Origin: Methanosarcina sp. ERenArc_MAG2
GTDB taxonomy: Archaea > Halobacteriota > Methanosarcinia > Methanosarcinales > Methanosarcinaceae
Assembly: GCA_023955635.1 (NCBI GenBank)
Contig: JAMXHR010000001.1
Coordinates: forward strand, 248,001-312,000
Reading direction: 5' to 3'
DNA length: 64,000 nucleotides
In this document: piece after piece, positions 1 through 64,000 of the stretch
Layout of the letters: each line of letters starts with the position of its first letter
Numbering within the stretch: the stretch's first letter is position 1
The notes under the pieces: model-generated
The model's database searches: none
What the model saw: the letters and a program-made list of their open reading frames with translations, nothing else
Told to the model about the DNA's origin: nothing
Program-made: the position numbers and the translations under genes

Positions 1-687
1 GCATCTGTTGAAGATATCCTGGAGTCTCTGATTGCTGCCGGGGAGTTTACTTATACTTCCATGTCAGAACTTGCAGCCAAGGCCACATATCAGGAAGTCA
101 TCGAGGCTCTGAAATATATCGAATATTACCCCCTGCTACAGAAGTTTGACGGAACTAATCTGGCATACATAGAAAATGAACTTGACAAGATGTATTACTC
201 AAGTCTCTTTGAAGCAATCGGGACACCAAGGTCCAAGGATCGCAAGCTCTTTGTCAGGGTCATCAAGCTAGAAGTCGATGTTAAAAACCTTGGCACTCTC
301 TTCAGACTGAAAAAAGCAGGAGTTGAGCAGCTTGATGAAATCATGCCTCTCATGATTGAGGGCGGTCTCGAGCTGAAGCCCGAGAAACTGGCAGCTCTTC
401 CGTATGAAGAGTTTGTTAATGAGCTTCAAAGAACTAAGTACTGGGATGCGATTTCAGGCGTCGCCGGTTCGGATATGGCTTCTCTGACCCCTCTTGAAAG
501 CAGGCTCACGAGATATTATCTTGAATCCTCAACCATTCTTTCGCATGTATCTCCGATCTCAATTGTACCTATTATGGACTATATTATCCATAAAAATAAC
601 GAGACAACTAACCTTCGGATCATCTTCAGGGGTAAAGAATCTGGCCTCAGTGATGAATTAATCAAAGACCAGTTGGTGGTTATCTGA
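1..687 (+). CDS. ahaC: A1AO ATP synthase subunit C, 5' truncated by window edge
   Basis: Subunit C couples the membrane rotor to the central stalk of the archaeal A1AO ATP synthase. The reading frame is open from base 1, so only the C-terminal 228 residues or so are present of a protein usually near 360 residues; the ATG at 61 is internal. The segment is the helical subunit C / V-ATPase d type, without enzymatic motifs. It runs into ahaF with a TGATG overlap at 684-688 and is followed by ahaA, ahaB, ahaD and ahaG in the known Methanosarcina order. Identity rests on sequence character plus operon context. Confidence 0.93.
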
Positions 688-989
688 TGGAATTGGCAGT
701 GATCGGAAAGAGTGATTTTGTTACGGGATTCAGGCTGGCTGGTATCAGGAAAGTTTACGAGACCGCTGATGTCATATCCACTGAGTCCGCGGTAAAATCT
801 GCGCTTCAAGATAAGAGTGTCGGGATTATTGTAATGCATAATGATGACATTGGTAATCTGCCAGAACTTTTAAGGAAAAACTTGAATGAGTCTGTCCAGC
901 CCACAGTAGTAGCCCTGGGAGGCAGCGGAGCAGGCTCGAGTTTAAGAGATAAGATAAAACAAGCGGTAGGTGTTGATCTGTGGAAGTAA
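687..989 (+). CDS. ahaF: A1AO ATP synthase subunit F
   Basis: This 100-residue protein is the small central-stalk subunit F of the A1AO ATP synthase. It begins [20 protein letters not shown], the family's Rossmann-like start, and has a later GIIVMHNDD strand-turn region; the length is normal. The ATG overlaps the ahaC stop codon and its end overlaps the ahaA GTG start by 10 bases, so translation is probably coupled along the operon. There is no sign of damage. Confidence 0.95.
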
Positions 990-2716
990 AAGGTGAAATT
1001 TATCGTGTGGCTGGGCCTGTCGTCACTGCTATCGGCTTGCAGGCAAAAATGTATGACCTGGTTAAAGTCGGTAATGAAGGTTTATTGGGTGAAGTCATCC
1101 AGATAATAGGGCCCAAGACCATCATCCAAGTATACGAAGAGACTGCAGGCGTCAAGCCAGGGGAACCCTGTGTATCCACAGGGATGTCTCTGTCCGTGGA
1201 ACTTGGTCCTGGTCTTCTTTCCAGTATTTATGATGGAATTCAAAGGCCTCTGCACGTCCTGCTAGAGAAGATGGGCAGCTTCATCCAGAGAGGCGTCACT
1301 GCAGACGGACTTGATCACAAAAAACTCTGGGAATTCAAACCTGTTGTCAAGAAGGGAGATTTTGTAAAAGGCGGAGAAGTGATCGGAGTTGTTCAGGAAA
1401 CAGTAAACATTGAACACAAGATCATGATGCACCCGGATATCTCCGGTACAGTTTCGGAAATTAAGAGCGGAAGCTTCACTGTTATAGACACTATCTGTAC
1501 CCTGACTGACGGGAAAGAGCTGCAAATGATGCAGAGATGGCCTGTCAGAAGACCCAGACCTGTGGCGAAAAAACTTACTCCAGAAAAGCCTCTGGTAACA
1601 GGACAGAGAATCCTCGACGGGCTTTTCCCTGTAGCAAAAGGCGGAACTGCTGCAATTCCCGGACCTTTCGGATCGGGAAAGACCGTTACTCAGCAGCAGC
1701 TTGCAAAGTGGAGTGACACCGAAATTGTGGTCTATATCGGCTGTGGTGAGCGCGGAAATGAAATGGCAGATGTTCTAAGTGAGTTCCCTGAACTCGAAGA
1801 CCCGCAGACCGGACGCCCATTGATGGAGCGTACTGTCCTTATTGCTAACACTTCAAACATGCCTGTGGCTGCAAGAGAAGCATCCGTGTACACCGGGATC
1901 ACCATTGCGGAATACTTCCGTGACATGGGATTAGACGTGTCCCTTATGGCAGACTCCACCTCCAGGTGGGCAGAAGCCATGAGAGAAATCTCCTCCCGTC
2001 TGGAAGAAATGCCTGGTGAAGAAGGTTATCCGGCATACCTGTCTGCAAGGCTTGCCGAATTCTACGAGCGTTCCGGTGTTGCAATATCCCTTTGCGGTGA
2101 AAAAGGCTCCATTACTGTTATTGGAGCAGTATCTCCACCTGGCGGTGACTTCTCAGAGCCTGTTACGCAGAATACTCTGCGTATAGTGAAAGTGTTCTGG
2201 GCTCTCGATGCCAAGCTGTCTCAAAAGCGTCACTTCCCGGCTATCAACTGGCTGAACAGTTATAGTCTATACAAGGAAAGCCTTAATGACTGGTTTACTG
2301 AGAACGTGGCTTCTGATTACGTGGCTATGAGGGAAAGAGCAATGGGAATGCTCCAGACAGAATCCGAACTGCAGGAAATCGTGCAGCTTGTGGGTTCCGA
2401 CGCTCTGCCAGACGATCAGCAGCTTCTGCTTGAAATTACCCGTATGATCAGAGAAATTTTCCTGCAGCAGAATGCATTCCACCCAATAGATACCTACAGC
2501 CCGTTCTCTGAGCAGTACAGGATCATGCAGGCAATCATGAGATTCGGAGACGCTGCACAGGAAGCTTTGAAATCAGGTGTTCCTGTCTCGGAAATTGTCA
2601 AGATGTCATCTAAGGATGAGCTTCCCAAGGTTAAGTTCGAGGAGAACTTCGATGCTTCTATGAACGCTGTACTGGCAAAGATGGATAAAGAGTTTGCAGC
2701 CCTGAGAGGTAGGTAA
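980..2716 (+). CDS. ahaA: A1AO ATP synthase catalytic subunit A
   Basis: This is the catalytic A subunit of the archaeal ATP synthase, which makes ATP from the ion gradient built during methanogenesis. It has 578 residues, normal for the family. The Walker A motif GPFGSGKT lies near residue 229, followed by the catalytic GERGNE region and the SRWAEAMRE segment. The long insertion before the nucleotide-binding domain that separates A from B subunits is present. It starts with GTG inside the end of ahaF and is two bases upstream of ahaB. The frame is intact throughout. Confidence 0.98.
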
Positions 2717-2718
2717 GT

Positions 2719-4101
2719 ATGGTAAAAGAATATAAGACAATCACTCAGATTGCAGGGCCTCTTGTCTTTGTTGAAAAAACAGAGCCTGTAGGCTATAAAG
2801 AAATCGTTACTGTCAACCTGCCTGACGGAACTACCCGCAGAGGCGAGGTGCTGGACTCTTCAACGGACATAGTGGTTATCCAGATTTTTGAAGGTACTGG
2901 AGGTTTGAACAAGGATTGTGGTGTGGTCTTCACAGGGGAAACCCTGAAGCTTCCCGCATCCATCGATCTCCTCGGCAGAATCCTTTCAGGTGCCGGTGAC
3001 CCTCTGGATGGCGGGCCCAGAATAGTGCCAGACAAGCTGCTGGACATTAACGGGGCTGCAATGAACCCATATGCCAGGTTGCCTCCTAAGGATTTCATCC
3101 AGACAGGCATCTCCACAATCGACGGGACAAACACCCTGGTTCGTGGACAGAAACTGCCTATCTTCTCAGCATCAGGTCTTCCGCACAATGAAATTGCCCT
3201 GCAGATCGCAAGGCAGGCTTCTGTGCCCGGATCCGAAGCAGAGTTTGCAGTGGTTTTCGCTGCAATGGGTATCACCAATGAAGAAGCCCAGTATTTCATG
3301 AGCGACTTTGAAAAGACAGGCGCTCTGGAAAGGGCAGTCGTGTTCCTTAACCTGGCAGATGACCCTGCTGTTGAGCGTCTCATCACCCCACGTATGGCAC
3401 TGACAGCAGCCGAGTATCTGGCATACGAGCATGGCATGCACGTTCTCGTCATCCTAACTGACATAACTAACTATGCAGAAGCTCTCCGTCAGATGGGTGC
3501 CGCTCGTAATGAAGTGCCTGGCCGTCGTGGATATCCGGGTTACATGTACACTGACCTTGCAACTCTCTACGAGCGTGCTGGTATTGTCAAGGGTGCCAAG
3601 GGATCCGTTACTCAGATTCCGATTCTTTCAATGCCTGGTGACGACATCACCCACCCGATCCCTGACCTGTCAGGGTATATTACTGAAGGCCAGATCGTGG
3701 TTTCCAGGGAACTGCACAGGAAAGGTATCTATCCACCAATCAATGTGCTGCCGTCCCTATCGAGGCTGATGAATTCCGGTATCGGAGCAGGTAAGACAAG
3801 GGAAGATCACAAGGCTGTTTCTGACCAGATGTACGCAGGTTATGCAGAAGGGCGTGACCTGAGAGGTCTCGTGGCCATCGTCGGTAAAGAAGCTCTGTCC
3901 GAGAGAGACACAAAGCTCCTCGAGTTTGCTGACCTTTTCGAAAACGAGTTCGTCCGCCAGGGCAGAAACGAAAACAGGACCATTGCAGATACACTGGACG
4001 TCGGCTGGAAGATCCTCGCACACCTGCCAATAAACCAGTTGGGTAGGATTGACAACAAGTATATCCAGAAATATCATCCTGCACACAGAAAGGCTCAGTG
4101 A
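2719..4101 (+). CDS. ahaB: A1AO ATP synthase regulatory subunit B
   Basis: This is the non-catalytic nucleotide-binding B subunit, which alternates with A in the A1 hexamer. It has 460 residues. In place of a Walker A motif it has [10 protein letters not shown] near residue 150, as expected for B subunits. [20 protein letters not shown] is the strongly conserved central block. The ATG is two bases after the ahaA stop, and the TGA at 4099-4101 lies just before ahaD. The gene is intact. Confidence 0.98.
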
Positions 4102-4106
4102 TTGAC

Positions 4107-4730
4107 ATGGCTCAAGACGTAAAACCAACTCGGTCGGAGCTAATCGAGCTCAAGAAAAAAATCAAGCTCTCTGAAAGTGGGCACAAGCTCCTTAAGATGA
4201 AAAGAGACGGTCTTATTCTTGAGTTCTTCAAGATCCTTAACGAGGCAAGGAACGTCAGAACCGAGCTGGACGCTGCCTACGCAAAGTCTGTGGAAAAAAT
4301 CAATCTCGCCTCTGCCGTTGACGGGATGGTTACTGTCAAGTCAACAGCCTTCACGGCGAAGGAATCTCCCGAAATTCAGCTTTCAGGGCATAATATCATG
4401 GGTGTCTGGGTGCCGAAGATCAGTTCTACGGGAGTCCGTAAATCCCTTCCTGAAAGGGGTTACGGGATAATCGGTACAAATTCATACATCGATGAGACTG
4501 CCGATGCCTATGAGGACCTTGTGGAAAAGATTATCACGGCCGCAGAGCTGGAAACTACAATGAAAAGGCTTCTTAATGAAATCGAGAAGACCAAGAGGCG
4601 TGTGAACGCTCTCGAATTCAAAGTAATTCCCGAACTCATCGCAACCATGAAGTATATCCGCTTCGTCCTTGAGGAGATGGAAAGGGAGAATACTTTCCGG
4701 CTGAAGAGGATCAAAGCAAGGACCAAATAA
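4107..4730 (+). CDS. ahaD: A1AO ATP synthase subunit D
   Basis: Subunit D is the central rotor shaft of the A1 domain, a long antiparallel coiled coil. The translation MAQDVKPTRSELIELKKKIK followed by a long charged helical protein of 207 residues fits the family. I chose the ATG at 4107. A GTG at 4098 inside the ahaB stop region would add three residues and is the alternative, with GAAAGG a few bases upstream. The protein ends FRLKRIKARTK, a typical basic tail. ahaG follows after 17 bases. Confidence 0.95.
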   Translation: MAQDVKPTRSELIELKKKIKLSESGHKLLKMKRDGLILEFFKILNEARNVRTELDAAYAKSVEKINLASAVDGMVTVKSTAFTAKESPEIQLSGHNIMGVWVPKISSTGVRKSLPERGYGIIGTNSYIDETADAYEDLVEKIITAAELETTMKRLLNEIEKTKRRVNALEFKVIPELIATMKYIRFVLEEMERENTFRLKRIKARTK

Positions 4731-4747
4731 TCAATCTTGATTTGAAT

Positions 4748-4915
4748 ATGGCAATAAGCAACGATCAACCGAATCTGATTGAAAAAGCGGTATTCAAGTT
4801 AGGTGAACCCCAAAACCAGGCACGCCTGATTCAGGTAGCCTGGCGTATTTCCCTTCTAATGATGATTTTGGGGTTCATTATTGTCATAAGAACAATTTCT
4901 CCAAACTTTATGTGA
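4748..4915 (+). CDS. ahaG: Small membrane protein at the end of the ATP synthase operon (AhaG type)
   Basis: This 55-residue frame begins with ATG 17 bases after ahaD. It has a polar N-terminal half (MAISNDQPNLIEKAVFKLGE) and one clear membrane helix around residues 34-49 (ISLLMMILGFIIVIRT). A small hydrophobic gene called ahaG is known at this exact place in the Methanosarcina mazei aha operon, and its function is not established. The position, size and single helix make the match convincing. There is no further gene in the operon; T-rich stretches follow near 4958-4972. Confidence 0.8.
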   Translation: MAISNDQPNLIEKAVFKLGEPQNQARLIQVAWRISLLMMILGFIIVIRTISPNFM

Positions 4916-5097
4916 CCTGAACTTCAGGATGGTTTCCATCTCTAAGTCTCGGCACAGGTTTTTGTTTTTCTGATTAAAGCCGTATCTTTTTCAATTCAAT
5001 TTTTTAATTTTCTATCAAGAGCCTTCAAATTTTTGTTTTCTCGTTTGCCTTTAAATTAGAAAGCTATTTTAACGACAAATTTCAATTTTAATTTCTT

Positions 5098-7394
5098 ATG
5101 CAAAATGAAGCCAGACTTCTTCATGTGACCGGCACTGTGCAGGGTGTTGGTTTTCGTCCCTTCATATACCAGCTTGCACAAGCCCATGGACTTTTCGGAT
5201 ATGTAAAAAATCTCGGAAACTACGTGGAAATTCTTATCGAGGGAAACCCGGCTAGCCTTGAAAGTTTTCTTCGAGATCTGCCTGAGAAAAAACCTCCTCT
5301 TGCTAAAATTACAGAGCTCAAAATAAAAAATGTCCTTTTTTCCGCTTCTTTAAAATTCACCATCGTGCCAAGTGAGCCTGGAGCTTTTGAAAATTCAATT
5401 ATTCCTCCTGATACGGCTATTTGTGAACAGTGCAGGTCAGAGATCTTTGATTCTGCGTCCAGATATTACCATTATCCTTTTACAGTTTGCACTAATTGTG
5501 GTCCCCGTTATACAACAGTCCGGACTCTTCCTTATGACAGGGAAAATACTACTATGGCAGATTTCCTCTCTGCGCGGAGTGCGAGACAGAGTATACCAAT
5601 CCCTTTAATCGAAGGTATCATGCCCAACCGGTCTGCTGCCCAAAGTGCGGGCCAGAAATCTGGCTTTCAGACTATGAAGGAAATGTACTGGCACAGGGTT
5701 ATGAAGCAATCTCAAAAGCTTCTGACTTTCTTCAGCAGGGCTCAATCCTTTCTGTCAAGGGGTTCGGAGGTTTTCATATTGCCTGCAATGCTCGAAAGGA
5801 GGAGCCTGTAAGGGAGCTTCGAAGGAGGTTGGTGCGTCCGGAGCAGCCTTTTGCGGTCATGGCAAAAAATCCTGAGGTTGTGGAGTCCTTTGCGGAGCTT
5901 GAAGGCGCAGGGAGGGAATATCTTACATCCCGTCGCCGCCCTATTACTTTGCTTTCCATGTCAAAGGAATTCAACCTGGCAAAATCCGTTTCCCCGGGCC
6001 TGCATAATATAGGGGTCATGCTTCCCTATACAGGCACGCAGAACCTGCTTTTTGACCGCGTACCTGACGCTGTATATGTCATGACCTCGGCAAACCTTCC
6101 AGGAAGGCCTATGGTTATCGAAAATAAAGAAGCGCTTGAAAAACTCAACGGGATTGTCGATTTTCATCTGCTGCATAACAGGGTTATTGCAAACAGGAAC
6201 GATGATACGGTTATCCGGATTGTAAACGGACGGGCGGCCTTTATCCGGCGTTCCAGGGGTTTCGTGCCTGAACCTGTAGAGTTGCCTTTTGAAATCGAAG
6301 CTTCTATAGGAGTAGGGGCTGAAATGAACTCCACGGTGACTGTGGCAAAAGGAAAACTTGCCTATATCTCTCAGTATATAGGAAACACCAACCACGTAGA
6401 AACCTTCAGGTACCACTCAGAAGTTGTCAGACACCTTATTCGTCTCACAGGAATAGAGCCTCTTCATTGGGGCTGCGACCTGCACCCTGCTTTTAACACA
6501 ACCCGGTTTGCAATGAATATGGGAGGGAAAAATACACTTCAGGTTCAACATCACCATGCCCACATGCTTGCACTTATGGCTGATAACTCCCTGCCGCTGG
6601 ACTCACGGATGCTAGGAATTGCTCTTGATGGAGTTGGATACGGTAGTGACGGCACGGTCTGGGGGGAGCTTTTCGAGTCCTCTTACTTCGGATATGAACG
6701 CCTTGGACATTTGCTTTCTCAACCAATGCCCGGGGAGACCTTGCATCGAAGATACCTTCAAGGATGGTTCTGGGTATTCTTTTCGAGAGGCTTGGGAGGG
6801 AAGAGCTGGAAAAGCTTCCCCTCATCTTTCCACAAGGAGCTATGGAGTTCTCAACAATTATGAAACAGCTTGAAAAGGGGGTAAATGTTGTCCAAAGCAG
6901 CAGTACAGGGAGAGTACTGGATGCAGCTGCAACTCTTCTTGGAATTTGCGGAATAAGAACCTATGAAGGAGAGCCTGCAATGAAACTCGAATCTGCCGCA
7001 AGGAATAGTATTCGTATAGTAGATCTCCCTCTGGTCTTCAAAAAGCAGAAAAATCAGGAGTTCCTGTGCTTGACACGACCGAGCTTCTTCTGGGGGTTTA
7101 TGAACTTTTAGGAAAGTACTCTTCTGCTGATCTTGCTTTTGCGGTTGAGGAAAACCTTGCAAAGGGAATATCGGAACTTGCCATTACCCTTGCAGCAAAA
7201 GGGGCCTTGAAACTATAGGCCTGAGTGGAGGGGTTGCCTATAATGACCATATAACTTCCTGCATTGCAGGAACTGTTCGAGAAGCAGGTTTTGAATTTCT
7301 AGCTCACCGCCAGGTTCCCTGTGGAGACGGATGTATTTCCTTCGGGCAGGCTCTTGCGGCAGGCCTGAGAGTAGAGCCTGAGGGTAAGGCATGA
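5098..7394 (+). pseudogene. hypF: Carbamoyltransferase HypF, reading frame broken four times
   Basis: HypF makes the thiocarboxamide that becomes the cyanide ligand of [NiFe] hydrogenases. The domains are all recognisable: acylphosphatase (VTGTVQGVGFRPF, residues 9-21), the double zinc finger (CEQC, CTNCGPRY, then CAEC and CCPKCGP in the next frame), a YrdC-like domain, and the Kae1-like C-terminal domain. The frame is lost four times, at 5565 (CC), 6733-6736 (GGGG), 7040-7044 (A run) and 7197-7204 (A and G runs). Adding one base at each restores a protein to the TGA at 7392-7394. No residues are otherwise missing. Because essential genes in this window carry the same lesion, I suspect sequencing error rather than true decay. 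Confidence 0.88.
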
Positions 7395-7660
7395 GAATAA
7401 CACCTGAGAATAACATATAAATACACTTTTACGTCCTGACCTACCAATTCTATTTCTAAAATGAAATTTATATTTACTCAACGATGGGTAAATTTCGAGC
7501 CATCTCGGCATCCGTGTGATTAATATTTTTTTTGCTCCAATTAAAGTGTCTTCTGTTCTAATTCGAGTGTCAATATTCAAAATGTACTGAAATTTGGTCA
7601 GAAAGACTGAAATACAAAATTAAATAAATGATCCATGCTTAGATAGGAGAGGGAGCATAA

Positions 7661-8116
7661 ATGGGGCTAGGTAGTATACGCATTAGAGTCATAACAAGCA
7701 GGGATGAAATTTTAGGTATGGGGGCAGAGGAGAAGGCAGTACACCTTGCTTTTAGACCTTCGGACAGGGATCTTTTTAGTCTGGTCAAGAAATGTCCCGG
7801 AATAGAACTACTTCAGCTTCCTGCATCTTCTTATGAAGGGCTTTCTAAATTTATCAAGATGTACCTTGCTTCTTCAGGTATTCATCTGGTAAAAGGAGAT
7901 GTCAGCGGGCACTGGCATGACCTCAATAATTATTTCGTAATACCTGCTTACGTGCTTGAAAAGATAAAAGAACTGGAAGTTCAGGGAAGAACCGAGGAAG
8001 AAATAATTTGTGAGATTACGAGTATAAGAAAAATCAGCCCTGACATGATCCTTCACCTGCTTCACAGCTCATTCCTGGCTTCAGGCCCTGAGTGGCCGCG
8101 AATAACCAAAATTTAA
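7661..8116 (+). CDS. DUF1699 family protein
   Basis: This 151-residue protein belongs to a small family (DUF1699) largely confined to Methanosarcina and its relatives, with no established biochemical function. Conserved blocks include RIRVITSRDEI, AVHLAFRPSDRDLFSLV and KGDVSGHWHDLNNYF. The C-terminal third is helical, and the IPAYVLEKIKELEVQGRTEE block resembles a small helical DNA- or RNA-binding unit, though this is speculative. AGGAGAGGGAGC upstream is a good ribosome site. A second member lies at 11837-12244, beyond the IS element. Confidence 0.8.
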   Translation: MGLGSIRIRVITSRDEILGMGAEEKAVHLAFRPSDRDLFSLVKKCPGIELLQLPASSYEGLSKFIKMYLASSGIHLVKGDVSGHWHDLNNYFVIPAYVLEKIKELEVQGRTEEEIICEITSIRKISPDMILHLLHSSFLASGPEWPRITKI

Positions 8117-8139
8117 ACTAGTCTGGCTTTACTTCTTGC

Positions 8140-9494
8140 TTATAGGCGTTTCCACCATTTTCTTGAGGCTTTCTGTTCTTCTATCTGCCTTAGCCCATCA
8201 GACGCGAATTTCTGCTGCATCCTGTACTTTCTGTTTTCCTCGTTAACCCTGGAAAAGGCCTCTTCTTTACTTGCGAGTGTTCCTTTTAATTGCTTTATCA
8301 ACTCTTCTTTTTCTCTAAGTTCGACTGCCAGTTTTTCTTCTCCTTCATAGGCTGAGAGCTGCTTCTCAAGCTTTCTTACTTTTTCTTCACTTGTAGCAAA
8401 CATAACTTCCATAGTATTTATCGTTCTTTCTTTTCCGGTAAGCTTCTCTTCAATTCTCTTCATCTCCCCAACTTTTGCAATAACCTCTCCAGCCAGGGTC
8501 TTAAGGTCTCTATCCTTTAGCGAGATACTTTCTTCAAGTTTTTCTACTTCTCTTTCTTTTGCCGAAAGCCTCTCACTGATGAATGTTATATTTTCTACTT
8601 TTTCTTTAAGTTCTTGAGTAAGGCTATTTTTCTCGCCTTCTTTTTCTATGAGCCCGGACTCAAGTTTTCCGGTTTCTTCATTCTTATAAGCAAGTTTTTC
8701 TTTAAGGTCCCACAATTCAGAATCTTTTTCATGGAGAAGTTTTTTGTGCTCCTCAAGTTTCATTTCATTGCCTGCAAGCTTTTCCTCAAGGCTTCTGGCA
8801 ATTCCCTTCGAATCCGAAAGAAACTTTTCAAGAACATCTATTTTTTCGGTTTTGGATTTCAGCTCTTCTTTTAGTCTGTCTATTTCTTCTTTGCCTGCAA
8901 ACTTATCATTAAGTTCTTTTATTCTCTGTGTTTTTTCGTCAAGTTTTATCTCTAGGTTTTTCAACTCAATCTCGCTGCTTTCAAGCTGGAGATAAAGGGA
9001 ATTGGTATCAGAATTTTCGTTATTTTCTTCGATGTTGAAAGCCAGAGAATCTTCTTTTTCACTTTCAAAGGCCTGCAGCTTTTTTTCTCTGAAAGAAGAC
9101 CGATTTGCCCTCTCGTGTTTTCACAGATTTCAGCCCAGGCAAGGATGGAAGCTACTGGTGTTATTCTCTTAAAAACAGTATCTCCTATACTGCAATCGTA
9201 AACTCTACTGGCAATATAACCTTCCAATGTATCCAGCTCAAGGTTAGGGTCTCCTAGTCTTGAGTTTGTTGCATTTCCTTTTTTTGCCTGCCCGCCGTTT
9301 TCCTTCAGGCAATTGATGGCTTCGGAAAATATCTTCCAGGGGAGAAATGGCTGATTTTTCAGGTTGTCAACATAGACTCCATCCGTTTCTGATCGGGCTT
9401 CAAAAAATTGTTTCCCGCTCATCAGCGGAATCTTTGCCGGATTTCCTTTTTTATCAAATTGGTTTTTTATTTTTGAGACAACAGGATCTTCCAT
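8140..9494 (-). CDS. Coiled-coil protein with conserved N-terminal domain, one frameshift
   Basis: The function is unknown. Residues 1-130 or so form a compact domain (MEDPVVSKIKNQFDKKGNPA onward) that I do not recognise. The remaining 300 residues or so are almost continuous coiled coil rich in K, E and L heptads, ending in a basic ASRKWWKRL tail. The two halves are in different frames. Adding one base to the run of seven T at 9080-9086 joins them as EKKKLQAFESEKEDS, so a single gene of about 450 residues is likely. No signal peptide or membrane segment is visible. It is convergent with the DUF1699 gene at 7661. Confidence 0.65.
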
Positions 9495-9584
9495 GCATGA
9501 GCCTCTTCAAAGTCGTGTCTGGAATATAATGAACATGACATTTAATAAAAGTTGTGCGATTTGCCTGACATTTTTTAAGTTAGT

Positions 9585-10723
9585 TAGGAGTTACGCAGTT
9601 GGCTCTTGACATATCGTTTTTAACAACTTCCCATCCATACGAATTAATTTAATGTGTATATTGGGTTATTTAAATATGCTGTCACTGCCCCTCTCCGAAT
9701 TTTCATCGTACTTTCGAACCAGGATATCCCCGTTTTGATTCTTTGTAACTCCAGTCTAAGGAACGCTCTTAATGAGAACATTATATGTGCTCTTTGTGAC
9801 TCTTCCTTTCTTGCCTGACATTTTTCGACCCCACAGAACTGCTTTATTCCTCTGTGGTATTCCTCAATTTTCCATGACTTCTTTGCCAACTCTTCACGTT
9901 TTGATTCATCCATATCCTGTACATCTGTAACCCAGTGTTGCGTGTCTCCATCTTTTGAAACTATCCTAAACACCTTTACAAATCCATATGCTTTGAGATG
10001 AACCACAAGTCCTTTTGGAGGAATCTCTACTGTTTCAAGTGGCACATTTCCCTTCTTATCAGGATTTACCAAACGATTTTTCTTTAACCTTGTAAGGAAA
10101 TGCCATTCTTTCTTCTTTATTGCTTTAAGGTTTTTCACACTTGCGTACCATGTATCAAACAAAACAAATTCGGGATTAAAACCACGTTCTTCGGCTTTGT
10201 CAAGCATATCGCGGAAATGGTCATTCTTTGTTTTGTCGTCTTCATCAATGTTATAAATTCGAAAATCGATAGGTATAACAGTTGTACCGTCTGTCCAAAC
10301 TAAGGTGACCAAACCTATCCCCTTTACAGCACGATGATGTTTTCCACTCCACATACGACGAACAAAAGCCATTTCTTTTGCGTATGGTTTATCTAATGTT
10401 GAATCGTCAATAATTAGAAAGCCTTCTTCAGGCTTAACATGACTTTTTACTTCTTCCCATAATGCTTCTGTGTCTGGAGGTTGCCTTTGAAGGCAACGAG
10501 TGAAAGCATCGTGAGAAGGAGCATTAGCTACGATTGGATAACATCTAGCAGCTTCAGTACAGCTGAAAACGTTAGATGCCGCAATGAGAAAATTAATGAA
10601 ATCAATGTCAATACACTTAGGTGGGTTTATATCCATAACTCCGTACGTTTTTGGGGAACTATGGAGATATTAGTATATTTTAAATGATATTACTTTTTCG
10701 GCATTTCAAATGCGTAAGTCCTA
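9585..10723 (-). mobile_element. Insertion sequence with DDE transposase, intact ends and target duplication
   Basis: An element of about 1139 bp contains one transposase gene. Its ends are imperfect inverted repeats: TAGGAGTTACGCAGTT at 9585 and the complement of TAGGACTTACGCATTT ending at 10723. TTAGT occurs directly outside both ends (9580-9584 and 10724-10728) and is read as a 5-bp target duplication. Intact ends, duplication and open frame point to a fairly recent insertion. The family is IS4/IS701-like on the basis of the transposase; exact assignment needs a database search. Confidence 0.85.
9644..10636 (-). CDS. DDE transposase (IS4/IS701-like)
   Basis: This 330-residue transposase is the only gene of the IS element at 9585-10723. 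The likely catalytic residues are the first Asp in FLIIDDSTLDKPYAK (near residue 77), the second Asp in VLFDTWYAS (near residue 161), and the Glu in the SWKIEEYHRGIKQ block (near residue 265). That last block is the family's conserved C-terminal signature. The start ATG at 10636 is about 90 bases inside the element. The frame is intact, so the element could be active. Confidence 0.9.
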   Translation of the reverse strand: MDINPPKCIDIDFINFLIAASNVFSCTEAARCYPIVANAPSHDAFTRCLQRQPPDTEALWEEVKSHVKPEEGFLIIDDSTLDKPYAKEMAFVRRMWSGKHHRAVKGIGLVTLVWTDGTTVIPIDFRIYNIDEDDKTKNDHFRDMLDKAEERGFNPEFVLFDTWYASVKNLKAIKKKEWHFLTRLKKNRLVNPDKKGNVPLETVEIPPKGLVVHLKAYGFVKVFRIVSKDGDTQHWVTDVQDMDESKREELAKKSWKIEEYHRGIKQFCGVEKCQARKEESQRAHIMFSLRAFLRLELQRIKTGISWFESTMKIRRGAVTAYLNNPIYTLN

Positions 10724-11012
10724 TTAGTTATTCTTATTTTTCGGGAAGAATCAGCTTGACTTTTCTTCGAAAACAACCTCTTTCAGCCTGGAAGCAGGTC
10801 TGCCTGGCTGGCATATAGGAAGTACAAATAATTTTCTGGGCGATGAGTCTAATTTGCAGGTTTTGCTTTCCTTATATAACCTGTAAATGTTACAGCAGAC
10901 ATTCGAGTATTTATAGTTTTAAATCTAGAATTTCCCACTAAAACGAGCTTCTTTTGGACAAATAAATACAGCTGACCCGCTGAAATCCTGCTGGTAGAAA
11001 ATGAGATCCTAG

Positions 11013-11278
11013 ATTCGGCAGGTCGACAATTAATTTTCAATATTTTTGTTGATGGCGATTTTGAAGTGATGCTCCATAATTGTATGCAGTTATTAGGTTT
11101 ACATATGACCAATTATTAATTTCTCATACAAAACTTCAATGAAAAAATGATTCAGTACTTATATATGTCGTGGGAATTGAGCCACGCGTTAACCAACTTT
11201 AAACCCAATATATAGTTAGCTAATATTCAAAAACGGTATCGGAAAAATATTCTAATTTTTAATGTCGACCTGCCGAAT
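11013..11278. repeat. MITE-like element with perfect 15-bp terminal inverted repeats and CTAG duplication
   Basis: ATTCGGCAGGTCGAC at 11013-11027 is matched by its exact complement at 11264-11278. Both ends are directly flanked by CTAG (11009-11012 and 11279-11282). The 266-bp interior is A/T-rich and has no plausible gene; a short minus-strand open frame crossing the left end is not convincing. The structure is that of a non-autonomous element mobilised by a transposase that duplicates CTAG. I do not see its parent in this window. Confidence 0.75.
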
Positions 11279-11282
11279 CTAG

Positions 11283-11836
11283 GTGAGATGTCTAGGTTTT
11301 AGAGATGTCTGCAAAATAAGTACCTTATTCTGGAGAAGTCTTTTCAATTCTCTTTTTCTCTCTTCATTTTTGACTTTTTCCTCACATTTTAGAAACGAAT
11401 CAAAGTTATGAGTAGCTATCGGATTCATATTTTGGAGTAGTCACTTTTCAACTGGAAAATTATTTACTTTTTCAATAATTTTGATACTCTTTTTATTTTT
11501 CATAACACTTAAAAACTCATGACTTTCTAAAGTGCCATACTCACAATATCAAAAATGCCCTGACCTTAGAAAATCAAATAATGTTTAACAAAATTCTGAT
11601 TTTTTTCTGATTTCATTCTTCATACTTTTTGCAAAGCGTTTTCAAATATTTTATCACGTTTCGCTAAAAAAGTTGTACTACCTATTGATTTTTATTACTT
11701 GCATCGGAATTCTGTGAAAATAAACGAAGATGTAAACACCAATTCTTTCTAAATAATTCCGGTGATTATAGAAAAATATTTAATGAAGAATTTTTTACTA
11801 TTAAGTGAAAAAAATAAATATATGAGAGGATAAACT
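11283..11836. other. A/T-rich intergenic region
   Basis: No supported gene is seen. The last bases before the next gene contain AATAAATATATGAGAGGATAA (11812-11832): a TATA-like stretch followed by a ribosome site (GAGAGGAT) for the DUF1699 gene at 11837. The interval 10729-11012 left of the MITE is equally empty. Confidence 0.5.
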
Positions 11837-12244
11837 TTGAAAATAAGGGTTGTGAGTTCAAGAGAAGAAATCTTCACACTGAATCCAAATGAAAGAATAG
11901 TGCACCTGGCCTTCAGGCCATCGAACAAGGATATTTTTTCACTGGTTGAGAACTGTCCGAAGATTGAGGTCATACAGCTTCCAAAGTCTTACAGACGTAC
12001 TGTTTCAAAGTCAATAGAAATGTTCCTTGAAATGCAGCGCATCCAGCTCATAGAAGGAGACGTCTGGGGTCACAGGAAAGATATAAACGAGTACTACCGT
12101 ATTCCTTCGTCAATCATTGAAGAAATAAAAGAACTGAAAATTGAAGGTAAATCCACTGAAGCTATTGAGGAAAAGGTCTCAAGGGAAAGTAAACTTAACC
12201 CTGAGATGGTTGCTTACATTCTGAGAAAGGATGTTACCGCCTGA
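11837..12244 (+). CDS. DUF1699 family protein, second copy
   Basis: This 135-residue paralog of the protein at 7661 aligns over its whole length: KIRVVSSREEIF, VHLAFRPSNKDIFSLVENCP, LIEGDVWGHRKDINEYYRIP. It starts with TTG at 11837, nine bases after AGAGG; no ATG is available at the conserved start. It is shorter at the C-terminus than its relative. The function is unknown. The two copies flank the IS and MITE, so the interval between them may be an insertion hot spot or the remains of a duplication. Confidence 0.8.
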   Translation: MKIRVVSSREEIFTLNPNERIVHLAFRPSNKDIFSLVENCPKIEVIQLPKSYRRTVSKSIEMFLEMQRIQLIEGDVWGHRKDINEYYRIPSSIIEEIKELKIEGKSTEAIEEKVSRESKLNPEMVAYILRKDVTA

Positions 12245-12761
12245 GATGCTGAAACAATATTTTAAGCTCTCCTCAATTTCATTTCTTTTTAATTTTTATT
12301 TCATTTCTTTTTAATTTTTGCTTCTTGCTGATTTTCTAATTTCTGGTTATCCCAATTTTTTGGGTTTTATAACTTTTAGATTTTTATTATTTTGTCATTT
12401 TAATTACTTTTTAATTTTTATTAACTTTTTATTTATTATACTCTTTTATTTTCTCTGGTAGTGCTTTTAAATTTTTTATAGACCTTTAAGGTATAAGCTA
12501 ATCCAAACTCAGTAAACTCTTCGGACTAAATAATACTGAGCCTATCCCAAACCATTTTATTCTTAATCATTCAGACTTGTCAGGATCTCTTTCAAGATCA
12601 TAAACGCGGTTTGTTACTCAAAAGAAGGGATTCAGTGAAACAAGTTTTGAGTTTTCATATTCATATATTTCTTCTTCAATCTTGCAACAATTCCACAATT
12701 CTTTCCGCATTTGCAAAAAATAAGTAAAGGTTTTTACCGCCATTGTCAGACGTTTCTGCTC
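12245..12761. other. Very T-rich intergenic region
   Basis: There is a run of T-rich sequence after the DUF1699 gene (12262-12480) that would serve as an archaeal terminator. Near-repeats of ATTTCTTTTTAATTTTT occur at 12280-12320. Nothing coding is supported on either strand. Confidence 0.4.
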
Positions 12762-13222
12762 TCATTTACAGCTTCCTTTGCGCAACCCATTGTTATCCTG
12801 GTAATAAATCTCGTCAAAATCCCCGCGCAAAGTTTTCAGTGCGTATTTTTCCACTTCGATCTCCTGCCTTGTGCGTATACCGATCCTTCTGAATACGGAT
12901 ATTGGAGGGCACCAGCCCTGTACTGCGTGTTGGAGCCGAAAAATGGAAACTACCAGAGGCAGAATAAACCAGTTCCGATTCTTTTTTAATCCAAGTGCGG
13001 CTCCAATAAAAGACAATATAGCCGCATTGGCTTCGAGATAGTGCTCGATATCCCATTCCAGATCAAGCTCTTTAATTCTCCTGGTTATCTCATATCGGTT
13101 TTGCTTGCATAAAACCGAACTGTTGCAGCTATCTCCATATCAATTGCCTGGTTAATCTCAGGAAGGGTATTAGCCCGTACCCTATCTCCCCGAATGATTT
13201 CACTGTAGGTATTTATTACCAT
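12762..13222 (-). CDS. DUF2892 / YgaP-type membrane protein, one frameshift
   Basis: The N-terminal part, from the ATG at 13222 (MVINTYSEIIRGDRVRANTL), ends early in one frame. The rest follows in the next: ITRRIKELDLEWDIEHYLEA, then NRNWFILPLVVSIFRLQHAV and GWCPPISVFRRIGIRT. The WCP-x-FRRIGIRT block after a hydrophobic stretch is typical of the DUF2892 transmembrane family. One base added at 13097-13102 (GGTTTT) restores a protein of about 153 residues. AAGGGGAA just upstream supports the ATG at 13222. The role is unknown. Confidence 0.65.
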
Positions 13223-13470
13223 AAAATTCCCCTTTAATGGCCTTTTAAGGTCTATAACCCGACCCAATCATCTTTTACTAAAAGAGGGTAAGGTATGCCC
13301 ATATAAAGTTAATCATAAAAATTAACTTTCAATACTCACTTTTATAGAAGAAAAAGACTCAAACATACCTTTTTTCCATTTTTTTGTCATCTAAGCCTTT
13401 AAAGGGAAGAAATGCATGTTTTAAGTGCGGAGAAACTATTCTGAAGGAAATTTTCGGTTTACTTCCTGCT

Positions 13471-14334
13471 TCAGAATTCGATTAATCCATTCGGATAGTA
13501 AATAACCTGTAATCCTTCAAAATATATGCCTCCTGGATGCCTGTATCCGTTTGACCCGCTCCAGTCAAAATTCAGCCAGTACTGAAGCCCTTCTGCTTCA
13601 AGTTTTCTGTTTGAGTACCAGATATCTTCGGCGTAGGAATATCTGCCCTGCACATAACTCATAACTTCGCGCGCAGTTTTTTCGTCATTCCCTATATAGA
13701 GCTCGGGATAGGCGTGCCCGTAACTCTTGTTTGTTGCAGTAACAACCCTCGTATTGAACCCCATATTTTTTAAAAGTGCGGACATAACTATGGAATAGTC
13801 GTCACAATCTCCATTATATCCTTCATTGATAGTTTGAGAAGCTCCGAAGAAAAACTCGGCATTTTTATCGTAACGGTACTTCCAGTGCTCGTTCACATAA
13901 TCAAAAACATCACAGGCATCTTCTATATTATATCCTGAAGCCTTTCCGGTTATATTGAAGACTTCAACTGCAATTCTTTTTTCATCTCCTGACCCGATAG
14001 CCCGTTGAAAGTTCTGAGACATCAGCCTGTGTTCCCTCGAATAAGTAACATTTGATTTTTCTTCGGAATAAGTCGGGACATCAGGTACTTCAACAGAAGC
14101 GGAAACAGCTCCAGCTGCGGCGCTCGTATTCTCCCATACATCAATTTCGTCTGCTGATCCTGCCTCAGCCGGGAGACAACTGTTCACTCCATCCGTTATG
14201 ACATTCTCTATATCCTCTACCAGACCTTTTAGGTCCAAATTTGAAAAGGAAATTTTCTCAGTGGTAGTAGGACCTATGCACGCAGCAGTGAGTGCAAAGA
14301 AAAGAATCAGGCTTAATAACTTTAAAAATTTCAT
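13471..14334 (-). CDS. Secreted lipoprotein with transglutaminase-like domain
   Basis: The 287-residue protein starts MKFLKLLSLILFFALTAACI, a signal peptide ending in a lipobox-like LTAAC, so it is probably exported and lipid-anchored. The C-terminal half contains GDCDDYSIVMSALLKNMGF, the Cys-containing helix of transglutaminase-like cysteine proteases, followed by VVTATNKSYGHAYPELYIG with the His. The Asp of the triad may be in the later NFDWSGSNG region. The substrate is unknown. Such proteins are common in Methanosarcina. TATA-like ACTATATAAG lies upstream near 14388-14397. Confidence 0.75.
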   Translation of the reverse strand: MKFLKLLSLILFFALTAACIGPTTTEKISFSNLDLKGLVEDIENVITDGVNSCLPAEAGSADEIDVWENTSAAAGAVSASVEVPDVPTYSEEKSNVTYSREHRLMSQNFQRAIGSGDEKRIAVEVFNITGKASGYNIEDACDVFDYVNEHWKYRYDKNAEFFFGASQTINEGYNGDCDDYSIVMSALLKNMGFNTRVVTATNKSYGHAYPELYIGNDEKTAREVMSYVQGRYSYAEDIWYSNRKLEAEGLQYWLNFDWSGSNGYRHPGGIYFEGLQVIYYPNGLIEF

Positions 14335-14805
14335 CCAGATCGCGCTGCCAACTCTCCTAAATATAGCATAAAACTAAAAACATGATACAGACTATATAAG
14401 ATATAAACTTGTAAGTACAAACTTGTAAGGATAAACTTCGTAAGCTTAAAAATTTTGGGTTATTGGATAATTGGGAGATGAAATTATATTCCCAATGGCA
14501 GGATTTAAATAGAGATTATACTTCTCGTTCTCTTTTCAAAAATAACCCACACTTACAGTGATCTAATTCCTCGCAATATTTACTTTCCTGCCGAAAATGT
14601 GGACATGAGGTACGATATTTGCATTTTCTGCGCATTATAATGGATAGTATTTCCATATTTCTGATATCTTCCTTTATTTGTTCTCAACAGTATATGTATA
14701 TAGGAAGAGTTATATTATCTTTTGCTCTCTTTATATCCTCAATTGTGTTGTCTGAACTTGCAAGCTTTTACTATTAAACAGCACCAAGCTACCTTCAAGC
14801 AGACT
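14335..14805. other. Intergenic region between lipoprotein and ChaB-like gene
   Basis: The lipoprotein's probable promoter is at the left end. ACAAACTTGTAAG-type short repeats occur at 14408-14440. No gene or stable structure could be supported in the rest. Confidence 0.35.
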
Positions 14806-15072
14806 TTATGTATTACTGATATGGATAAAAAGACTCACCAATAATAGTTCAAAAGATAAACAGGCAGAAATCCAAAATGAAAATTTAATTCTTTTTACCC
14901 AGTTCCCTTTAGAATTATTCTCATATACTCTTTTAACCGCACTCCAGGTAATCCGGTGAGCAGTCTCTCCCCTTGACGCTTCCCACATCATTTTGTAGGT
15001 TCGTTTTATTCTCTCCAGACGATATTGAAGGCTTCCCTGTAAATGTCCTGTCTGTGTTCCGGCAGGTTCCAT
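14806..15072 (-). CDS. Small ChaB-like protein with hydrophobic tail
   Basis: The 88-residue protein contains ASRGETAHRITWSAVKRVYE followed by KGNWVKR. This matches the conserved C-terminal part of ChaB-family proteins (a REETAHKVAWAAVK-type block ending in GKW). Unusually, a hydrophobic segment follows (FWISACLSFELLLVSLFI, residues 66-83) that could be a membrane anchor or a frame artefact past the normal end. The function of archaeal ChaB-like proteins is not established. Confidence 0.5.
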   Translation of the reverse strand: MEPAGTQTGHLQGSLQYRLERIKRTYKMMWEASRGETAHRITWSAVKRVYENNSKGNWVKRIKFSFWISACLSFELLLVSLFIHISNT

Positions 15073-15378
15073 CTAATTATTTCCAGACAGTTTAGAATTG
15101 CTTTTATACAGCATTTACTTCCTAATTCAATTAACGAAGATTCTTTTTTAAGAGGGTTTTATAAAGCCTGGTAAATCAGTCCTACCTTCTGGTAACCAAA
15201 TATCTGTCAGATGAATTGAAGTAATCACATAAGGGCGTAGATTCGAGGCTTTAGCAGCGCTGCTCGTCGAGAACGCTTTCCTTTACTGAAAAGCCCAATA
15301 TTCTTATTATCTTCGTGATTGTCTACTTCCCTGGCTTTGATGATTCAATCCTCTTTTGTATTCGGTTAAGGAATTCAT

Positions 15379-15577
15379 GACTCTGATCCAAAATCTAGTG
15401 ATTTTTGCATTTCTTGATTGAAGATCTGAATTCGTAAGAAGAATTCAGCCTCCAATCAAAATTAACATTCGACATCTAAAGACTTTAACCCAGAAGCAGA
15501 ATCACAAGGATTGTAACCAATTACAAAATCTAGTGATTTTTAATTTTATGTTCATCACTAGATTTTGGCACTGAGTC
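15379..15577. repeat. MITE-like element flanked by a perfect 8-bp target duplication
   Basis: The ends are imperfect inverted repeats of about 24 bp: GACTC, a variable stretch, then CAAAATCTAGTGAT at 15379-15403, and the complement ending at 15577. GAATTCAT lies directly outside both ends (15371-15378 and 15578-15585). An internal direct copy of CAAAATCTAGTGAT at 15524 forms a hairpin with the right end. It is 199 bp and non-coding. A diverged second copy is at 44176-44460. Confidence 0.8.
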
Positions 15578-15680
15578 GAATTCATTAATATGAGATAAAT
15601 ATTACAATATTCAATTCATCTTCGTTTACTATAGCTTACATAAACGCAATGAAAATAACACATTTCTTACGGACCATATC

Positions 15681-15992
15681 TTAACCGAACATACCCAGGA
15701 CATCTTCAGTGGGTTTTACCTGCCGATTTATGCTAACATCTGACTCCGAAAGGTTTTTCAGTACAGTTTTTTCTCTTTTATTGCCAGAAGTAACCTCGGT
15801 TATTTTGAAATATGGCAGTCCCCTGATGGCCAGGCGGGCCATAGAGTCCTCAATGTCCGTAGTGCGTTCCTTAATTCTATCCGGGCTTGCCATAACGTTG
15901 AGAAGTTCCTCAAGTGTTGGGCTGTTCGATCTCCAGGTACCGTCGCTCCGGGTCTCGGCTGTAAAGATTTGCCATTTGATTTTCACTGACAC
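15681..15992 (-). CDS. Hypothetical protein
   Basis: The 103-residue protein starts with GTG (MSVKIKWQIFTAETRSDGTW) about nine bases after a strong GAGAGGGG ribosome site. It has a region LEELLNVMASPDRIKERTTD and ends EDVLGMFG. I do not recognise a family. A plus-strand frame covers the same stretch, but its composition and lack of ribosome site make it a shadow. No membrane or signal segments are visible. Confidence 0.55.
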   Translation of the reverse strand: MSVKIKWQIFTAETRSDGTWRSNSPTLEELLNVMASPDRIKERTTDIEDSMARLAIRGLPYFKITEVTSGNKREKTVLKNLSESDVSINRQVKPTEDVLGMFG

Positions 15993-16351
15993 AATATTCC
16001 CCTCTCAAATGTGCATTGTCCATTTGGACTGCGCACTAAAAAACAAAGGCTCATTAATAATCTTGTTCAATTATTTTTATAAGCTTTTGCTTATAATCTT
16101 ATATTAGTCTTATATCATATATAATTCGACTTTCCCGTTCAAAGCTCATTTCTGACAAGAAAATATGGATGAGAATAAGTTGCAGCCTGAAAAAATCATC
16201 CGCCGATTCTTGGAAATACTTTTGATTCGATATAAAATATTGACTCTTTGCCTTATCCTGCCGGTTAGAAAATAGATTCCTAACTACCTAAATAATATTT
16301 AAAACTTCACGTATTTCAATCCTTATTTCGGATTCTGGCTTCATACGCAAC

Positions 16352-16600
16352 TCAAGAAATCAAGCGCAAGCCAATTAAATTCTGCAGGTTTTCCCTGTTC
16401 GGAACATGAGCATGATAGGGCAAAATGATCCTTTTTGCTCCTTGACCTCGTTTGCCAGCAGGTCAGCAGTTCTCATAACTTCAGGATAGTCCAGAGCGCC
16501 AGCTAAAACCAATGCTGGCACCGATCTCGGCCAGCCTGAAAGCAGCCGGTGAGAAACCAATCCGGTTGCAGAATCGGATTTTTCCGCACCCGCGCATGTA
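16352..16600 (-). pseudogene. Remnant of an alpha/beta-hydrolase gene
   Basis: Only the C-terminal part of a hydrolase of the alpha/beta fold is left: VPALVLAGALDYPEVMRTADLLANEV, then in the next frame AKRIILPYHAHVPNRENLQN with the catalytic-His region. At least two frame breaks occur (near 16430 and 16525), and the upstream two thirds of the gene are absent. Unlike the other broken genes here, a real deletion is involved, so this is a true fragment. It lies beside the TnpB remnant in a degraded stretch. Confidence 0.6.
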
Positions 16601-16970
16601 AAAGCAAAGAACCCTGTAGTGTTGAGTAAAGGCGCCCCACTACCAGCCCCACATACAGCGGAGTTAGCGACAAGAGCAAAGGTCAGAAAAAGAGGCGTGA
16701 GCCTTCAAACCATACGAGATGAAGGAACAAGGGCAAACGGCACACTAATGACGGTTTTTCAAACAGCAAAAAAACTGAATATAAGTTTATAGATTACATA
16801 TGATGTATATGATTACGTGTTTAATAGACTGAGCAACAAATTTGAGATATCATCTCTAGCGAAACTGATCAGAGAATAAAAGCTCATTGAGTTGGAAGTC
16901 AGAGCTTTCTACTCAATTTGAAGGGAATACTTTTTCTCACTTCATTGAATTTTTAACCTATTAAGTTTAA

Positions 16971-17225
16971 TTTCTAGGTAAGAAAGTAATAAGAATTGAT
17001 GAGAGCTATACTTCAAGGGAATGTTTTGTCTGTAGAAAAAGGCATAATATGTCTCTGTCTCAAAGAACTATAATATGTAATTGTGGAAATATACTTAACA
17101 GGGATCTGAATGGTGCGATTAATATCATGCAATATTTCCTATTAAAGAATGCCTTGTGGACAGACTATCAGAGATTTTCTGATAATCTTCGACAAACAGG
17201 TTCGTCGATTGGGATTTGGTTTTAG
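16971..17225 (+). pseudogene. C-terminal fragment of an IS605-type TnpB gene
   Basis: The translation has KVIRIDESYTSRECFVCRKR, then CNCGNILNRDLNGAINIM. These are the zinc finger (CxxC...CxCG) and the final RuvC motif (DLNGAxNI) of TnpB. A stop at 16968 and no start codon mark it as a remnant. Downstream, GAAGCTACTCC at 17260 and GGAGTAGTTCAC at 17305 can pair as the right-end hairpin of such elements, which in active systems forms the guide RNA scaffold. The element ends about where the PPTase promoter begins. Confidence 0.75.
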
Positions 17226-17339
17226 TACCTAAACCTCAGATGACGTAAATACTCGAAGGAAGCTACTCCCTAAATTCTTTGCCGGACAGCTCAGTTTTAA
17301 GGAAGGAGTAGTTCACATACTAAAATATAGTAGATATAC

Positions 17340-18035
17340 GTGAATCGTATGTGCAGTAAGAATTTAACAATAACTTCCTCTATATCTCTTGAACATATTC
17401 CTTACCTGTGGGAACAGAGCCATGTTCTTATTATTCTCATTGACTTGGATAATTATGATACATTTAATACGGCCTACCTTGACAGGATCGAAATGGAATA
17501 TCTCGAGGGTTTACAGACTAATTATTTTAAGAAAAGATATATTCTCTCCAGAACGGTTCTAAAACATATTCTATGCAGTCTCCTTCACGAGCGATCCGCC
17601 TTCGACGTATCCACATATAAAAACGACAATGGGAGAGTCTGTATCCATAACCACAATGAAATGTATATATGTATATCATATACTGAAAACATTGCAGCCC
17701 TTGCAATATCAAAGGTTGAGGTCGGTATTGATATCGAGCTTGGAAGAACACTGGATCTTAAAAATACTTTGAAATATCTGCGTGAAAAACCTTCATTCAC
17801 GGACAAACCTTTAAGTAAAACCGATATTTTAAAAACATGGACTTTGAAAGAAGCTTATTGTAAGTTTTCCAATAAAAACATGCTTCTTAATTTAAATAAA
17901 GATCTTAATCTAAGCAGTGTCGGCCATTCAAGTTATTTTTTAGACAATAAATACGTATTTTCAGTCATTACCCACTCTGATTTACATATTATCAATATAA
18001 ATCACCTTCAGAAGATAGACTGCAACTGGAACTGA
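17340..18035 (+). CDS. 4'-phosphopantetheinyl transferase (Sfp type)
   Basis: It transfers phosphopantetheine from CoA to a carrier-protein serine; the obvious substrate is the ACP gene 270 bases downstream. The 231-residue protein has the two family motifs: VEVGIDIELGR with the metal-binding Asp and Glu (residues 126-136), and WTLKEAYCKF (residues 167-176). The start may be GTG 17340 or ATG 17349. TATA-like AAAATATAGTAG precedes it at 17322. Sfp-type enzymes are rare in archaea, and the AT-rich composition and neighbouring TnpB remnant hint at transfer (inference). Confidence 0.87.
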   Translation: MNRMCSKNLTITSSISLEHIPYLWEQSHVLIILIDLDNYDTFNTAYLDRIEMEYLEGLQTNYFKKRYILSRTVLKHILCSLLHERSAFDVSTYKNDNGRVCIHNHNEMYICISYTENIAALAISKVEVGIDIELGRTLDLKNTLKYLREKPSFTDKPLSKTDILKTWTLKEAYCKFSNKNMLLNLNKDLNLSSVGHSSYFLDNKYVFSVITHSDLHIININHLQKIDCNWN

Positions 18036-18190
18036 ATGTGTTATAAAATATAACATTTTAAATGGCGTCTGAAGTGGAAAATGTAACAAATTGCTAAAAT
18101 TGTATCATCCGAGTTCTCTCAATTGGTTTTACTCAAAATTTTCAATTTTTTTCAAAACTTTTTTGTCAGTGGAAAACTAACTCAAATTAT

Positions 18191-18198
18191 TTATATAG
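18191..18198 (+). promoter_or_regulatory. Probable TATA box of the carrier-protein operon
   Basis: TTATATAG follows an A-rich stretch (ACTCAAAT) in a 267-bp gap and lies about 105 bases before the ACP start, leaving a leader of roughly 80 bases. The ribosome site AGGGGATAAC sits at 18288-18297. This would give the ACP-ligase-PP-loop genes their own promoter separate from the PPTase. Confidence 0.45.
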
Positions 18199-18302
18199 TT
18201 GTATTGCATATCTAGCAGTGGGGATTTCACGTTATTATGGACAGAGTCGTGTGTTACTCACAATTGATAGTCCACTAAACGAAACCATAGGGGATAACAT
18301 AC

Positions 18303-18548
18303 ATGCAACAGGTAAAAAGTGACATCGTTGATTATTTGAAGGCTAATTCTTTTATGGACAATAACACCAGCTTGAAAGATAATGATTCTCTCACTCAGAA
18401 TGGCATTATAGATTCCATTGGTCTGCTTGAACTTATGGACTATATCTGTGATAAATATTCTATTGAGATTCCTGAAGATATGCTAACACCGGAAAATTTT
18501 GACTCTTTGCAGGGAATTACTAATATGATAACCAAACTGGCGAAGTGA
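18303..18548 (+). CDS. Acyl carrier protein
   Basis: The 81-residue protein is of standard ACP size and helical layout. Ser38 in GIIDSIGLLEL is the phosphopantetheine site (D-S-I/L motif). The acidic helix II, DKYSIEIPEDMLTPENF, follows. Its stop overlaps the GTG start of the AMP-forming ligase (GTGA, 18545-18548). With the ligase and the PPTase it makes a minimal thiotemplate set. Stand-alone ACPs are uncommon in archaea, which do not make fatty acids by the bacterial route, so a dedicated product is likely. Confidence 0.88.
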   Translation: MQQVKSDIVDYLKANSFMDNNTSLKDNDSLTQNGIIDSIGLLELMDYICDKYSIEIPEDMLTPENFDSLQGITNMITKLAK

Positions 18549-20031
18549 AAAATATGCGAATTGATGCGTATATCACGGAATACGCCAGAAATACTCCTCA
18601 AAACATTGCTCTGGAAGAGGACAAAAGGTCGATTAACTATAGCTGCCTTGATAAGGACATAAATACCATTGCTTTACCTTTGATGGATTTTAAGCATTGC
18701 AGATTTGTAATACTGGCAGAGTCAGGTATACAGTATATAAAAATACTCATGGCGGTCTACCGGTCACTTAATATCGCAATCCCTTTGCCAATAGAATTTC
18801 CTAAATTCAGTCTTGAAAAAATCCTTGATGCTGCCCATGTCAATAATATCATTACAACTGATGCACAATATTCAAGATTTGGGGAGGATTTTTTTGGGCG
18901 TTTTGGAACCGTAGTAGTTGTTTCCAGTGACACTTCCGTAGAGGTTCTGCATAAAAGGATAGGAACCGATTCAAGTAATCCGGAACTGCGGCTGGTTCTC
19001 TACACTTCCGGCACAACAGGCACTCCGAAGGGGGTAATGTTGAGCGACAGAAACCTGGTAGCAAACGCACAGTCAATAATAGAGGTACTTGGCATAACCT
19101 CCAGAGATAAAGCAGCCTTAATAATATCACCACACCACGCTTTTGGAAATTCCATAATTAATTCCCATCTGATGGCGGGCAGCACTATCAGAATTGGAAA
19201 TATGAATTTTATAGACTCGGTTTTCAACCTTATAGAAAGAGGTGTATCCATATTCTATGGGGTGCCCAGTACTTACCGTATGCTCCTCCGGTATCCAGAT
19301 AGATTCAAAAAGCTTTTACTAACGTCAGAACCGCTGCATCTGCAGGCGGAGGTATGGATAAGTTCATTGTAAAAGATATTAGGGCTTTTGCCCCTTGTCT
19401 GGAAATTTTACCAATGTATGGGCAGACTGAAGCTACAGCAAGACTTGCCTATCTGCCAGCAGAAGATGTGGATAAATTCATTGACACTATAGGAAAATCG
19501 ATTCCAGGGGTCACTCTGGATGTTTTCGATTCCGAATTCCGGCCAGTAGAGCTTAATATAACGGGCGAACTGGTTGCGAGGGGGGATAACATTTTGTTAG
19601 GTTACCTGGACGATGAAATTGCCACTGAGAAGAGGATCATAAACGGATGGCTGTATACTGGCGATCTCGCACAGAAATTGCCCAATGGATATATCAAACT
19701 GCTGGGACGCAAGGATGATCTTATTAAAATCGGTGATCACCGAGTGAACCCAAGAGAAATTGAGAGAAACATAGAGGAAAATAACGAGGTTTCTAAGGTT
19801 TTTGTTGTGCCTGTACACCACGAACTTATGGGAACTGCGATCAGTCTCCTGGTCATACCTGCAGAGGGGACAGTAATCGAAAATTTATTCGCATTCTGCC
19901 GGAAGAGCCTGCCTGGTTACCTGTGTCCAAAAGAAATATTGTTCATCGATCATCTGCCTTTGAGCGAGAATGGAAAAATATCCAATCGATCTATCATAGA
20001 GGAATACCAACATGTCAAAGCTAGTATGTAA
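18545..20031 (+). CDS. AMP-forming acyl/aminoacyl-ACP ligase (adenylation enzyme), one frameshift
   Basis: This enzyme should activate a carboxylic acid with ATP and load it on the ACP. The motifs are complete across the two frames: LYTSGTTGTPKGVMLS (phosphate loop), PMYGQTEATARLAY, WLYTGDLAQKLPNGYIKLLG, and the last Lys in LSENGKISNRSI. One base added to the T run at 19314-19317 joins them as KKLLTNVRTAASAGGGMDKF. The reconstructed length is about 495 residues, which is normal. The substrate cannot be read from the sequence. It overlaps the PP-loop gene by 20 bases. Confidence 0.85.
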
Positions 20032-21052
20032 AAAGTGTGTTCTGGATTCTGACATTCCAGGTATACGGATTAATGAGGACAATGGCCTCTGCCATTTCTG
20101 TGAGACATATACTCCCCTTTCTTCACAGGAAAAGAGTGAGTATCTGACCAAAATTGAAGAACTTTTCGAACAATACAGGGGAAAGGGTAAGTACGACGTT
20201 ATTTATGCACTCTCCGGTGGAAAAGACTCATCATACACGCTTTACAAACTCAAAAAAGACTATTCTTTCCTGAAGGTGCTGGCTGTCCAGTTCGATAACG
20301 GGTTTACTTCCGAAGGCGCAATAAAAAACGCAAAAAAGATGTGTAAGATCACAGGCTCAGATTATTACCAGCTGACAATGGAAAAGGAAATACTCTACGA
20401 TACATTCCGAAATGCAGCCGAATCCTACGATTTATTCCCTAAATTTGCTAAATACAGAGCAAGTGATATCTGCAATGTCTGTATAACTATCATCAAACAG
20501 AAACTGATAGAACAGGCAATTATTCAGAAAGCACCTTTTATTATATTTGCTTTCACAGCCGGTCAGTCCCCAAATCCCATAATTAATCTTTCGCCCAATT
20601 TTATACAGTGGTCCAGAAGCCTATTTAAAAAACAGCTTGAAAAAATAGGCGTCGACGATAAAGATGAACTCTTCCTCCTGAAAAGTAAGGTTATTGAAAA
20701 TATGGGTGAGAATGCTCCGAGTATCCTGCATCCGCTGTGTCTATGGGATTACAGCGAAGATAAAGTGCTGGAGACACTTCTGGAAATCGGATGGGAACAA
20801 CCTGGCATCGCTGACATTAATTCTACCAATTGTACATTGAACTCTTTCGCCTGCTATAACCACCTGGAAAAATACGGATTCCATCCATACGCCTTTGATA
20901 CAGCAGGGCTTGTCCGAAGCGGAGAAATGTCGAGGGAGGAAGGATTTGAAAAAATTAACCAGGAACTATCAAAGCAGCTGATCGAAGAAGCTGCGAAGAA
21001 GCTTAAATTGAATGTAAAAAATTCTCAAAAAATATTAACTACTACTATTTGA
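20012..21052 (+). CDS. PP-loop ATP pyrophosphatase, N-acetyl-sugar amidotransferase-like
   Basis: The 346-residue protein has an N-terminal zinc-binding pair (CKKC at 6-9 and CHFC at 27-30) and then the PP-loop SGGKDS at 68-73. It adenylates a carbonyl or carboxyl group for attack by ammonia. The architecture matches the WbpG/PseA group that makes acetamidino sugars in surface polysaccharides. No glutaminase partner lies beside it; ammonia may come from another source. Its start lies inside the end of the ligase gene, so it is certainly in the same operon. Confidence 0.82.
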   Translation: MSKLVCKKCVLDSDIPGIRINEDNGLCHFCETYTPLSSQEKSEYLTKIEELFEQYRGKGKYDVIYALSGGKDSSYTLYKLKKDYSFLKVLAVQFDNGFTSEGAIKNAKKMCKITGSDYYQLTMEKEILYDTFRNAAESYDLFPKFAKYRASDICNVCITIIKQKLIEQAIIQKAPFIIFAFTAGQSPNPIINLSPNFIQWSRSLFKKQLEKIGVDDKDELFLLKSKVIENMGENAPSILHPLCLWDYSEDKVLETLLEIGWEQPGIADINSTNCTLNSFACYNHLEKYGFHPYAFDTAGLVRSGEMSREEGFEKINQELSKQLIEEAAKKLKLNVKNSQKILTTTI

Positions 21053-21088
21053 TCATGGTCTAAACAGTCTAATTATGGGGGAAATGAT

Positions 21089-22081
21089 ATGCAGGTAGTG
21101 AAAGAACTGAATGTGCAGATAATGGAAGAACTGAACAGAGACATTGAAAATTTAGTCTTGAATATCAGGGGTTTTATCAAAAATCAGATTGTAGGTTTTA
21201 AGAAAAAAGGAGTAGTTTTAGGCGTTTCAGGTGGGATTGATTCAGCTGTAGCTCTTACCCTTTGCGTACAGGAAATTGGAAAAGAAAACGTGTATGGGCT
21301 TCTCCTTCCTGAAAAAGAATCGGCTCCTTCCAGTAAAACTCTGGGTGCAGAAATATGCGAAAGTCTGGGTGTGGAATATGAGGAGGTTCCCATATCTCCA
21401 ATCCTGGAATCACTTAACATTTATGAGAAGAAGGAACAGATCATAAAGAGAACCTGCCCAGAATATGATGCCAGAATACACAAAACTTCACTGATATTGC
21501 CGGATTTCCTTGACAAAGAAATTTTGAACGTTCCTTATATTCGGTTGATAAAAGATGGAGAGACGATCGCAAAGTACAGGTTGAAGGCAAATGACTATCT
21601 GGAACTTATCGGGTTGCAGGGGGTAAAGCAACGGTCCAGAATGATAATTCAGTATATGTATGCTGAAAAGATGAATTATGTGGTATGCGGAACAACCAAC
21701 AAGACTGAGTTGGTCCTTGGTCAGTTCGTAAAATATGGAGACGGGGGTGTAGACCTCGAACCTCTGGCTGACTGTTACAAGACCCAGATCTATGCGCTGG
21801 GTAAATATTTGCATATCAACGAAGAGATTATGAAACGTCCTCCAAGTGCTGATACATGGAGTCATTATACGACTGATGAAGAATTCTACTGGCGCATGCC
21901 TATGCACATAATGGACCAACTGTTATATTCTCAAGAACATCATTTATCTTTGCAGGTAATTGAAAAGAACACCGGGCTTTCCGGAGACAAGATCGAAAAA
22001 GCTCAAAGACACATTAATAGAATAAGAAATACCACCGAATATATTCGGGCTGCTCCTCCCGTTTACTATCTTAACAGATAA
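21089..22081 (+). CDS. NAD-synthetase-like amide ligase (NadE paralog)
   Basis: The 330-residue protein carries the NadE PP-loop GVSGGIDSAVALTL (residues 45-58), GTTNKTELVLGQFVKYGDGG, and KRPPSADTW. These mark ammonia-dependent NAD synthetases. Between the PP-loop domain and the QRSRM motif it has about 45 residues more than usual (near 110-165, ending YRLKANDYLELIG). It sits in the carrier-protein operon with a strong GGGGGAAATG ribosome site. I infer it amidates a different substrate, but a plain NAD synthetase cannot be ruled out. Confidence 0.8.
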   Translation: MQVVKELNVQIMEELNRDIENLVLNIRGFIKNQIVGFKKKGVVLGVSGGIDSAVALTLCVQEIGKENVYGLLLPEKESAPSSKTLGAEICESLGVEYEEVPISPILESLNIYEKKEQIIKRTCPEYDARIHKTSLILPDFLDKEILNVPYIRLIKDGETIAKYRLKANDYLELIGLQGVKQRSRMIIQYMYAEKMNYVVCGTTNKTELVLGQFVKYGDGGVDLEPLADCYKTQIYALGKYLHINEEIMKRPPSADTWSHYTTDEEFYWRMPMHIMDQLLYSQEHHLSLQVIEKNTGLSGDKIEKAQRHINRIRNTTEYIRAAPPVYYLNR

Positions 22082-22261
22082 GTTGCAGGAAGATTAATAC
22101 CTGGGGCAATGGCCTGATAATCCAAGCCTAAGATTGAAGGGATTGCGGCTTTGCCTGCAGTAAAAAATCTGATCATATACTGCATAGATTACTGCGGTAG
22201 ATAGGTGCCAGATGATGTAATTATAATTAACATAAATTTATTCAATGCATAAGATGTGATT

Positions 22262-23395
22262 ATGAACACCAGGGTTTCTATTGTTCGCTGCAGAGATTAT
22301 TCTGATGTGAAAGACGCGATAAGAGAGTCGCTCAATCTGATCGGCGGCCTTGAGAAGATTATAGCTCCTGGCAACCGGGTGCTTCTCAAACCCAATGTGC
22401 TTTCTATCCGACCGCCAGAAGATGCTGTAACAACCCATCCGGCAGTAGTATCGGCAATGTGTGAACTGGTTTCAGAGGCGGGAGGCATTCCAATTATAGG
22501 CGACGGCTCAGGCATTGTAAAACCCGGATCTACTACGACTTCGCAGGCATTTAAAGCATCCGGAATTGAGAATGCCGCTTCCGGTTGTAGGGCAGAACTA
22601 ATCAATTTTGAGACTTCAGGTTATGTTGAGGTTGATGTTCTTAACGCCAGGCAGTTCTCAAGTCTGCACATAGCAAAAGCAGTAATGGATGCAGATGTAA
22701 TAATTTCACTTCCAAAACTCAAGACCCATGAACTCACACTCTATACAGGTGCGGTTAAAAATTTCTTTGGTACCATACCTCAGAAAAACCGAAAACAGGC
22801 TCACTTCCTGGAAGATCGCGACCGTTTCGGAGAAGCAGTTGTCGATATATATTCTATCATCAAACCTCAGCTTGCTGTTATGGACGGTGTAGTCGGAATG
22901 GAAGGGAATGGCCCGGCCAACGGCAAACCTGTTTTAGCAGGCGTGATTATGGCAAGTTATGACTGCGTGGCTCTGGATATTGTAGCCTCTGAGTTTATAG
23001 GAATCGATCCTTTGAAGGTTCCTACAAATAAAGCTGCCCTCTCGAGGGGGTTTGGAGCCGAGCATCCCGAGATTGTAGGAACGCCTTTGAAAGAGGTAAA
23101 AGTCAGATTCAAAAGACCAGAAGGCGGAATTACTGCTTTCATACCATCTTTTCTTAGAAGGATTCTTCGAAGGCAGTTAACTGTAAAACCCGTTATCAAT
23201 ACCTCAAGCTGTGCACTTTGCAAAGCATGTGTTTCGAACTGTTCGGCACATGCCATTGAAGAAGCAGGCGGTGTACTCAAAATTAACGAGGAAAAATGCA
23301 TCCAGTGCTATTGTTGCCGAGAACTTTGCCCTAACGATGCTGTAAAAATAGAAAAATCACTGCTTCTAAAGCTTGTAACCATAAGTAAAAGCTAA
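22262..23395 (+). CDS. DUF362 iron-sulfur protein with C-terminal two-cluster ferredoxin domain
   Basis: Residues 1-300 or so are the DUF362 domain (VLLKPNVLS, GDGSGIVKPGSTTT, SLPKLKTHELTLYTGAVKNF). The C-terminus is a bacterial-type ferredoxin: CALCKACVSNCSAHAI and CIQCYCCRELCPNDAV, for two 4Fe-4S clusters. DUF362 proteins lack a firm function but are linked to redox chemistry. I chose ATG 22262; GTG 22256 is the alternative. A 180-bp gap with CATAAATTTA at 22231 may hold its own promoter. It may be the redox member of the cluster. Confidence 0.83.
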   Translation: MNTRVSIVRCRDYSDVKDAIRESLNLIGGLEKIIAPGNRVLLKPNVLSIRPPEDAVTTHPAVVSAMCELVSEAGGIPIIGDGSGIVKPGSTTTSQAFKASGIENAASGCRAELINFETSGYVEVDVLNARQFSSLHIAKAVMDADVIISLPKLKTHELTLYTGAVKNFFGTIPQKNRKQAHFLEDRDRFGEAVVDIYSIIKPQLAVMDGVVGMEGNGPANGKPVLAGVIMASYDCVALDIVASEFIGIDPLKVPTNKAALSRGFGAEHPEIVGTPLKEVKVRFKRPEGGITAFIPSFLRRILRRQLTVKPVINTSSCALCKACVSNCSAHAIEEAGGVLKINEEKCIQCYCCRELCPNDAVKIEKSLLLKLVTISKS

Positions 23396-23527
23396 CTGAA
23401 GAGCTATCTGGAAATCAGTATATTATCAATATCAAGACTAATAAAAAGCTACTAAAATATATTTATTCTTTAAAGAGTAATGGAACACGAGTATAAAATG
23501 ATTTAATAGGCAAATGGGGGCATTTAA

Positions 23528-24061
23528 ATGACTTCAGTAGTATCTAACAGAGATCAAGTAGCCTTTCGTGAAGTTACAGACCATTATCACAGTAATAAAC
23601 TTCTGTTTGGCATGAAATATTTTAAAAACTGGATTCTGGAACGGCTTGCCTCAAGCATTCCTGTTCCTTCCTGGAGAGCAAAATTACACAGGATGCGGGG
23701 TGTAAATATCGGGGAGAATGTATATGTCGGCTATGATGTGGTTTTTGATCGGATTCACCCTGAATTAATTACTGTAGGGGATTATTCTGAAATCGGCGAT
23801 CGGTGTATACTATCCGCACATTCAAGAGGAAGTTTGACTACAAGACAGGCGTATCCGAGAACTATGGCTCCAATAAAAATCGGATGCGGAGTTTCCGTCA
23901 ATCCGGGTTGTATCATCACACAGGGTGTCGAAATCGGAGATAATTCGATAATAGGTATCGGGTCCGTAGTTAATCGCGATATCTCTCCAAATAGTCTTGC
24001 TCTGGGCTACCCTGCCAAAGTTGTCAAAAAGCTTGAAGGTGTAGGCGAGCTTAAAACCTGA
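23528..24061 (+). CDS. Hexapeptide-repeat acyltransferase
   Basis: This 177-residue protein has a left-handed beta-helix made of six-residue repeats: VNIGENVYVGYDVVF, TVGDYSEIGDRC, VEIGDNSIIGIGSVV, and the closing LALGYPAKVVKKL. This is the maltose/serine O-acetyltransferase class, which acylates sugars or small molecules. The probable catalytic His is in LSAHSRG near residue 99. The ATG follows AATGGGGGCATTTAA. It is the last gene of the cluster and could transfer the ACP-bound acyl group or an acetyl group. Confidence 0.85.
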   Translation: MTSVVSNRDQVAFREVTDHYHSNKLLFGMKYFKNWILERLASSIPVPSWRAKLHRMRGVNIGENVYVGYDVVFDRIHPELITVGDYSEIGDRCILSAHSRGSLTTRQAYPRTMAPIKIGCGVSVNPGCIITQGVEIGDNSIIGIGSVVNRDISPNSLALGYPAKVVKKLEGVGELKT

Positions 24062-24078
24062 TTTTAACACCTTCATGA

Positions 24079-24663
24079 TTATTTTTCGGGCCGGTACTTG
24101 AACTCGAAACCGTATTTACTTAGGGCAAAGAGTGCCATCATTATTACGGCGCAAATGAAAAACACCGATACAAAAGATACTGTCAGGTAATGAAAGAGTC
24201 CGGTTCCCCGAAAACTCACATCCATCATTGAGAATATACTGATAGTTCTATTGTAAATCGGATAAAAGTACTCGCATCCGCCTTCACTAATATCATCTAG
24301 CAATAGATGCGAAAGGAAAGCAGCCTCTGCAAAAAGGCCAAGATATAACGCCTTGCTAACTTTCCTGTATATAGCATATCCTGCAATTATCCCGAACAGG
24401 ATTGCAGGAAAACTGAATAGAAGTGAATGTGTTGGAACCGCACCGATCCAGCAGTGTTCTATGGTACCGTGTACAGGTAGATTATAAACAATCATGATAT
24501 CCGGAAATAAAGCGCATAAACTGCCCACGGACAGCAGCAATAGTAAATTCATTGAACCCCTGAAAGAAAGTTCTCTTCGAAAAAGTGATCTTACAGTAGC
24601 ATAGACTGCTACTGCATTGATACAGAACACAAAGAAGAGCACATGTACAACCGGATAGGGCAT
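24079..24663 (-). CDS. Membrane protein, YdjM/DUF457-type metal-dependent hydrolase
   Basis: The 194-residue integral membrane protein has five or six helices. It contains the family's conserved pieces PDIMIVYNLPVHG..EHCWIGAVPTHSLLF and AAFLSHLLLDDIS. The His and Asp residues in them are the presumed metal ligands. The substrate is unknown. It converges with the acyltransferase gene (18 bases between stops), so it is not part of that operon. Confidence 0.75.
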   Translation of the reverse strand: MPYPVVHVLFFVFCINAVAVYATVRSLFRRELSFRGSMNLLLLLSVGSLCALFPDIMIVYNLPVHGTIEHCWIGAVPTHSLLFSFPAILFGIIAGYAIYRKVSKALYLGLFAEAAFLSHLLLDDISEGGCEYFYPIYNRTISIFSMMDVSFRGTGLFHYLTVSFVSVFFICAVIMMALFALSKYGFEFKYRPEK

Positions 24664-24854
24664 AAGAAAACACTTATAATTTTTCTAAATTAAAATTTTT
24701 GAACTTCAAAAATAGAGTTGATTCCAAACTATATAATATTTCTTACAAACATTTCATGGAGAAATATCATATAATCAATTTGATAAAGTTCAAAAGTGTC
24801 TGATAAATCTGGAAAGAATTCTTCTTACCTACATATTTGCCCTGGAATGTGCCC

Positions 24855-25916
24855 TTAAAGAGGAATCAGTTCTACAAGCATTCCATCTTCAAAGGGATAC
24901 CTTTCAATAATGAGAAGCCTGGATCCGGAAGGTTCCAATTTTTCTTTAATTTCCTCTTTCAGCTCTTCAAGCATCCACCAGGCTATTTCGATTTTCCCGT
25001 CTTTCACTTCATACAATTCTGATGGGATCTCCATGCTCTGCAGAGTTTCTTCTGCAAGTTCTTGATCCCCATCCTCAATTATCCCATATACGAGAGTGCC
25101 ATCTTCCGTGACTTCATCAAACTCTCTAGCCGTATTCTTTGCAATCCGCTGAAACCTTTTGCGGAGCTGGACTGCATCCTTGTAGGTTGAGGAGCAGAAA
25201 TGGGTTTTTTTACATGCCGAAAAGGCAGTCTTGGCGTATTTACAGGATCCTGCAGCTGCGCTGGATGTGTCTGACTCGAGGCAAAATCCGTATTTCAGGA
25301 GGGCTTTTGAGTTATTATCGGAAAATTCCAGTTCATTCAGGTTAAGGAAAACTTCCATTTCTTCTGCAAAAGCTGCAACTTTTTCAGCTCCTTCAAGGGC
25401 AGGAATTTCAATTCCGGTTTCGATCCCTAGCTCTTTTGCATTTTGCAGGGCATCTGCATACGGACTGTGCTTGAGATCATTCCAGCTTGTCTGTGGTGGG
25501 TGTAAACGGATTTCGTCAAGGCCCGCATCTGCGAGTTTTTCAAGGATCTGCTTATCAGGAGCCAGAGAAGTATAGAGATGGATGTGATGTTCTTTTCCGA
25601 AAGAAGATTTAAGGACCCTGATATAATGGAGAACTCTTTCTATTTTTAAAATTGGTTCTCCGCCTGTAATCCCTGTCCCGAGAGCATTCATAATCTCGGC
25701 TTCCTTCAGCAAATCCTCATCGTTTTTTATATATCTTTCATTCGCAAAAACAAGGTCTTTTCCACGCCTTTCATCGGAAAGTGGGCAGTAAAAGCAATTT
25801 TTAGGACAAAGGCCTGTTACAAAGAGTACCATTTTGGCGCCCTCCTGGCAGAGCCTGCAGCCTTCAGAAAGGTAACTGCAAAAAGAGCCAGTCTCGTCTT
25901 CAGTGAACTTTTCCAT
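24855..25916 (-). CDS. Radical SAM protein
   Basis: The 353-residue enzyme has the radical SAM cluster motif GLCPKNCFYCPLS, and two further cysteines upstream (CSYLSEGCRLCQEG) that may hold an extra site. GITGGEPILK is the SAM-binding GGE motif. A Cys-rich stretch near residue 230 (CKYAKTAFSACKKTHFC) suggests another metal site. I chose ATG 25916 rather than the upstream GTG 25973. The TATA-like TTATATATA at 25940-25949 is only about 25 bases upstream, which also implies a leaderless transcript. The substrate is unknown. Confidence 0.82.
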   Translation of the reverse strand: MEKFTEDETGSFCSYLSEGCRLCQEGAKMVLFVTGLCPKNCFYCPLSDERRGKDLVFANERYIKNDEDLLKEAEIMNALGTGITGGEPILKIERVLHYIRVLKSSFGKEHHIHLYTSLAPDKQILEKLADAGLDEIRLHPPQTSWNDLKHSPYADALQNAKELGIETGIEIPALEGAEKVAAFAEEMEVFLNLNELEFSDNNSKALLKYGFCLESDTSSAAAGSCKYAKTAFSACKKTHFCSSTYKDAVQLRKRFQRIAKNTAREFDEVTEDGTLVYGIIEDGDQELAEETLQSMEIPSELYEVKDGKIEIAWWMLEELKEEIKEKLEPSGSRLLIIERYPFEDGMLVELIPL

Positions 25917-25939
25917 ACCTGAACCTGCATATTCTTTTT

Positions 25940-25949
25940 TTATATATAA
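25940..25949 (-). promoter_or_regulatory. TATA box of the radical SAM gene
   Basis: On the minus strand the sequence reads CTTATATATA, followed by A-rich DNA. The ATG at 25916 lies at the expected distance for the transcription start, so translation is probably leaderless. Confidence 0.5.
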
Positions 25950-26054
25950 GGCTTGTTTCGGATATCCGTACACTCAGCATGAGACTAACTTTATGAGAAA
26001 GGACTTTCTCCTATTTAGAAACTGATATATCCTTAAGGTGCCAAAGGTTCACTG

Positions 26055-26240
26055 ATGTCAGAAAAAACCGGATACGTTGTGGTCTTCGGCTGTAAAAGGT
26101 GCGGAAAATGTAAAGATGTCTGTCCCGTGGACGCAATTTACGAGGAAAACGAGCTTGCAAAAATCGATCCTAAAAAATGCACTCTCTGTATGAAATGCAT
26201 AGATGAGTGCACGAACAGATCCATTATCTATATGGAATAA
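26055..26240 (+). CDS. Two-cluster 4Fe-4S ferredoxin
   Basis: The 61-residue protein has two CxxCxxCxxxC motifs: CKRCGKCKDVCP (residues 13-24) and CTLCMKCIDECT. The motif pair binds two 4Fe-4S clusters for low-potential electron transfer in the cytoplasm. It is 11 bases upstream of the cyclase-family gene and on the same strand, and divergent from the radical SAM gene, which often needs such an electron donor. Which of the two it serves is not determined. Confidence 0.88.
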   Translation: MSEKTGYVVVFGCKRCGKCKDVCPVDAIYEENELAKIDPKKCTLCMKCIDECTNRSIIYME

Positions 26241-26251
26241 AGGGATTTAAC

Positions 26252-26974
26252 ATGGAAAAAATTCCGGTTAATGGAAAAGTTATAGACATTACAACCCCGA
26301 TTTCCCCTTTTACACGAGTTTTTCCAGGGGATCCTATACCTGCAATTGAGAAGGTCTGTACTCTTGAAAAAGAAGGTTGTGCAGTATCCAGGTTAAGTTT
26401 CGGAAGCCATACCGGTACTCATGTTGATGCTCCTTCCCACATTCTGGACAATGGCCTGACTATTGACAAACTGGAACTCAAAAACCTCATGGGAATGGCA
26501 CTTATTCTCGATTTCTCTTCATTGTCAGGTGCACTTACTGCCGATATTCTCGAAAAGACTTTCCAGAATGCGGGAGTTTCTGAAAATATCTCAGTTCTTC
26601 TTCTGAAAACAGAAGGCTTTTCCCGAACACAGAAAAGTACAGGTAATATTAGTTCTCCAGGTGGAAAATTATGTTCTCATAGCATGGAATCCGGGGAGGA
26701 AGAATTCGATCCCACATACCTTGACAAAAGCGGAGCAGAGTGGATTGTCGGAAAAGGATTCAAAGCCATAGGAATTGACGGTTTTTCCGTGGATGATCTT
26801 TATTCCGAAAGTCTGCCTGCCCACCGCGTGCTTCTTTCAGGTAACGTGAACATAGTAGAATGCCTTGAGCTCGGCTCAGTAAAAGCAGGAACCTATTTCT
26901 TCCTGTGCCTGCCCCTTAAAATTGAAGGTTGTGACGGCGCGCCTGCAAGAGCCTTATTAATTTCCTATTCCTGA
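26252..26974 (+). CDS. Cyclase-family protein (kynurenine-formamidase-like hydrolase)
   Basis: The 240-residue protein has the family metal-binding motif SFGSHTGTHVDAPSHI (residues 48-63), with the HxGTHxDxPxH pattern. Other conserved pieces are IDITTPISPFTRVFPGDP and FKAIGIDGFSVDD. Members hydrolyse amides or esters such as N-formylkynurenine; the archaeal substrate is unknown. I chose ATG 26252 with AAAGGG just upstream; an earlier in-frame start would overlap the ferredoxin gene. Confidence 0.85.
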   Translation: MEKIPVNGKVIDITTPISPFTRVFPGDPIPAIEKVCTLEKEGCAVSRLSFGSHTGTHVDAPSHILDNGLTIDKLELKNLMGMALILDFSSLSGALTADILEKTFQNAGVSENISVLLLKTEGFSRTQKSTGNISSPGGKLCSHSMESGEEEFDPTYLDKSGAEWIVGKGFKAIGIDGFSVDDLYSESLPAHRVLLSGNVNIVECLELGSVKAGTYFFLCLPLKIEGCDGAPARALLISYS

Positions 26975-27000
26975 CTTATTCCTCAATTTTTTGTAATCCT

Positions 27001-27600
27001 TCAGAAGTGAGACATTGTGTATCTTATTTCATTCTGCGTGACCATTTCAAATATGAACTTTCCTGAAACCGGGTACTCTATTACCACTCCCGTCTTTTCA
27101 AGAGATAACCGTGTTTCATTTGTCTCCTGGCTTTCCTCAGGTGTCCATCTTCCTTCTGAATCAAGCTTGCCTTTTATAAAGTGAACCGGCTTTCCTTCAA
27201 GAAACAAGCGTTTCTTAACTCCATTTTGATACTGACAGATAATGGTATTGTTTTCGAGGGTCCAACCAGAATCGTTCAGTTGCCCATTACATTCCGGGTC
27301 AGGGTCCACTCCGAAACTAATGTACCTGACTGAAGCAGGAAGAGAAAATTCAAGGGCACACATACTCCCCGCAGGGCTAAAACTGTCAGCAGAGTTTCGG
27401 GCATATCCTTCCTGGATTGAAAGGATCGACAGTGAAGCGGTTTCTGTTTGGGCTTCAATTTGCGCATCTTCCAGAACTGGACTCACCGTATTCCAGGCCT
27501 GGGCCACCAGAATTAAAACTGCCGCAAGTAACCCGAGATATACAACGAGTTTTAGCGGGATCGTATCTGCAGCCGCGGTGTCGGAGACGAGATCTCTCAT
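27001..27600 (-). CDS. Membrane-anchored exported protein, pilin-like N-terminus
   Basis: The 199-residue protein has a charged N-terminus and one hydrophobic helix (IPLKLVVYLGLLAAVLILVA, residues 14-33). A polar extracytoplasmic domain follows, with two cysteines at 81 and 104 and a third near 124. The layout matches archaeal DUF7288/pilin-like proteins and the start of class III signal sequences, but I see no clear peptidase motif. The function is unknown. It converges with the cyclase gene. Confidence 0.6.
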   Translation of the reverse strand: MRDLVSDTAAADTIPLKLVVYLGLLAAVLILVAQAWNTVSPVLEDAQIEAQTETASLSILSIQEGYARNSADSFSPAGSMCALEFSLPASVRYISFGVDPDPECNGQLNDSGWTLENNTIICQYQNGVKKRLFLEGKPVHFIKGKLDSEGRWTPEESQETNETRLSLEKTGVVIEYPVSGKFIFEMVTQNEIRYTMSHF

Positions 27601-27924
27601 ATAATAGTTAACATGCCATAATTAATAAAAAATTTTATGTTGTCTATTAACGGCTGACTTTTTAGAATCACAAACTAAAAGGAAAAGTTGAAGGATAAAG
27701 AGCAAACTAAAGGATATAATAGATTACTTAAGGATAAATAATAGATTAAGTTGAAGGAAAGCTCGAATAAAGGGCAATTAAAGAATAAAAGATAAGGATA
27801 CAAGAAAGACTGGAGAATACCTGGAGGGTTTGGGATAAACGAAGAATCTGAAGAAAACCTGTTATGTATACCTTTTTCAGAAGAGCAGCTTTCTGAAATA
27901 AAGAAGTATGCAGCTCTGAATCAA
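27601..27924. other. A-rich intergenic region
   Basis: Repeated AAGGATAA-type motifs (27680-27800) fill the stretch. CTGGAGGGT at 27821-27829 looks like a ribosome site, and the frame of the next gene is open from 27832, so that gene may start here rather than at 27925. Confidence 0.4.
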
Positions 27925-28284
27925 ATGGAAGTTGAAGAGTTCATAAAAAACGTTTGTCTGACTCACTGCCTCCAGCAAATGGAATGCCTCTACGGGCCGA
28001 ATACAGAAGCAGCTGAGGCTGCAGGCGGGGCTGCAAAATCGGAAAGTGGACCAAAAATTGATCAACGGAAAGTTGAAATTAAAAGCAAAAAGACAGGCCC
28101 AACCTCAAAAGACCTGCTTGATGGCCCGTTGATCCTGGACCAGCAGTGTATTATGGATCTATTTACAATCAAACGAGAATTCGGCCATACCTCGAATAAC
28201 AAGATAATTACTATCGCCCTCAAGCTGGGTTTAAATCAGCTCAGTGTGGCGCTTGGTATGCTTAAACATAAACTGGAAGAATAA
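27925..28284 (+). CDS. Hypothetical protein
   Basis: There are 119 residues from the first ATG. The frame is open upstream to about 27832 and codes for INEESEENLLCIPFSEEQLS, directly after a ribosome-site-like GGAGGG. The true start may therefore lie there, with a start codon lost or unusual. The N-terminal half has Cys residues (CLTHCLQQMEC). The C-terminal half (LDQQCIMDLFTIKREFGHTS and GLNQLSVALGMLKHKLEE) is helical and well conserved-looking. I do not recognise a family. Confidence 0.55.
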   Translation: MEVEEFIKNVCLTHCLQQMECLYGPNTEAAEAAGGAAKSESGPKIDQRKVEIKSKKTGPTSKDLLDGPLILDQQCIMDLFTIKREFGHTSNNKIITIALKLGLNQLSVALGMLKHKLEE

Positions 28285-28370
28285 AGTGAAAAATAGAAAC
28301 GGTTATATAAGTATTCTTTTGCAAGCAGTTTTCTGCTGGTGCAGGTTTATTAAGATCACTATCAGGTCTT

Positions 28371-28917
28371 TTAAATTTTACTCTTAAACCATTCCAGAAA
28401 ACTATCAATGGCCCTGCGCCTATGAGAAACCTTATTTTTCTCGGCATCTCCAAGTTCCCCGAAGGTCATGCCCTGGTATTCGAAGATAGGATCGTACCCA
28501 AAACCACCTGTGCCTCGCTCTTCATATGCTATCTTTCCTTCCACAATACCGGGGAAAACCAGGGACTCTTTTCCGGGTTCGCAGTATCCGATTACGGTCT
28601 TAAAATAAGCTGCCCTGTCTTCCTCTTCTTCCATCAATTTGAGTACTTTCGGGTTTCCGAGTTTGTCCTCTACAAAGCGAGAGTAAGGGCCTGGGAAGCC
28701 ATTTAAGGCTTTTATGAAAATTCCGGAGTCGTCCACCATTACAGGCATGTTGAGTTTGTTTGCAACATACTGTGCCCCATAGGCTGCAATCGGTTCAAGC
28801 TCGTCCTCCTGAAGTTCGGGGTAGCCATTTTTTTCCTGGATTACTTCAATTCCGAAAGTTTTGAGGATATCCTTTACCTCGGCAAACTTGCCTTTATTTC
28901 CCGTAACAAACACGATT

Positions 28918-28925
<8 letters not shown>
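28371..28925 (-). CDS. rdgB: XTP/dITP diphosphatase (RdgB/HAM1 family)
   Basis: The 184-residue enzyme removes non-canonical purine nucleotides such as XTP and dITP. Conserved pieces are IVFVTGNKGKFAEVKDIL (residues 4-21), PVMVDDSGIFIKALNGFPGP, GGFGYDPIFEYQG and KNKVSHRRRA. All active-site regions are intact. It overlaps the end of the Kae1-Bud32 gene by eight bases, so the two are co-transcribed, an arrangement known in archaea. Confidence 0.95.
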
Positions 28926-30557
<1,632 letters not shown>

Positions 30558-30622
30558 TTACGATCTCCTTCCAGTCCTTTTCCTCTGCTTGCTGTTACTG
30601 CCTTCGATAATACCGGAGAGAT

Positions 30623-30632
30623 CTTATATATT
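30623..30632 (-). promoter_or_regulatory. TATA box of the kae1-bud32 / rdgB operon
   Basis: The minus strand reads TATATAAGAT, with AAA upstream, about 70 bases before the Kae1 ATG at 30554. It lies in the only non-coding gap before that operon. Confidence 0.4.
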
Positions 30633-30681
30633 TGCTTTTCTGAGATCCCGAAGAGAAATTTCCAAACTTTCTTTCAGGGCT

Positions 30682-31050
30682 TCAAAACTTTCCGAGTTTC
30701 TGTACGCTTTCTTGCATGGGTTCGGGAGAAAACAGGCTTTTTTCACGCCTTTCAGTAAATTCCTCGAGAATGGATACAGGAATCTCAAAATCCAGAGGTG
30801 GAGGAGTAAGCGTTTCAAGTTCAAGTTCCTCTTCTTTCTGCCTGTCGAGCCTGAACCCCGGGAGGAAAAGGGCATAAAGTAAAAACAGGATAAAGATTAC
30901 ATACTCTCTGCCGTAAAGCGCCCATGAAACGTAACCTGTGCCCGCGAGAGAAAAAATTTGATTTATATAGGATGCGGGCCAGGATATGAAAGGGAGAGAT
31001 GAGGCCGCGGGATGGGCCAGCAGAAGGCTGAATATAAAAAGGAAAATCAA
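30682..31050 (-). CDS. Small membrane protein downstream of the TPR gene
   Basis: The 122-residue protein has two hydrophobic segments: residues 1-18 (IFLFIFSLLLAHPAASS) and about 48-68 (EYVIFILFLLYALFLPGF). An acidic, proline-containing cytoplasmic tail follows. It starts with TTG overlapping the TPR stop codon (TTGA), so it is translationally coupled to it. The function is unknown, but the pairing suggests it anchors or partners the TPR protein. Confidence 0.5.
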   Translation of the reverse strand: MIFLFIFSLLLAHPAASSLPFISWPASYINQIFSLAGTGYVSWALYGREYVIFILFLLYALFLPGFRLDRQKEEELELETLTPPPLDFEIPVSILEEFTERREKSLFSPEPMQESVQKLGKF

Positions 31051-33736
31051 TCCGAAACCTGCTTTTTCGGCAGGCTGCGTTCTTCAGTATCAAGCCACCA
31101 TTTCCACCAAACAGGTCTCAGAGGGCCTGTGCGGATACTTTTAAGGAGTATATATGCAGGCTTTTTTACTTCGACTGGAGTTTTCAGTTTCAGGCATTCA
31201 TCAAGCCTGTCTGCAGCTTTTCGAAAGTAGTGGGCTCTACAGTATAAAAGTCCCAGGAAATAAAGAGCATAAGCTTTCAGTTCGTTATCTCTGGATTTCT
31301 GGCAAATGGTTGCTTTTTCAAGTTTTCCTGCGGTTGCGAGAAGCATGTACCTGAAACGAGCACTATTTTTTTCAAAAGACGCTTCTGCATACATATACCT
31401 GGCATAAGCGTCCCAGAGCAAAAGTTTCAAGTCTTCCGAATCCAGGGCAAGAGCCCACCTGAAAGACTCAAGAGCATCTTTACAGACCTGTTCTTCAAGC
31501 TCTACTCTGCCTTTCAGGTTTCTTGAAAATGCATTTTCAGGGGCTGCTGCAATCGAAGCGTCGAGCTCTTTTAATGCGCCCCTACTGTTTCCGAGCCTGA
31601 AATAAAGCTCTGCAAGCCCGTTTCTGGCATGGAAGTTTTTCGGGTTTGCCTGGATTGCTTTTCTGTAAGCTCCGAGAGCTTTCTCGAAATCTTCCATCCT
31701 GGAACAGGCAAAACCCAGGAGGCAGGCGGGTAAATCAGAGTAGATACCCTCTACTGTGAGCTTTTCGAGGACTGCAGCAGCTTTCTCAAACTCCTGCAGC
31801 CTTATCAGGGCAAAAGCTTTCATAATCGAGGCCTGGGTATCTTCAGGATCGAAAAAAAGGATTCTATCAAACGCTTTCAGGGCTTTTTCCCATTCCCCGT
31901 AGTGCACAAAAAGAAGGCCTTTTCCGGAACATGCAATCTGTCCGTTTCCCGAAAATTCCCCGGCACTTTCGAAGGCTTTCAGGGCATCCTCATATCTGCC
32001 AAGAGCATCCAGGGCAAAACCCTTTGCACCTCTGAGCATTTTCAGCCTGGAGTTTTTTTCAGTGAGGTCCAAAATCCCGGATTTTTCCCTGTTCTCCTCA
32101 CTCTTTTCAGACTTTTCGGTCTCTATCGCTGCATAAACAGCCTTTTCCACCTCTTCGAAAGTTTCCAGGGCTTCTTCATACCTCCGTAGACACATGAGAG
32201 CAATTCCTCTGTAAATCCAGGGAGAGAAGTCTTTATGCTTGGTGCTCATGGCATTATCAAAAGCGTTAAGAGCTTCTTTGTATTCTCCGAGCTCGGCAAA
32301 AGCAAGTCCCCTGTATTTACACTCCTCATCCCCGATTATCCCTTCAGGCAGTTTCCCTGACAACTCAAGATATTTTTTAAAAGCTGTTTGAAGCTGGTTT
32401 TCAAGAGCCTCTCCAAAATCTTTTTCCTGATGTTTGAGCCGGGAAAGAATAACTCCCCGGTTATAGCGGGCAGGCAGGCTTTCATAATCAAGTTCAAGAA
32501 GTGTCTTATAAGCATCAAGGGATTCCCTGTATTTTCCAAGTTTACAGAGTGCATTTCCTTTTCCGTTCCAGGCAAAGAGGTTTTCAGGGTCAAGCCTGAT
32601 AGCCCTTCCGAAAGTCTCCAGTGCTCCTGAATAATCTTCAAGCTTATAGTATATCTCTCCAAGGCCGCTAAGAATGTAGCTGTTTTCAGGCCCGAGAGAA
32701 AGAGCTTTTTCATAAGTATGCAGAGCTTCGTAATATCTTCCGAGAGCCAGAAGGCAGTTACCTTCTCCTCCCCATCCCTCTGAACTGGTAGGATCGGCTT
32801 CAAGGGCTTTCCTGAAAGAGTCTAGGGATTCCTGGTAATTTCCAAGAGCCAGCAGGGCTTTTCCTTTGCCGATTTTTGCCTCTATAAGAGAGTTATCCAG
32901 CTGAAGAGCACTTTCAAATGCCTCAAGAGCTTCCCGGCACCTACCCAGCCCTCCGAGAAGTTTGCCTCTTTCGAGTTTTATCCGTGCGTTTCCGGGCTCA
33001 AGGATCAGGTTTTTTTCAAAAGCTGAAAGGGCCTCTTCTTTCCTTCCCATGACTTCGAAGATTCTACCCTGGATTTCCCAGGCAACTGCAGATGCAGGTT
33101 CTAGTTCCAGAGCCTTTTCACACGCTTTCAAAGCTTCTTTCCTTCTGCCCAGGGCAAGGTACGCTTTTGCCTCTCCTCCCCATGCCCCTGCATGTGAAGG
33201 CTCCAGCATCAGGGTTTTTCCATAAGCTTCAAGAGCATCCTCATTTTTCCCGAGGACAGCCAGGGATGCTCCTCTGTGGTACCATGCCATCAGGTTTTCG
33301 GGGTTAAATTCAGCAGCTCTCGTAAAAGCATCAAGGGCTTCTTCATTTCGCGAGAGCTGATTTAACGCAATCCCGCTGTAATACAGAGCTCCTGCATGTT
33401 TCGTATCTCTCTCAAGCACGCCTTCGAAAGCTTCAAGAGCCTGTTCAGGCAGTTTCAGGTATCCTAGTGTAAGCCCCTTAAAGTAGCGGGCAGGAATATT
33501 CTCAGGATCAAAAATAAGAGCCCTTTCAAAAGCTTGCAGAGCTTCTTTCGGTCGGTCCAGGTAGCGAAGTATATTTCCCCTGTACTGCCACGCAATGCTA
33601 TCCTGAGGGTTTACCTCAAGTACGGCATCGAAAGCCTCAAGCGCTTTCTCAAAATTTTTTCTGACCCAATCTGGTTTTTCAGGTTCAAAAGAGCAAGGGC
33701 TTTACTGTACCAGGCTCTGGCATAAAGAGAGTTCAT
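31047..33736 (-). CDS. Large tetratricopeptide-repeat protein, one frameshift
   Basis: About 895 residues are made almost entirely of TPR units of 34 residues. The pattern A-x-Y-x-x-G/A...L...Y-x-E/A-A-L-x-x-F/Y-x-K-A-L...P recurs more than twenty times, for example NLLAWNGKGNALCKLGKYRES-like units. TPR proteins are scaffolds for protein complexes. The first 25 residues or so, from the ATG at 33736, are in another frame; one base added to the T run at 33655-33660 joins them (SEKNFEKALEAFDAV). There is no signal peptide. The last 60 residues lose the repeat pattern and end RSLPKKQVSD. Confidence 0.82.
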
Positions 33737-34468
33737 AGGGCCTCAGAGATCTTTGAGTAAAATTCATCTAATTATATATGATACATAATATAAATACGGA
33801 CGCAGAAGAAAGTTACTGATTTATGGATGGCTATTTGCCCCTCCCTTTTGAACTCAACGGAGAAAATAAGAGCAAATAGAAAATGAAGAGCAAATAAAAA
33901 CTAGTTCGCTTCATTAGCAAAATATAGTATAAAATCGATTACAACGATTTAGAATCATTCAATCCTTAAGGATTGACGCAACACTAAATATATTTTTAAT
34001 ATTTTCTGGTATCCCCAAAATTTGCCATTAATCCCACTGCAATTGACTAAACGATCAAAAACCCAGAAAATAATAAAAAGTCTCATATTTTTAGTCCTAT
34101 TTACACTGTAAATGGAACTAAGACATGCAAACCACTACTTCTCTAAAATAAAATACCTTATTTTGTATGAAATACCGAAAAAAGCTTCTTTAGAGAGAAC
34201 TCCTCAACTTTTTGAAAATTATCTGTTTTGAAATTACAGCAAGATAAATCTGTAAATAATGTCCTGAGATTAAAAAACATCTTTTAGATGGTGAAATATG
34301 GAGTGATGGATATATTGTAACTTGGGGAATGGAACAACTTCCGATGTTATAAGAAACTCTGTTGAAAATCAGGGAAACACGGAAGAAAAAGAAACATATA
34401 AATAAATGAAAATAATTAATTTTAAATAATTTCCATTGTAACGAGAACTCTGAAGCGAAAATACCCCG
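33737..34468. other. Intergenic region
   Basis: A/T-rich sequence has TATA-like ATTATATATGATAC at 33770-33783, suitably placed for the TPR gene on the minus strand. One minus-strand open frame (34190-34510) is rich in Phe and Ser and lacks a ribosome site; I do not believe it is a gene. Confidence 0.35.
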
Positions 34469-34505
34469 TTGCTTGCAGCAGGGTACACCAGCGCAACTTT
34501 GATTT
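34469..34505 (-). other. Conserved 3' element, copy 1
   Basis: Read on the minus strand it has AAAGTTGCGCTGG, a short variable centre, and TGCAAGCAAC, with GTTGC and GCAAC able to pair. It lies 10 bases after the stop codon of the gene at 34515. Near-identical sequence lies after gvpN (41623-41659), and a shorter match after gvpM (36465-36480). It may be a terminator or an mRNA 3' structure. Confidence 0.45.
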
Positions 34506-34514
34506 GACAATTTT

Positions 34515-35105
34515 TCAATGCTTAACTAAGTCAAGAACTTCTATATCATGAGCTAATTTTGGAATCACGTTGTGCTCAGCCCCTATGAATAAAATTCCCA
34601 TTTCTTCGTTCTCCAGGGTATTGTTTATCCTTGAAGCTATGTATGCATCTCTTTGTTCAAGCAAAATATCTTTTCTTGCAACATATCTCTGTTTTGCCTC
34701 TTCTTTTTCTGCAGTGGAAGAATCCTTTAAGATCTCAAGCAATAGATTACGCTCTTCAATCAGAAGCTCAGGATTTTCAGTGGCAACGATCTTGGCTCCC
34801 TTTGCTACAATTTTTTTGATAACCTGGTAGTTCTTACTTCCGAGCTTTGCTGTATTGAGAACGATTTTCATTCCCATTTCCCCTTCACAGGGTAAGCCAT
34901 CCTGATAAATTCTAGTATGCTCAAGATCCAGATTAAGCTGAAAAATTTCCATTTCAAGTTCATCCCAGAATTTTTCAATCAGCTTCTGATTCTCTTCCCA
35001 TTTTTCCTTGCCGATTTTAGAAATAGCCGCAAGTATTAGTTCTTCACCTAAAGATCCCATATCTGCAGCGGTATGGACAATCCTTACATATACAAGCTTT
35101 CTCAT
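34515..35105 (-). CDS. Hypothetical protein
   Basis: The 196-residue protein is soluble and helical, starting MRKLVYVRIVHTAADMGSLG. The C-terminal block EEMGILFIGAEHNVIPKLAH resembles a conserved strand-turn motif seen in some uncharacterised archaeal and bacterial proteins of this size. The central part is rich in charged helices (AEKEEAKQRYVARKDILLEQ). No known catalytic motif is visible. It lies just downstream of the gas-vesicle region's PadR gene on the same strand. Confidence 0.65.
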   Translation of the reverse strand: MRKLVYVRIVHTAADMGSLGEELILAAISKIGKEKWEENQKLIEKFWDELEMEIFQLNLDLEHTRIYQDGLPCEGEMGMKIVLNTAKLGSKNYQVIKKIVAKGAKIVATENPELLIEERNLLLEILKDSSTAEKEEAKQRYVARKDILLEQRDAYIASRINNTLENEEMGILFIGAEHNVIPKLAHDIEVLDLVKH

Positions 35106-35140
35106 GTTCCCACGCTATCTAAGTCTTTACAGGAATCTTT

Positions 35141-35272
35141 TGCTCAAACTACGACTGAAACGCAAAAGTATGTTCCTCTATTTTGGAATTTTCTGAAAAA
35201 TTTCCTATCAATTTGGAGTTAACGTTGCTCATTATCCGATTGTAGAAATGGTTTGAATTTTAAGACAGCATC
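35141..35272. repeat. Degenerate MITE, family with TGTCTCAAAACT ends
   Basis: The right half (GTTGCTCATTATCCGATTGTAGAAATGGTTTGAATTTTAAG region, 35226-35265) aligns with the elements at 41407-41567 and 44484-44641; the left end is poorly preserved. Its right end overlaps the last codons of the PadR-type gene, which ends at 35260. Confidence 0.45.
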
Positions 35273-35640
35273 CTCTCATCTATGCACATTATAATATGGT
35301 CGAATGCTGCTTTGAATTCGTTTAACCGTTTATTGATAATCTGTCTCCCTTTTTCGGTGGGAACATAACACTTTGTTCTCAGGTCACCTTTTACTGTATC
35401 TATTTCCAGCACACCCTGTCTTTTTAATAAATATAATATTGAATATATTGCGCTCGGCGATATATACACGTGATACTTATAAAAAATTTCTTTTACTATA
35501 TACTGTCCAGACATCGAATTATTCTTTATTATAGAAAGTACTACAACGTTCAGATGTTTCTTTACTATGTCTTCAATGTAATCATTTTGGTAATGCCATT
35601 CAGAAGTTTGAATAATAAATTTATCATCTTCAGGATCCAT
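35260..35640 (-). CDS. PadR-type winged-helix regulator, candidate regulator of gas-vesicle genes
   Basis: The 126-residue protein has a winged helix: LNVVVLSIIKNNSMSGQYIV for helices 1-2, then SPSAIYSILYLLKRQGVLEI as the recognition helix and wing, then KCYVPTEKGRQIINKRLNEF. This is the PadR pattern (L-x-x-G-x-Y...P...IY-x-x-L-x-x-L). It lies 860 bases beyond the end of the gvp cluster on the same strand, with unusual direct repeats upstream. A role in gvp control is inferred from position only. Its C-terminus runs into a MITE end. Confidence 0.75.
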   Translation of the reverse strand: MDPEDDKFIIQTSEWHYQNDYIEDIVKKHLNVVVLSIIKNNSMSGQYIVKEIFYKYHVYISPSAIYSILYLLKRQGVLEIDTVKGDLRTKCYVPTEKGRQIINKRLNEFKAAFDHIIMCIDERMLS

Positions 35641-36464
35641 TGCTGCTTCACCTTAATCGATGCCAAAAATGTGAATACGACATTCAAATTTGAATTATCA
35701 AGTTATTATCATGTATAATCTCTTCATACCTTTTATTACATCGACTTTGCGTTCCCAATTAGACAGAATCATACATTTTACAATGTGTATATGGGCTTCA
35801 AGCCTCTGTTTTTAATACACTTCAAAGTTATTCTTCGTGATTATGATTTTTCAATATTTTGTATTTTTTTACAACATTGTACTGATACAATGCATTTTTT
35901 GTGATGAAATACTATATTAATTAGTAAAATCTGTCAAATTAAGGTACTACTTAGTAAAATCTGTCAAATTTGAGTTACATAAATTACTTGCCTCCTTTAA
36001 CTTATTTGTAATATAAGTTTTATTTTCATATAACAAATTAATAAATTAATTACACTTTTTAAAAAAAATATAGTTTCGAATGTAAATATGTGTGGTTACG
36101 TTACTCCATACTCTCTAACCACTGGAAGTATATTTGGGCATGGATAAACTCACTTTATGCTTTATAATCATGGAAAACACAAAAAGACATGGCAAAACTG
36201 TGTCTGTGTCTCCGTTATTCTATTTTTTCCGTGTTTTCCAGGATTCACCTATACGTTTTATATTGGTGAATTAATTTTGATACTTGAAAACAATTCTATC
36301 TCTAGTAATTTATTAAGTGTAAATTTTTAATGTTGATATTATAGTATTTTTTATATTATTAGCTTTTTGCTTTAAGATGAGTTACCCAGAAATACCATTT
36401 TATGAGATATTGCTCAGCTTCTTCTTATTTTTTGAATCCCAAAACTCTTGAGGGCCGAATTTAA
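35641..36464. other. Long A/T-rich gap between gvpM and the PadR gene
   Basis: It contains a pair of exact 20-bp direct repeats (35921-35970). A hairpin-flanked segment has TGGAAAACAC at 36172 and its complement at 36232-36241. ATTCACC...GGTGAAT occurs near 36244-36270. No gene is supported. The repeats could be regulator sites; the hairpin segment may be another small element. Confidence 0.45.
35921..35970. promoter_or_regulatory. Two exact 20-bp direct repeats, possible operator
   Basis: TTAGTAAAATCTGTCAAATT occurs at 35921-35940 and again at 35951-35970, 30 bases apart start to start (about three helical turns). They lie 280 bases upstream of the PadR-type gene start. Perfect short direct repeats on one face of the helix fit a dimeric regulator binding twice. 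Confidence 0.45.
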
Positions 36465-36480
36465 GCAGGGTACGCCGGCA
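36465..36480 (-). other. Conserved 3' element, short copy after gvpM
   Basis: The minus strand reads TGCCGGCGTACCCTGCTT, starting about 20 bases after the gvpM stop. It shares the GCYGGYGYACCCTGCT core with the element after the gene at 34515. Confidence 0.35.
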
Positions 36481-36499
36481 CAAATTTTATTCAGCCGAA

Positions 36500-37045
36500 T
36501 TATGCGTTATGAATTTCGCTTATAAGTGTGCTATGCACTTCACTTATATTTTGTGAATATACATGGAGACAACTGTCATTGTTAACCTTTATACACAATT
36601 CTTCCCGTTCTTTTTCCTCGCAAACATTTGTAACGACAGTGATTTCGCGTATATCTTTCAGTGCGACTTCATATAATAATTTATTAAAGCCTTTGTTCCA
36701 ACCAAACATTCTAAGATTTGTTAAATATATAAAACAGTAATTCCAGGTCTTACCCTGGTTATGGGAATAGGAACCATAAAATTTCATCATAGCTTCTTCT
36801 CCCGGCATAAGGGCTGGCTTGCTTACTCTATGCTCGAGTTCCCAAGCTCTTGTACTTTTGTCGAACTGTTCAAATATCCCGTATTCGAGCATTGTTTCAA
36901 TTCCAGCAGCTAATAGCTTGAGACTCAAACCTATCAGAGGTACGCCTGCAACTGAGATCAAAACATCGGCATTGAGAACAAGCCCTTTGTTAAGTAACCT
37001 GTCCAAAAATTCCACCAGTGTGTCCTCTTCACGTTCCGGTATCAT
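36500..37045 (-). CDS. gvpM: Gas-vesicle protein GvpM with extra C-terminal domain
   Basis: The first 70 residues are the GvpA/J/M fold (EEDTLVEFLDRLLNKGLVLN and ADVLISVAGVPLIGLSLKLL), needed in small amounts for vesicle nucleation. About 110 further residues follow (SKPALMPGEEAMMKFYGSYS through VHSTLISEIHNA). The strand-rich pattern and final helix look like a GRAM or bacterial PH-type lipid/protein-binding domain. Normal GvpM is about 80-90 residues, so this is an unusual fusion. The ATG overlaps the gvpL stop (ATGA). Confidence 0.85.
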   Translation of the reverse strand: MIPEREEDTLVEFLDRLLNKGLVLNADVLISVAGVPLIGLSLKLLAAGIETMLEYGIFEQFDKSTRAWELEHRVSKPALMPGEEAMMKFYGSYSHNQGKTWNYCFIYLTNLRMFGWNKGFNKLLYEVALKDIREITVVTNVCEEKEREELCIKVNNDSCLHVYSQNISEVHSTLISEIHNA

Positions 37046-37841
37046 GCTTGAAAATCCCTTTTAAGATCAACAAAACTAAAGGGTGCCCAGGGTCCTGTAA
37101 ACCTGACCGCGAACCCTTCACGCTCGTTTATTTGTTCAAGGACATGCCCCAGATTTTCGACATTTTTATTAGAAACAAGACAAGAAAGTGTAATCACAGA
37201 TTTTTTGCCCTTGTACTTCTCAGGAATATGAAACTTTTTTCCTCATGGATCAGCTGTTTTACAGTCTCATTTATAGCTTTTCCAAATTCGGTTCCAAGTT
37301 CTGAAAGTTCCTTTATTATGGCTTGATCCCGCCGGACATCAAACTGTTTTTTAAAAATGTAACTTTTTCCCTTGGACATTTCATCTATTTTTGCATTCAA
37401 TGCTTGAAGTTCAAGACTGTCTTTGAGAATCTTTTCAGCAAGTAATTTCGGATCATAAAAGATTTGGACTAAATACTCTGCAGTATCATTCAATCTTTCA
37501 AGTTCACCTTTAAAGGATTCATAGTTTTTCTGCAGCCAGGATCTTATGGTTTCGTCATCCCCGAGTACGACACATCCAAACGAAAATGGGAGTACTGTAT
37601 TAAATTTTTCAGTTATCTTGTCAATCGCATAGTTATGAGAGAATATCCATTCTTTTGCCTGTTGTTCATCCTTTGCTGGTTCGGGTTTCGTCTCTGAAAA
37701 ATGCACAGATGCAGCAATGTCTCTAAAGGCAATTGTATACACTAAATTGTCGTTAATTCCAATCGGCCCCAGGCTCTGTTCAGTGGCTGTATTGAGAATT
37801 GAGTAAAGATAAAGGCATTTCTCCTGTTGTATTTCTTTCAT
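37042..37841 (-). CDS. gvpL: Gas-vesicle protein GvpL (GvpF/L family), one frameshift
   Basis: GvpF/L proteins are minor vesicle components thought to help early assembly. The start is MKEIQQEKCLYLYSILNTA, and the family's FGCVVLGDDETI region follows. The frame breaks at the T run 37235-37240. With one base added the protein continues HEEKKFHIPEKYKGKKSVIT to the hallmark FTGPWAPFSFVDLKR and stops at 37042, overlapping gvpM. The reconstructed length is about 266 residues, which is normal. Its ATG overlaps the predicted gvpK stop. Confidence 0.85.
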
Positions 37842-38154
37842 TTTTTTCGGCCTCCTCAATCCACCTTGTTGGATTTAAGAATTTATCAATTACCTCATCT
37901 ACAACCTTATCAAGTCCGTCCCGCACAGAAAAAACACAATCTTCAAGTTCATTATCAGTTTTTATGACCTCAATTGCTTCATGCAGGTCCGAAAGGGCAT
38001 CTCCCAGCCTTTCAATCTCCTCGTCGCTCAAAGATTCATTTTCTATCCTCAACAATGCCTGTTTTTCAAGTAAGTCCTGAATAATTTCAACCAGAGCTAT
38101 AACAAGGCCCAATAATCCTTTCTTTAAATTTTTTTCATCGATATTAATTGACAT
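37838..38154 (-). CDS. gvpK: Gas-vesicle protein GvpK, ends uncertain through frame breaks
   Basis: The sequence is KKGLLGLVIALVEIIQDLLE followed by QALLRIENESLSDEEIERLG, the conserved GvpK core. It starts MSINIDEKN at 38154. As written, the frame is continuous with the upstream gvpH and reads on to 37780 over the start of gvpL. One extra base in the T run 37841-37847 would give EEAEKK and a stop overlapping the gvpL start. I regard the read-through tail and the gvpH fusion as probable artefacts. Confidence 0.8.
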
Positions 38155-38798
38155 CGTTTTCCTTTTTATCTTCAGCTGAAGTACCCCGTTCCTGTAGCTT
38201 TTCTCTTCGATCGATCCCGATTTACATGGCAACGATATTCTCTTACTGTAAATACCTGCAGAAATATCCAACTTATCGCCTTGAATTTCTATGTTTATGT
38301 CCTTCTCTTCTATATCAGGAATTTGAGCTATTACATAAACAGAATCCTGTTTTTCAAACACATCAAAAATCGGTTCCTTCGACTCTGGAACTTCTACTGT
38401 TACGTTTTTTACTTCTCTTGAAGCTGTGCCTGGAATTTTAGAAGATTCTTTTCTGGAAGACAGGGGTCTTATGGACAGTCCATAGCTTACTACTGGTTTG
38501 TTGCTCCAGCCGCTTTCAAGCCTGTGCTTTATTTCAAGATCTGTCTCAGCAATTTTCTGCTTAAATTCTGGGGAGGTATTTTCAAGAATTTTTACGATGC
38601 GACCGAAGCCCGGAATTGATCCTGCGATATCTCCCACAAAGCTGGAATGTTCGTAATCTGTAGCTCTGCTTTCTTCAAGTCTCTGTTCAAGTTCTTTAAT
38701 TCTATTTCCCAGGGCTTGGATTTTAGTTTCCAGGTCTTCGTTTTTTATGTCACCTTTTTTTCCTTCTCATCGTTATCCTTCTCATCACTATTACCCAT
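38144..38798 (-). CDS. gvpH: Gas-vesicle protein GvpH, Hsp20-like, frame breaks at both ends
   Basis: The central part has the small-heat-shock (alpha-crystallin) fold: EPIFDVFEKQDSVYVIAQIP, then DINIEIQGDKLDIS and SYRNGVLQLKIKRK. GvpH is thought to keep gvp proteins folded or soluble. The N-terminus, from ATG 38798 (MGNSDEKDNDEKEKK), joins a coiled-coil stretch (LETKIQALGNRIKELEQRLE) if one base is added to the T run at 38755-38761. At the 3' end a base added near 38157-38167 creates a stop overlapping the gvpK start. The reconstructed length is about 217 residues. Confidence 0.78.
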
Positions 38799-38881
38799 GG
38801 ATTGATCTCTCCCAATCAATTAAACTATAATTTTTTACGCAAATTATACTGTCTAAAATACTAAATTAGCAGTAACGACTA

Positions 38882-39295
38882 TTACGGTTGATTTTGTTCA
38901 TCAACTGTGTAAGTACCATCTTGATTAAGCTCTATGTAACTTGCGGGGATTATTGCATGTTTTTTCTTAGAAAGTGGACTTACCCATCCGCAGATTGGGC
39001 ATCCCTTTTCGATTAAAAACTTTTCTTCTTTTCGATTCCCACAATCCGGACAATTCGCATAGATTTCATGTGCTTTTTTCCAGGCAGGAGCATCAAGATT
39101 TGTCCCCGAAGGAAACTCAAGTCCGTATTTTGCTGCGGTTTCAAAGGATGCTAGAGTGGCTGTGATTTTAATTCCAAGAAGCTCAGTTCCCGCGACAGAT
39201 ACTGAAATATCAGCATTCAGTACAAGCCCTTTATCCAGAATCCTGTCTATTACATCCACAAGTCCCCCGGATTCTCTAACGACACTTCCGTTCAT
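38882..39295 (-). CDS. gvpJ: Gas-vesicle protein GvpJ fused to a zinc ribbon
   Basis: Residues 1-75 or so are a GvpA/J-type domain (LVDVIDRILDKGLVLNADIS and VSVAGTELLGIKITATLASF). A four-cysteine zinc ribbon follows: CPDCGN (residues 82-87) and CPICGW (98-103). A short tail ends NQDGTYTVDEQNQP. GvpJ is a minor vesicle protein involved in nucleation, usually about 100-110 residues without cysteines. The zinc ribbon is the unusual part and could be a protein or nucleic-acid contact. The frame is intact. Confidence 0.82.
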   Translation of the reverse strand: MNGSVVRESGGLVDVIDRILDKGLVLNADISVSVAGTELLGIKITATLASFETAAKYGLEFPSGTNLDAPAWKKAHEIYANCPDCGNRKEEKFLIEKGCPICGWVSPLSKKKHAIIPASYIELNQDGTYTVDEQNQP

Positions 39296-39360
39296 AATAT
39301 TTCTCCTTTCATAGTATTTCCTATTTTGATGATTTCAGATACGTACTTTATTTTGTACTT

Positions 39361-39377
39361 CGAATGCGTAATTCCTA
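39361..39377. repeat. Solitary IS end
   Basis: CGAATGCGTAATTCCTA matches the right end of the IS at 9585-10723 (CAAATGCGTAAGTCCTA) at 15 of 17 bases. No matching left end was found nearby. It lies between gvpJ and the next gene upstream and may be a leftover of an excised element. Confidence 0.45.
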
Positions 39378-39379
39378 GC

Positions 39380-39688
39380 TTATTTTCGTCTCTTTGGATG
39401 GCGTGTCACAGGATTCTGGGTCAAAAGTTTCGGGTAAAATTTCAGAGTATGGAAATCACTGGATTTTGTCTCAATCGTGATATTGTAATCATACTCAGCT
39501 TTCGAGCCAAAAGGCCCATTGGCTATGCCTGATCCGGATTTTTGACTGACTTTTTGATGATCCATTTCTTCAATTGATTTTAAAAAATTATACAATTCAG
39601 AAGGCTTTCCTTCGGCTTTTACAGATTTTGATTTATGTTCTTCCTTTCCATGCGAAAATTTATCAGGACAAGATGTCGGTTCTGACAT
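39380..39688 (-). CDS. Gas-vesicle cluster protein in the gvpI position
   Basis: About 102 residues start MSEPTSCPDKFSHGKEEHKS; the ATG overlaps the end of gvpG. It is charged and probably disordered at the start, then LYNFLKSIEEMDHQKVS, and a very basic end (VTRHPKRRK). In haloarchaeal clusters, gvpH and gvpI lie between G and J, and GvpI is small and basic, so I place it there by position. No sequence motif confirms it. The stop is next to the solitary IS end, so the C-terminus may have been altered. Confidence 0.5.
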   Translation of the reverse strand: MSEPTSCPDKFSHGKEEHKSKSVKAEGKPSELYNFLKSIEEMDHQKVSQKSGSGIANGPFGSKAEYDYNITIETKSSDFHTLKFYPKLLTQNPVTRHPKRRK

Positions 39689-39944
39689 TAAGATTCGTCT
39701 CCAGAACTCTTTCTGCAAATTTGAGTTGTTTCATGAGCTCGGTTCTTTTTTCCTCATATTCTTCCGTCGAGAGCTCATCAAACTCGTAGAGCATTTGATT
39801 TTCCTTTATCTTGTTTTTAATTTTGTCCAGGTTATAAAGTTCCCTATAAGCAAAGTCCCTTATTATTTCAATGTTAGAAATAAGATCTAGGCCGGGAATT
39901 GAAATCCCCAGCATTTTCAGTAATATATCGTCAAGGAGAAACAT
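39663..39944 (-). CDS. gvpG: Gas-vesicle protein GvpG
   Basis: The 93-residue protein begins MFLLDDILLKMLGISIPGLD and continues with the conserved helical ENQMLYEFDELSTEEYEEKR. This is the GvpG signature of an N-terminal FLLDDLL and a charged C-terminal helix pair. GvpG is a minor protein needed for assembly and interacts with GvpF/L. The ATG is adjacent to the gvpF stop (one-base overlap), and the end overlaps the next gene by 26 bases. Confidence 0.9.
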   Translation of the reverse strand: MFLLDDILLKMLGISIPGLDLISNIEIIRDFAYRELYNLDKIKNKIKENQMLYEFDELSTEEYEEKRTELMKQLKFAERVLETNLNVRTDILS

Positions 39945-40615
39945 TACCTGAAGCCACCCTTATTATTAGATAGGATGTGTATGTCCACAAAATTGTAGGG
40001 GGGCCATGGGCCACTGTACTTAAATTTATAATCTTTGTAGTCGAGTTTAAGCTCTTCAACCTCATCTGAAAAAGCCTGGACTTTTTCCTTTTCTACAAGA
40101 TAAGAAGTATTCATCAAAAGGCGGGAACTGAAAAGGTTAAGACTCTTCGAATGAGAAGTTATTTTCCCGAGCCTTTCAATTGACTCGGCTTTACATTGTT
40201 CTATTTTTTGATTGTCTTGCCCACCATCCCTTGGCAAAACAATTTTTATCCCGAGTTCAACTTTATTATCCACGAGTGCGATTGTTTTTTTAATAGCTTT
40301 TTTCCCGGCTCGCATGGAAAAATCTATCAATTTTTTATTTTTGAAGACCATTCCGTACGCCATCGGGATAACACTATACTGTTTCATTACTTCATTGACA
40401 ACATTTTGATGGGTTATTATTTCCTCTTCATTGTCTATCTCATATTTCTTAAAGGGTTCACTGCTTACCACAGGGTAAAAATCCGCGCAATCCAGTGTAT
40501 ATACCTCGTGTCCCTGAAAACCTATATTACCAAAATTTATAGTCTCCTTTTGGGATTTGATTATACAATAGACATATTTACTATTTTCAGGAGCGCTCTT
40601 CATCGAATATCCCAT
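39944..40615 (-). CDS. gvpF: Gas-vesicle protein GvpF (GvpF/L family)
   Basis: The 223-residue protein starts YVYCIIKSQKETINFGNIGF, has the conserved VIPMAYGMVFKNKK middle, and ends with the family hallmark FKYSGPWPPYNFVDI. GvpF is a minor vesicle protein that binds GvpA and helps start assembly. It is the first gene of the F-G-I-J-H-K-L-M run. The frame is intact. MGYSMKS could start at either Met. Confidence 0.9.
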   Translation of the reverse strand: MGYSMKSAPENSKYVYCIIKSQKETINFGNIGFQGHEVYTLDCADFYPVVSSEPFKKYEIDNEEEIITHQNVVNEVMKQYSVIPMAYGMVFKNKKLIDFSMRAGKKAIKKTIALVDNKVELGIKIVLPRDGGQDNQKIEQCKAESIERLGKITSHSKSLNLFSSRLLMNTSYLVEKEKVQAFSDEVEELKLDYKDYKFKYSGPWPPYNFVDIHILSNNKGGFR

Positions 40616-40864
40616 TCCAACTTCTTAAAGCAGTTTACTTTTTAATATTTATTCAAAACTTCATTTGCTGTACCTACCGGAATTTAATCTACGGCAAGCC
40701 CTCATCATACAGAAATATCTGTGAACTGCATCAAGAATTTTCAATCTTGCACATGAACTTGCTTATTATAAAAGAGAACATTGTATGCCCATATGTTCTT
40801 TAACAAATCGTCCTATTGTAGCATATTCATTAAGGTTTAGCGGCGATTATATTGAGATTTTATT

Positions 40865-41164
40865 TTAGTTCTCGTCCTCTATGAACATATCACATCTGCG
40901 CCGCATTCCTATTTTATTATAGTTTATAATCTCCATATTTGAGTTAAGTTTCATTTCATAGATGCTCAGTATATCCTGTGTATCGGGAATTGATTTTCGT
41001 TCAAGGACCTCAACCAGGAGTTTAAAGATATCCTCTTCTCGGGACATACTTACAACTCCCTCCGCTTTCTTTCTAGTAATGCTTTCAATCACTAAAATCG
41101 CTTTATCAAGGTATTCAACCAATGAAATCGTTTTTATTCCATCTTCTTTAGCATGAGTGTTCAT
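40865..41164 (-). CDS. gvpO: Gas-vesicle protein GvpO
   Basis: The 99-residue protein's C-terminal half, EVLERKSIPDTQDILSIYEM followed by LNSNMEIINYNKIGMRRR, matches the GvpO pattern (E-x-x-R-I-P-D-T-x-D-x-L-x-x-Y-E-V...L-x-x-Y-x-R). In haloarchaea GvpO is essential for vesicle formation and affects gvpA expression. It follows gvpN after 530 bases that hold a MITE, so a separate promoter is likely. The gap of 249 bases to gvpF has no gene. Confidence 0.8.
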   Translation of the reverse strand: MNTHAKEDGIKTISLVEYLDKAILVIESITRKKAEGVVSMSREEDIFKLLVEVLERKSIPDTQDILSIYEMKLNSNMEIINYNKIGMRRRCDMFIEDEN

Positions 41165-41406
41165 TTCTTTTCCTTCATTTTTGTCTCGAATTTTTTCCCC
41201 ATATTTAAAGCCATAATCAATTCTCCCAAATTTTTCCTGAGCCTTTTGTCCCTGAATTTTGAATCTGTATCTAATTTTTCAGTCGAATACCTCTGTAGCT
41301 AGCTGCGAGCATGAAAACTTCCTCAAAAACTTTAAGAAATTTATGCTTAATTGATCTATTTGTCCATCGCTCTTTTGTTTGTGAAATTTTGCTGAAACTA
41401 AATCTT

Positions 41407-41567
41407 ACAGGCTGTCTCAAAACTACATTTGATTCTACAATTAGGCCAAAATCTTCTATTATAAGGTTAATTTTACCTGAATTTCGAAATAATCCCCTGT
41501 CTAAATTTAGAGTCAACAATACCCATTATCCAATTATAGAAATTAGTTGAGTTTTGAGACGGCTTGT
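41407..41567. repeat. MITE between gvpN and gvpO, TGTCTCAAAACT ends
   Basis: ACAGGCTGTCTCAAAACT (41407) is matched by the complement of ACAAGCCGTCTCAAAACT at the right end. It is about 161 bp and non-coding. Related copies are at 44484-44641 and, degenerate, at 35141-35272. It separates gvpN from gvpO. Confidence 0.7.
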
Positions 41568-41622
41568 CATTAGGTTATTGTCTTATTTTACAAAGCCTGT
41601 GGCGGTGGTGTGAACAGAACAT

Positions 41623-41659
41623 GTTGCTTGCAGAGAGGTGCGCCAGCGCAACTTTGATT
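41623..41659 (-). other. Conserved 3' element, copy after gvpN
   Basis: The minus strand reads AATCAAAGTTGCGCTGG, a variable centre, and CTGCAAGCAAC, starting 36 bases after the gvpN stop. Apart from the centre it is nearly identical to 34469-34505. GTTGC and GCAAC can pair. Confidence 0.45.
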
Positions 41660-41694
41660 GATTATGCAAGTGTTTTGAAATATTTATGCAGCTC

Positions 41695-42750
41695 TCAAAC
41701 TGATTTATTTCCGGATTTCTCTGTCTTAAGCATCGGCATTGGATCTTGTTTTTTATTAAGCTCCGAAACTGATTTATTTACGGGTTTTTCTGTCTTAAGC
41801 ACCGGCATTGGATCTTGTTTTTTATTAAGCTCCGAAACTGATTTATTTACTGGCTTCTCTGTCTTATGCAGTTCAGAATTGGAACTTATTTTTTCTGCAT
41901 TAAGCTCTGAAATAACTTCAGTTACAAGCTTCTCTTTCTTAAGCAGTTCAGCATTGGAACTTGTTTTTGTTGCAATCACATCGACAAATAATTGTTCAAA
42001 ATACTCTTTTGTATTGCCGTTCAGATTTTTCAGAGCTTTTCCAACCATTATGCCGGACCTGATTCCAGGTTTCTGGATCTCATTAATCTGATTCCTAATT
42101 TTCCGGATAACAGTTACTATTTTATTAACTTCATTCTCCGGCAGGCCTGTATGCTCTTGTACTATCTGAACCTCGGTTTCAAAACTATAGTAGTCCATAT
42201 ATATACCCACCATTCGGTCCAGCAAAGCATCCTGAGGAACATGCACCCCTGCATATTCAACCGAGTTGCTTGTCAGAATTGCCCGGAAATCCGGATGCAC
42301 TTTTATGTATTTTTCCCCACCAAACCTGGCGGGTAATTCAAGGATTCCTTCCTCAAAAACCGAGAGTAAAACATTGTTTGCAATTGGTTTTGCCCTGGAA
42401 AACTCGTTATATATGAGGGTATATCCGTATTTACATGCAGTAGCCAGAGGATTATCAATCCATTCGGGTTTTATAACGTCCGAACTTTTAAAAACATTAT
42501 GAATATAATTGTCTCTTATTGATTCCTGCTTGATTTGAGCATATCCACCTATGAGATCTTTTGTTGTAAGGGACTCATCTCCATTAACCCATATAACAGG
42601 GCGTCCAAGTTCTTTTGCAATATGTACAGCAAGACTTGTTTTTCCACAACCTGTAGGACCAATCAAGTGCACCGGATATCCGGTTTTAATCCACAATTTT
42701 ATTCTTTCACTTAATTTTTGGATCTCAGTACTATTGATAAAATACTCCAT
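41695..42750 (-). CDS. gvpN: Gas-vesicle AAA-type ATPase GvpN with repeat tail
   Basis: GvpN is a MoxR-like AAA+ ATPase that promotes vesicle growth. The Walker A motif is HLIGPTGCGKTSLAVHIA (residues 28-45), Walker B is LIYNEFSRAK, sensor 1 is RAILTSNSVEY, and LLDRMVGIYMDY is the arginine-finger region. After residue 265 there is an unusual tail of about 85 residues with a repeated unit (KTEKPVNKSVSELNKKQDPM, twice plus partial copies). The small frame upstream (42711-42923) could be a lost N-terminus if one base is missing at 42750-42752. Confidence 0.92.
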   Translation of the reverse strand: MEYFINSTEIQKLSERIKLWIKTGYPVHLIGPTGCGKTSLAVHIAKELGRPVIWVNGDESLTTKDLIGGYAQIKQESIRDNYIHNVFKSSDVIKPEWIDNPLATACKYGYTLIYNEFSRAKPIANNVLLSVFEEGILELPARFGGEKYIKVHPDFRAILTSNSVEYAGVHVPQDALLDRMVGIYMDYYSFETEVQIVQEHTGLPENEVNKIVTVIRKIRNQINEIQKPGIRSGIMVGKALKNLNGNTKEYFEQLFVDVIATKTSSNAELLKKEKLVTEVISELNAEKISSNSELHKTEKPVNKSVSELNKKQDPMPVLKTEKPVNKSVSELNKKQDPMPMLKTEKSGNKSV

Positions 42751-42923
42751 TTCAGGGACAAGATACTTTTTTCTTCAGAGCTATTTTTCAAATTGGCATT
42801 GGACAGAAGTAGTTCCTTTATAGGTTTCAGGTCGTTGTCATTTGATTCCGGTTTTGTTTCCTCTAAAGTTTTATGAATAGGTTCGCCCCTTATTATTCTC
42901 GGATGCGTTGCTTTATATTTCAT
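42711..42923 (-). CDS. Small frame before gvpN, possibly its N-terminus
   Basis: The 70 residues start MKYKATHPRIIRGEPIHKTL, with AAAGAGGAAAG just upstream as a ribosome site. The last 14 residues overlap gvpN in another frame and look like read-through. One base added at the start ATG of gvpN would join LKNSSEEKSILSLK directly to MEYFINSTEI. It is either a small gvp accessory gene or a 57-residue extension of GvpN. I cannot decide from sequence alone. Confidence 0.45.
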   Translation of the reverse strand: MKYKATHPRIIRGEPIHKTLEETKPESNDNDLKPIKELLLSNANLKNSSEEKSILSLKWSILSIVLRSKN

Positions 42924-43763
42924 TTTTCTTTCCTCTTTTGTATAATTATAATCCTCAAGATTTAGTTTTTATAATTTTATTGAGTTATTGCCTTGTGTTT
43001 TAAAGCAAAAAATTCCGGTTTTAAAGTTGAGTGAGTATAAATTTGATATTGTGATAGTGTGACAAAATAATTATATTGTAATGAATCTAAAATTTTAAAA
43101 GATCTGGTTCTCCACCGTTTCGTACGGACAATCTTTCCTTATACGGCCACCTCTTATCAATACAATTATTTATTATCCGTGTAAAATAGCGAAGAGCCAC
43201 AGATCTTTTCGAATTTGTCTTCGGTTAAGACGTGAAATATCAGAGGTGTGATTTGTATCCTCTTTAGGTTGGGGGTAAAATAATAAATTGTATATGTGGA
43301 AGCGCAAATAGGAACATAATTGGCTTGATGTAAGAGTTACACACTTGAGGAACAAAATCAGTCACAGTAGATTTTTCAAATAATGTATTATTTTAAATAA
43401 TTAAATGTTTCATATTATTGACTTCTCAGCTCAACTGCGTAAATCCTATGTACACAAGTAAAAGAGTGATTAAACTCTTTTACAGTGCAATAACATTATA
43501 TTTATAATTGGAATGTTTTCCACCAAACTTAAAGAGGATACTTTAATTTGAATGTTTACTTTGGAGTTGACAAACTCCTTAAGGGTCTATCACAAAATAA
43601 CCTCTTCAATGCTCCATTTTGTGGTTTGGCTAAATCATTCCAACCTTTCTCAAAATAATTATGCTTGATGGAGATTTATTGAATATGTTATTTTAGTGTG
43701 GATCTTAACCGAATACAAATAGATTTTTTTCTATTCTTTTCTAAATTGTTTTGCATCCGAAAG
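42924..43763. other. Intergenic region between the gvpC-like gene and gvpN
   Basis: This A/T-rich stretch of 840 bases holds no supported gene. It contains a small element at 43331-43448 with ends like those of the IS at 9585-10723. It probably also contains the promoter for the gvpN-proximal genes, but no single TATA site stands out. Confidence 0.4.
43331..43448. repeat. Short non-autonomous element with ends like the IS at 9585-10723
   Basis: TAAGAGTTACACACTTG (43331) and the complement of TAGGATTTACGCAGTTG (43432-43448) resemble the IS ends at 14 or more of 17 positions. The 118-bp interior is non-coding. No clear target duplication remains. Confidence 0.5.
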
Positions 43764-44132
43764 TTATCCATAAAATTCTTTGGTATAGAGTTCGATTTCG
43801 TTCTGGAAGCCTCTTATCTCGGACTCAAAACCACGAACTCCATCTCTCATCAAGCTTGATTTTTGCTCAAAACATTTGATTTTTTCATCTACTCCTTTCA
43901 TGATCTCTTCAACTCCAGATTGGACCTTAATGACTTTTTCCTTGTTCTCCAACTGAAGCTGTATTATTGCAGAATTAATCTCTGATACTGCATTTTTCTG
44001 TTCGAGTGCCTTAGCACTTATATCTCTGTTTAGATCAGCAACGCTTTTGTGCATGTTTTTGACTTCCTTTTCTATGCATACCTTTTTCTGGATTATTTTC
44101 TGCATTTTTGCAGATACACTGTTGTTATTCAT
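43764..44132 (-). CDS. Helical repeat protein in the gvpC position, candidate GvpC
   Basis: The 122-residue protein is wholly helical and highly charged. About three loose repeats are visible: SVADLNRDISAKALEQKNAV, SGVEEIMKGVDEKIKCFEQK and FESEIRGFQNEIELYTKEFY. Haloarchaeal GvpC, which binds the outside of the vesicle and stiffens it, has helical repeats of similar form, one of which also ends in FYG as this protein does. It also lies between gvpA and gvpN, as gvpC does in the A-C-N-O order. I propose a short GvpC; proof is lacking. Confidence 0.6.
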   Translation of the reverse strand: MNNNSVSAKMQKIIQKKVCIEKEVKNMHKSVADLNRDISAKALEQKNAVSEINSAIIQLQLENKEKVIKVQSGVEEIMKGVDEKIKCFEQKSSLMRDGVRGFESEIRGFQNEIELYTKEFYG

Positions 44133-44175
44133 AATTTACACATATAATTGGAATTTATATCCGAATTGCAATAAT

Positions 44176-44460
44176 GACTCTTTTCCTAAATCTAGTGATT
44201 TTTTTTGTTTTTTAACCCAAATTTGACCGAAGCATACATCTTATTACGTATAACTGGTCTTCACTGTCAAATTTGGGTTTTAATTGAGATATTGAATTTA
44301 CAAAAATAATTCTGCTCTTAATCAAACTTAATATTCAACATCTTCCGACATCAATTTATATATGGTGTTCAATAATAGGTGGTGTTCAACAATTTGTAAT
44401 CAGTTTTAAAATCTAGTGATTTTTAATTTTATGTTCATCACTAGATTTTGGAATTGAGTC
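44176..44460. repeat. MITE-like element, second copy of the CAAAATCTAGTGAT family
   Basis: The ends are GACTC...AAATCTAGTGAT (44176) and the complement of GACTC...CAAAATCTAGTGAT (ending 44460). It carries the same internal hairpin as 15379-15577. The flanks GCAATAAT and ATAATAAT agree at 6 of 8 bases, a decayed target duplication. It is 285 bp, longer than the other copy because of a different middle. Confidence 0.7.
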
Positions 44461-44483
44461 ATAATAATCCAAATATAATACGA

Positions 44484-44641
44484 ACAGACTGTCTCAAAAC
44501 TACATTTGATTTTACAATTGGAATAAAGCATTCTTTTATAAGGTTAATTTATACATGAATTTCGGAATAATTTCCCATCTGAATTTAAGGTTAATAATGC
44601 CCATCCAATTATCGAAATTAGTCGAGTTTTGACACAACCTT
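44484..44641. repeat. MITE, TGTCTCAAAACT family, next to gvpA
   Basis: It begins ACAGACTGTCTCAAAACT and ends with the complement of AGGTTGTGTCAAAACT. It aligns along its length with 41407-41567. It lies 21 bases after the stop codon of the last gvpA copy, so the end of that transcript may be formed in it. Confidence 0.65.
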
Positions 44642-44662
44642 TTTTGTTAATTTTTTTAGAAA

Positions 44663-44893
44663 TTATGCTGCAATCGCTGGTTTTTCTTCATTTGCAGCAA
44701 TTTCAATCTTTGTAATTTCTTCTGCATAGTGCAGGAAGGTGTCAACGGATGCAACAACTACCCTTGCCTGAATGGCCAGGATTTCAATGCCAACAAGTGA
44801 GACTCTTGCCCATACGTCAACAACTATACCTTTATCGAGGATCCTGTCGAGCACTTCTGCTAGACTGGAACTGTCTGGACTCTGTGATACCAT
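44663..44893 (-). CDS. gvpA: Gas-vesicle structural protein GvpA, copy 4
   Basis: GvpA is the main shell protein whose ribs form the gas vesicle. There are 76 residues from ATG 44893 ([20 protein letters not shown]), with the core [20 protein letters not shown] and the conserved second helix. An upstream GTG would add three residues, but GAGAGTG is better spaced for the ATG. The protein is identical to copy 3. It is the last of four tandem copies. Confidence 0.95.
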
Positions 44894-44930
44894 TTTTAAC
44901 ACTCTCTCTTTTTGTTAATTCCTTAGAAAA

Positions 44931-45161
44931 TTATGCCGCAATCGCTGGTTTTTCTTCATTTGCAGCAATTTCAATCTTTGTAATTTCTTCTGCATAGTGC
45001 AGGAAGGTGTCAACGGATGCAACAACTACCCTTGCCTGAATGGCCAGGATTTCAATGCCAACAAGTGAAACTCTTGCCCATACGTCAACAACTATACCTT
45101 TATCGAGGATCCTGTCGAGCACTTCTGCTAGACTGGAACTGTCTGGACTCTGTGATACCAT
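44931..45161 (-). CDS. gvpA: Gas-vesicle structural protein GvpA, copy 3
   Basis: The 76-residue protein is identical in sequence to copy 4, with one silent GAG/GAA-type difference in the gene (forward position 45069). The spacer with its GAGAGAGTG ribosome site is also nearly identical to the other copies. The tandem arrangement with 268-269 base spacing suggests repeated unequal exchange or gene conversion. Confidence 0.95.
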
Positions 45162-45199
45162 TTTTAACACTCTCTCTTTTTTGTTAATTTCTTAGAAAA

Positions 45200-45430
45200 T
45201 TATGCCGCAATAGCTGTTTTTTCTTCATTTGCAGCAATTTCAATCTTTGTAATTTCTTCTGCATAGTGCAGGAAGGTGTCAACGGATGCAACAACTACCC
45301 TTGCCTGAATGGCCAGGATTTCAATGCCAACAAGTGAGACTCTTGCCCATACGTCAACAACTATACCTTTATCGAGGATCCTGTCGAGCACTTCTGCTAG
45401 ACTGGAACTGTCTGGACTCTGTGATACCAT
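45200..45430 (-). CDS. gvpA: Gas-vesicle structural protein GvpA, copy 2
   Basis: The 76-residue protein differs from copies 3 and 4 only near the C-terminus (EEKTAIAA instead of EEKPAIAA). The core shell-forming region is the same. Being close to the promoter, it should be strongly expressed. Confidence 0.95.
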
Positions 45431-45468
45431 TTTTAACACTCTCTCTTTTTTGTTAATTTCTTAGAAAA

Positions 45469-45699
45469 TTATGCTGCAATCGCTGGTTTTTCTTCATTTG
45501 CAGCGATTTCAATCTTTGTAATTTCTTCTGCATAGTGCAGGAAGGTGTCAACGGATGCAACAACTACCCTTGCCTGAATGGTCAGAAGTTCAATACCAAC
45601 AAGTGAGACTCTTGCCCATACGTCAACAACTATACCTTTATCGAGGATCCTGTCGAGCACTTCTGCTAGACTGGAACTGTCTGGACTTTGTGATACCAT
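45469..45699 (-). CDS. gvpA: Gas-vesicle structural protein GvpA, copy 1
   Basis: This is the first copy in the transcript, 76 residues. It differs from the other copies at two core positions ([13 protein letters not shown] instead of [13 protein letters not shown]). Its upstream sequence is unique, lacking the spacer shared by the others, and gives ATGGTGAATAG before the ATG. It may have been the template for the later copies. Confidence 0.95.
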
Positions 45700-46585
45700 T
45701 ATCTATTCACCATCTAAATTTTAGAGATTTGTGAGTTCTAGCGGGACTTTTTGATCTCTTCTGGGATTGACATAATTTAGCATCAATTATACTGGAAGTT
45801 AGCCGCAATAGATCAAAAAATCCAATAAGATAAACCTTCACGCTTCTTAAACTCAACAATATTTTTTCTTTTTATACAGTGTAAACCCATCACGGCATCC
45901 TCTAATATTATCTAACTTCTTTATATACTTTGGTATATTATATTTTTTGCTTTAAAAAATTCATTAAATTAATGTATTAAGTTTTCTTCAAAAATATGTT
46001 AAATTAATAGACTAAATTTTGTTTCAAAAAAAAATATCCTCTTCAAAATTGTATGGAAAAGGTAGTGTCGCAAATTTGCTGTAAATTCAAAACTAAGTTT
46101 TTGTCAATTGTGGATAAAATTGATCTTACGATATCGAATTTTTTTACCCTATCATTTTTGGGGATTTATAATTTTACATAAAATTGGGTATACTACCTAC
46201 ATTTTAGTTTATCGAAAATTTATATCAAGAATAAATCAAGCGTTATGCTTATGATTTATTCAATTGCAGAATAGAAGTTGAGGACAAAATTAGAATAAAA
46301 AAATGAAACGGTTCCAGATCAAAAAGGAAAACAACAAAAAGGCCCATAAGAGGGTGGATATTTTTCAATTTTCAGGGATTACAGAACTTATAAATCAAAA
46401 AGAAGAGTAAATATAGTCAGAAATCTTGAGAGATATCTCTAAAAAATATCTACCTATAAGTATGTTAACCTGCCGAATGCAAGTTTGAAAAATATTCCTC
46501 TGGAAGAGGATGTGAGTGAAAGGAACCACAGGAAGACTCCTGCGGTTCGGGTTGAAAAATGAATTAAATTAATTCTTGAAGCGGA
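45700..46585. other. Long A/T-rich region upstream of gvpA
   Basis: It contains the probable gvpA promoter and a long leader of about 200 bases. Further right it has no gene. GGTAGTGTCGCAAA at 46059 resembles the end of the small inverted-repeat element at 51866, and AACCTGCCGAATGC at 46470 resembles the end of the MITE at 11013. Both are too short to call as elements. Confidence 0.4.
45918..45931 (-). promoter_or_regulatory. Probable gvpA promoter (TATA box)
   Basis: The minus strand reads CCAAAGTATATAAAGA, a good BRE plus TATA pair, about 220 bases before the first gvpA start. A second candidate, CACTGTATAAAAAG (45869-45882), is closer. The leader between contains no open frame. Control by the PadR-type protein is possible but not shown. 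Confidence 0.45.
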
Positions 46586-46735
46586 TTATTTCTTGAATTC
46601 GGTATAGCCGCACTTTCCGCAGGCAAGGCGGTTTTTGTGTTCGGCAAGAAATACACCGGGTCCGCATCTAGGACAGAACTGTTTGAGTCTGGTTACGGAG
46701 TCGCCCTGGACTTTGTAGTAATCTTTTACTGCCAT
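46586..46735 (-). CDS. rps27ae: Ribosomal protein S27ae
   Basis: The 49-residue small-subunit protein has a four-cysteine zinc finger: [22 protein letters not shown] (CxxC...CxxC). It begins [20 protein letters not shown] and ends GYTEFKK. It is the last gene of the information-processing operon, just downstream of S24e, as usual in archaea. It is too short for common gene-length cut-offs but unmistakable. Confidence 0.95.
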
Positions 46736-46756
46736 GTATATGCACCTCTATAAGGC

Positions 46757-47062
46757 TTAAGCCTCTTCTCCCTCAGTTTCTGCTCCCGGGGCAGGGTTTC
46801 TCTTCAGGACATATTCAAGCTCTACTTCTTTCATGCGGTTTGCATCTTCGTAGAGTTTGGCATAGCCCTTGCCTTCCTGCATACCGTATTCTGTTTTGAT
46901 TCTCTGGATTACGAGCAGCTCAAGCGGGGCATTCAACATTGCAGCGAGTTTATTTCTGATGTCACTTCTGGAAGGAGTCGAACCTTCATATTTCACTATG
47001 AAATCCAGTTCCCTTCTGTTTAAAAGTGCATTTTTCTTGTCTTTAAGGATCTTTATGTCCAT
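46757..47062 (-). CDS. rps24e: Ribosomal protein S24e
   Basis: The 101-residue protein starts [20 protein letters not shown], with [16 protein letters not shown] and [20 protein letters not shown], the family's conserved blocks. It is a small ribosomal subunit protein of archaea and eukaryotes. It lies between the dephospho-CoA kinase and S27ae genes, all on the minus strand. Confidence 0.95.
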
Positions 47063-47131
47063 CTAAAATTCTCCGTATCTTATCCAATTCATAATTCTGA
47101 TTTTTATTGATGAGCTTCTCAAAGAGGGCCC

Positions 47132-47629
47132 TTATTTCCCTTTTTTCTCCTCAGTGACCTTTACAAAGACCACGCCTTCATCGGGCTGTCCGTACAGGAC
47201 GACAGCATCGAGAGGAGCTAGAAGGATCACAGGAAGTGTTGCCAGGTCCTCTTCTCCCCTTACAAAAATCCGAAGAGGCTTTTCGGAGGCAAACGCTTCA
47301 CAAAGGGTTTTTATCAACTCATCGGTAATAATCCCTGCAGGGTTGTCCACAGATACTTCTTCGTAGACCTTGTCCATATTACGGGCCGACACATGTGTGG
47401 ATACTGGTTTCCTTTTGGTGCGGTTGTCCACAATACAGATGTCCGGAAAAATGCCGGCTTCGAGCAGGTGGAAGGTAGTAACATCCCCTACGGATATAAG
47501 TTTTGTGGAGCCTGTAAGCTCCCCTACAAACTTTTCTATAGTATCCCTGCCCTTTCCCCTGTAGAGTATACCCAGGGGTTTTTTCATAAGTGGGCGAAGT
47601 TCTCTCGGAAGCTCTATATGAACACTCAA
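47132..47629 (-). CDS. GTP-dependent dephospho-CoA kinase
   Basis: The 165-residue DUF359 protein carries out the last step of archaeal CoA synthesis using GTP. Conserved segments are LISVGDVTTFHLLEAGIFPD, CIVDNRTKRKP, DNPAGIITDELI and RIFVRGEEDLATLPVILLAP; the acidic residues in these match those reported as important in the family. It starts two bases after the spt4 stop region, so it is co-transcribed. Confidence 0.9.
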   Translation of the reverse strand: MSVHIELPRELRPLMKKPLGILYRGKGRDTIEKFVGELTGSTKLISVGDVTTFHLLEAGIFPDICIVDNRTKRKPVSTHVSARNMDKVYEEVSVDNPAGIITDELIKTLCEAFASEKPLRIFVRGEEDLATLPVILLAPLDAVVLYGQPDEGVVFVKVTEEKKGK

Positions 47630-47630
47630 C

Positions 47631-47816
47631 TCAGCGCACCTTCAGGGCAAATTTATCCGAAATGTCAACCCCAAGTTTTTTTGCTATTTCTGAGCGTTCA
47701 GCATCCAGAATAATTACAAGCCCATTCCATTCCTCTGCAAGGTCCGAAGTCCCGCAAATCGGGCAGTTTTGCCCTTCAAGAACTCTCATGCAGTGTCGAC
47801 ATGCTTTTTCTGCCAT
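47631..47816 (-). CDS. spt4: Transcription elongation factor Spt4
   Basis: The 61-residue zinc protein (CRHC and CPICGT) pairs with Spt5 to keep RNA polymerase processive. EEWNGLVIILDAERSEIAKK and the final KFALKVR are typical. It has also been called RpoE''. It follows rpo7, the standard archaeal order. Confidence 0.95.
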   Translation of the reverse strand: MAEKACRHCMRVLEGQNCPICGTSDLAEEWNGLVIILDAERSEIAKKLGVDISDKFALKVR

Positions 47817-47842
47817 TGTAAATTCCCTTCTTTATATTTCGT

Positions 47843-48426
47843 TCAGGCAGTTTCTTCAGTTCCAACTTCTTGAGGCTGCTTCTTTTTACGGGCTTCTTCG
47901 AGCCACTGCAACTTTCCAAGAGCAGTCTGACGCATGGTAAGGCCTATTTTGCTTTCTTTGGGTTCCCGTTCGTTAATGCTTACAGCAACAACCCGGGCTC
48001 TTACATGATCCCCTTCTGCAATGGACTTACCTCCTGTTTTTGCCACAAGCCTTGCGTTTTTGGCATCATATGACATAAAATCATCAGTGATCTGGCTGAC
48101 GTGAAGTAATCCGTCCATCGGCCCCATTCCTACGAAAACTCCGAAACCGACAGCTTCGACTACTTCGCCTTCAATAATTTCCTGGAGCTCAGGCACAAAC
48201 ATTACTGCTTCGAATGTCACATCGTAGTATACTGCCCCGTCTCCTACGAGAATGTGCCCTTCCCCTATCTCGTCGATCTTGCAAATCGCGACGAGGGAAC
48301 CAAGTTTTTTGTCAACCTGCCCCTCAAGTTTTTCTCTTAACGCGTTTTTAACAGTAGGCATCACTTCTTCCCTAAAAGGGTAGGAGGGATACGGACCGTA
48401 TCAACGAGTTTCATCATTTTATACAT
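47843..48426 (-). CDS. rpo7: RNA polymerase subunit Rpo7 (RpoE'), one frameshift
   Basis: Rpo7 forms the polymerase stalk with Rpo4. The N-terminus from ATG 48426 (MYKMMKLVDTVRIPPTLLG) is in a different frame from the rest (VMPTVKNALREKLEGQVDKK, then the S1-type RNA-binding domain GVFVGMGPMDGLLHVSQITD). One extra C at 48370-48372 joins them as PTLLGEEVMPTV. The protein is then 194 residues, which is normal. Archaea need this subunit, and there is normally one copy, so the break is almost certainly an error in the sequence. Confidence 0.93.
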
Positions 48427-48428
48427 CT

Positions 48429-48851
48429 CTAATCACCCGTAAACACAATCAATTGCAATGCTGCACGGAAAAATCCTGTGGGTCTTTCAGACAAGATCCA
48501 GTCTGTTTTTTGGCGCAGGGACACGGTCTGGACCCCTTTTTCGGCAAGCCTGCGCTTTAAACCTATGTCATTTGTCAGAACAGCAGCTCTCATCTCTTTT
48601 GCCAGCCTGAGAATAACATCATCCGCAGGCCCCGTAGCAGCTATGCGCTCGCACCTGTCCATCATGGATCTGGCGACCTTTGCAGCTGTTCTGTCCGAAC
48701 CTTTTTCCCGCTTTATGAGTTTTTCTATTTCGAATACTACAGCTTCAGGCACATAAAATTCGTTAAATCCCAGCCTTTTCAGTTCTTCGAAAATATCCAC
48801 TCCGAACTGGACAGGGATCATGAACCCGTTAGTATCGATTATAACTTTCAA
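48429..48851 (-). CDS. PIN-domain protein (FCF1/VapC-like nuclease)
   Basis: The PIN fold has acidic residues at [12 protein letters not shown] (Asp6), [10 protein letters not shown], and [16 protein letters not shown]. This archaeal protein next to aIF2-gamma is taken to be an FCF1-type rRNA-processing or tRNA nuclease. The last 25 residues or so ([20 protein letters not shown]) look unlike the family. A base added to the T run at 48506-48511 would end it at RQKNRLDLV, so the true end is probably near 48485. It overlaps the aIF2-gamma stop by four bases. Confidence 0.85.
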
Positions 48852-50074
48852 CTTTTAATTACTCCTACTCCAATGAGCCTCCAGCGAGAGTCAATCCTCC
48901 TGCTGATAGCAACCCTTGACCCGATGGCTGCGCTTATTGGGCGCTTGAGGGACACCTGTGCCTCATTTTTCCTGGCACTTGTGACCACTCCTACAGTCGT
49001 TGCGGTTCCTATGTTGAGCATAAGGGGTTCACTGGTCTTGATTTCATTGATCTTTTCTTCCCTTGTTACTCCTACAACCCTGTCGAGCAGGTGTAACTCC
49101 ATGACAAACTGATGCCTGGTCTCAGGAAGGGTGCCGGGTGCGCCTGCAATCTGTCCTGTTAAAGAATCGCCTTTTGTCAGGGTAGGGTCAAGATAAGTTC
49201 CGACAGCCAAAAGCCCTCCTGGTGTTGCTTCTTCTATTTTTGTCGCGCCTGCATAGATAGATGAAACAGTTGTCAGAATGGGAACCCACCTTGTACTGCC
49301 TTCGGTTGTAACCTTAATTCCCGGCCTTATCTCCAGCTCGTCTCCGGGGTGAAGTACTCCTTCTGTCAGGGTGCCTCCGATGACTCCTCCGCGGATTTCA
49401 TCGATTGAAGCTCCTGGCCTGTTAATGTCAAAAGAACGCGCAATCAACATGCTTGCAGGCTTGTCCACTTTGTGGACAGGAGCAGGAATTTGGGTTTCCA
49501 GAGCATCGATAAGGATATCGATGTTGATGTTCTGCTGGGCAGAGATCGGGATAATAGGTGCGTTTTCTGCGACCGTGCCTTTGACAAATTCCTTTATCTG
49601 ATGGTAATTCTCGATAATGCGCTCTTTGGATACAAGGTCAATCTTGTTTTGCACTATAACAATATTTTCAATGCCTATTATGTCCAGAGCCATCAGGTGT
49701 TCTTTTGTCTGGGGCTGCGGGCAGTCTTCGTTTGCGGCAATTACCAGCACTGCCCCGTCCATAATTGCAGCTCCTGAGAGCATGGTCGCCATCAGGGTCT
49801 CGTGCCCTGGGGCGTCTACAAAAGACACAGTCCTGTGTTCTTCCGTCTTTTCTCCGCAGTTAGGGCAGGTCTTTTCTACAGTGTAACACTGAGGAGCAGG
49901 GCATTTAGGGCACTTCATGAACGGGGAATCTGCATACCCCAACCTGATAGAAATCCCTCTTTTGACTTCTTCACTATGCGTATCCGTCCACACGCCTGAT
50001 AAGGCTTTAACAAGTGTGGTTTTTCCATGGTCGACATGGCCTACCATGCCGATATTAACACAAGGCTGACTCAA
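48848..50074 (-). CDS. eif2g: Translation initiation factor aIF2 gamma subunit
   Basis: The 408-residue GTPase delivers initiator tRNA to the small subunit. The motifs are [14 protein letters not shown] (residues 12-25), [20 protein letters not shown], and NKID. The zinc knuckle [19 protein letters not shown] is near residues 56-74. Domains II and III are complete to [11 protein letters not shown]. It is the first gene of the minus-strand operon running to S27ae. The frame is intact. Confidence 0.97.
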
Positions 50075-50446
50075 GTTGTAATTTCCTCCAGTAAAGTGAA
50101 ACTAATCCGATATAAGGCAGGTTTAATCCGAAATATGTACCGTAAGAATTTTGCATTGCTTTTTCCAGCGGGTCCGTATATTCCAACCCTAAACTCATCT
50201 GATCTGTAATTGTAATGTAACTTATAAATTAAAGCGGGATTTTTGCTGAGTACGGGCTTTAAAATGAACCCGGAATCCTCCCCGGTCTACAGAGTAGATT
50301 CCGGATTTCCACAATTGGAAACCCGGGCAGATACTGTGATTAAATCTTTTATCGCTGCTTGAATCTTGCAGATTCCGGCGATACTTTTAAAGTTTATTGT
50401 ATCCTGCATAATTCATATCTACTAATGCCGGAAAGCCTTAATAAAT
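50075..50446. other. Promoter region of the aIF2-gamma operon
   Basis: On the minus strand TTTATAAG at 50220-50229 (complement of CTTATAAATT) is a fair TATA box, about 150 bases before the aIF2-gamma start. The rest holds no gene; the purP stop is at 50447. Confidence 0.4.
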
Positions 50447-51608
50447 TTATGTGACGATAGCATCGAGCTTCTCGAGTTGCAGGGCGCGCCTGATCTCAAG
50501 GGCTAACCTTCTTCCAGTACTCATTGGTCTTCTCCAGAGTGAGTTGCCGTAAGAATGGCCGACTGACATGTGCACATTGGTCCCGCCGCCTACTCTTGGG
50601 GCCACGTCATAAATATAGAAATTAAGGTCCTTGTCCACACAGGTCTGCAGGCAGAAAGGTCCGATAATGCCAGGAGCATAATGTTTCTGAGTCGCTTTTA
50701 CATATTTTTCTCCCATTTCAAACACTTTATCGAGAAGGGATTCGCGAAGGGTTGCAGAGTTGTGCCCGCAGACCGTGTATTCGGGAGTTAGCTGGTGTTC
50801 GGCCAGGGCCATTTGCTGCGGGGCAGGAAGCCTTACATGCCCATCAAGGCTGGTCTCAAAACGCCAGTCAACGCCAAGAAGTTCCAGCTTACTCATTTCA
50901 GGCTCGATTGGAGAGTAAAACATATCAAGGTTGAACACAGGGCCTATAATATAACGCTCTATTCTGGCATTCTCCAGGGCTTCTCGTGTAATAACTCCCT
51001 GCTTTATGAGGGCTTCGGACTTCTCCAGGTATTCCCTGTAACTTGAAGCGGTAAAAAATCCTCTCTCCAATTTCTTTACAGCATGTGGGAGCTTGACCAT
51101 CACCAGTTCGTTAATATCCTTCGGGGATTCGATTTTTTCAGGGAAAGGAAGTCCGGCTTTTTCCAGAATCCAGTAATAGCTCTGTTGCTCACCGCGTTCT
51201 TCGCTCCGAAGAAGATTCCTGCTTCCTACAAGAGGCACCCTAAAACTCTCTTCGATCTTATCTATACTGCAGTAAGAAGTAAATGAACGGTTAGGGATAA
51301 AGAGCACATTCTCATCAATCAGTTTCTGCTGGTTCTCAGGAAGGAGGATTTCGTTATACTTCTCAAAAACAACGGCCTCATCGACAACTCCCCTTTTACT
51401 CTCCCGTAAGGGTCTCTCTGGGCTCTGAAATATTCGCTATATGTTTTTCTCTGCCAGCCTGGCAGACAGCAAGGGTCCTGAATTCCTCTTCAACTGCCCC
51501 GTCGCAAATGTCGAGCCCTGAATGAGAAGCTATAGTCCCTACTTTTATCTTATCGGCTTGCGCATAGTAACCTTCAACGATTTCCTTTATTTCGTTCCTG
51601 TCGATCAT
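50447..51608 (-). CDS. purP: FAICAR synthetase PurP, two frameshifts
   Basis: PurP makes FAICAR from AICAR, formate and ATP in archaeal purine synthesis. The N-terminus (MIDRNEIKEIVEGYYAQADK, KVGTIASHSGLDICDGA) and the ATP-grasp body (LVMVKLPHAVKK, ERYIIGPVFNLDMFYSPIEP, IGPFCLQTCVDKDLNFYIYD, PRVGGGTNVHM) are in different frames. Bases added at the T runs 51394-51397 and 51444-51448 bridge them (REKTYSEYFRAQRDPYGRVK and RGVVDEAVVFEKYNEILL). The reconstructed length is about 387 residues, close to normal for the family. Methanogens need this step, so the breaks are probably errors. Confidence 0.92.
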
Positions 51609-51968
51609 ATCTGATGTTCCTTGGCTTTGAAAGTATTTCCTTTCAGTGAAATGGTGATAGGTATGATTTTTTCAAACCTGATATTCGAGTGGAGATTTCT
51701 CGAAGTACAGGCCTGGCGGTTATTGCCAGGCGTTATGAAATAGAAATCCTGATAGGGTTTTTTCTCATTAAAGGCTTTACCTATTAAAACCCTTTCTAAT
51801 AGAAGTAATCATTTATATAATGAAGGGTAGACCAAAAAAGGTTTTTGAACCTTTTCTGTTTGTCCAGTGTCGCGTCACTCCTCAAAGATTTAACAATTCT
51901 GAACAGTTGCAATCGATTTTATACGACATTTTACCGTTGACGCGACACTAGTTAGTTCTTCGAGCTCC
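51609..51968. other. Intergenic region with a small inverted-repeat element
   Basis: It holds the purP promoter area, a CCAGGC/GCCTGG inverted pair near 51711-51733, and the 84-bp element at 51866-51949. No gene is supported. Confidence 0.4.
51866..51949. repeat. Tiny element with perfect 12-bp inverted ends
   Basis: AGTGTCGCGTCA at 51866-51877 and its exact complement at 51938-51949 enclose 60 A/T-rich bases. The size and ends suggest a remnant or MITE of an insertion sequence. It lies 20 bases after the spoIIM stop codon, where it could also act as a transcript-end hairpin. Confidence 0.55.
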
Positions 51969-52708
51969 TTAAATTAGACCCAGGATAAGCGGGGTAATAA
52001 AAGTCTCAATTACTGCTGCAACGAAAAGAAGAGGCAGGATCCAGTGGAAATAAAACTGAAGCCCTTCCTTAAACTCCTTTTTAATCTGTGTCGGTCTGCC
52101 TATAAGGGCAGAAAATACCTGGAGTCCGAGCCGAAGTCCTATGCTTGCGGACAGGAAAACCATAGGTAATTCTATGATCCCGTGAGGGAGAAGGGCAAGA
52201 ACAATGAAGAGCAGTCCTTTTTGTTGTGCTACGATATTCGAGATCACTCCCACTATATATCCGTTAAAGGCGATAAATAGTATTGAAAGAACTCCCAGCG
52301 CCAGCCCGAGTACCAGAGAAAGCAGGCTTACAAAGGCGTTGTTGAGAAAGATAACAAACAATATATAAAGAGGCTTCATTTCCTGGAGCGGCCCGAATCG
52401 GGAACTAAAACTTTTAATCAGGTTATCAGCCATATCAGGGAAACTTGCAACTGAGACATAGCCTGCAATGAGGGATGCGAAGAATACAAAGGTTATGAAA
52501 AGGAAATAAGGCCAAATAAGGTGTAAGTACCCGGTAAATCCTTTTTTGAGCTTTTTCCGCCTTCTGACCAGACTTCTACTACCCTGTTTCCGGTAAGAAA
52601 GTCTTTTTCTTCTCTAGCGTATCCCCTATTTTCTATCTCCCCTTCAGGAGTTTCTGTCTGTACTCTCGCTTGTTTCTCCCCTAAATCAGAATCTTCCTCT
52701 CTTTCCAT
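51969..52708 (-). CDS. SpoIIM/DUF95-type membrane protein, one frameshift
   Basis: The first 40 residues or so (MEREEDSDLGEKQARVQTET) are polar. After the frame break at the T run 52604-52608 come RSLVRRRKKLKKGFTGYLHL and five to six membrane helices (WPYFLFITFVFFASLIAGYV, LYILFVIFLNNAFVSLLSLV, LLFIVLALLPHGIIELPMVF). The LLPHGIIELP motif is the hallmark of stage II sporulation protein M relatives, which in archaea have no sporulation role. ATG 52708 follows GGGGATAAG. The function is unknown. Confidence 0.82.
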
Positions 52709-52783
52709 ACTTATCCCCACCAGTGATTTTCATCTCGCTTGATCTTAATTCGAACCGCAGCGCCCGTACATATCTATTTTGTC

Positions 52784-53653
52784 TCAGATTCCCAGCATCA
52801 TCCGGATAGTGTTCCGGGTTGCAGGGGAAAGCCCAAGGATCAAAATGACCATTTTAATTAGCATTTTGAGGTCCTGAGAACGTTTATCATCCTCAAATTG
52901 AGTGTCAAGCATGTAAATAACCCCTGTAAAGATAATAAGTTTCAATGGATACATAACCAATGCGGTGCCAGTCAGCTCGATAAGATAAGTGGGCACTACA
53001 TGTTTTTCAAAGTATCCCAGCATATCTACTCCTATGTACGTTGAAGAAGCATCCATAAAATGGGCCAGCAGGATGGAAAGGTTAAGGGGATCGGTGAATA
53101 TTGAGGATTTGAAATGACGGGCGACAAGGTAAAAGGCAAAGGTCAGGCCTGTTCCTGCCCCAAGTACGAATAGGGGGACGTAGGGGGCTACGATGTTCTC
53201 GAAATGAAGGAGGATAATGAGGTTTACGAAGAACCATATCAGTCCCAGGCCTGCAAAGATTACATGAAAATCCTTTACCAGCTTTGCTCTTTGCAGCCTG
53301 ATGGAAAGCCAGAGGCAGCTTAAGGTTACCGCAAAAACCAAAAAGTAAATATTGGGAGTTATGAGAAGATAGGTTAATGGCGGATGAATTATGCCTGCAG
53401 GAGAATCCTCAAGTACGCGCAGGGAAGAGCCCGCAAGCACGAAAGGCAGGACAGAAACAATAAAACGCGGTGTGATTTTTACCTTCAATTTCTCGAGAAG
53501 CCTGAAAACCCCGAATATACAAATACCCAGTATCACTGCCCAGGTAAAGGTGTTTACGGGATTATACCCTTCGTCACCCCTTATGGGATCAAGATAATAG
53601 GTACTGATAAATTGTGATATTTTATCGATTAAAAAACTCATCTTATCACTCAT
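52784..53653 (-). CDS. DUF63 family membrane protein
   Basis: The 289-residue protein has eight or so membrane helices and the conserved pieces NPVNTFTWAVILGICIFGVF, AGSSLRVLEDSPAG, and AHFMDASSTYIGVDMLGYFE. The last has conserved acidic and His residues in a membrane context. DUF63 is a widespread archaeal family without known function. It is upstream of spoIIM with a 75-base gap, probably in the same transcript. Confidence 0.88.
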   Translation of the reverse strand: MSDKMSFLIDKISQFISTYYLDPIRGDEGYNPVNTFTWAVILGICIFGVFRLLEKLKVKITPRFIVSVLPFVLAGSSLRVLEDSPAGIIHPPLTYLLITPNIYFLVFAVTLSCLWLSIRLQRAKLVKDFHVIFAGLGLIWFFVNLIILLHFENIVAPYVPLFVLGAGTGLTFAFYLVARHFKSSIFTDPLNLSILLAHFMDASSTYIGVDMLGYFEKHVVPTYLIELTGTALVMYPLKLIIFTGVIYMLDTQFEDDKRSQDLKMLIKMVILILGLSPATRNTIRMMLGI

Positions 53654-54241
53654 TCAAAATGGCAATATCCTAATACAATTAATACTTACTGTGTATAAGT
53701 CGAACTTACTTTCTTAATCAAGAAGGTAGTATTTTATCTCTAGCGTGCGGTGTTCGTTTTAATGGCAGATATTTCTTTCCGGAAGGTTTTATCTCAATAA
53801 AGGCTAACAGTATTATAAAGGTTGATAATAAAGATTAATATTAATATATTACTCAATTTTTATAATTATTTATATAGCTCCTAATAGCATGTGCACACAT
53901 AATATAATGACGTAAGCATGGAGAATTATCTGAATGAGTTCTAAGCAAATTCTGATAAGCAACTTGAAACATGCGCCACACTGGAACTGACCCGAAGTAA
54001 GTTAATGAATTAAGTTTGCATATTAATTTATGTGCCTGATATACTGTAGTCTGCTGATAATCGGAACCTGTCGGTGTGAAGTACAATCTGCGGATTGAGC
54101 TATCTGTCATAAAGATTGATATATGTTAATCTACTGGTAAACAAATAACCTCCAACAACTGGATTATGTGTAACTTCTTGCGTATATTCGGGTTTACAAG
54201 AGCCAATTTACCATCTATCATGATCAAATATATATGCGGGT
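53654..54241. other. Intergenic region between divergent DUF63 and egsA genes
   Basis: Promoters for both genes should be here. TAATATTAATATATTAC lies at 53838 and ATCAAATATATATGC just before the egsA start at 54223-54237, which suggests a leaderless or short-leader egsA mRNA. An 85-residue minus-strand frame (53853-54110) is present, but nothing supports it as a gene. Confidence 0.4.
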
Positions 54242-55312
54242 ATGAAATTGACTATCGACAAAAACAGCGCAAAATGGATGCAGCTTCCCAGAGATGTGCT
54301 CGTAGGGCATGGCGTGCTTGAGGAAGTTGGATATGTCTGCAGGGACCTGAAACTGAAAGGAAATGCGCTGATCGTGACCGGAAGCACTACGTGGGATATT
54401 GCAGGCAGAAAAGTTAGTAACTTCCTTGAAAGCGCGGGCAGCAGCGCGGAAACAGTTATAACGTGCAAAGCTACGATGGAGGAAGTTGAAAAGGTCATGG
54501 AAAAAGCCCTTGAAATAGAAGCGACTTTTCTCCTTGGAGTTGGAAGCGGCAGGTCTATTGACCTTGCGAAACTTGCTTCTACCCGGCTGGAACTTCCTTT
54601 TATCAGCGTGCCGACTGCAGCTTCTCATGATGGTATTGCATCTTCCCGCGCCTCAATTGTGGACAATGGAAAGAGTACGTCTGTACAGGCCCAGGCTCCG
54701 ATTGCAGTCATCGCAGACACGGAAATTATTTCTGCAGCTCCTTTCCGTTTCCTTGCAGCTGGCTGTGGAGATATAATTTCCAATTATACGGCAGTAATGG
54801 ACTGGGAACTTGCAAGCAGGCTCAGGAATGAATATTTTGGGGAATATGCTGCAGCCCTCTCCCGTATGGCTGCCAGGGTAATTATCGAGTATGCAGATTC
54901 GATAAAGCCCCAGCACGAGACGTCGGCAAGGCTTGTAGTAAAGGCTCTGGTCTCGAATGGGGTTGCAATGAGTATTGCAGGCTCTTCAAGACCTGCTTCA
55001 GGCTCCGAACATATGTTTAGCCATGCCCTTGACAGGATAGCCCCAAAATCCGCACTTCATGGAGAACAATGTGGTGTTGGCACGATTATGATGATGTACC
55101 TCCATGGGGGAAACTGGCAGGAAATCAGGGAAGCCTTAAAAAAGATAGGGGCTCCTGTAACTGCAGAAGAACTGGGTATAGAAGATAAATATATAATTGA
55201 AGCCCTGTTACATGCACACAGCATTCGCCCTGAGCGTTATACAATTCTCGGGAGCGGCCTTACTCTATCGGCTGCTGAGAAAGTTGCAAGAATCACAAAG
55301 GTCATAAGTTGA
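54242..55312 (+). CDS. egsA: Glycerol-1-phosphate dehydrogenase
   Basis: The enzyme makes sn-glycerol-1-phosphate, the backbone of archaeal membrane lipids, from DHAP with NAD(P)H. The 356-residue protein has [15 protein letters not shown] (residues 99-113) for the cofactor and [13 protein letters not shown]. Metal ligands lie in [21 protein letters not shown] and [11 protein letters not shown]. All expected residues are present. It is monocistronic by layout, followed by a 278-base gap before UPF0179. Confidence 0.97.
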
Positions 55313-55590
55313 AAAGTTATTCTTGTTCAGGCTAAAGTAGAAAATCAGTGTTTGTTTAACAGTGTTTGTTTAAAGTACAGAGCTTAAGTCTGGAGTTAAG
55401 ATTTCATTTAATAATCCAGTGGCTCATATCCGGCTAAAGGAAACTCGGTTAATCCGGAATCACTTAATTCCCAATTAAAAAGTATTACAAATCGAATTCA
55501 GTATTGAATTTCAAATTATTTCGGGATAAGCTCCAGACATCCCTGAGAGACGGGGCACAGGCCCGAAAACAATCAAATGGAAGAGTTATT

Positions 55591-56040
55591 ATGACAGAAA
55601 GCGATAACAAAATAACACTTATCGGATCACGGCTTGCAAGGGAAGGGCTGGAATTCATATTCAAGGGTGAGATGCCTGAATGCAAAAAATGCCGGCTAAA
55701 GAATACCTGCCTTAACCTTGAACCAGAACGCAGGTACAGGGTCGAGAGAATCAGGAACAATGATATTCATGAATGTTTCCTGCATGATAGTGGTGTACTG
55801 GCCGTGGACGTTAGCAGGGCTCCTATCCTGACCACAATAGAGTCAAGAAAGGCAGTTGATGGGGCAAAAATTATGTATGAGCCTCCAAAGTGCGGCAAGA
55901 GGGAGTGCGGGGTGTATGAGGTCTGTCACCCTGAAGGGCTTTCAAAAGGAGACAAATGCAAAATTGTAGAGGTTCTCGAAAGCCTTGATTCCAAGTGCGA
56001 AGCCAACTATTCTCTGAAAAAGGTGAAACTGGCCTGGTAA
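55591..56040 (+). CDS. UPF0179 family protein
   Basis: The 149-residue archaeal protein has eight cysteines in pairs or triplets (CKKCRLKNTC, CFLH, CGKRECGVYEVC, CKIVEV, CEANYS), so it probably binds metal or an iron-sulfur cluster. It starts MTESDNKITLIGSRLAREGL. I chose ATG 55591 after GGAAGAG; an open frame continues upstream to 55504 but its sequence does not resemble the family. The function is unknown. Confidence 0.85.
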   Translation: MTESDNKITLIGSRLAREGLEFIFKGEMPECKKCRLKNTCLNLEPERRYRVERIRNNDIHECFLHDSGVLAVDVSRAPILTTIESRKAVDGAKIMYEPPKCGKRECGVYEVCHPEGLSKGDKCKIVEVLESLDSKCEANYSLKKVKLAW

Positions 56041-56113
56041 ATGTAAACAAACATATTTTAGTAATAGTAAGATTGATTATTAATAAATACAAAAGGTTGA
56101 AGTGGTGTTATAA

Positions 56114-56746
56114 GTGCCTGAAAAGGAAATGAACCAGGTCCCCTCTGAATTTTATACCCAAAAGCGCTGGGAAAACTGGCTCGGAAGGGCAAAAGAGAGC
56201 GGTTTCCAAATCAAGGAGTCGGAAGAAGAAGCCGGAAAGGAAAGTGCCATCTTCGTCAATATGGTTGATGATGTTATCCTTGCCTGCCTAAAATTCACCG
56301 CACGCTTTGAAAAAGGTATGCTCTCCAGAGAAAAAGCTCTGGAGATTCTGGCGGAGATCCGGGACATCGTACTTTCAGAGGTCGAACCTATTTCCGAAGA
56401 TATCGACCTTATGATAGACTCGATCCAGACCTCTCTTATGGGGGCGCTTGTCGCCTTTGAATGCTATATTATGGGTGACTATGACGAAGGATCAAACATT
56501 GAAGAACTTGTAAAAGCAGCTATTGACGCTGAATCTTCGGACAACCTTGAACTTGCCCTCGATTATACTGCACAGTGCGGTGCAATCGTACTTAAAGGGA
56601 AAAGCCTGCCCGAAGAGGTTATGGCCGAACTTCCCTACGGCATTGTTGCAGAATGGCTTGACGGGATTGATTCTATCTCGGCTGCAATGGTAGGAAGCGA
56701 CAGTTACAAGGAATTTGACGAAGAAGATGATGAGGACGCTGCCTAA
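56114..56746 (+). CDS. DUF2150 family protein
   Basis: The 210-residue acidic soluble protein starts with GTG (MPEKEMNQVPSEFYTQKRWE). It has WLGRAKESGFQI, SAIFVNMVDDVILACLKFTA, and a very acidic C-terminus (KEFDEEDDEDAA). The family is found in methanogens and related archaea and has no known function. It stands 73 bases after the UPF0179 gene and may share its transcript. Confidence 0.82.
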   Translation: MPEKEMNQVPSEFYTQKRWENWLGRAKESGFQIKESEEEAGKESAIFVNMVDDVILACLKFTARFEKGMLSREKALEILAEIRDIVLSEVEPISEDIDLMIDSIQTSLMGALVAFECYIMGDYDEGSNIEELVKAAIDAESSDNLELALDYTAQCGAIVLKGKSLPEEVMAELPYGIVAEWLDGIDSISAAMVGSDSYKEFDEEDDEDAA

Positions 56747-56839
56747 ACAATTCTTCTGTAAACAAAGGATTCCCTTTCCAGTTTTTCTGGAATGCGGAAG
56801 TCCTTTTAAATTTATAAAAATTAAATCTTATTTTAAATA

Positions 56840-58153
56840 TTAAAAAGCTTGTTCAATATTTTCAAGCTTTGATGCGCAGCATTTCCCTGATTCTTGCTTT
56901 TCGACCAGTTTCTTCTGTCCTGATTCTTGCTTTTCGACCAGTTTCTTCTGTCCTGATTCTTGCTTTTCGACCAGTTTCTTCTGTCCTGATTCTTGCTTTT
57001 CAATTACCTTTTCGTATACTTCAAGAGTTTTTTCAGCTATTGTTTTCCAGTTGTATCTCTTTTTGAGGAGATCGTTTCCTTTTTCCCCCATTCTGTTATG
57101 GCCAAGCCCTTCAAGGACGTAATTGAGGCCCCAGGCTAGAGAAGAGGGTTCTTTATGAGCAACAATTCCTGTCTTGAAATTCTCCACAAGAGCGACTGCA
57201 TCGCTTGCAACTACCGGTTTCTTTGCGTCCCAGGCTTCAAGCACCACGATTCCGAAGGGCTCGTTCCGACTGGGCACACACACAAGGTCGCAGGCGTTGA
57301 ACCAGTCTATTACAGTGTCATCCGGGGCATATCCAAGGAAGTTGCATGAATTTCCGATGCCAAGTTTATGGGCCTGATTTTCACACTGAGAGCGCATGTC
57401 CCCTTCACCTATGAGCACAAATTGGGCATCCCTTTTCTTCAGGACTTTTGCCGCAGCTTCCAAAAGCAGGTCAGGCCCTTTCTGATAGGACATCCTTCCC
57501 GTGAAAAGCACAACTGGTAGACATGGGTGGATACCGTAGTGTTTTTTCACATTTCCAGGGTTGATTTGTCTTTTTATTTTTCCCAAGTTTATACCGTTAG
57601 GGATTTCCCATAGTTTATAATCGGGAATTTTGTAGATATGCTGGATTTCTTTCTTCAATACCGTAGAGGTCGTAATCACGTCCGAAGATTCGTATCCTCC
57701 GAGCCACTCTCGGTGTGATATTTCCTTTGCTTCCCACCAGTCCCCATGGCGATTTCCATTGCGTCCCCATTCAGTACTGTGGAAGGTTAGCACAAAGGGC
57801 AGCCCAAATTGGGCTTTTATCCTGCAGAGAACATTTACCGGATGCCAGTCATGCCCATGAAGAACATCAAATTTTCCTACATTTTTTCTCACGTCCAGGA
57901 ACCGGCAATACATACCTTCGCACATCCGGTTCATCTGTTCTATTATTCCCCCGTTTTGATCACAGGCAATCCTATGATAATGGACCCCATTGATGATCTC
58001 ATCGTTGTTTTCACGGCCTCGTGTAAACAGGTGGACCTCATGTCCTTCTGCTGCAAGAGCATCAGAGAGTTCGGATACATGGGGTGAGATTCCTCCTACA
58101 CGTATCGAATACAAACTTTCCCAGGTAAACATTCCTATTCGAATCTTTTTCAT
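56840..58153 (-). CDS. Family 4 glycosyltransferase with C-terminal peptide repeats
   Basis: The 437-residue glycosyltransferase is of the glycogen/starch-synthase-like GT4 type. GGISPHVSELSDALAAEGHE is the N-terminal nucleotide-sugar fold, HGHDWHPVNVL the acceptor region, FTGRMSYQKGPDLLLEAAAK the linker, and EPFGIVVLEAWDAKKPVVAS the E-x7-E donor site. The last 45 residues are four copies of an 11-residue unit (KLVEKQESGQK), encoded by 33-bp tandem repeats at 56886-57001, then ENIEQAF. Its neighbours suggest a role in glycogen or cell-surface sugar synthesis. Confidence 0.88.
   Translation of the reverse strand: MKKIRIGMFTWESLYSIRVGGISPHVSELSDALAAEGHEVHLFTRGRENNDEIINGVHYHRIACDQNGGIIEQMNRMCEGMYCRFLDVRKNVGKFDVLHGHDWHPVNVLCRIKAQFGLPFVLTFHSTEWGRNGNRHGDWWEAKEISHREWLGGYESSDVITTSTVLKKEIQHIYKIPDYKLWEIPNGINLGKIKRQINPGNVKKHYGIHPCLPVVLFTGRMSYQKGPDLLLEAAAKVLKKRDAQFVLIGEGDMRSQCENQAHKLGIGNSCNFLGYAPDDTVIDWFNACDLVCVPSRNEPFGIVVLEAWDAKKPVVASDAVALVENFKTGIVAHKEPSSLAWGLNYVLEGLGHNRMGEKGNDLLKKRYNWKTIAEKTLEVYEKVIEKQESGQKKLVEKQESGQKKLVEKQESGQKKLVEKQESGKCCASKLENIEQAF
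56886..57001. repeat. 33-bp tandem repeats inside the glycosyltransferase gene
   Basis: There are three full copies (56886-56918, 56919-56951, 56952-56984) and a 17-base partial copy, identical in sequence. Each unit is 33 bases, so the frame is kept and copy number can vary without breaking the gene. Confidence 0.85.
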
Positions 58154-58508
58154 AGGCTCACTTATTCCTTTTTGTCAAAATGAGAGTTTAGGACATCAGT
58201 GAAGAAGAATGCAGGCTTCCTCTTTCCTTTTGTAATCATTACATCCTCCAGTTTACTAATTCAGATCGCGATAGTCCTGCTATAACCCTACATGCGCCTT
58301 TTAAACCTTCGATTGCTATATAATGGTAAAAGGGGTATAACCTTATTTACGTGGTACGAAGGCGGTTTTCGTATTAAGGATACGGTCTCTATACTTCCTT
58401 AACTTCATTTTCTTTTAATGGTAGATAAATATATCTGTGAATTTTTTATACTTTTTTAAGTGGAAATAATAAAATCTTTCCTCTCTTGAGCTTATTTCTC
58501 ATACAGGC
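58154..58508. other. Intergenic region
   Basis: It lies between galT and the GT4 gene. TATA-like GCTATATAATGG occurs at 58314-58325, mostly for the minus strand as CATTATATAGC, about 160 bases before the GT4 start. No gene is seen. Confidence 0.4.
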
Positions 58509-59513
58509 TCATTTTTCGGGCGTAAAGTCTCCCCTCAGGTAAGAGGCTGCCCTTTCCGGGGAAACCGTATTGATGTAAGTTCCTGTATTCAGTTCAAAAC
58601 CCGCATTAATAGTAAGTCTCGGAAGTAGCCGAAGGTTCAGGTGATATTCGGGAGTTCTGAAAAGCTGGTAAAACATATGATTGAAAGGCAGGTTTCCAAG
58701 GACTTTCCCATAACTTTTGAGGACGTCTCTTAGAATGTCTCCGAGGGCAAAAAGAGTTTTGTCCTTGCAATCTCCAAGAAAACTGACATGTTTCCTGGGA
58801 AGGATCCATACTTCAAATGGCCCCATTGAAGAATAAGGAGTGAAAGCTATGCATTCGCTGTTCTCAAATATCAGGCGGGAAGAAGTCTTTTCCTTATCAA
58901 ACATAGCACAATAGGGGCATCTTTCTTTTTCCCTGATAGCCTTCAATTCCCTCTCCAGTGGGGAAGGACAAAACGGCAGGGCAAGGAGCTGGCTGTGAGA
59001 ATGGTTTATGGAAGCACCTGCTGCTTTTCCGGAATTTTTGAATAGGGAGACGTAGAGTATTTTTTTCACGGGTTATGTAGTTGCATGTGCGGTCTTTATA
59101 GACATGCATGAGCCCTGAGAGTTCATGATCGGAAAAACCCTCAAGTCTTCTCTCATGTAAAGGCGACTCTACGATAACTTCATGAAAGCCGTACCCTGGT
59201 TCCGTATGCAAGCCAATTTCCGGAGGTTCTGGAGGGTCCGGAACAGGTGAGAGGGCAGGGTAAAGGTTCGGAAAGCAGCGGAAATCCCAGTTGCGTATCC
59301 TTTCTTCGGAAGTGTCGACAAAGATTTTCCTATTTTTATATACTGCAGTAGCAAGGGGGTTTTGTCCTCTGCTCCCCTACAAAAAATACAGTTTTCAGAG
59401 CCGCTTTTCCCGGAATCTTCAGCTGCGCCTGCAAAGTCCGAAGGTCTTTTAGCTCTTTCTTCTGCAATTATGCAGTACTCGGAAAGAAAATAATGCTTTC
59501 TGATTTCTGGCAT
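58509..59513 (-). CDS. galT: Galactose-1-phosphate uridylyltransferase GalT, two frameshifts
   Basis: It exchanges UMP between UDP-glucose and galactose-1-phosphate. The pieces in three frames are MPEIRKHYFLSEYCIIAEER with CIFC, then YGFHEVIVESPLHERRLEGF, then NSGKAAGASINHSHSQLLAL with the catalytic H-S-H, CPYC, and FNHMFYQLFRTPEYHLNLRL. One base each at the G run 59355-59359 and the T run 59060-59066 restores a frame of about 334 residues. Both zinc sites and the active-site His are present, so the protein is probably functional and the breaks errors. Confidence 0.9.
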
Positions 59514-59631
59514 TTCAGGAAAACCTCATTATATTTCTTTTTCCTCTTTCGTTATCTTTTTTCTTTCTCTTCTCTCCTGACAAACTTCTTTTCTAACACT
59601 TTTAAGTATCCTTTTTCTCTTCTGCAGCATT

Positions 59632-61421
59632 TTACTGTTTGCAGAAGCGAGCCCCGCTTATAAGTTCATAATACTGTTCAGTAGGAACTTTCCAGTCCAT
59701 ATCTTTTGCGAGGAGAAAGGCTTCCCTGCAGAGGAGTTTGTACTTTACCCTGTCATCTATGAAATTCCGTGTGAAATAGCTGACTGCCAGGGCATAATCA
59801 AGGACTGTCTCATAATAGGAGAGGTCTATGTTATCCACGACTATCACTCCCCCGAGTACTTCTATAAGGGACTCGATTGTCTTTATGGCGTCGCTGAAAC
59901 CGCAAACCCGACTGACCACGCTCGGGGTTCCCTCTTTTCCGGCTTCAAGCCCTGTGAGTAGAAAGGGATCATAGCGCGAGGGAAAAATGCCTGCACAGCA
60001 ACCTGCCATAAATTCCTCAACTTCCATACCGAGTCCTCCATCGGATACTGAAAGAATCTGTGGGTACAGAAGGGCTGCAACCGAGCGTTTTCCTCTTACC
60101 ATTTTCGAAAAATCCAGTCCTCTCTCCTCGATCATCTGCTGAATCCTCAGTTCGCTTCCTACAAGTATTTCTTTTGGCAGGTTGACAGGAAATCCTGCAG
60201 GAAGATTTGTTTTTGGTCCCTCTGCAGTAACAAGGAAACAGATTACCCTGATTCCTTCTTGCATATGCCCTTCCAGAATACTGTTCTTTATTATATGCTC
60301 AAGAGCTACAAGGGAATCGAGAAGGTCCGGATACCCTTTATTTTCTACTTCCAGGCGGGAAATTGTGAAAATCGGGATTATCTTTTCGGGTTCTATCCTT
60401 TCTCCTCCGTGATATTTGTACAGGTTTTCGGAAAGGAACTTTCTGATTCTTTCAAGGCGTCCTTCTTTCAGGTTCCAGTCTATTTTATCGGATTCTATAG
60501 TTATTCCATTTCTGATCACAATCCCGTTAATCCCGTAAAATAACCTGGCTTCCTGCCTTGTAGACTCCCCTACTGCGGTAATCGTATCTGCATATAATGC
60601 AAGGGCCTCGAGGGCAGCCAGGTTTTCCGGCACTCCGGGAGGCCATGTACTGTCATTGTTCCTCCTTTTTTGAATAGAATTGTATCCTGCAGTCCTTCCG
60701 GGCAGAGTCGCATGCAGGGTTGCAACAGTACTTACCGGAATACCAAGTTTTTTAGCCTGGCTGGCGCATAAAACACTCCGAATTCGTGGCAGTGCAGGGA
60801 GACACCGGGGCAAGGGCTAAAACCTTTAATTGAAGTTGTTTCTTCGGTTTCGGCAATTTCCGAAGCCGAACTTACAAGAAGTCGGATAAGCTCGGAAATA
60901 GCATAGGAAAGGGAAAGGTAATGGGTATATTCCGGACCATTTGACATGCTCTCATATTTCAGGGAATCAAGCCCGAGGTGTTCGTAGGCTTCAGCTTTTA
61001 TCCTGCTTTCGAGTGTCATTTCCTTTCCCATGTATGTTGAGCGTATCTTCCCGAAATCAGAGGTTTGAAACTGCAGGTAGCCTACCCTGTTTTTCCCTAT
61101 CGGTTTTTCTCCTGTAAACACTTTGATGCCTGACTTTTCAAGGGATTCCAGGCTTTTTTGAAGTACCCCTCCAATATGTAGCGGGCTAAACTCCTCCATA
61201 CTCGTAATCCGGTTCAGCCCCCGGTTCCAGTCCGCACCCCTGTGCCCGTAATAAGGACCCGCAACAAGAATCTCTTTCTCTTCTTTTGTATCCAATGTGC
61301 CGGAATCGAAAAGAGCCGCAAGGGTATGTGCCTCTTCATGAATGACATTCCAGATTCCGCCCATTTTGTTTGATTTAGGGCCTGCTTCTTCTCCGGCAAT
61401 TATTACAAAATTCTTTCCCAC
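59632..61421 (-). CDS. Glycogen-synthase-like glycosyltransferase (GT3-like), one frameshift
   Basis: The N-terminal half (VIIAGEEAGPKSNKMGGIWN, VAGPYYGHRGADWNRGLNR, VSLHCHEFGVFYA) and C-terminal half (VSTVATLHATLPGRTAGYNS, ALYADTITAVGESTRQEARL, GIVIRNGITIES, PSRYDPFLLTGLEAGKEGTP) resemble eukaryotic-type glycogen synthase (GT3). They join if one base is added at 60764-60766, giving FYAASQAKKLGIPVST and about 595 residues. It probably extends glycogen, a known storage compound in Methanosarcina. Its upstream end is free, so it may start an operon with galT. Confidence 0.82.
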
Positions 61422-61635
61422 ACCTGAATCCTCCAGGGTCTTTTTGCCTTTCAGTTCTGTATTTATATTTTAATTCGCCTGTGAATATTAAAACTTATCA
61501 ATCGAAAAAGAAACATGTAAGGCGCTATAAGAGATACAAAAAAATACTTTGAAATTAGGGGCAGGAGACCTTGATGAAATATTGAAAAAATAAAAGGCTT
61601 GAAAGGCAGAGAGTAAGTGCGGGAAAAGGAATTTC
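61422..61635. other. Intergenic region upstream of the glycogen-synthase-like gene
   Basis: The 214 bases have TATA-like TTTATATTTTAATTC at 61457-61471, suitable for the minus-strand gene starting at 61421. Nothing else is seen. Confidence 0.35.
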
Positions 61636-62427
61636 TCAGGCAGTGGAATCAAGTACCGAAGTCTTTGTTTTTGCATAGCAGTTTTCCACAAGCTTCATGG
61701 TCCCTTCGAGGTCAGTAATCTCAAACTCAAAGAGTCTGGAAAATTCCCTGACGCAGGCTTCGAAATCTTTTTCATAGACAAGACCCGTGTTTATCCTTGC
61801 AACTTTTTTGTATCCGGCATAATCAAAGACGAATTTTGACATTTTGATATCATCCGGGTTCTTACTCAAGCCTGCAGTTCTTATCATTTCCCTCCAGTTT
61901 GCAGCCCACATAGGAGTTAGGAAAAAGTTCCTACTCCCTGCAGCTTTTCAGGGCTTTGAGATACTGTCCCCTGCCTCCGAGCACGGCACCTATGCAATCG
62001 TCCACTATTTCCCCGTTTTCTTCTTTTAGAATTCTGACCTTGCAATCCAGGGCCTTGAAGTCCTCTTCGATTTTCCCGAGCACGTTTCCGCAAAGTCCGT
62101 AAAAGACCAGGATTCCGTCCGAGCGCGGAGCCATTGCCTCCACTTTTGAATAGACCGTCCTTTTAAGGTTTTCAGGGATTGCGTGCAGGGCAAGCTCAAG
62201 CATATATATGTTCAGGGTGAAACCTTTTTCTTCCTGCTTTTCCGGAATTTCTTCAACAGGGAGCACTTTATGCGGGACCCCTGCTTCCAGCATTTTTTCC
62301 TGAGACCGTCACAGTCATTGTTTTCCACGACAATTACTTTTTCAATCTCAGGGTCCTTTTCAAGCAGGTGCATTATCTCGTCTTCGAACATTCTGCACCC
62401 GATAATACTGATTACTGGCATGCGCAA
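61636..62427 (-). CDS. DUF1638 family protein, two frame breaks
   Basis: DUF1638 proteins are found in methanogens, often near methyltransferase or corrinoid genes; their function is unknown. The start is MRMPVISIIGCRMFEDEIMH. After the T run 62293-62298 the frame changes to MLEAGVPHKVLPVEEIPEKQ, then VFYGLCGNVLGKIEEDFKAL with the conserved YGLCG motif. A second break at 61945-61948 leads to MWAANWREMIRTAGLSKNPD. The second break needs two missing bases or one extra, unlike the others. The reconstructed length is about 263 residues. Confidence 0.8.
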
Positions 62428-62687
62428 TTTCTCCTATTTTTTCCCTGGAAACTGAGGGTATTTTCGGGTTTTCGTGAAATATTCAACTCATTCGATCTAT
62501 TATTACAATATCTAAGTTATTTTTATATAATAAATCGTATTAAAATGCAAATATGTTCTCTTCCATATTAAAATACAGACTTTAATATAAGGTTATTTTG
62601 ATGCGCCTGCGTTAGGAATTTTTTCTCATTTTTTCTTCTTTAACTCTATAGCCTGAGCTGTCGGTTCAAAAGATCTGTGTTACGTGA

Positions 62688-63544
62688 TCATGGTTTAATG
62701 GCTGCGGAATAATTTTCTTCAGATGAGGGCCTGGTAGTAACCTTTTTTTCCTGGACTTCGACGGGGAGGGAGAAAAGTTCCGAGAGATTTGCATCTGTCA
62801 GGATTTCTTCTTTTTTCCGTCCCTGAAGATTTTTCCCTCTTTTATAAGGATTACACGGTTGATCTCAGGAATGATATCTTCAAGGGCGTGTGTGACCAGA
62901 ATTACACTTTTTCCTGAACCTGCAATTTTCCGGACGCTTTCGCGGAAGCTGTAGATGGCTTTCAGGTCAAGGCTGTTTGTGGGCTCATCTAAAACAAGGG
63001 CTTGCGGGTCATGCACAAGGGCTCTTCCTATAAGCGCTCTCCTGGCTTCTCCTGCGGAGAGTTCGCACATCAACCTGTCCGCAAGGTGAGTTATCTCAAG
63101 AAACTCAAGGACTTCCCTGGCTCTGGATTCCATTTCAGGGGTAACTTTATGGTTGTAGTAAATTCCTATGCTGCTGAAAAACCCTGAGATTACCACATCC
63201 AGCACATTGACCTGGCGGCAGTACGTCTGCTGAAGATCCCCAGAGACGATTCCCAGTAATTTTCTGAGTTCAAAAACATTCCAGGATGTTTTGCCCAGGA
63301 TATTCAGGACAAGCCCGTCGGCTGATGCAAGAGGATGATATTCCTTTGTAAATGTCTTGATGAGGGAAGATTTCCCGGAACCATTGGGCCCGATAATTGC
63401 AACATGCTCTCCCTGCTCAATAGAAAGAGATATTGAGTCAAGGATTTTTTTACCGCATCTAACGACAGTTACGTTTTTTAATTCAAGCAGGGAAGGGGAA
63501 TTATTCTTCCCTGAAGAGTATATGTTTTGAGTCATTTTTATCAT
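62688..63544 (-). CDS. ABC transporter ATP-binding protein, probable frameshift near the end
   Basis: A stand-alone ABC ATPase. Walker A is IIGPNGSGKSSLIKTF (residues 52-67), the Q-loop is GIVSGDLQQTYC, the signature is CELSAGEARRALIGRAL, Walker B is ALVLDEPTNSLDLK, and the switch His is ILVTHALEDI. As written it stops at 62798. One base added to the T run 62811-62816 extends it with EEILTDANLSELFSLPVEVQ to 62688, the expected ABC tail. It resembles ModF-type or iron-chelate-type ATPases; no permease gene is adjacent in the window. Confidence 0.85.
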
Positions 63545-64000
63545 CTATTTGGAAATTTGGAGAGATTTTCAATAACGCTCTAAACTTTAAGATTCCGCTC
63601 AATTTTCCTGTAACCAAACCAACCTGTATAAACAAATCAACCCGTAGTTTCAAACTTAAATATTTACACTTAACTCATTCGATACTTTGTAATCATGAAA
63701 AAATGAAGGTAGTAAAAACTCAATCAAAACTCTATAACCACGGCGACATAAAATCCACTCAATACATTATAAACACAGATAACGCTGGCAGAGATTTTTA
63801 AGGGACTTTCAAAAACCGGTTCAAGAAACTTGAGATAACCTGCCTGAAACCGGCCCTTAAGAATTTTGCGAAAATTTGTAAAAATATTCAGGTTTGATTC
63901 TGAGCGATTCAGGTTTGATTCTGCGCTATTCAGCATGATTCTGAAAAACCAAATTTAGTCTGCTTATTTCCTTATCGGAATCCGTAGATCTCCTTATCTC
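63545..64000. other. Region upstream of the ABC gene to the window end
   Basis: TTAAATATTTACACTTAAC at 63656-63674 may hold the promoter. A 70-residue minus-strand frame (63724-63936) with a repeated SESNLN motif exists because of a short direct repeat (TTCAGGTTTGATTCTG at 63889-63904 and 63909-63922). I do not trust it as a gene. Confidence 0.35.

Follow-up and report, generated by a model that had tools for sequence, protein, structure and literature searches.

Background

The closest described systems are the GvpC proteins of cyanobacteria and haloarchaea. GvpC of Anabaena binds helix alpha-2 of GvpA along the rib and follows the ribs at 33 residues per four GvpA subunits, which are spaced at 12.1-12.7 A (PMC9994262, PMC10185304). 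In haloarchaea, GvpC binds GvpN, GvpO, GvpF, GvpH, GvpI and GvpL by means of its C-terminal domain (PMC9372576). For methanogens, according to a 2022 review, gvp clusters are without gvpC, that of M. barkeri being gvpAAA-NOFG-JHKLM (PMC9501494), and a 2015 review gives no gvpC for M. barkeri (PMC4586473). In a transcriptome study of Methanothrix thermoacetophila, gvpN is Mthe_0058 and gvpA is Mthe_0060, and the intervening number, Mthe_0059, is not listed (PMC10470525). In the part of the literature that was covered, we found no assignment of GvpC in Methanosarcina or Methanothrix; an earlier reading of this DNA (the sequence-only reading) had said the same of Methanosarcina.

In this work, we describe a gene found in the window, a stretch of 64,000 nucleotides from a Methanosarcina genome. 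From sequence comparisons and a structure model, we consider it quite probable that the gene encodes a methanogen GvpC that works like GvpC.

Organization of the gvp cluster

In the window, a complete gvp cluster occupies the minus strand, in the order gvpA (four copies), candidate gene, gvpN, gvpO, gvpF, gvpG, a small ORF, gvpJ, an ORF that joins an Hsp20-like part (gvpH) to gvpK, gvpL and a gvpM-like gene. The features are as follows.

44663-44902, 44931-45170, 45200-45439 and 45469-45699, minus strand: four near-identical gvpA copies (ORFs)
44055..44132, minus strand: upstream ORF extension, probably untranslated (in-frame stop in orthologue L035; ATG at 44132 lacks a Shine-Dalgarno site)
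43764..44054, minus strand: candidate methanogen GvpC, 96 aa, conserved ATG, predicted single helix, dN/dS about 0.3
43767..43787, minus strand: C-terminal motif YTKEFYG (alignment and genus-wide DNA scan)
41695..42923, minus strand: gvpN (TIGR02640, 8.5e-103), its N-terminal part (42711-42923) out of frame with the rest
40865..41164, minus strand: gvpO (PF05800, 1.1e-17)
36500..40615, minus strand: gvpF, gvpG, small ORF, gvpJ, Hsp20-like(gvpH)-gvpK ORF, gvpL (two frames) and gvpM-like gene (profile matches and comparison with a second cluster)

The candidate sits between gvpA (44663-45699) and gvpN, where it had been placed earlier; the ORFs and the Pfam and NCBIfam matches of the neighbours agree on this position. 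The gvpA copy that was tested matches PF00741 (2e-14) and NF006874 (1.2e-38).

The second cluster, which is nearly complete, belongs to the window's own genome (G000, contig C16, locus L170, about 2062-10765) and contains two gvpA copies and a longer candidate GvpC. Compared with the gvpN of that cluster, the gvpN of the window lies in two frames (42711-42923 and 41695-42750) split at a run of A (TGAAGAAAAAAGTATC), with the AAA domain intact; the split may be an assembly error or a real frameshift. Likewise, gvpL (37042-37859, minus strand) is divided between two frames where its counterpart in the second cluster is intact, and the two splits suggest either base errors in the assembly or early decay of the window cluster. 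The Hsp20-like (GvpH) part and GvpK, which share a single ORF in the window (37780-38637, minus strand), are two ORFs in the second cluster. The small ORF in the gap between gvpG and gvpJ (39380-39718, minus strand) has no Pfam match; in the second cluster, the corresponding position is occupied by an ORF with 40% identity to it. PadR-like regulator genes, judged by eye, lie beside several methanogen gvp clusters (L170, 376-783; L169, 1445-1861; L128).

Translation start and selection

The ORF of the candidate spans 43764-44132 on the minus strand (122 codons), and no open frame is present on the plus strand across the same interval. Translation probably starts at 44054 rather than at 44132, because the ATG at 44054 is conserved, a Shine-Dalgarno-like site lies upstream of it (GGAAGT in the window gene and GGAGGT in an orthologue), and in another orthologue, L035, a stop codon interrupts the frame shortly before this ATG. 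In addition, no Shine-Dalgarno site precedes the ATG at 44132. The product would then have 96 residues; the 122 residues given earlier match the length of the ORF, but probably not that of the protein.

When the window protein is compared with its four closest homologues (66-75% identity), dN/dS is 0.28-0.40, and the values among the remaining homologues are mostly 0.2-0.3. Judged from these ratios (about 0.2-0.4), the gene is under purifying selection. The reading frames are intact in five species, and YxxEFYG is invariant in the alignment of all seven sequences of the genus. In the window's genome, the terminal motif followed by a stop codon occurs exactly twice, once in each gvp cluster; because of this restriction and the dN/dS values of the four closest homologues, we regard the gene as more than a chance reading frame. 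When the DNA of 31 genomes of the genus was scanned for the motif with a stop codon after it, 11 matches were obtained, seven of which are candidate genes in gvp clusters. The remaining four represent one repeated stretch (TTCTRGCYGGATTTTTACGGATAA), and three of them contain an in-frame TAG.

Distribution of the family

Relatives were gathered by searches with the candidate protein, and then with growing alignments. In the window's genus, five genomes have a relative between gvpA and gvpN, and in two of the five (the window's own among them) a longer copy lies in a second gvp locus. Further relatives occur in Ca. Methanoperedens, in Methanothrix and in one more family of the phylum, and nearly all methanogen gvp loci examined have a family gene in the arrangement gvpA-X-gvpN.

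gvpN is present in 34 of the 238 genomes of the class. Two of the 34 (G006 and G118) have gvpA directly followed by gvpN and lack the family gene; all other readable gvpN-bearing genomes of the class carry it. The contig ends before the gvpA-gvpN site in G532 and G538, and the candidate and gvpN are on separate contigs in G079. Conversely, no strong family match without gvpN was found in any genome of the order. The direct succession of gvpA and gvpN, with no gvpC between them, was seen in the haloarchaeal plasmids L018 and L025 as well as in the methanogen loci L014 and L169 (G006 and G118).

Family members range from 71 to 363 aa in length. The homologues within the genus Methanosarcina have 71 or 103 residues, and the second-cluster copies have about 160-173. 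All end in [YF]xx[ED]FY(Y)G, to which one member (L042) adds a short extra tail; the census script required this motif, and its universality is based on profile searches and locus readings made without that requirement. The longer methanogen relatives, which were detected with family profiles, are unnamed in Pfam and NCBIfam.

Predicted structure, indels and repeats

AlphaFold2 predicts one uninterrupted alpha-helix over residues 5-95 of the 96 residues of the window protein (mean pLDDT 95.1), as expected from the earlier description of an all-helix product. Taken together with the hydrophobicity analysis, this model indicates a long proline-free amphipathic helix. The hydrophobicity of the window protein peaks at 101.5 degrees, a signal as strong as which was seen in none of 500 shuffles, and hydrophobic periodicity near 100 degrees per residue is present in all family members tested. 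In contrast, the three loose repeats ending in EIELYTKEFYG that had been described in the sequence-only reading were overstated, since the motif is present a single time, at the C-terminal end. The internal periodicity, with z 3.8 at lag 18 and z 3.3 at lag 25 as its best values, is weak and reflects that of an amphipathic helix.

Among members that are at least 60% identical, 23 of the 29 distinct indels have a length of 7 or 25 residues, compared with 15% expected under uniform lengths of 1-40, although single events that recur in more than one pair account for some of the 29, and slippage of heptads may play a part. Indels of these two lengths keep the helix face in register.

Repeats of 58 residues are found in the Methanothrix members (z 6.5 to 21), with 86 identical positions out of 125 in the most regular member. 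In the AlphaFold2 model of a Methanothrix relative, a small N-terminal domain of three helices is followed by a linker predicted at low confidence and by one helix of 206 residues. In L095 (a Methanothrix relative, 2516-3412, minus strand), sub-threshold matches point to a SAP/Rho-N-like N-terminal domain in residues 1-48. Foldseek gave no significant match for the Methanothrix model, the most consistent ones being the SAP-like folds of FAN1, Tho1 and Rho (N-terminal domain). A SAP/Rho-N-like domain on the longer GvpC candidates is an unusual addition to a gas-vesicle protein.

On the scale of PMC9994262 (about 8.3 residues per GvpA), 58 residues correspond to 6.9-7.2 GvpA subunits and 16.1 helix turns, and by analogy the Methanothrix repeat would fit seven GvpA subunits and 16 turns. 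Of the comparison between repeat length and GvpA spacing that had been proposed earlier, the part concerning the longer relatives points to a fit, whereas the window protein has no true repeats to which it could be applied.

Comparison with GvpC profiles

A profile search with haloarchaeal GvpC repeats had also been proposed, and it was negative: PF05465 (Halo_GVPC) matched neither the candidate nor any other sequence of the genome at E up to 10, with the control P0001 scoring 244.8 bits. By this model, the candidate is not a formal member of PF05465. Similarly, the candidate was matched neither by the PF01304 model of the 33-residue repeat (control P0003, 160.4 bits) nor by the NCBIfam GvpC models. 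Its matches in Pfam, NCBIfam, PHROGs, PADLOC and the PDB sequences, which were sub-threshold and either generic coiled-coil or unrelated, were rejected as chance.

A profile of the last 70 residues of the family scored nine haloarchaeal GvpC proteins at 24.6-38.4 bits, each alignment ending at FYG; the maximum was 20.7 bits for coiled-coil decoys, 8.3 for reversed sequences and 6.0 for shuffles. The decoys, chosen as the best false matches of the family, are mostly long ORFs of coiled-coil type that lack the end motif (L043-L051); they had matched weakly in whole-genome searches (E 1e-6 to 1e-3) and were rejected as relatives. In the reciprocal search, a haloarchaeal profile scored the family at up to 15.2 bits, compared with 6.5 for decoys and 9.0 for shuffles. 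When the terminal motif was removed, no advantage was left, since haloarchaeal GvpC scored at most 19.2 bits and decoys up to 22.2. Profile-profile comparison of the family and haloarchaeal GvpC gave a probability of 31%.

The motif itself is rare. In 265,012 ORF residues, terminal [FY]xx[DE]FYG was found only in haloarchaeal GvpC and in the methanogen family; it closes most haloarchaeal GvpC repeat domains, and YTKEFYG closes the candidate.

Other comparisons were negative. Cyanobacterial GvpC had no detectable similarity to the family profile (5.4 bits), a haloarchaeal C-terminal profile found nothing in the window's own genome, and eight haloarchaeal genomes contained no match to the methanogen profile A2 in a filtered search at E up to 10. 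The proteins encoded between gvpA and gvpN on Methylocella and Spartinivicinus plasmids, when scored, had no similarity to the family. The protein at this place on an Octadecabacter plasmid was also inspected.

Weighing the explanations

In favour of reading the candidate as GvpC, we counted its position, the co-occurrence with gvp clusters, the single amphipathic helix, the in-register indels, the end motif common with haloarchaeal GvpC, the profile scores and the fit of the 58-residue repeat; the sequences and the model thus support what the sequence-only reading had proposed. Counted against it were the absence of matches to existing models, of motif-free similarity above decoys and of similarity to cyanobacterial GvpC, together with the two genomes without the gene. 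This last point is tempered because some haloarchaea also have no gvpC between gvpA and gvpN. The link between the family and haloarchaeal GvpC is drawn from the rare common end motif, the gene position and the like build, and it makes common ancestry probable. The alternative is an analogous helical coat protein of independent origin, whose FYG end and position converged with those of haloarchaeal GvpC. It would agree with the failure of the Pfam models, with motif-free scores that do not exceed those of coiled-coil decoys, with an extra domain that is N-terminal in methanogens and C-terminal in haloarchaea, and with repeats of 58 residues as opposed to 32-38. However, a rare seven-residue motif closes a helical rod in both groups, the order gvpA-X-gvpN-gvpO is the same in these related archaea, and reciprocal profile scores lie above decoys when the motif is included, so that we consider convergence rather unlikely.

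A different role is conceivable as well: the protein may be an assembly factor, that is, a helical rod that acts with GvpN and GvpO or as a scaffold for GvpA polymerisation and is not kept on the finished vesicle. The closeness of the gene to gvpN and gvpO, the binding of several Gvp proteins by haloarchaeal GvpC itself (PMC9372576) and the extra SAP-like domain of the Methanothrix and Methanoperedens forms fit such a role, but expanded repeats, indels that preserve the register and an unbroken amphipathic helix suit binding along a periodic surface, and the end motif points to GvpC; we judge this role improbable. Much less credible still is that the Methanosarcina gene is a decaying, functionless remnant of a longer GvpC. 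The forms of 71-103 aa without an N-terminal domain, the frame splits in gvpN and gvpL and the longer paralogue in the same genome could be read in this way, but the splits may be assembly errors, and the dN/dS values, the intact frames in five species and the invariant C terminus argue for a maintained gene.

Proposed function

If the candidate is GvpC, it would be a short, proline-free, amphipathic single helix running over the outer side of the GvpA ribs and adding stiffness to the gas-vesicle shell. By analogy with Anabaena GvpC, it would bind helix alpha-2 of GvpA along the rib. With a length of about 14 nm, the helix of 96 residues would extend over about 11 GvpA subunits, each 58-residue repeat of Methanothrix would cover seven, and the conserved YxxEFYG end would probably cap the rod or provide a site for docking there.

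We further propose, at even chances, that methanogens own a GvpC family that was missed because its members are short and invisible to existing models. Its 58-residue repeat would come close to integral numbers of both helix turns (16) and GvpA subunits (seven), so that the rod could stay on the shell with one and the same face, whereas the 33-residue cyanobacterial design slips by 60 degrees at each repeat; the rod would be capped by FY(Y)G and, in Methanosarcina, reduced to a bare helix of 71-103 residues. If this is true, GvpC would be a common archaeal component that is absent only in some lineages, contrary to the 2022 review (PMC9501494). Species from which vesicles can be purified allow a direct test of this claim. 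With 71-103 residues, the protein would be unusually small for a natural GvpC, and such a protein and the 58-residue repeat might serve as new components with which the stiffness of acoustic gas-vesicle reporters could be tuned.

Relation to known systems

The relatives in Methanothrix and Ca. Methanoperedens have the same locus position, helix and end ([YF]xx[ED]FYYG) as the candidate, but they are longer (131-363 aa), most have the N-terminal SAP-like domain and a disordered linker, and those of Methanothrix have tandem repeats that are missing from the window protein. Cyanobacterial GvpC (PF01304; Nostoc, Anabaena) is also encoded between gvpA and gvpN and is also an amphipathic helix, with 33-residue repeats and an SIFG end where the methanogen family ends in EFYG. 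A coat along the GvpA ribs has been shown in the literature for Anabaena GvpC and is presumed for the candidate.

Haloarchaeal GvpC (Halobacterium pNRC100, WP_010890518.1) is a very acidic protein of 382 aa with seven repeats of 32-40 residues, features that the methanogen form lacks; the repeats of the Methanothrix relatives, at 58 residues, are longer. Past the motif it continues for about 130 residues with an acidic linker and a C-terminal zinc-finger-like domain, whereas the candidate ends at the motif. On the other hand, the haloarchaeal protein and the methanogen family have in common a proline-free amphipathic helical rod with autocorrelation lags of 14, 18, 25 and 32, and the haloarchaeal gene order gvpA-gvpC-gvpN-gvpO is the order found in the window.
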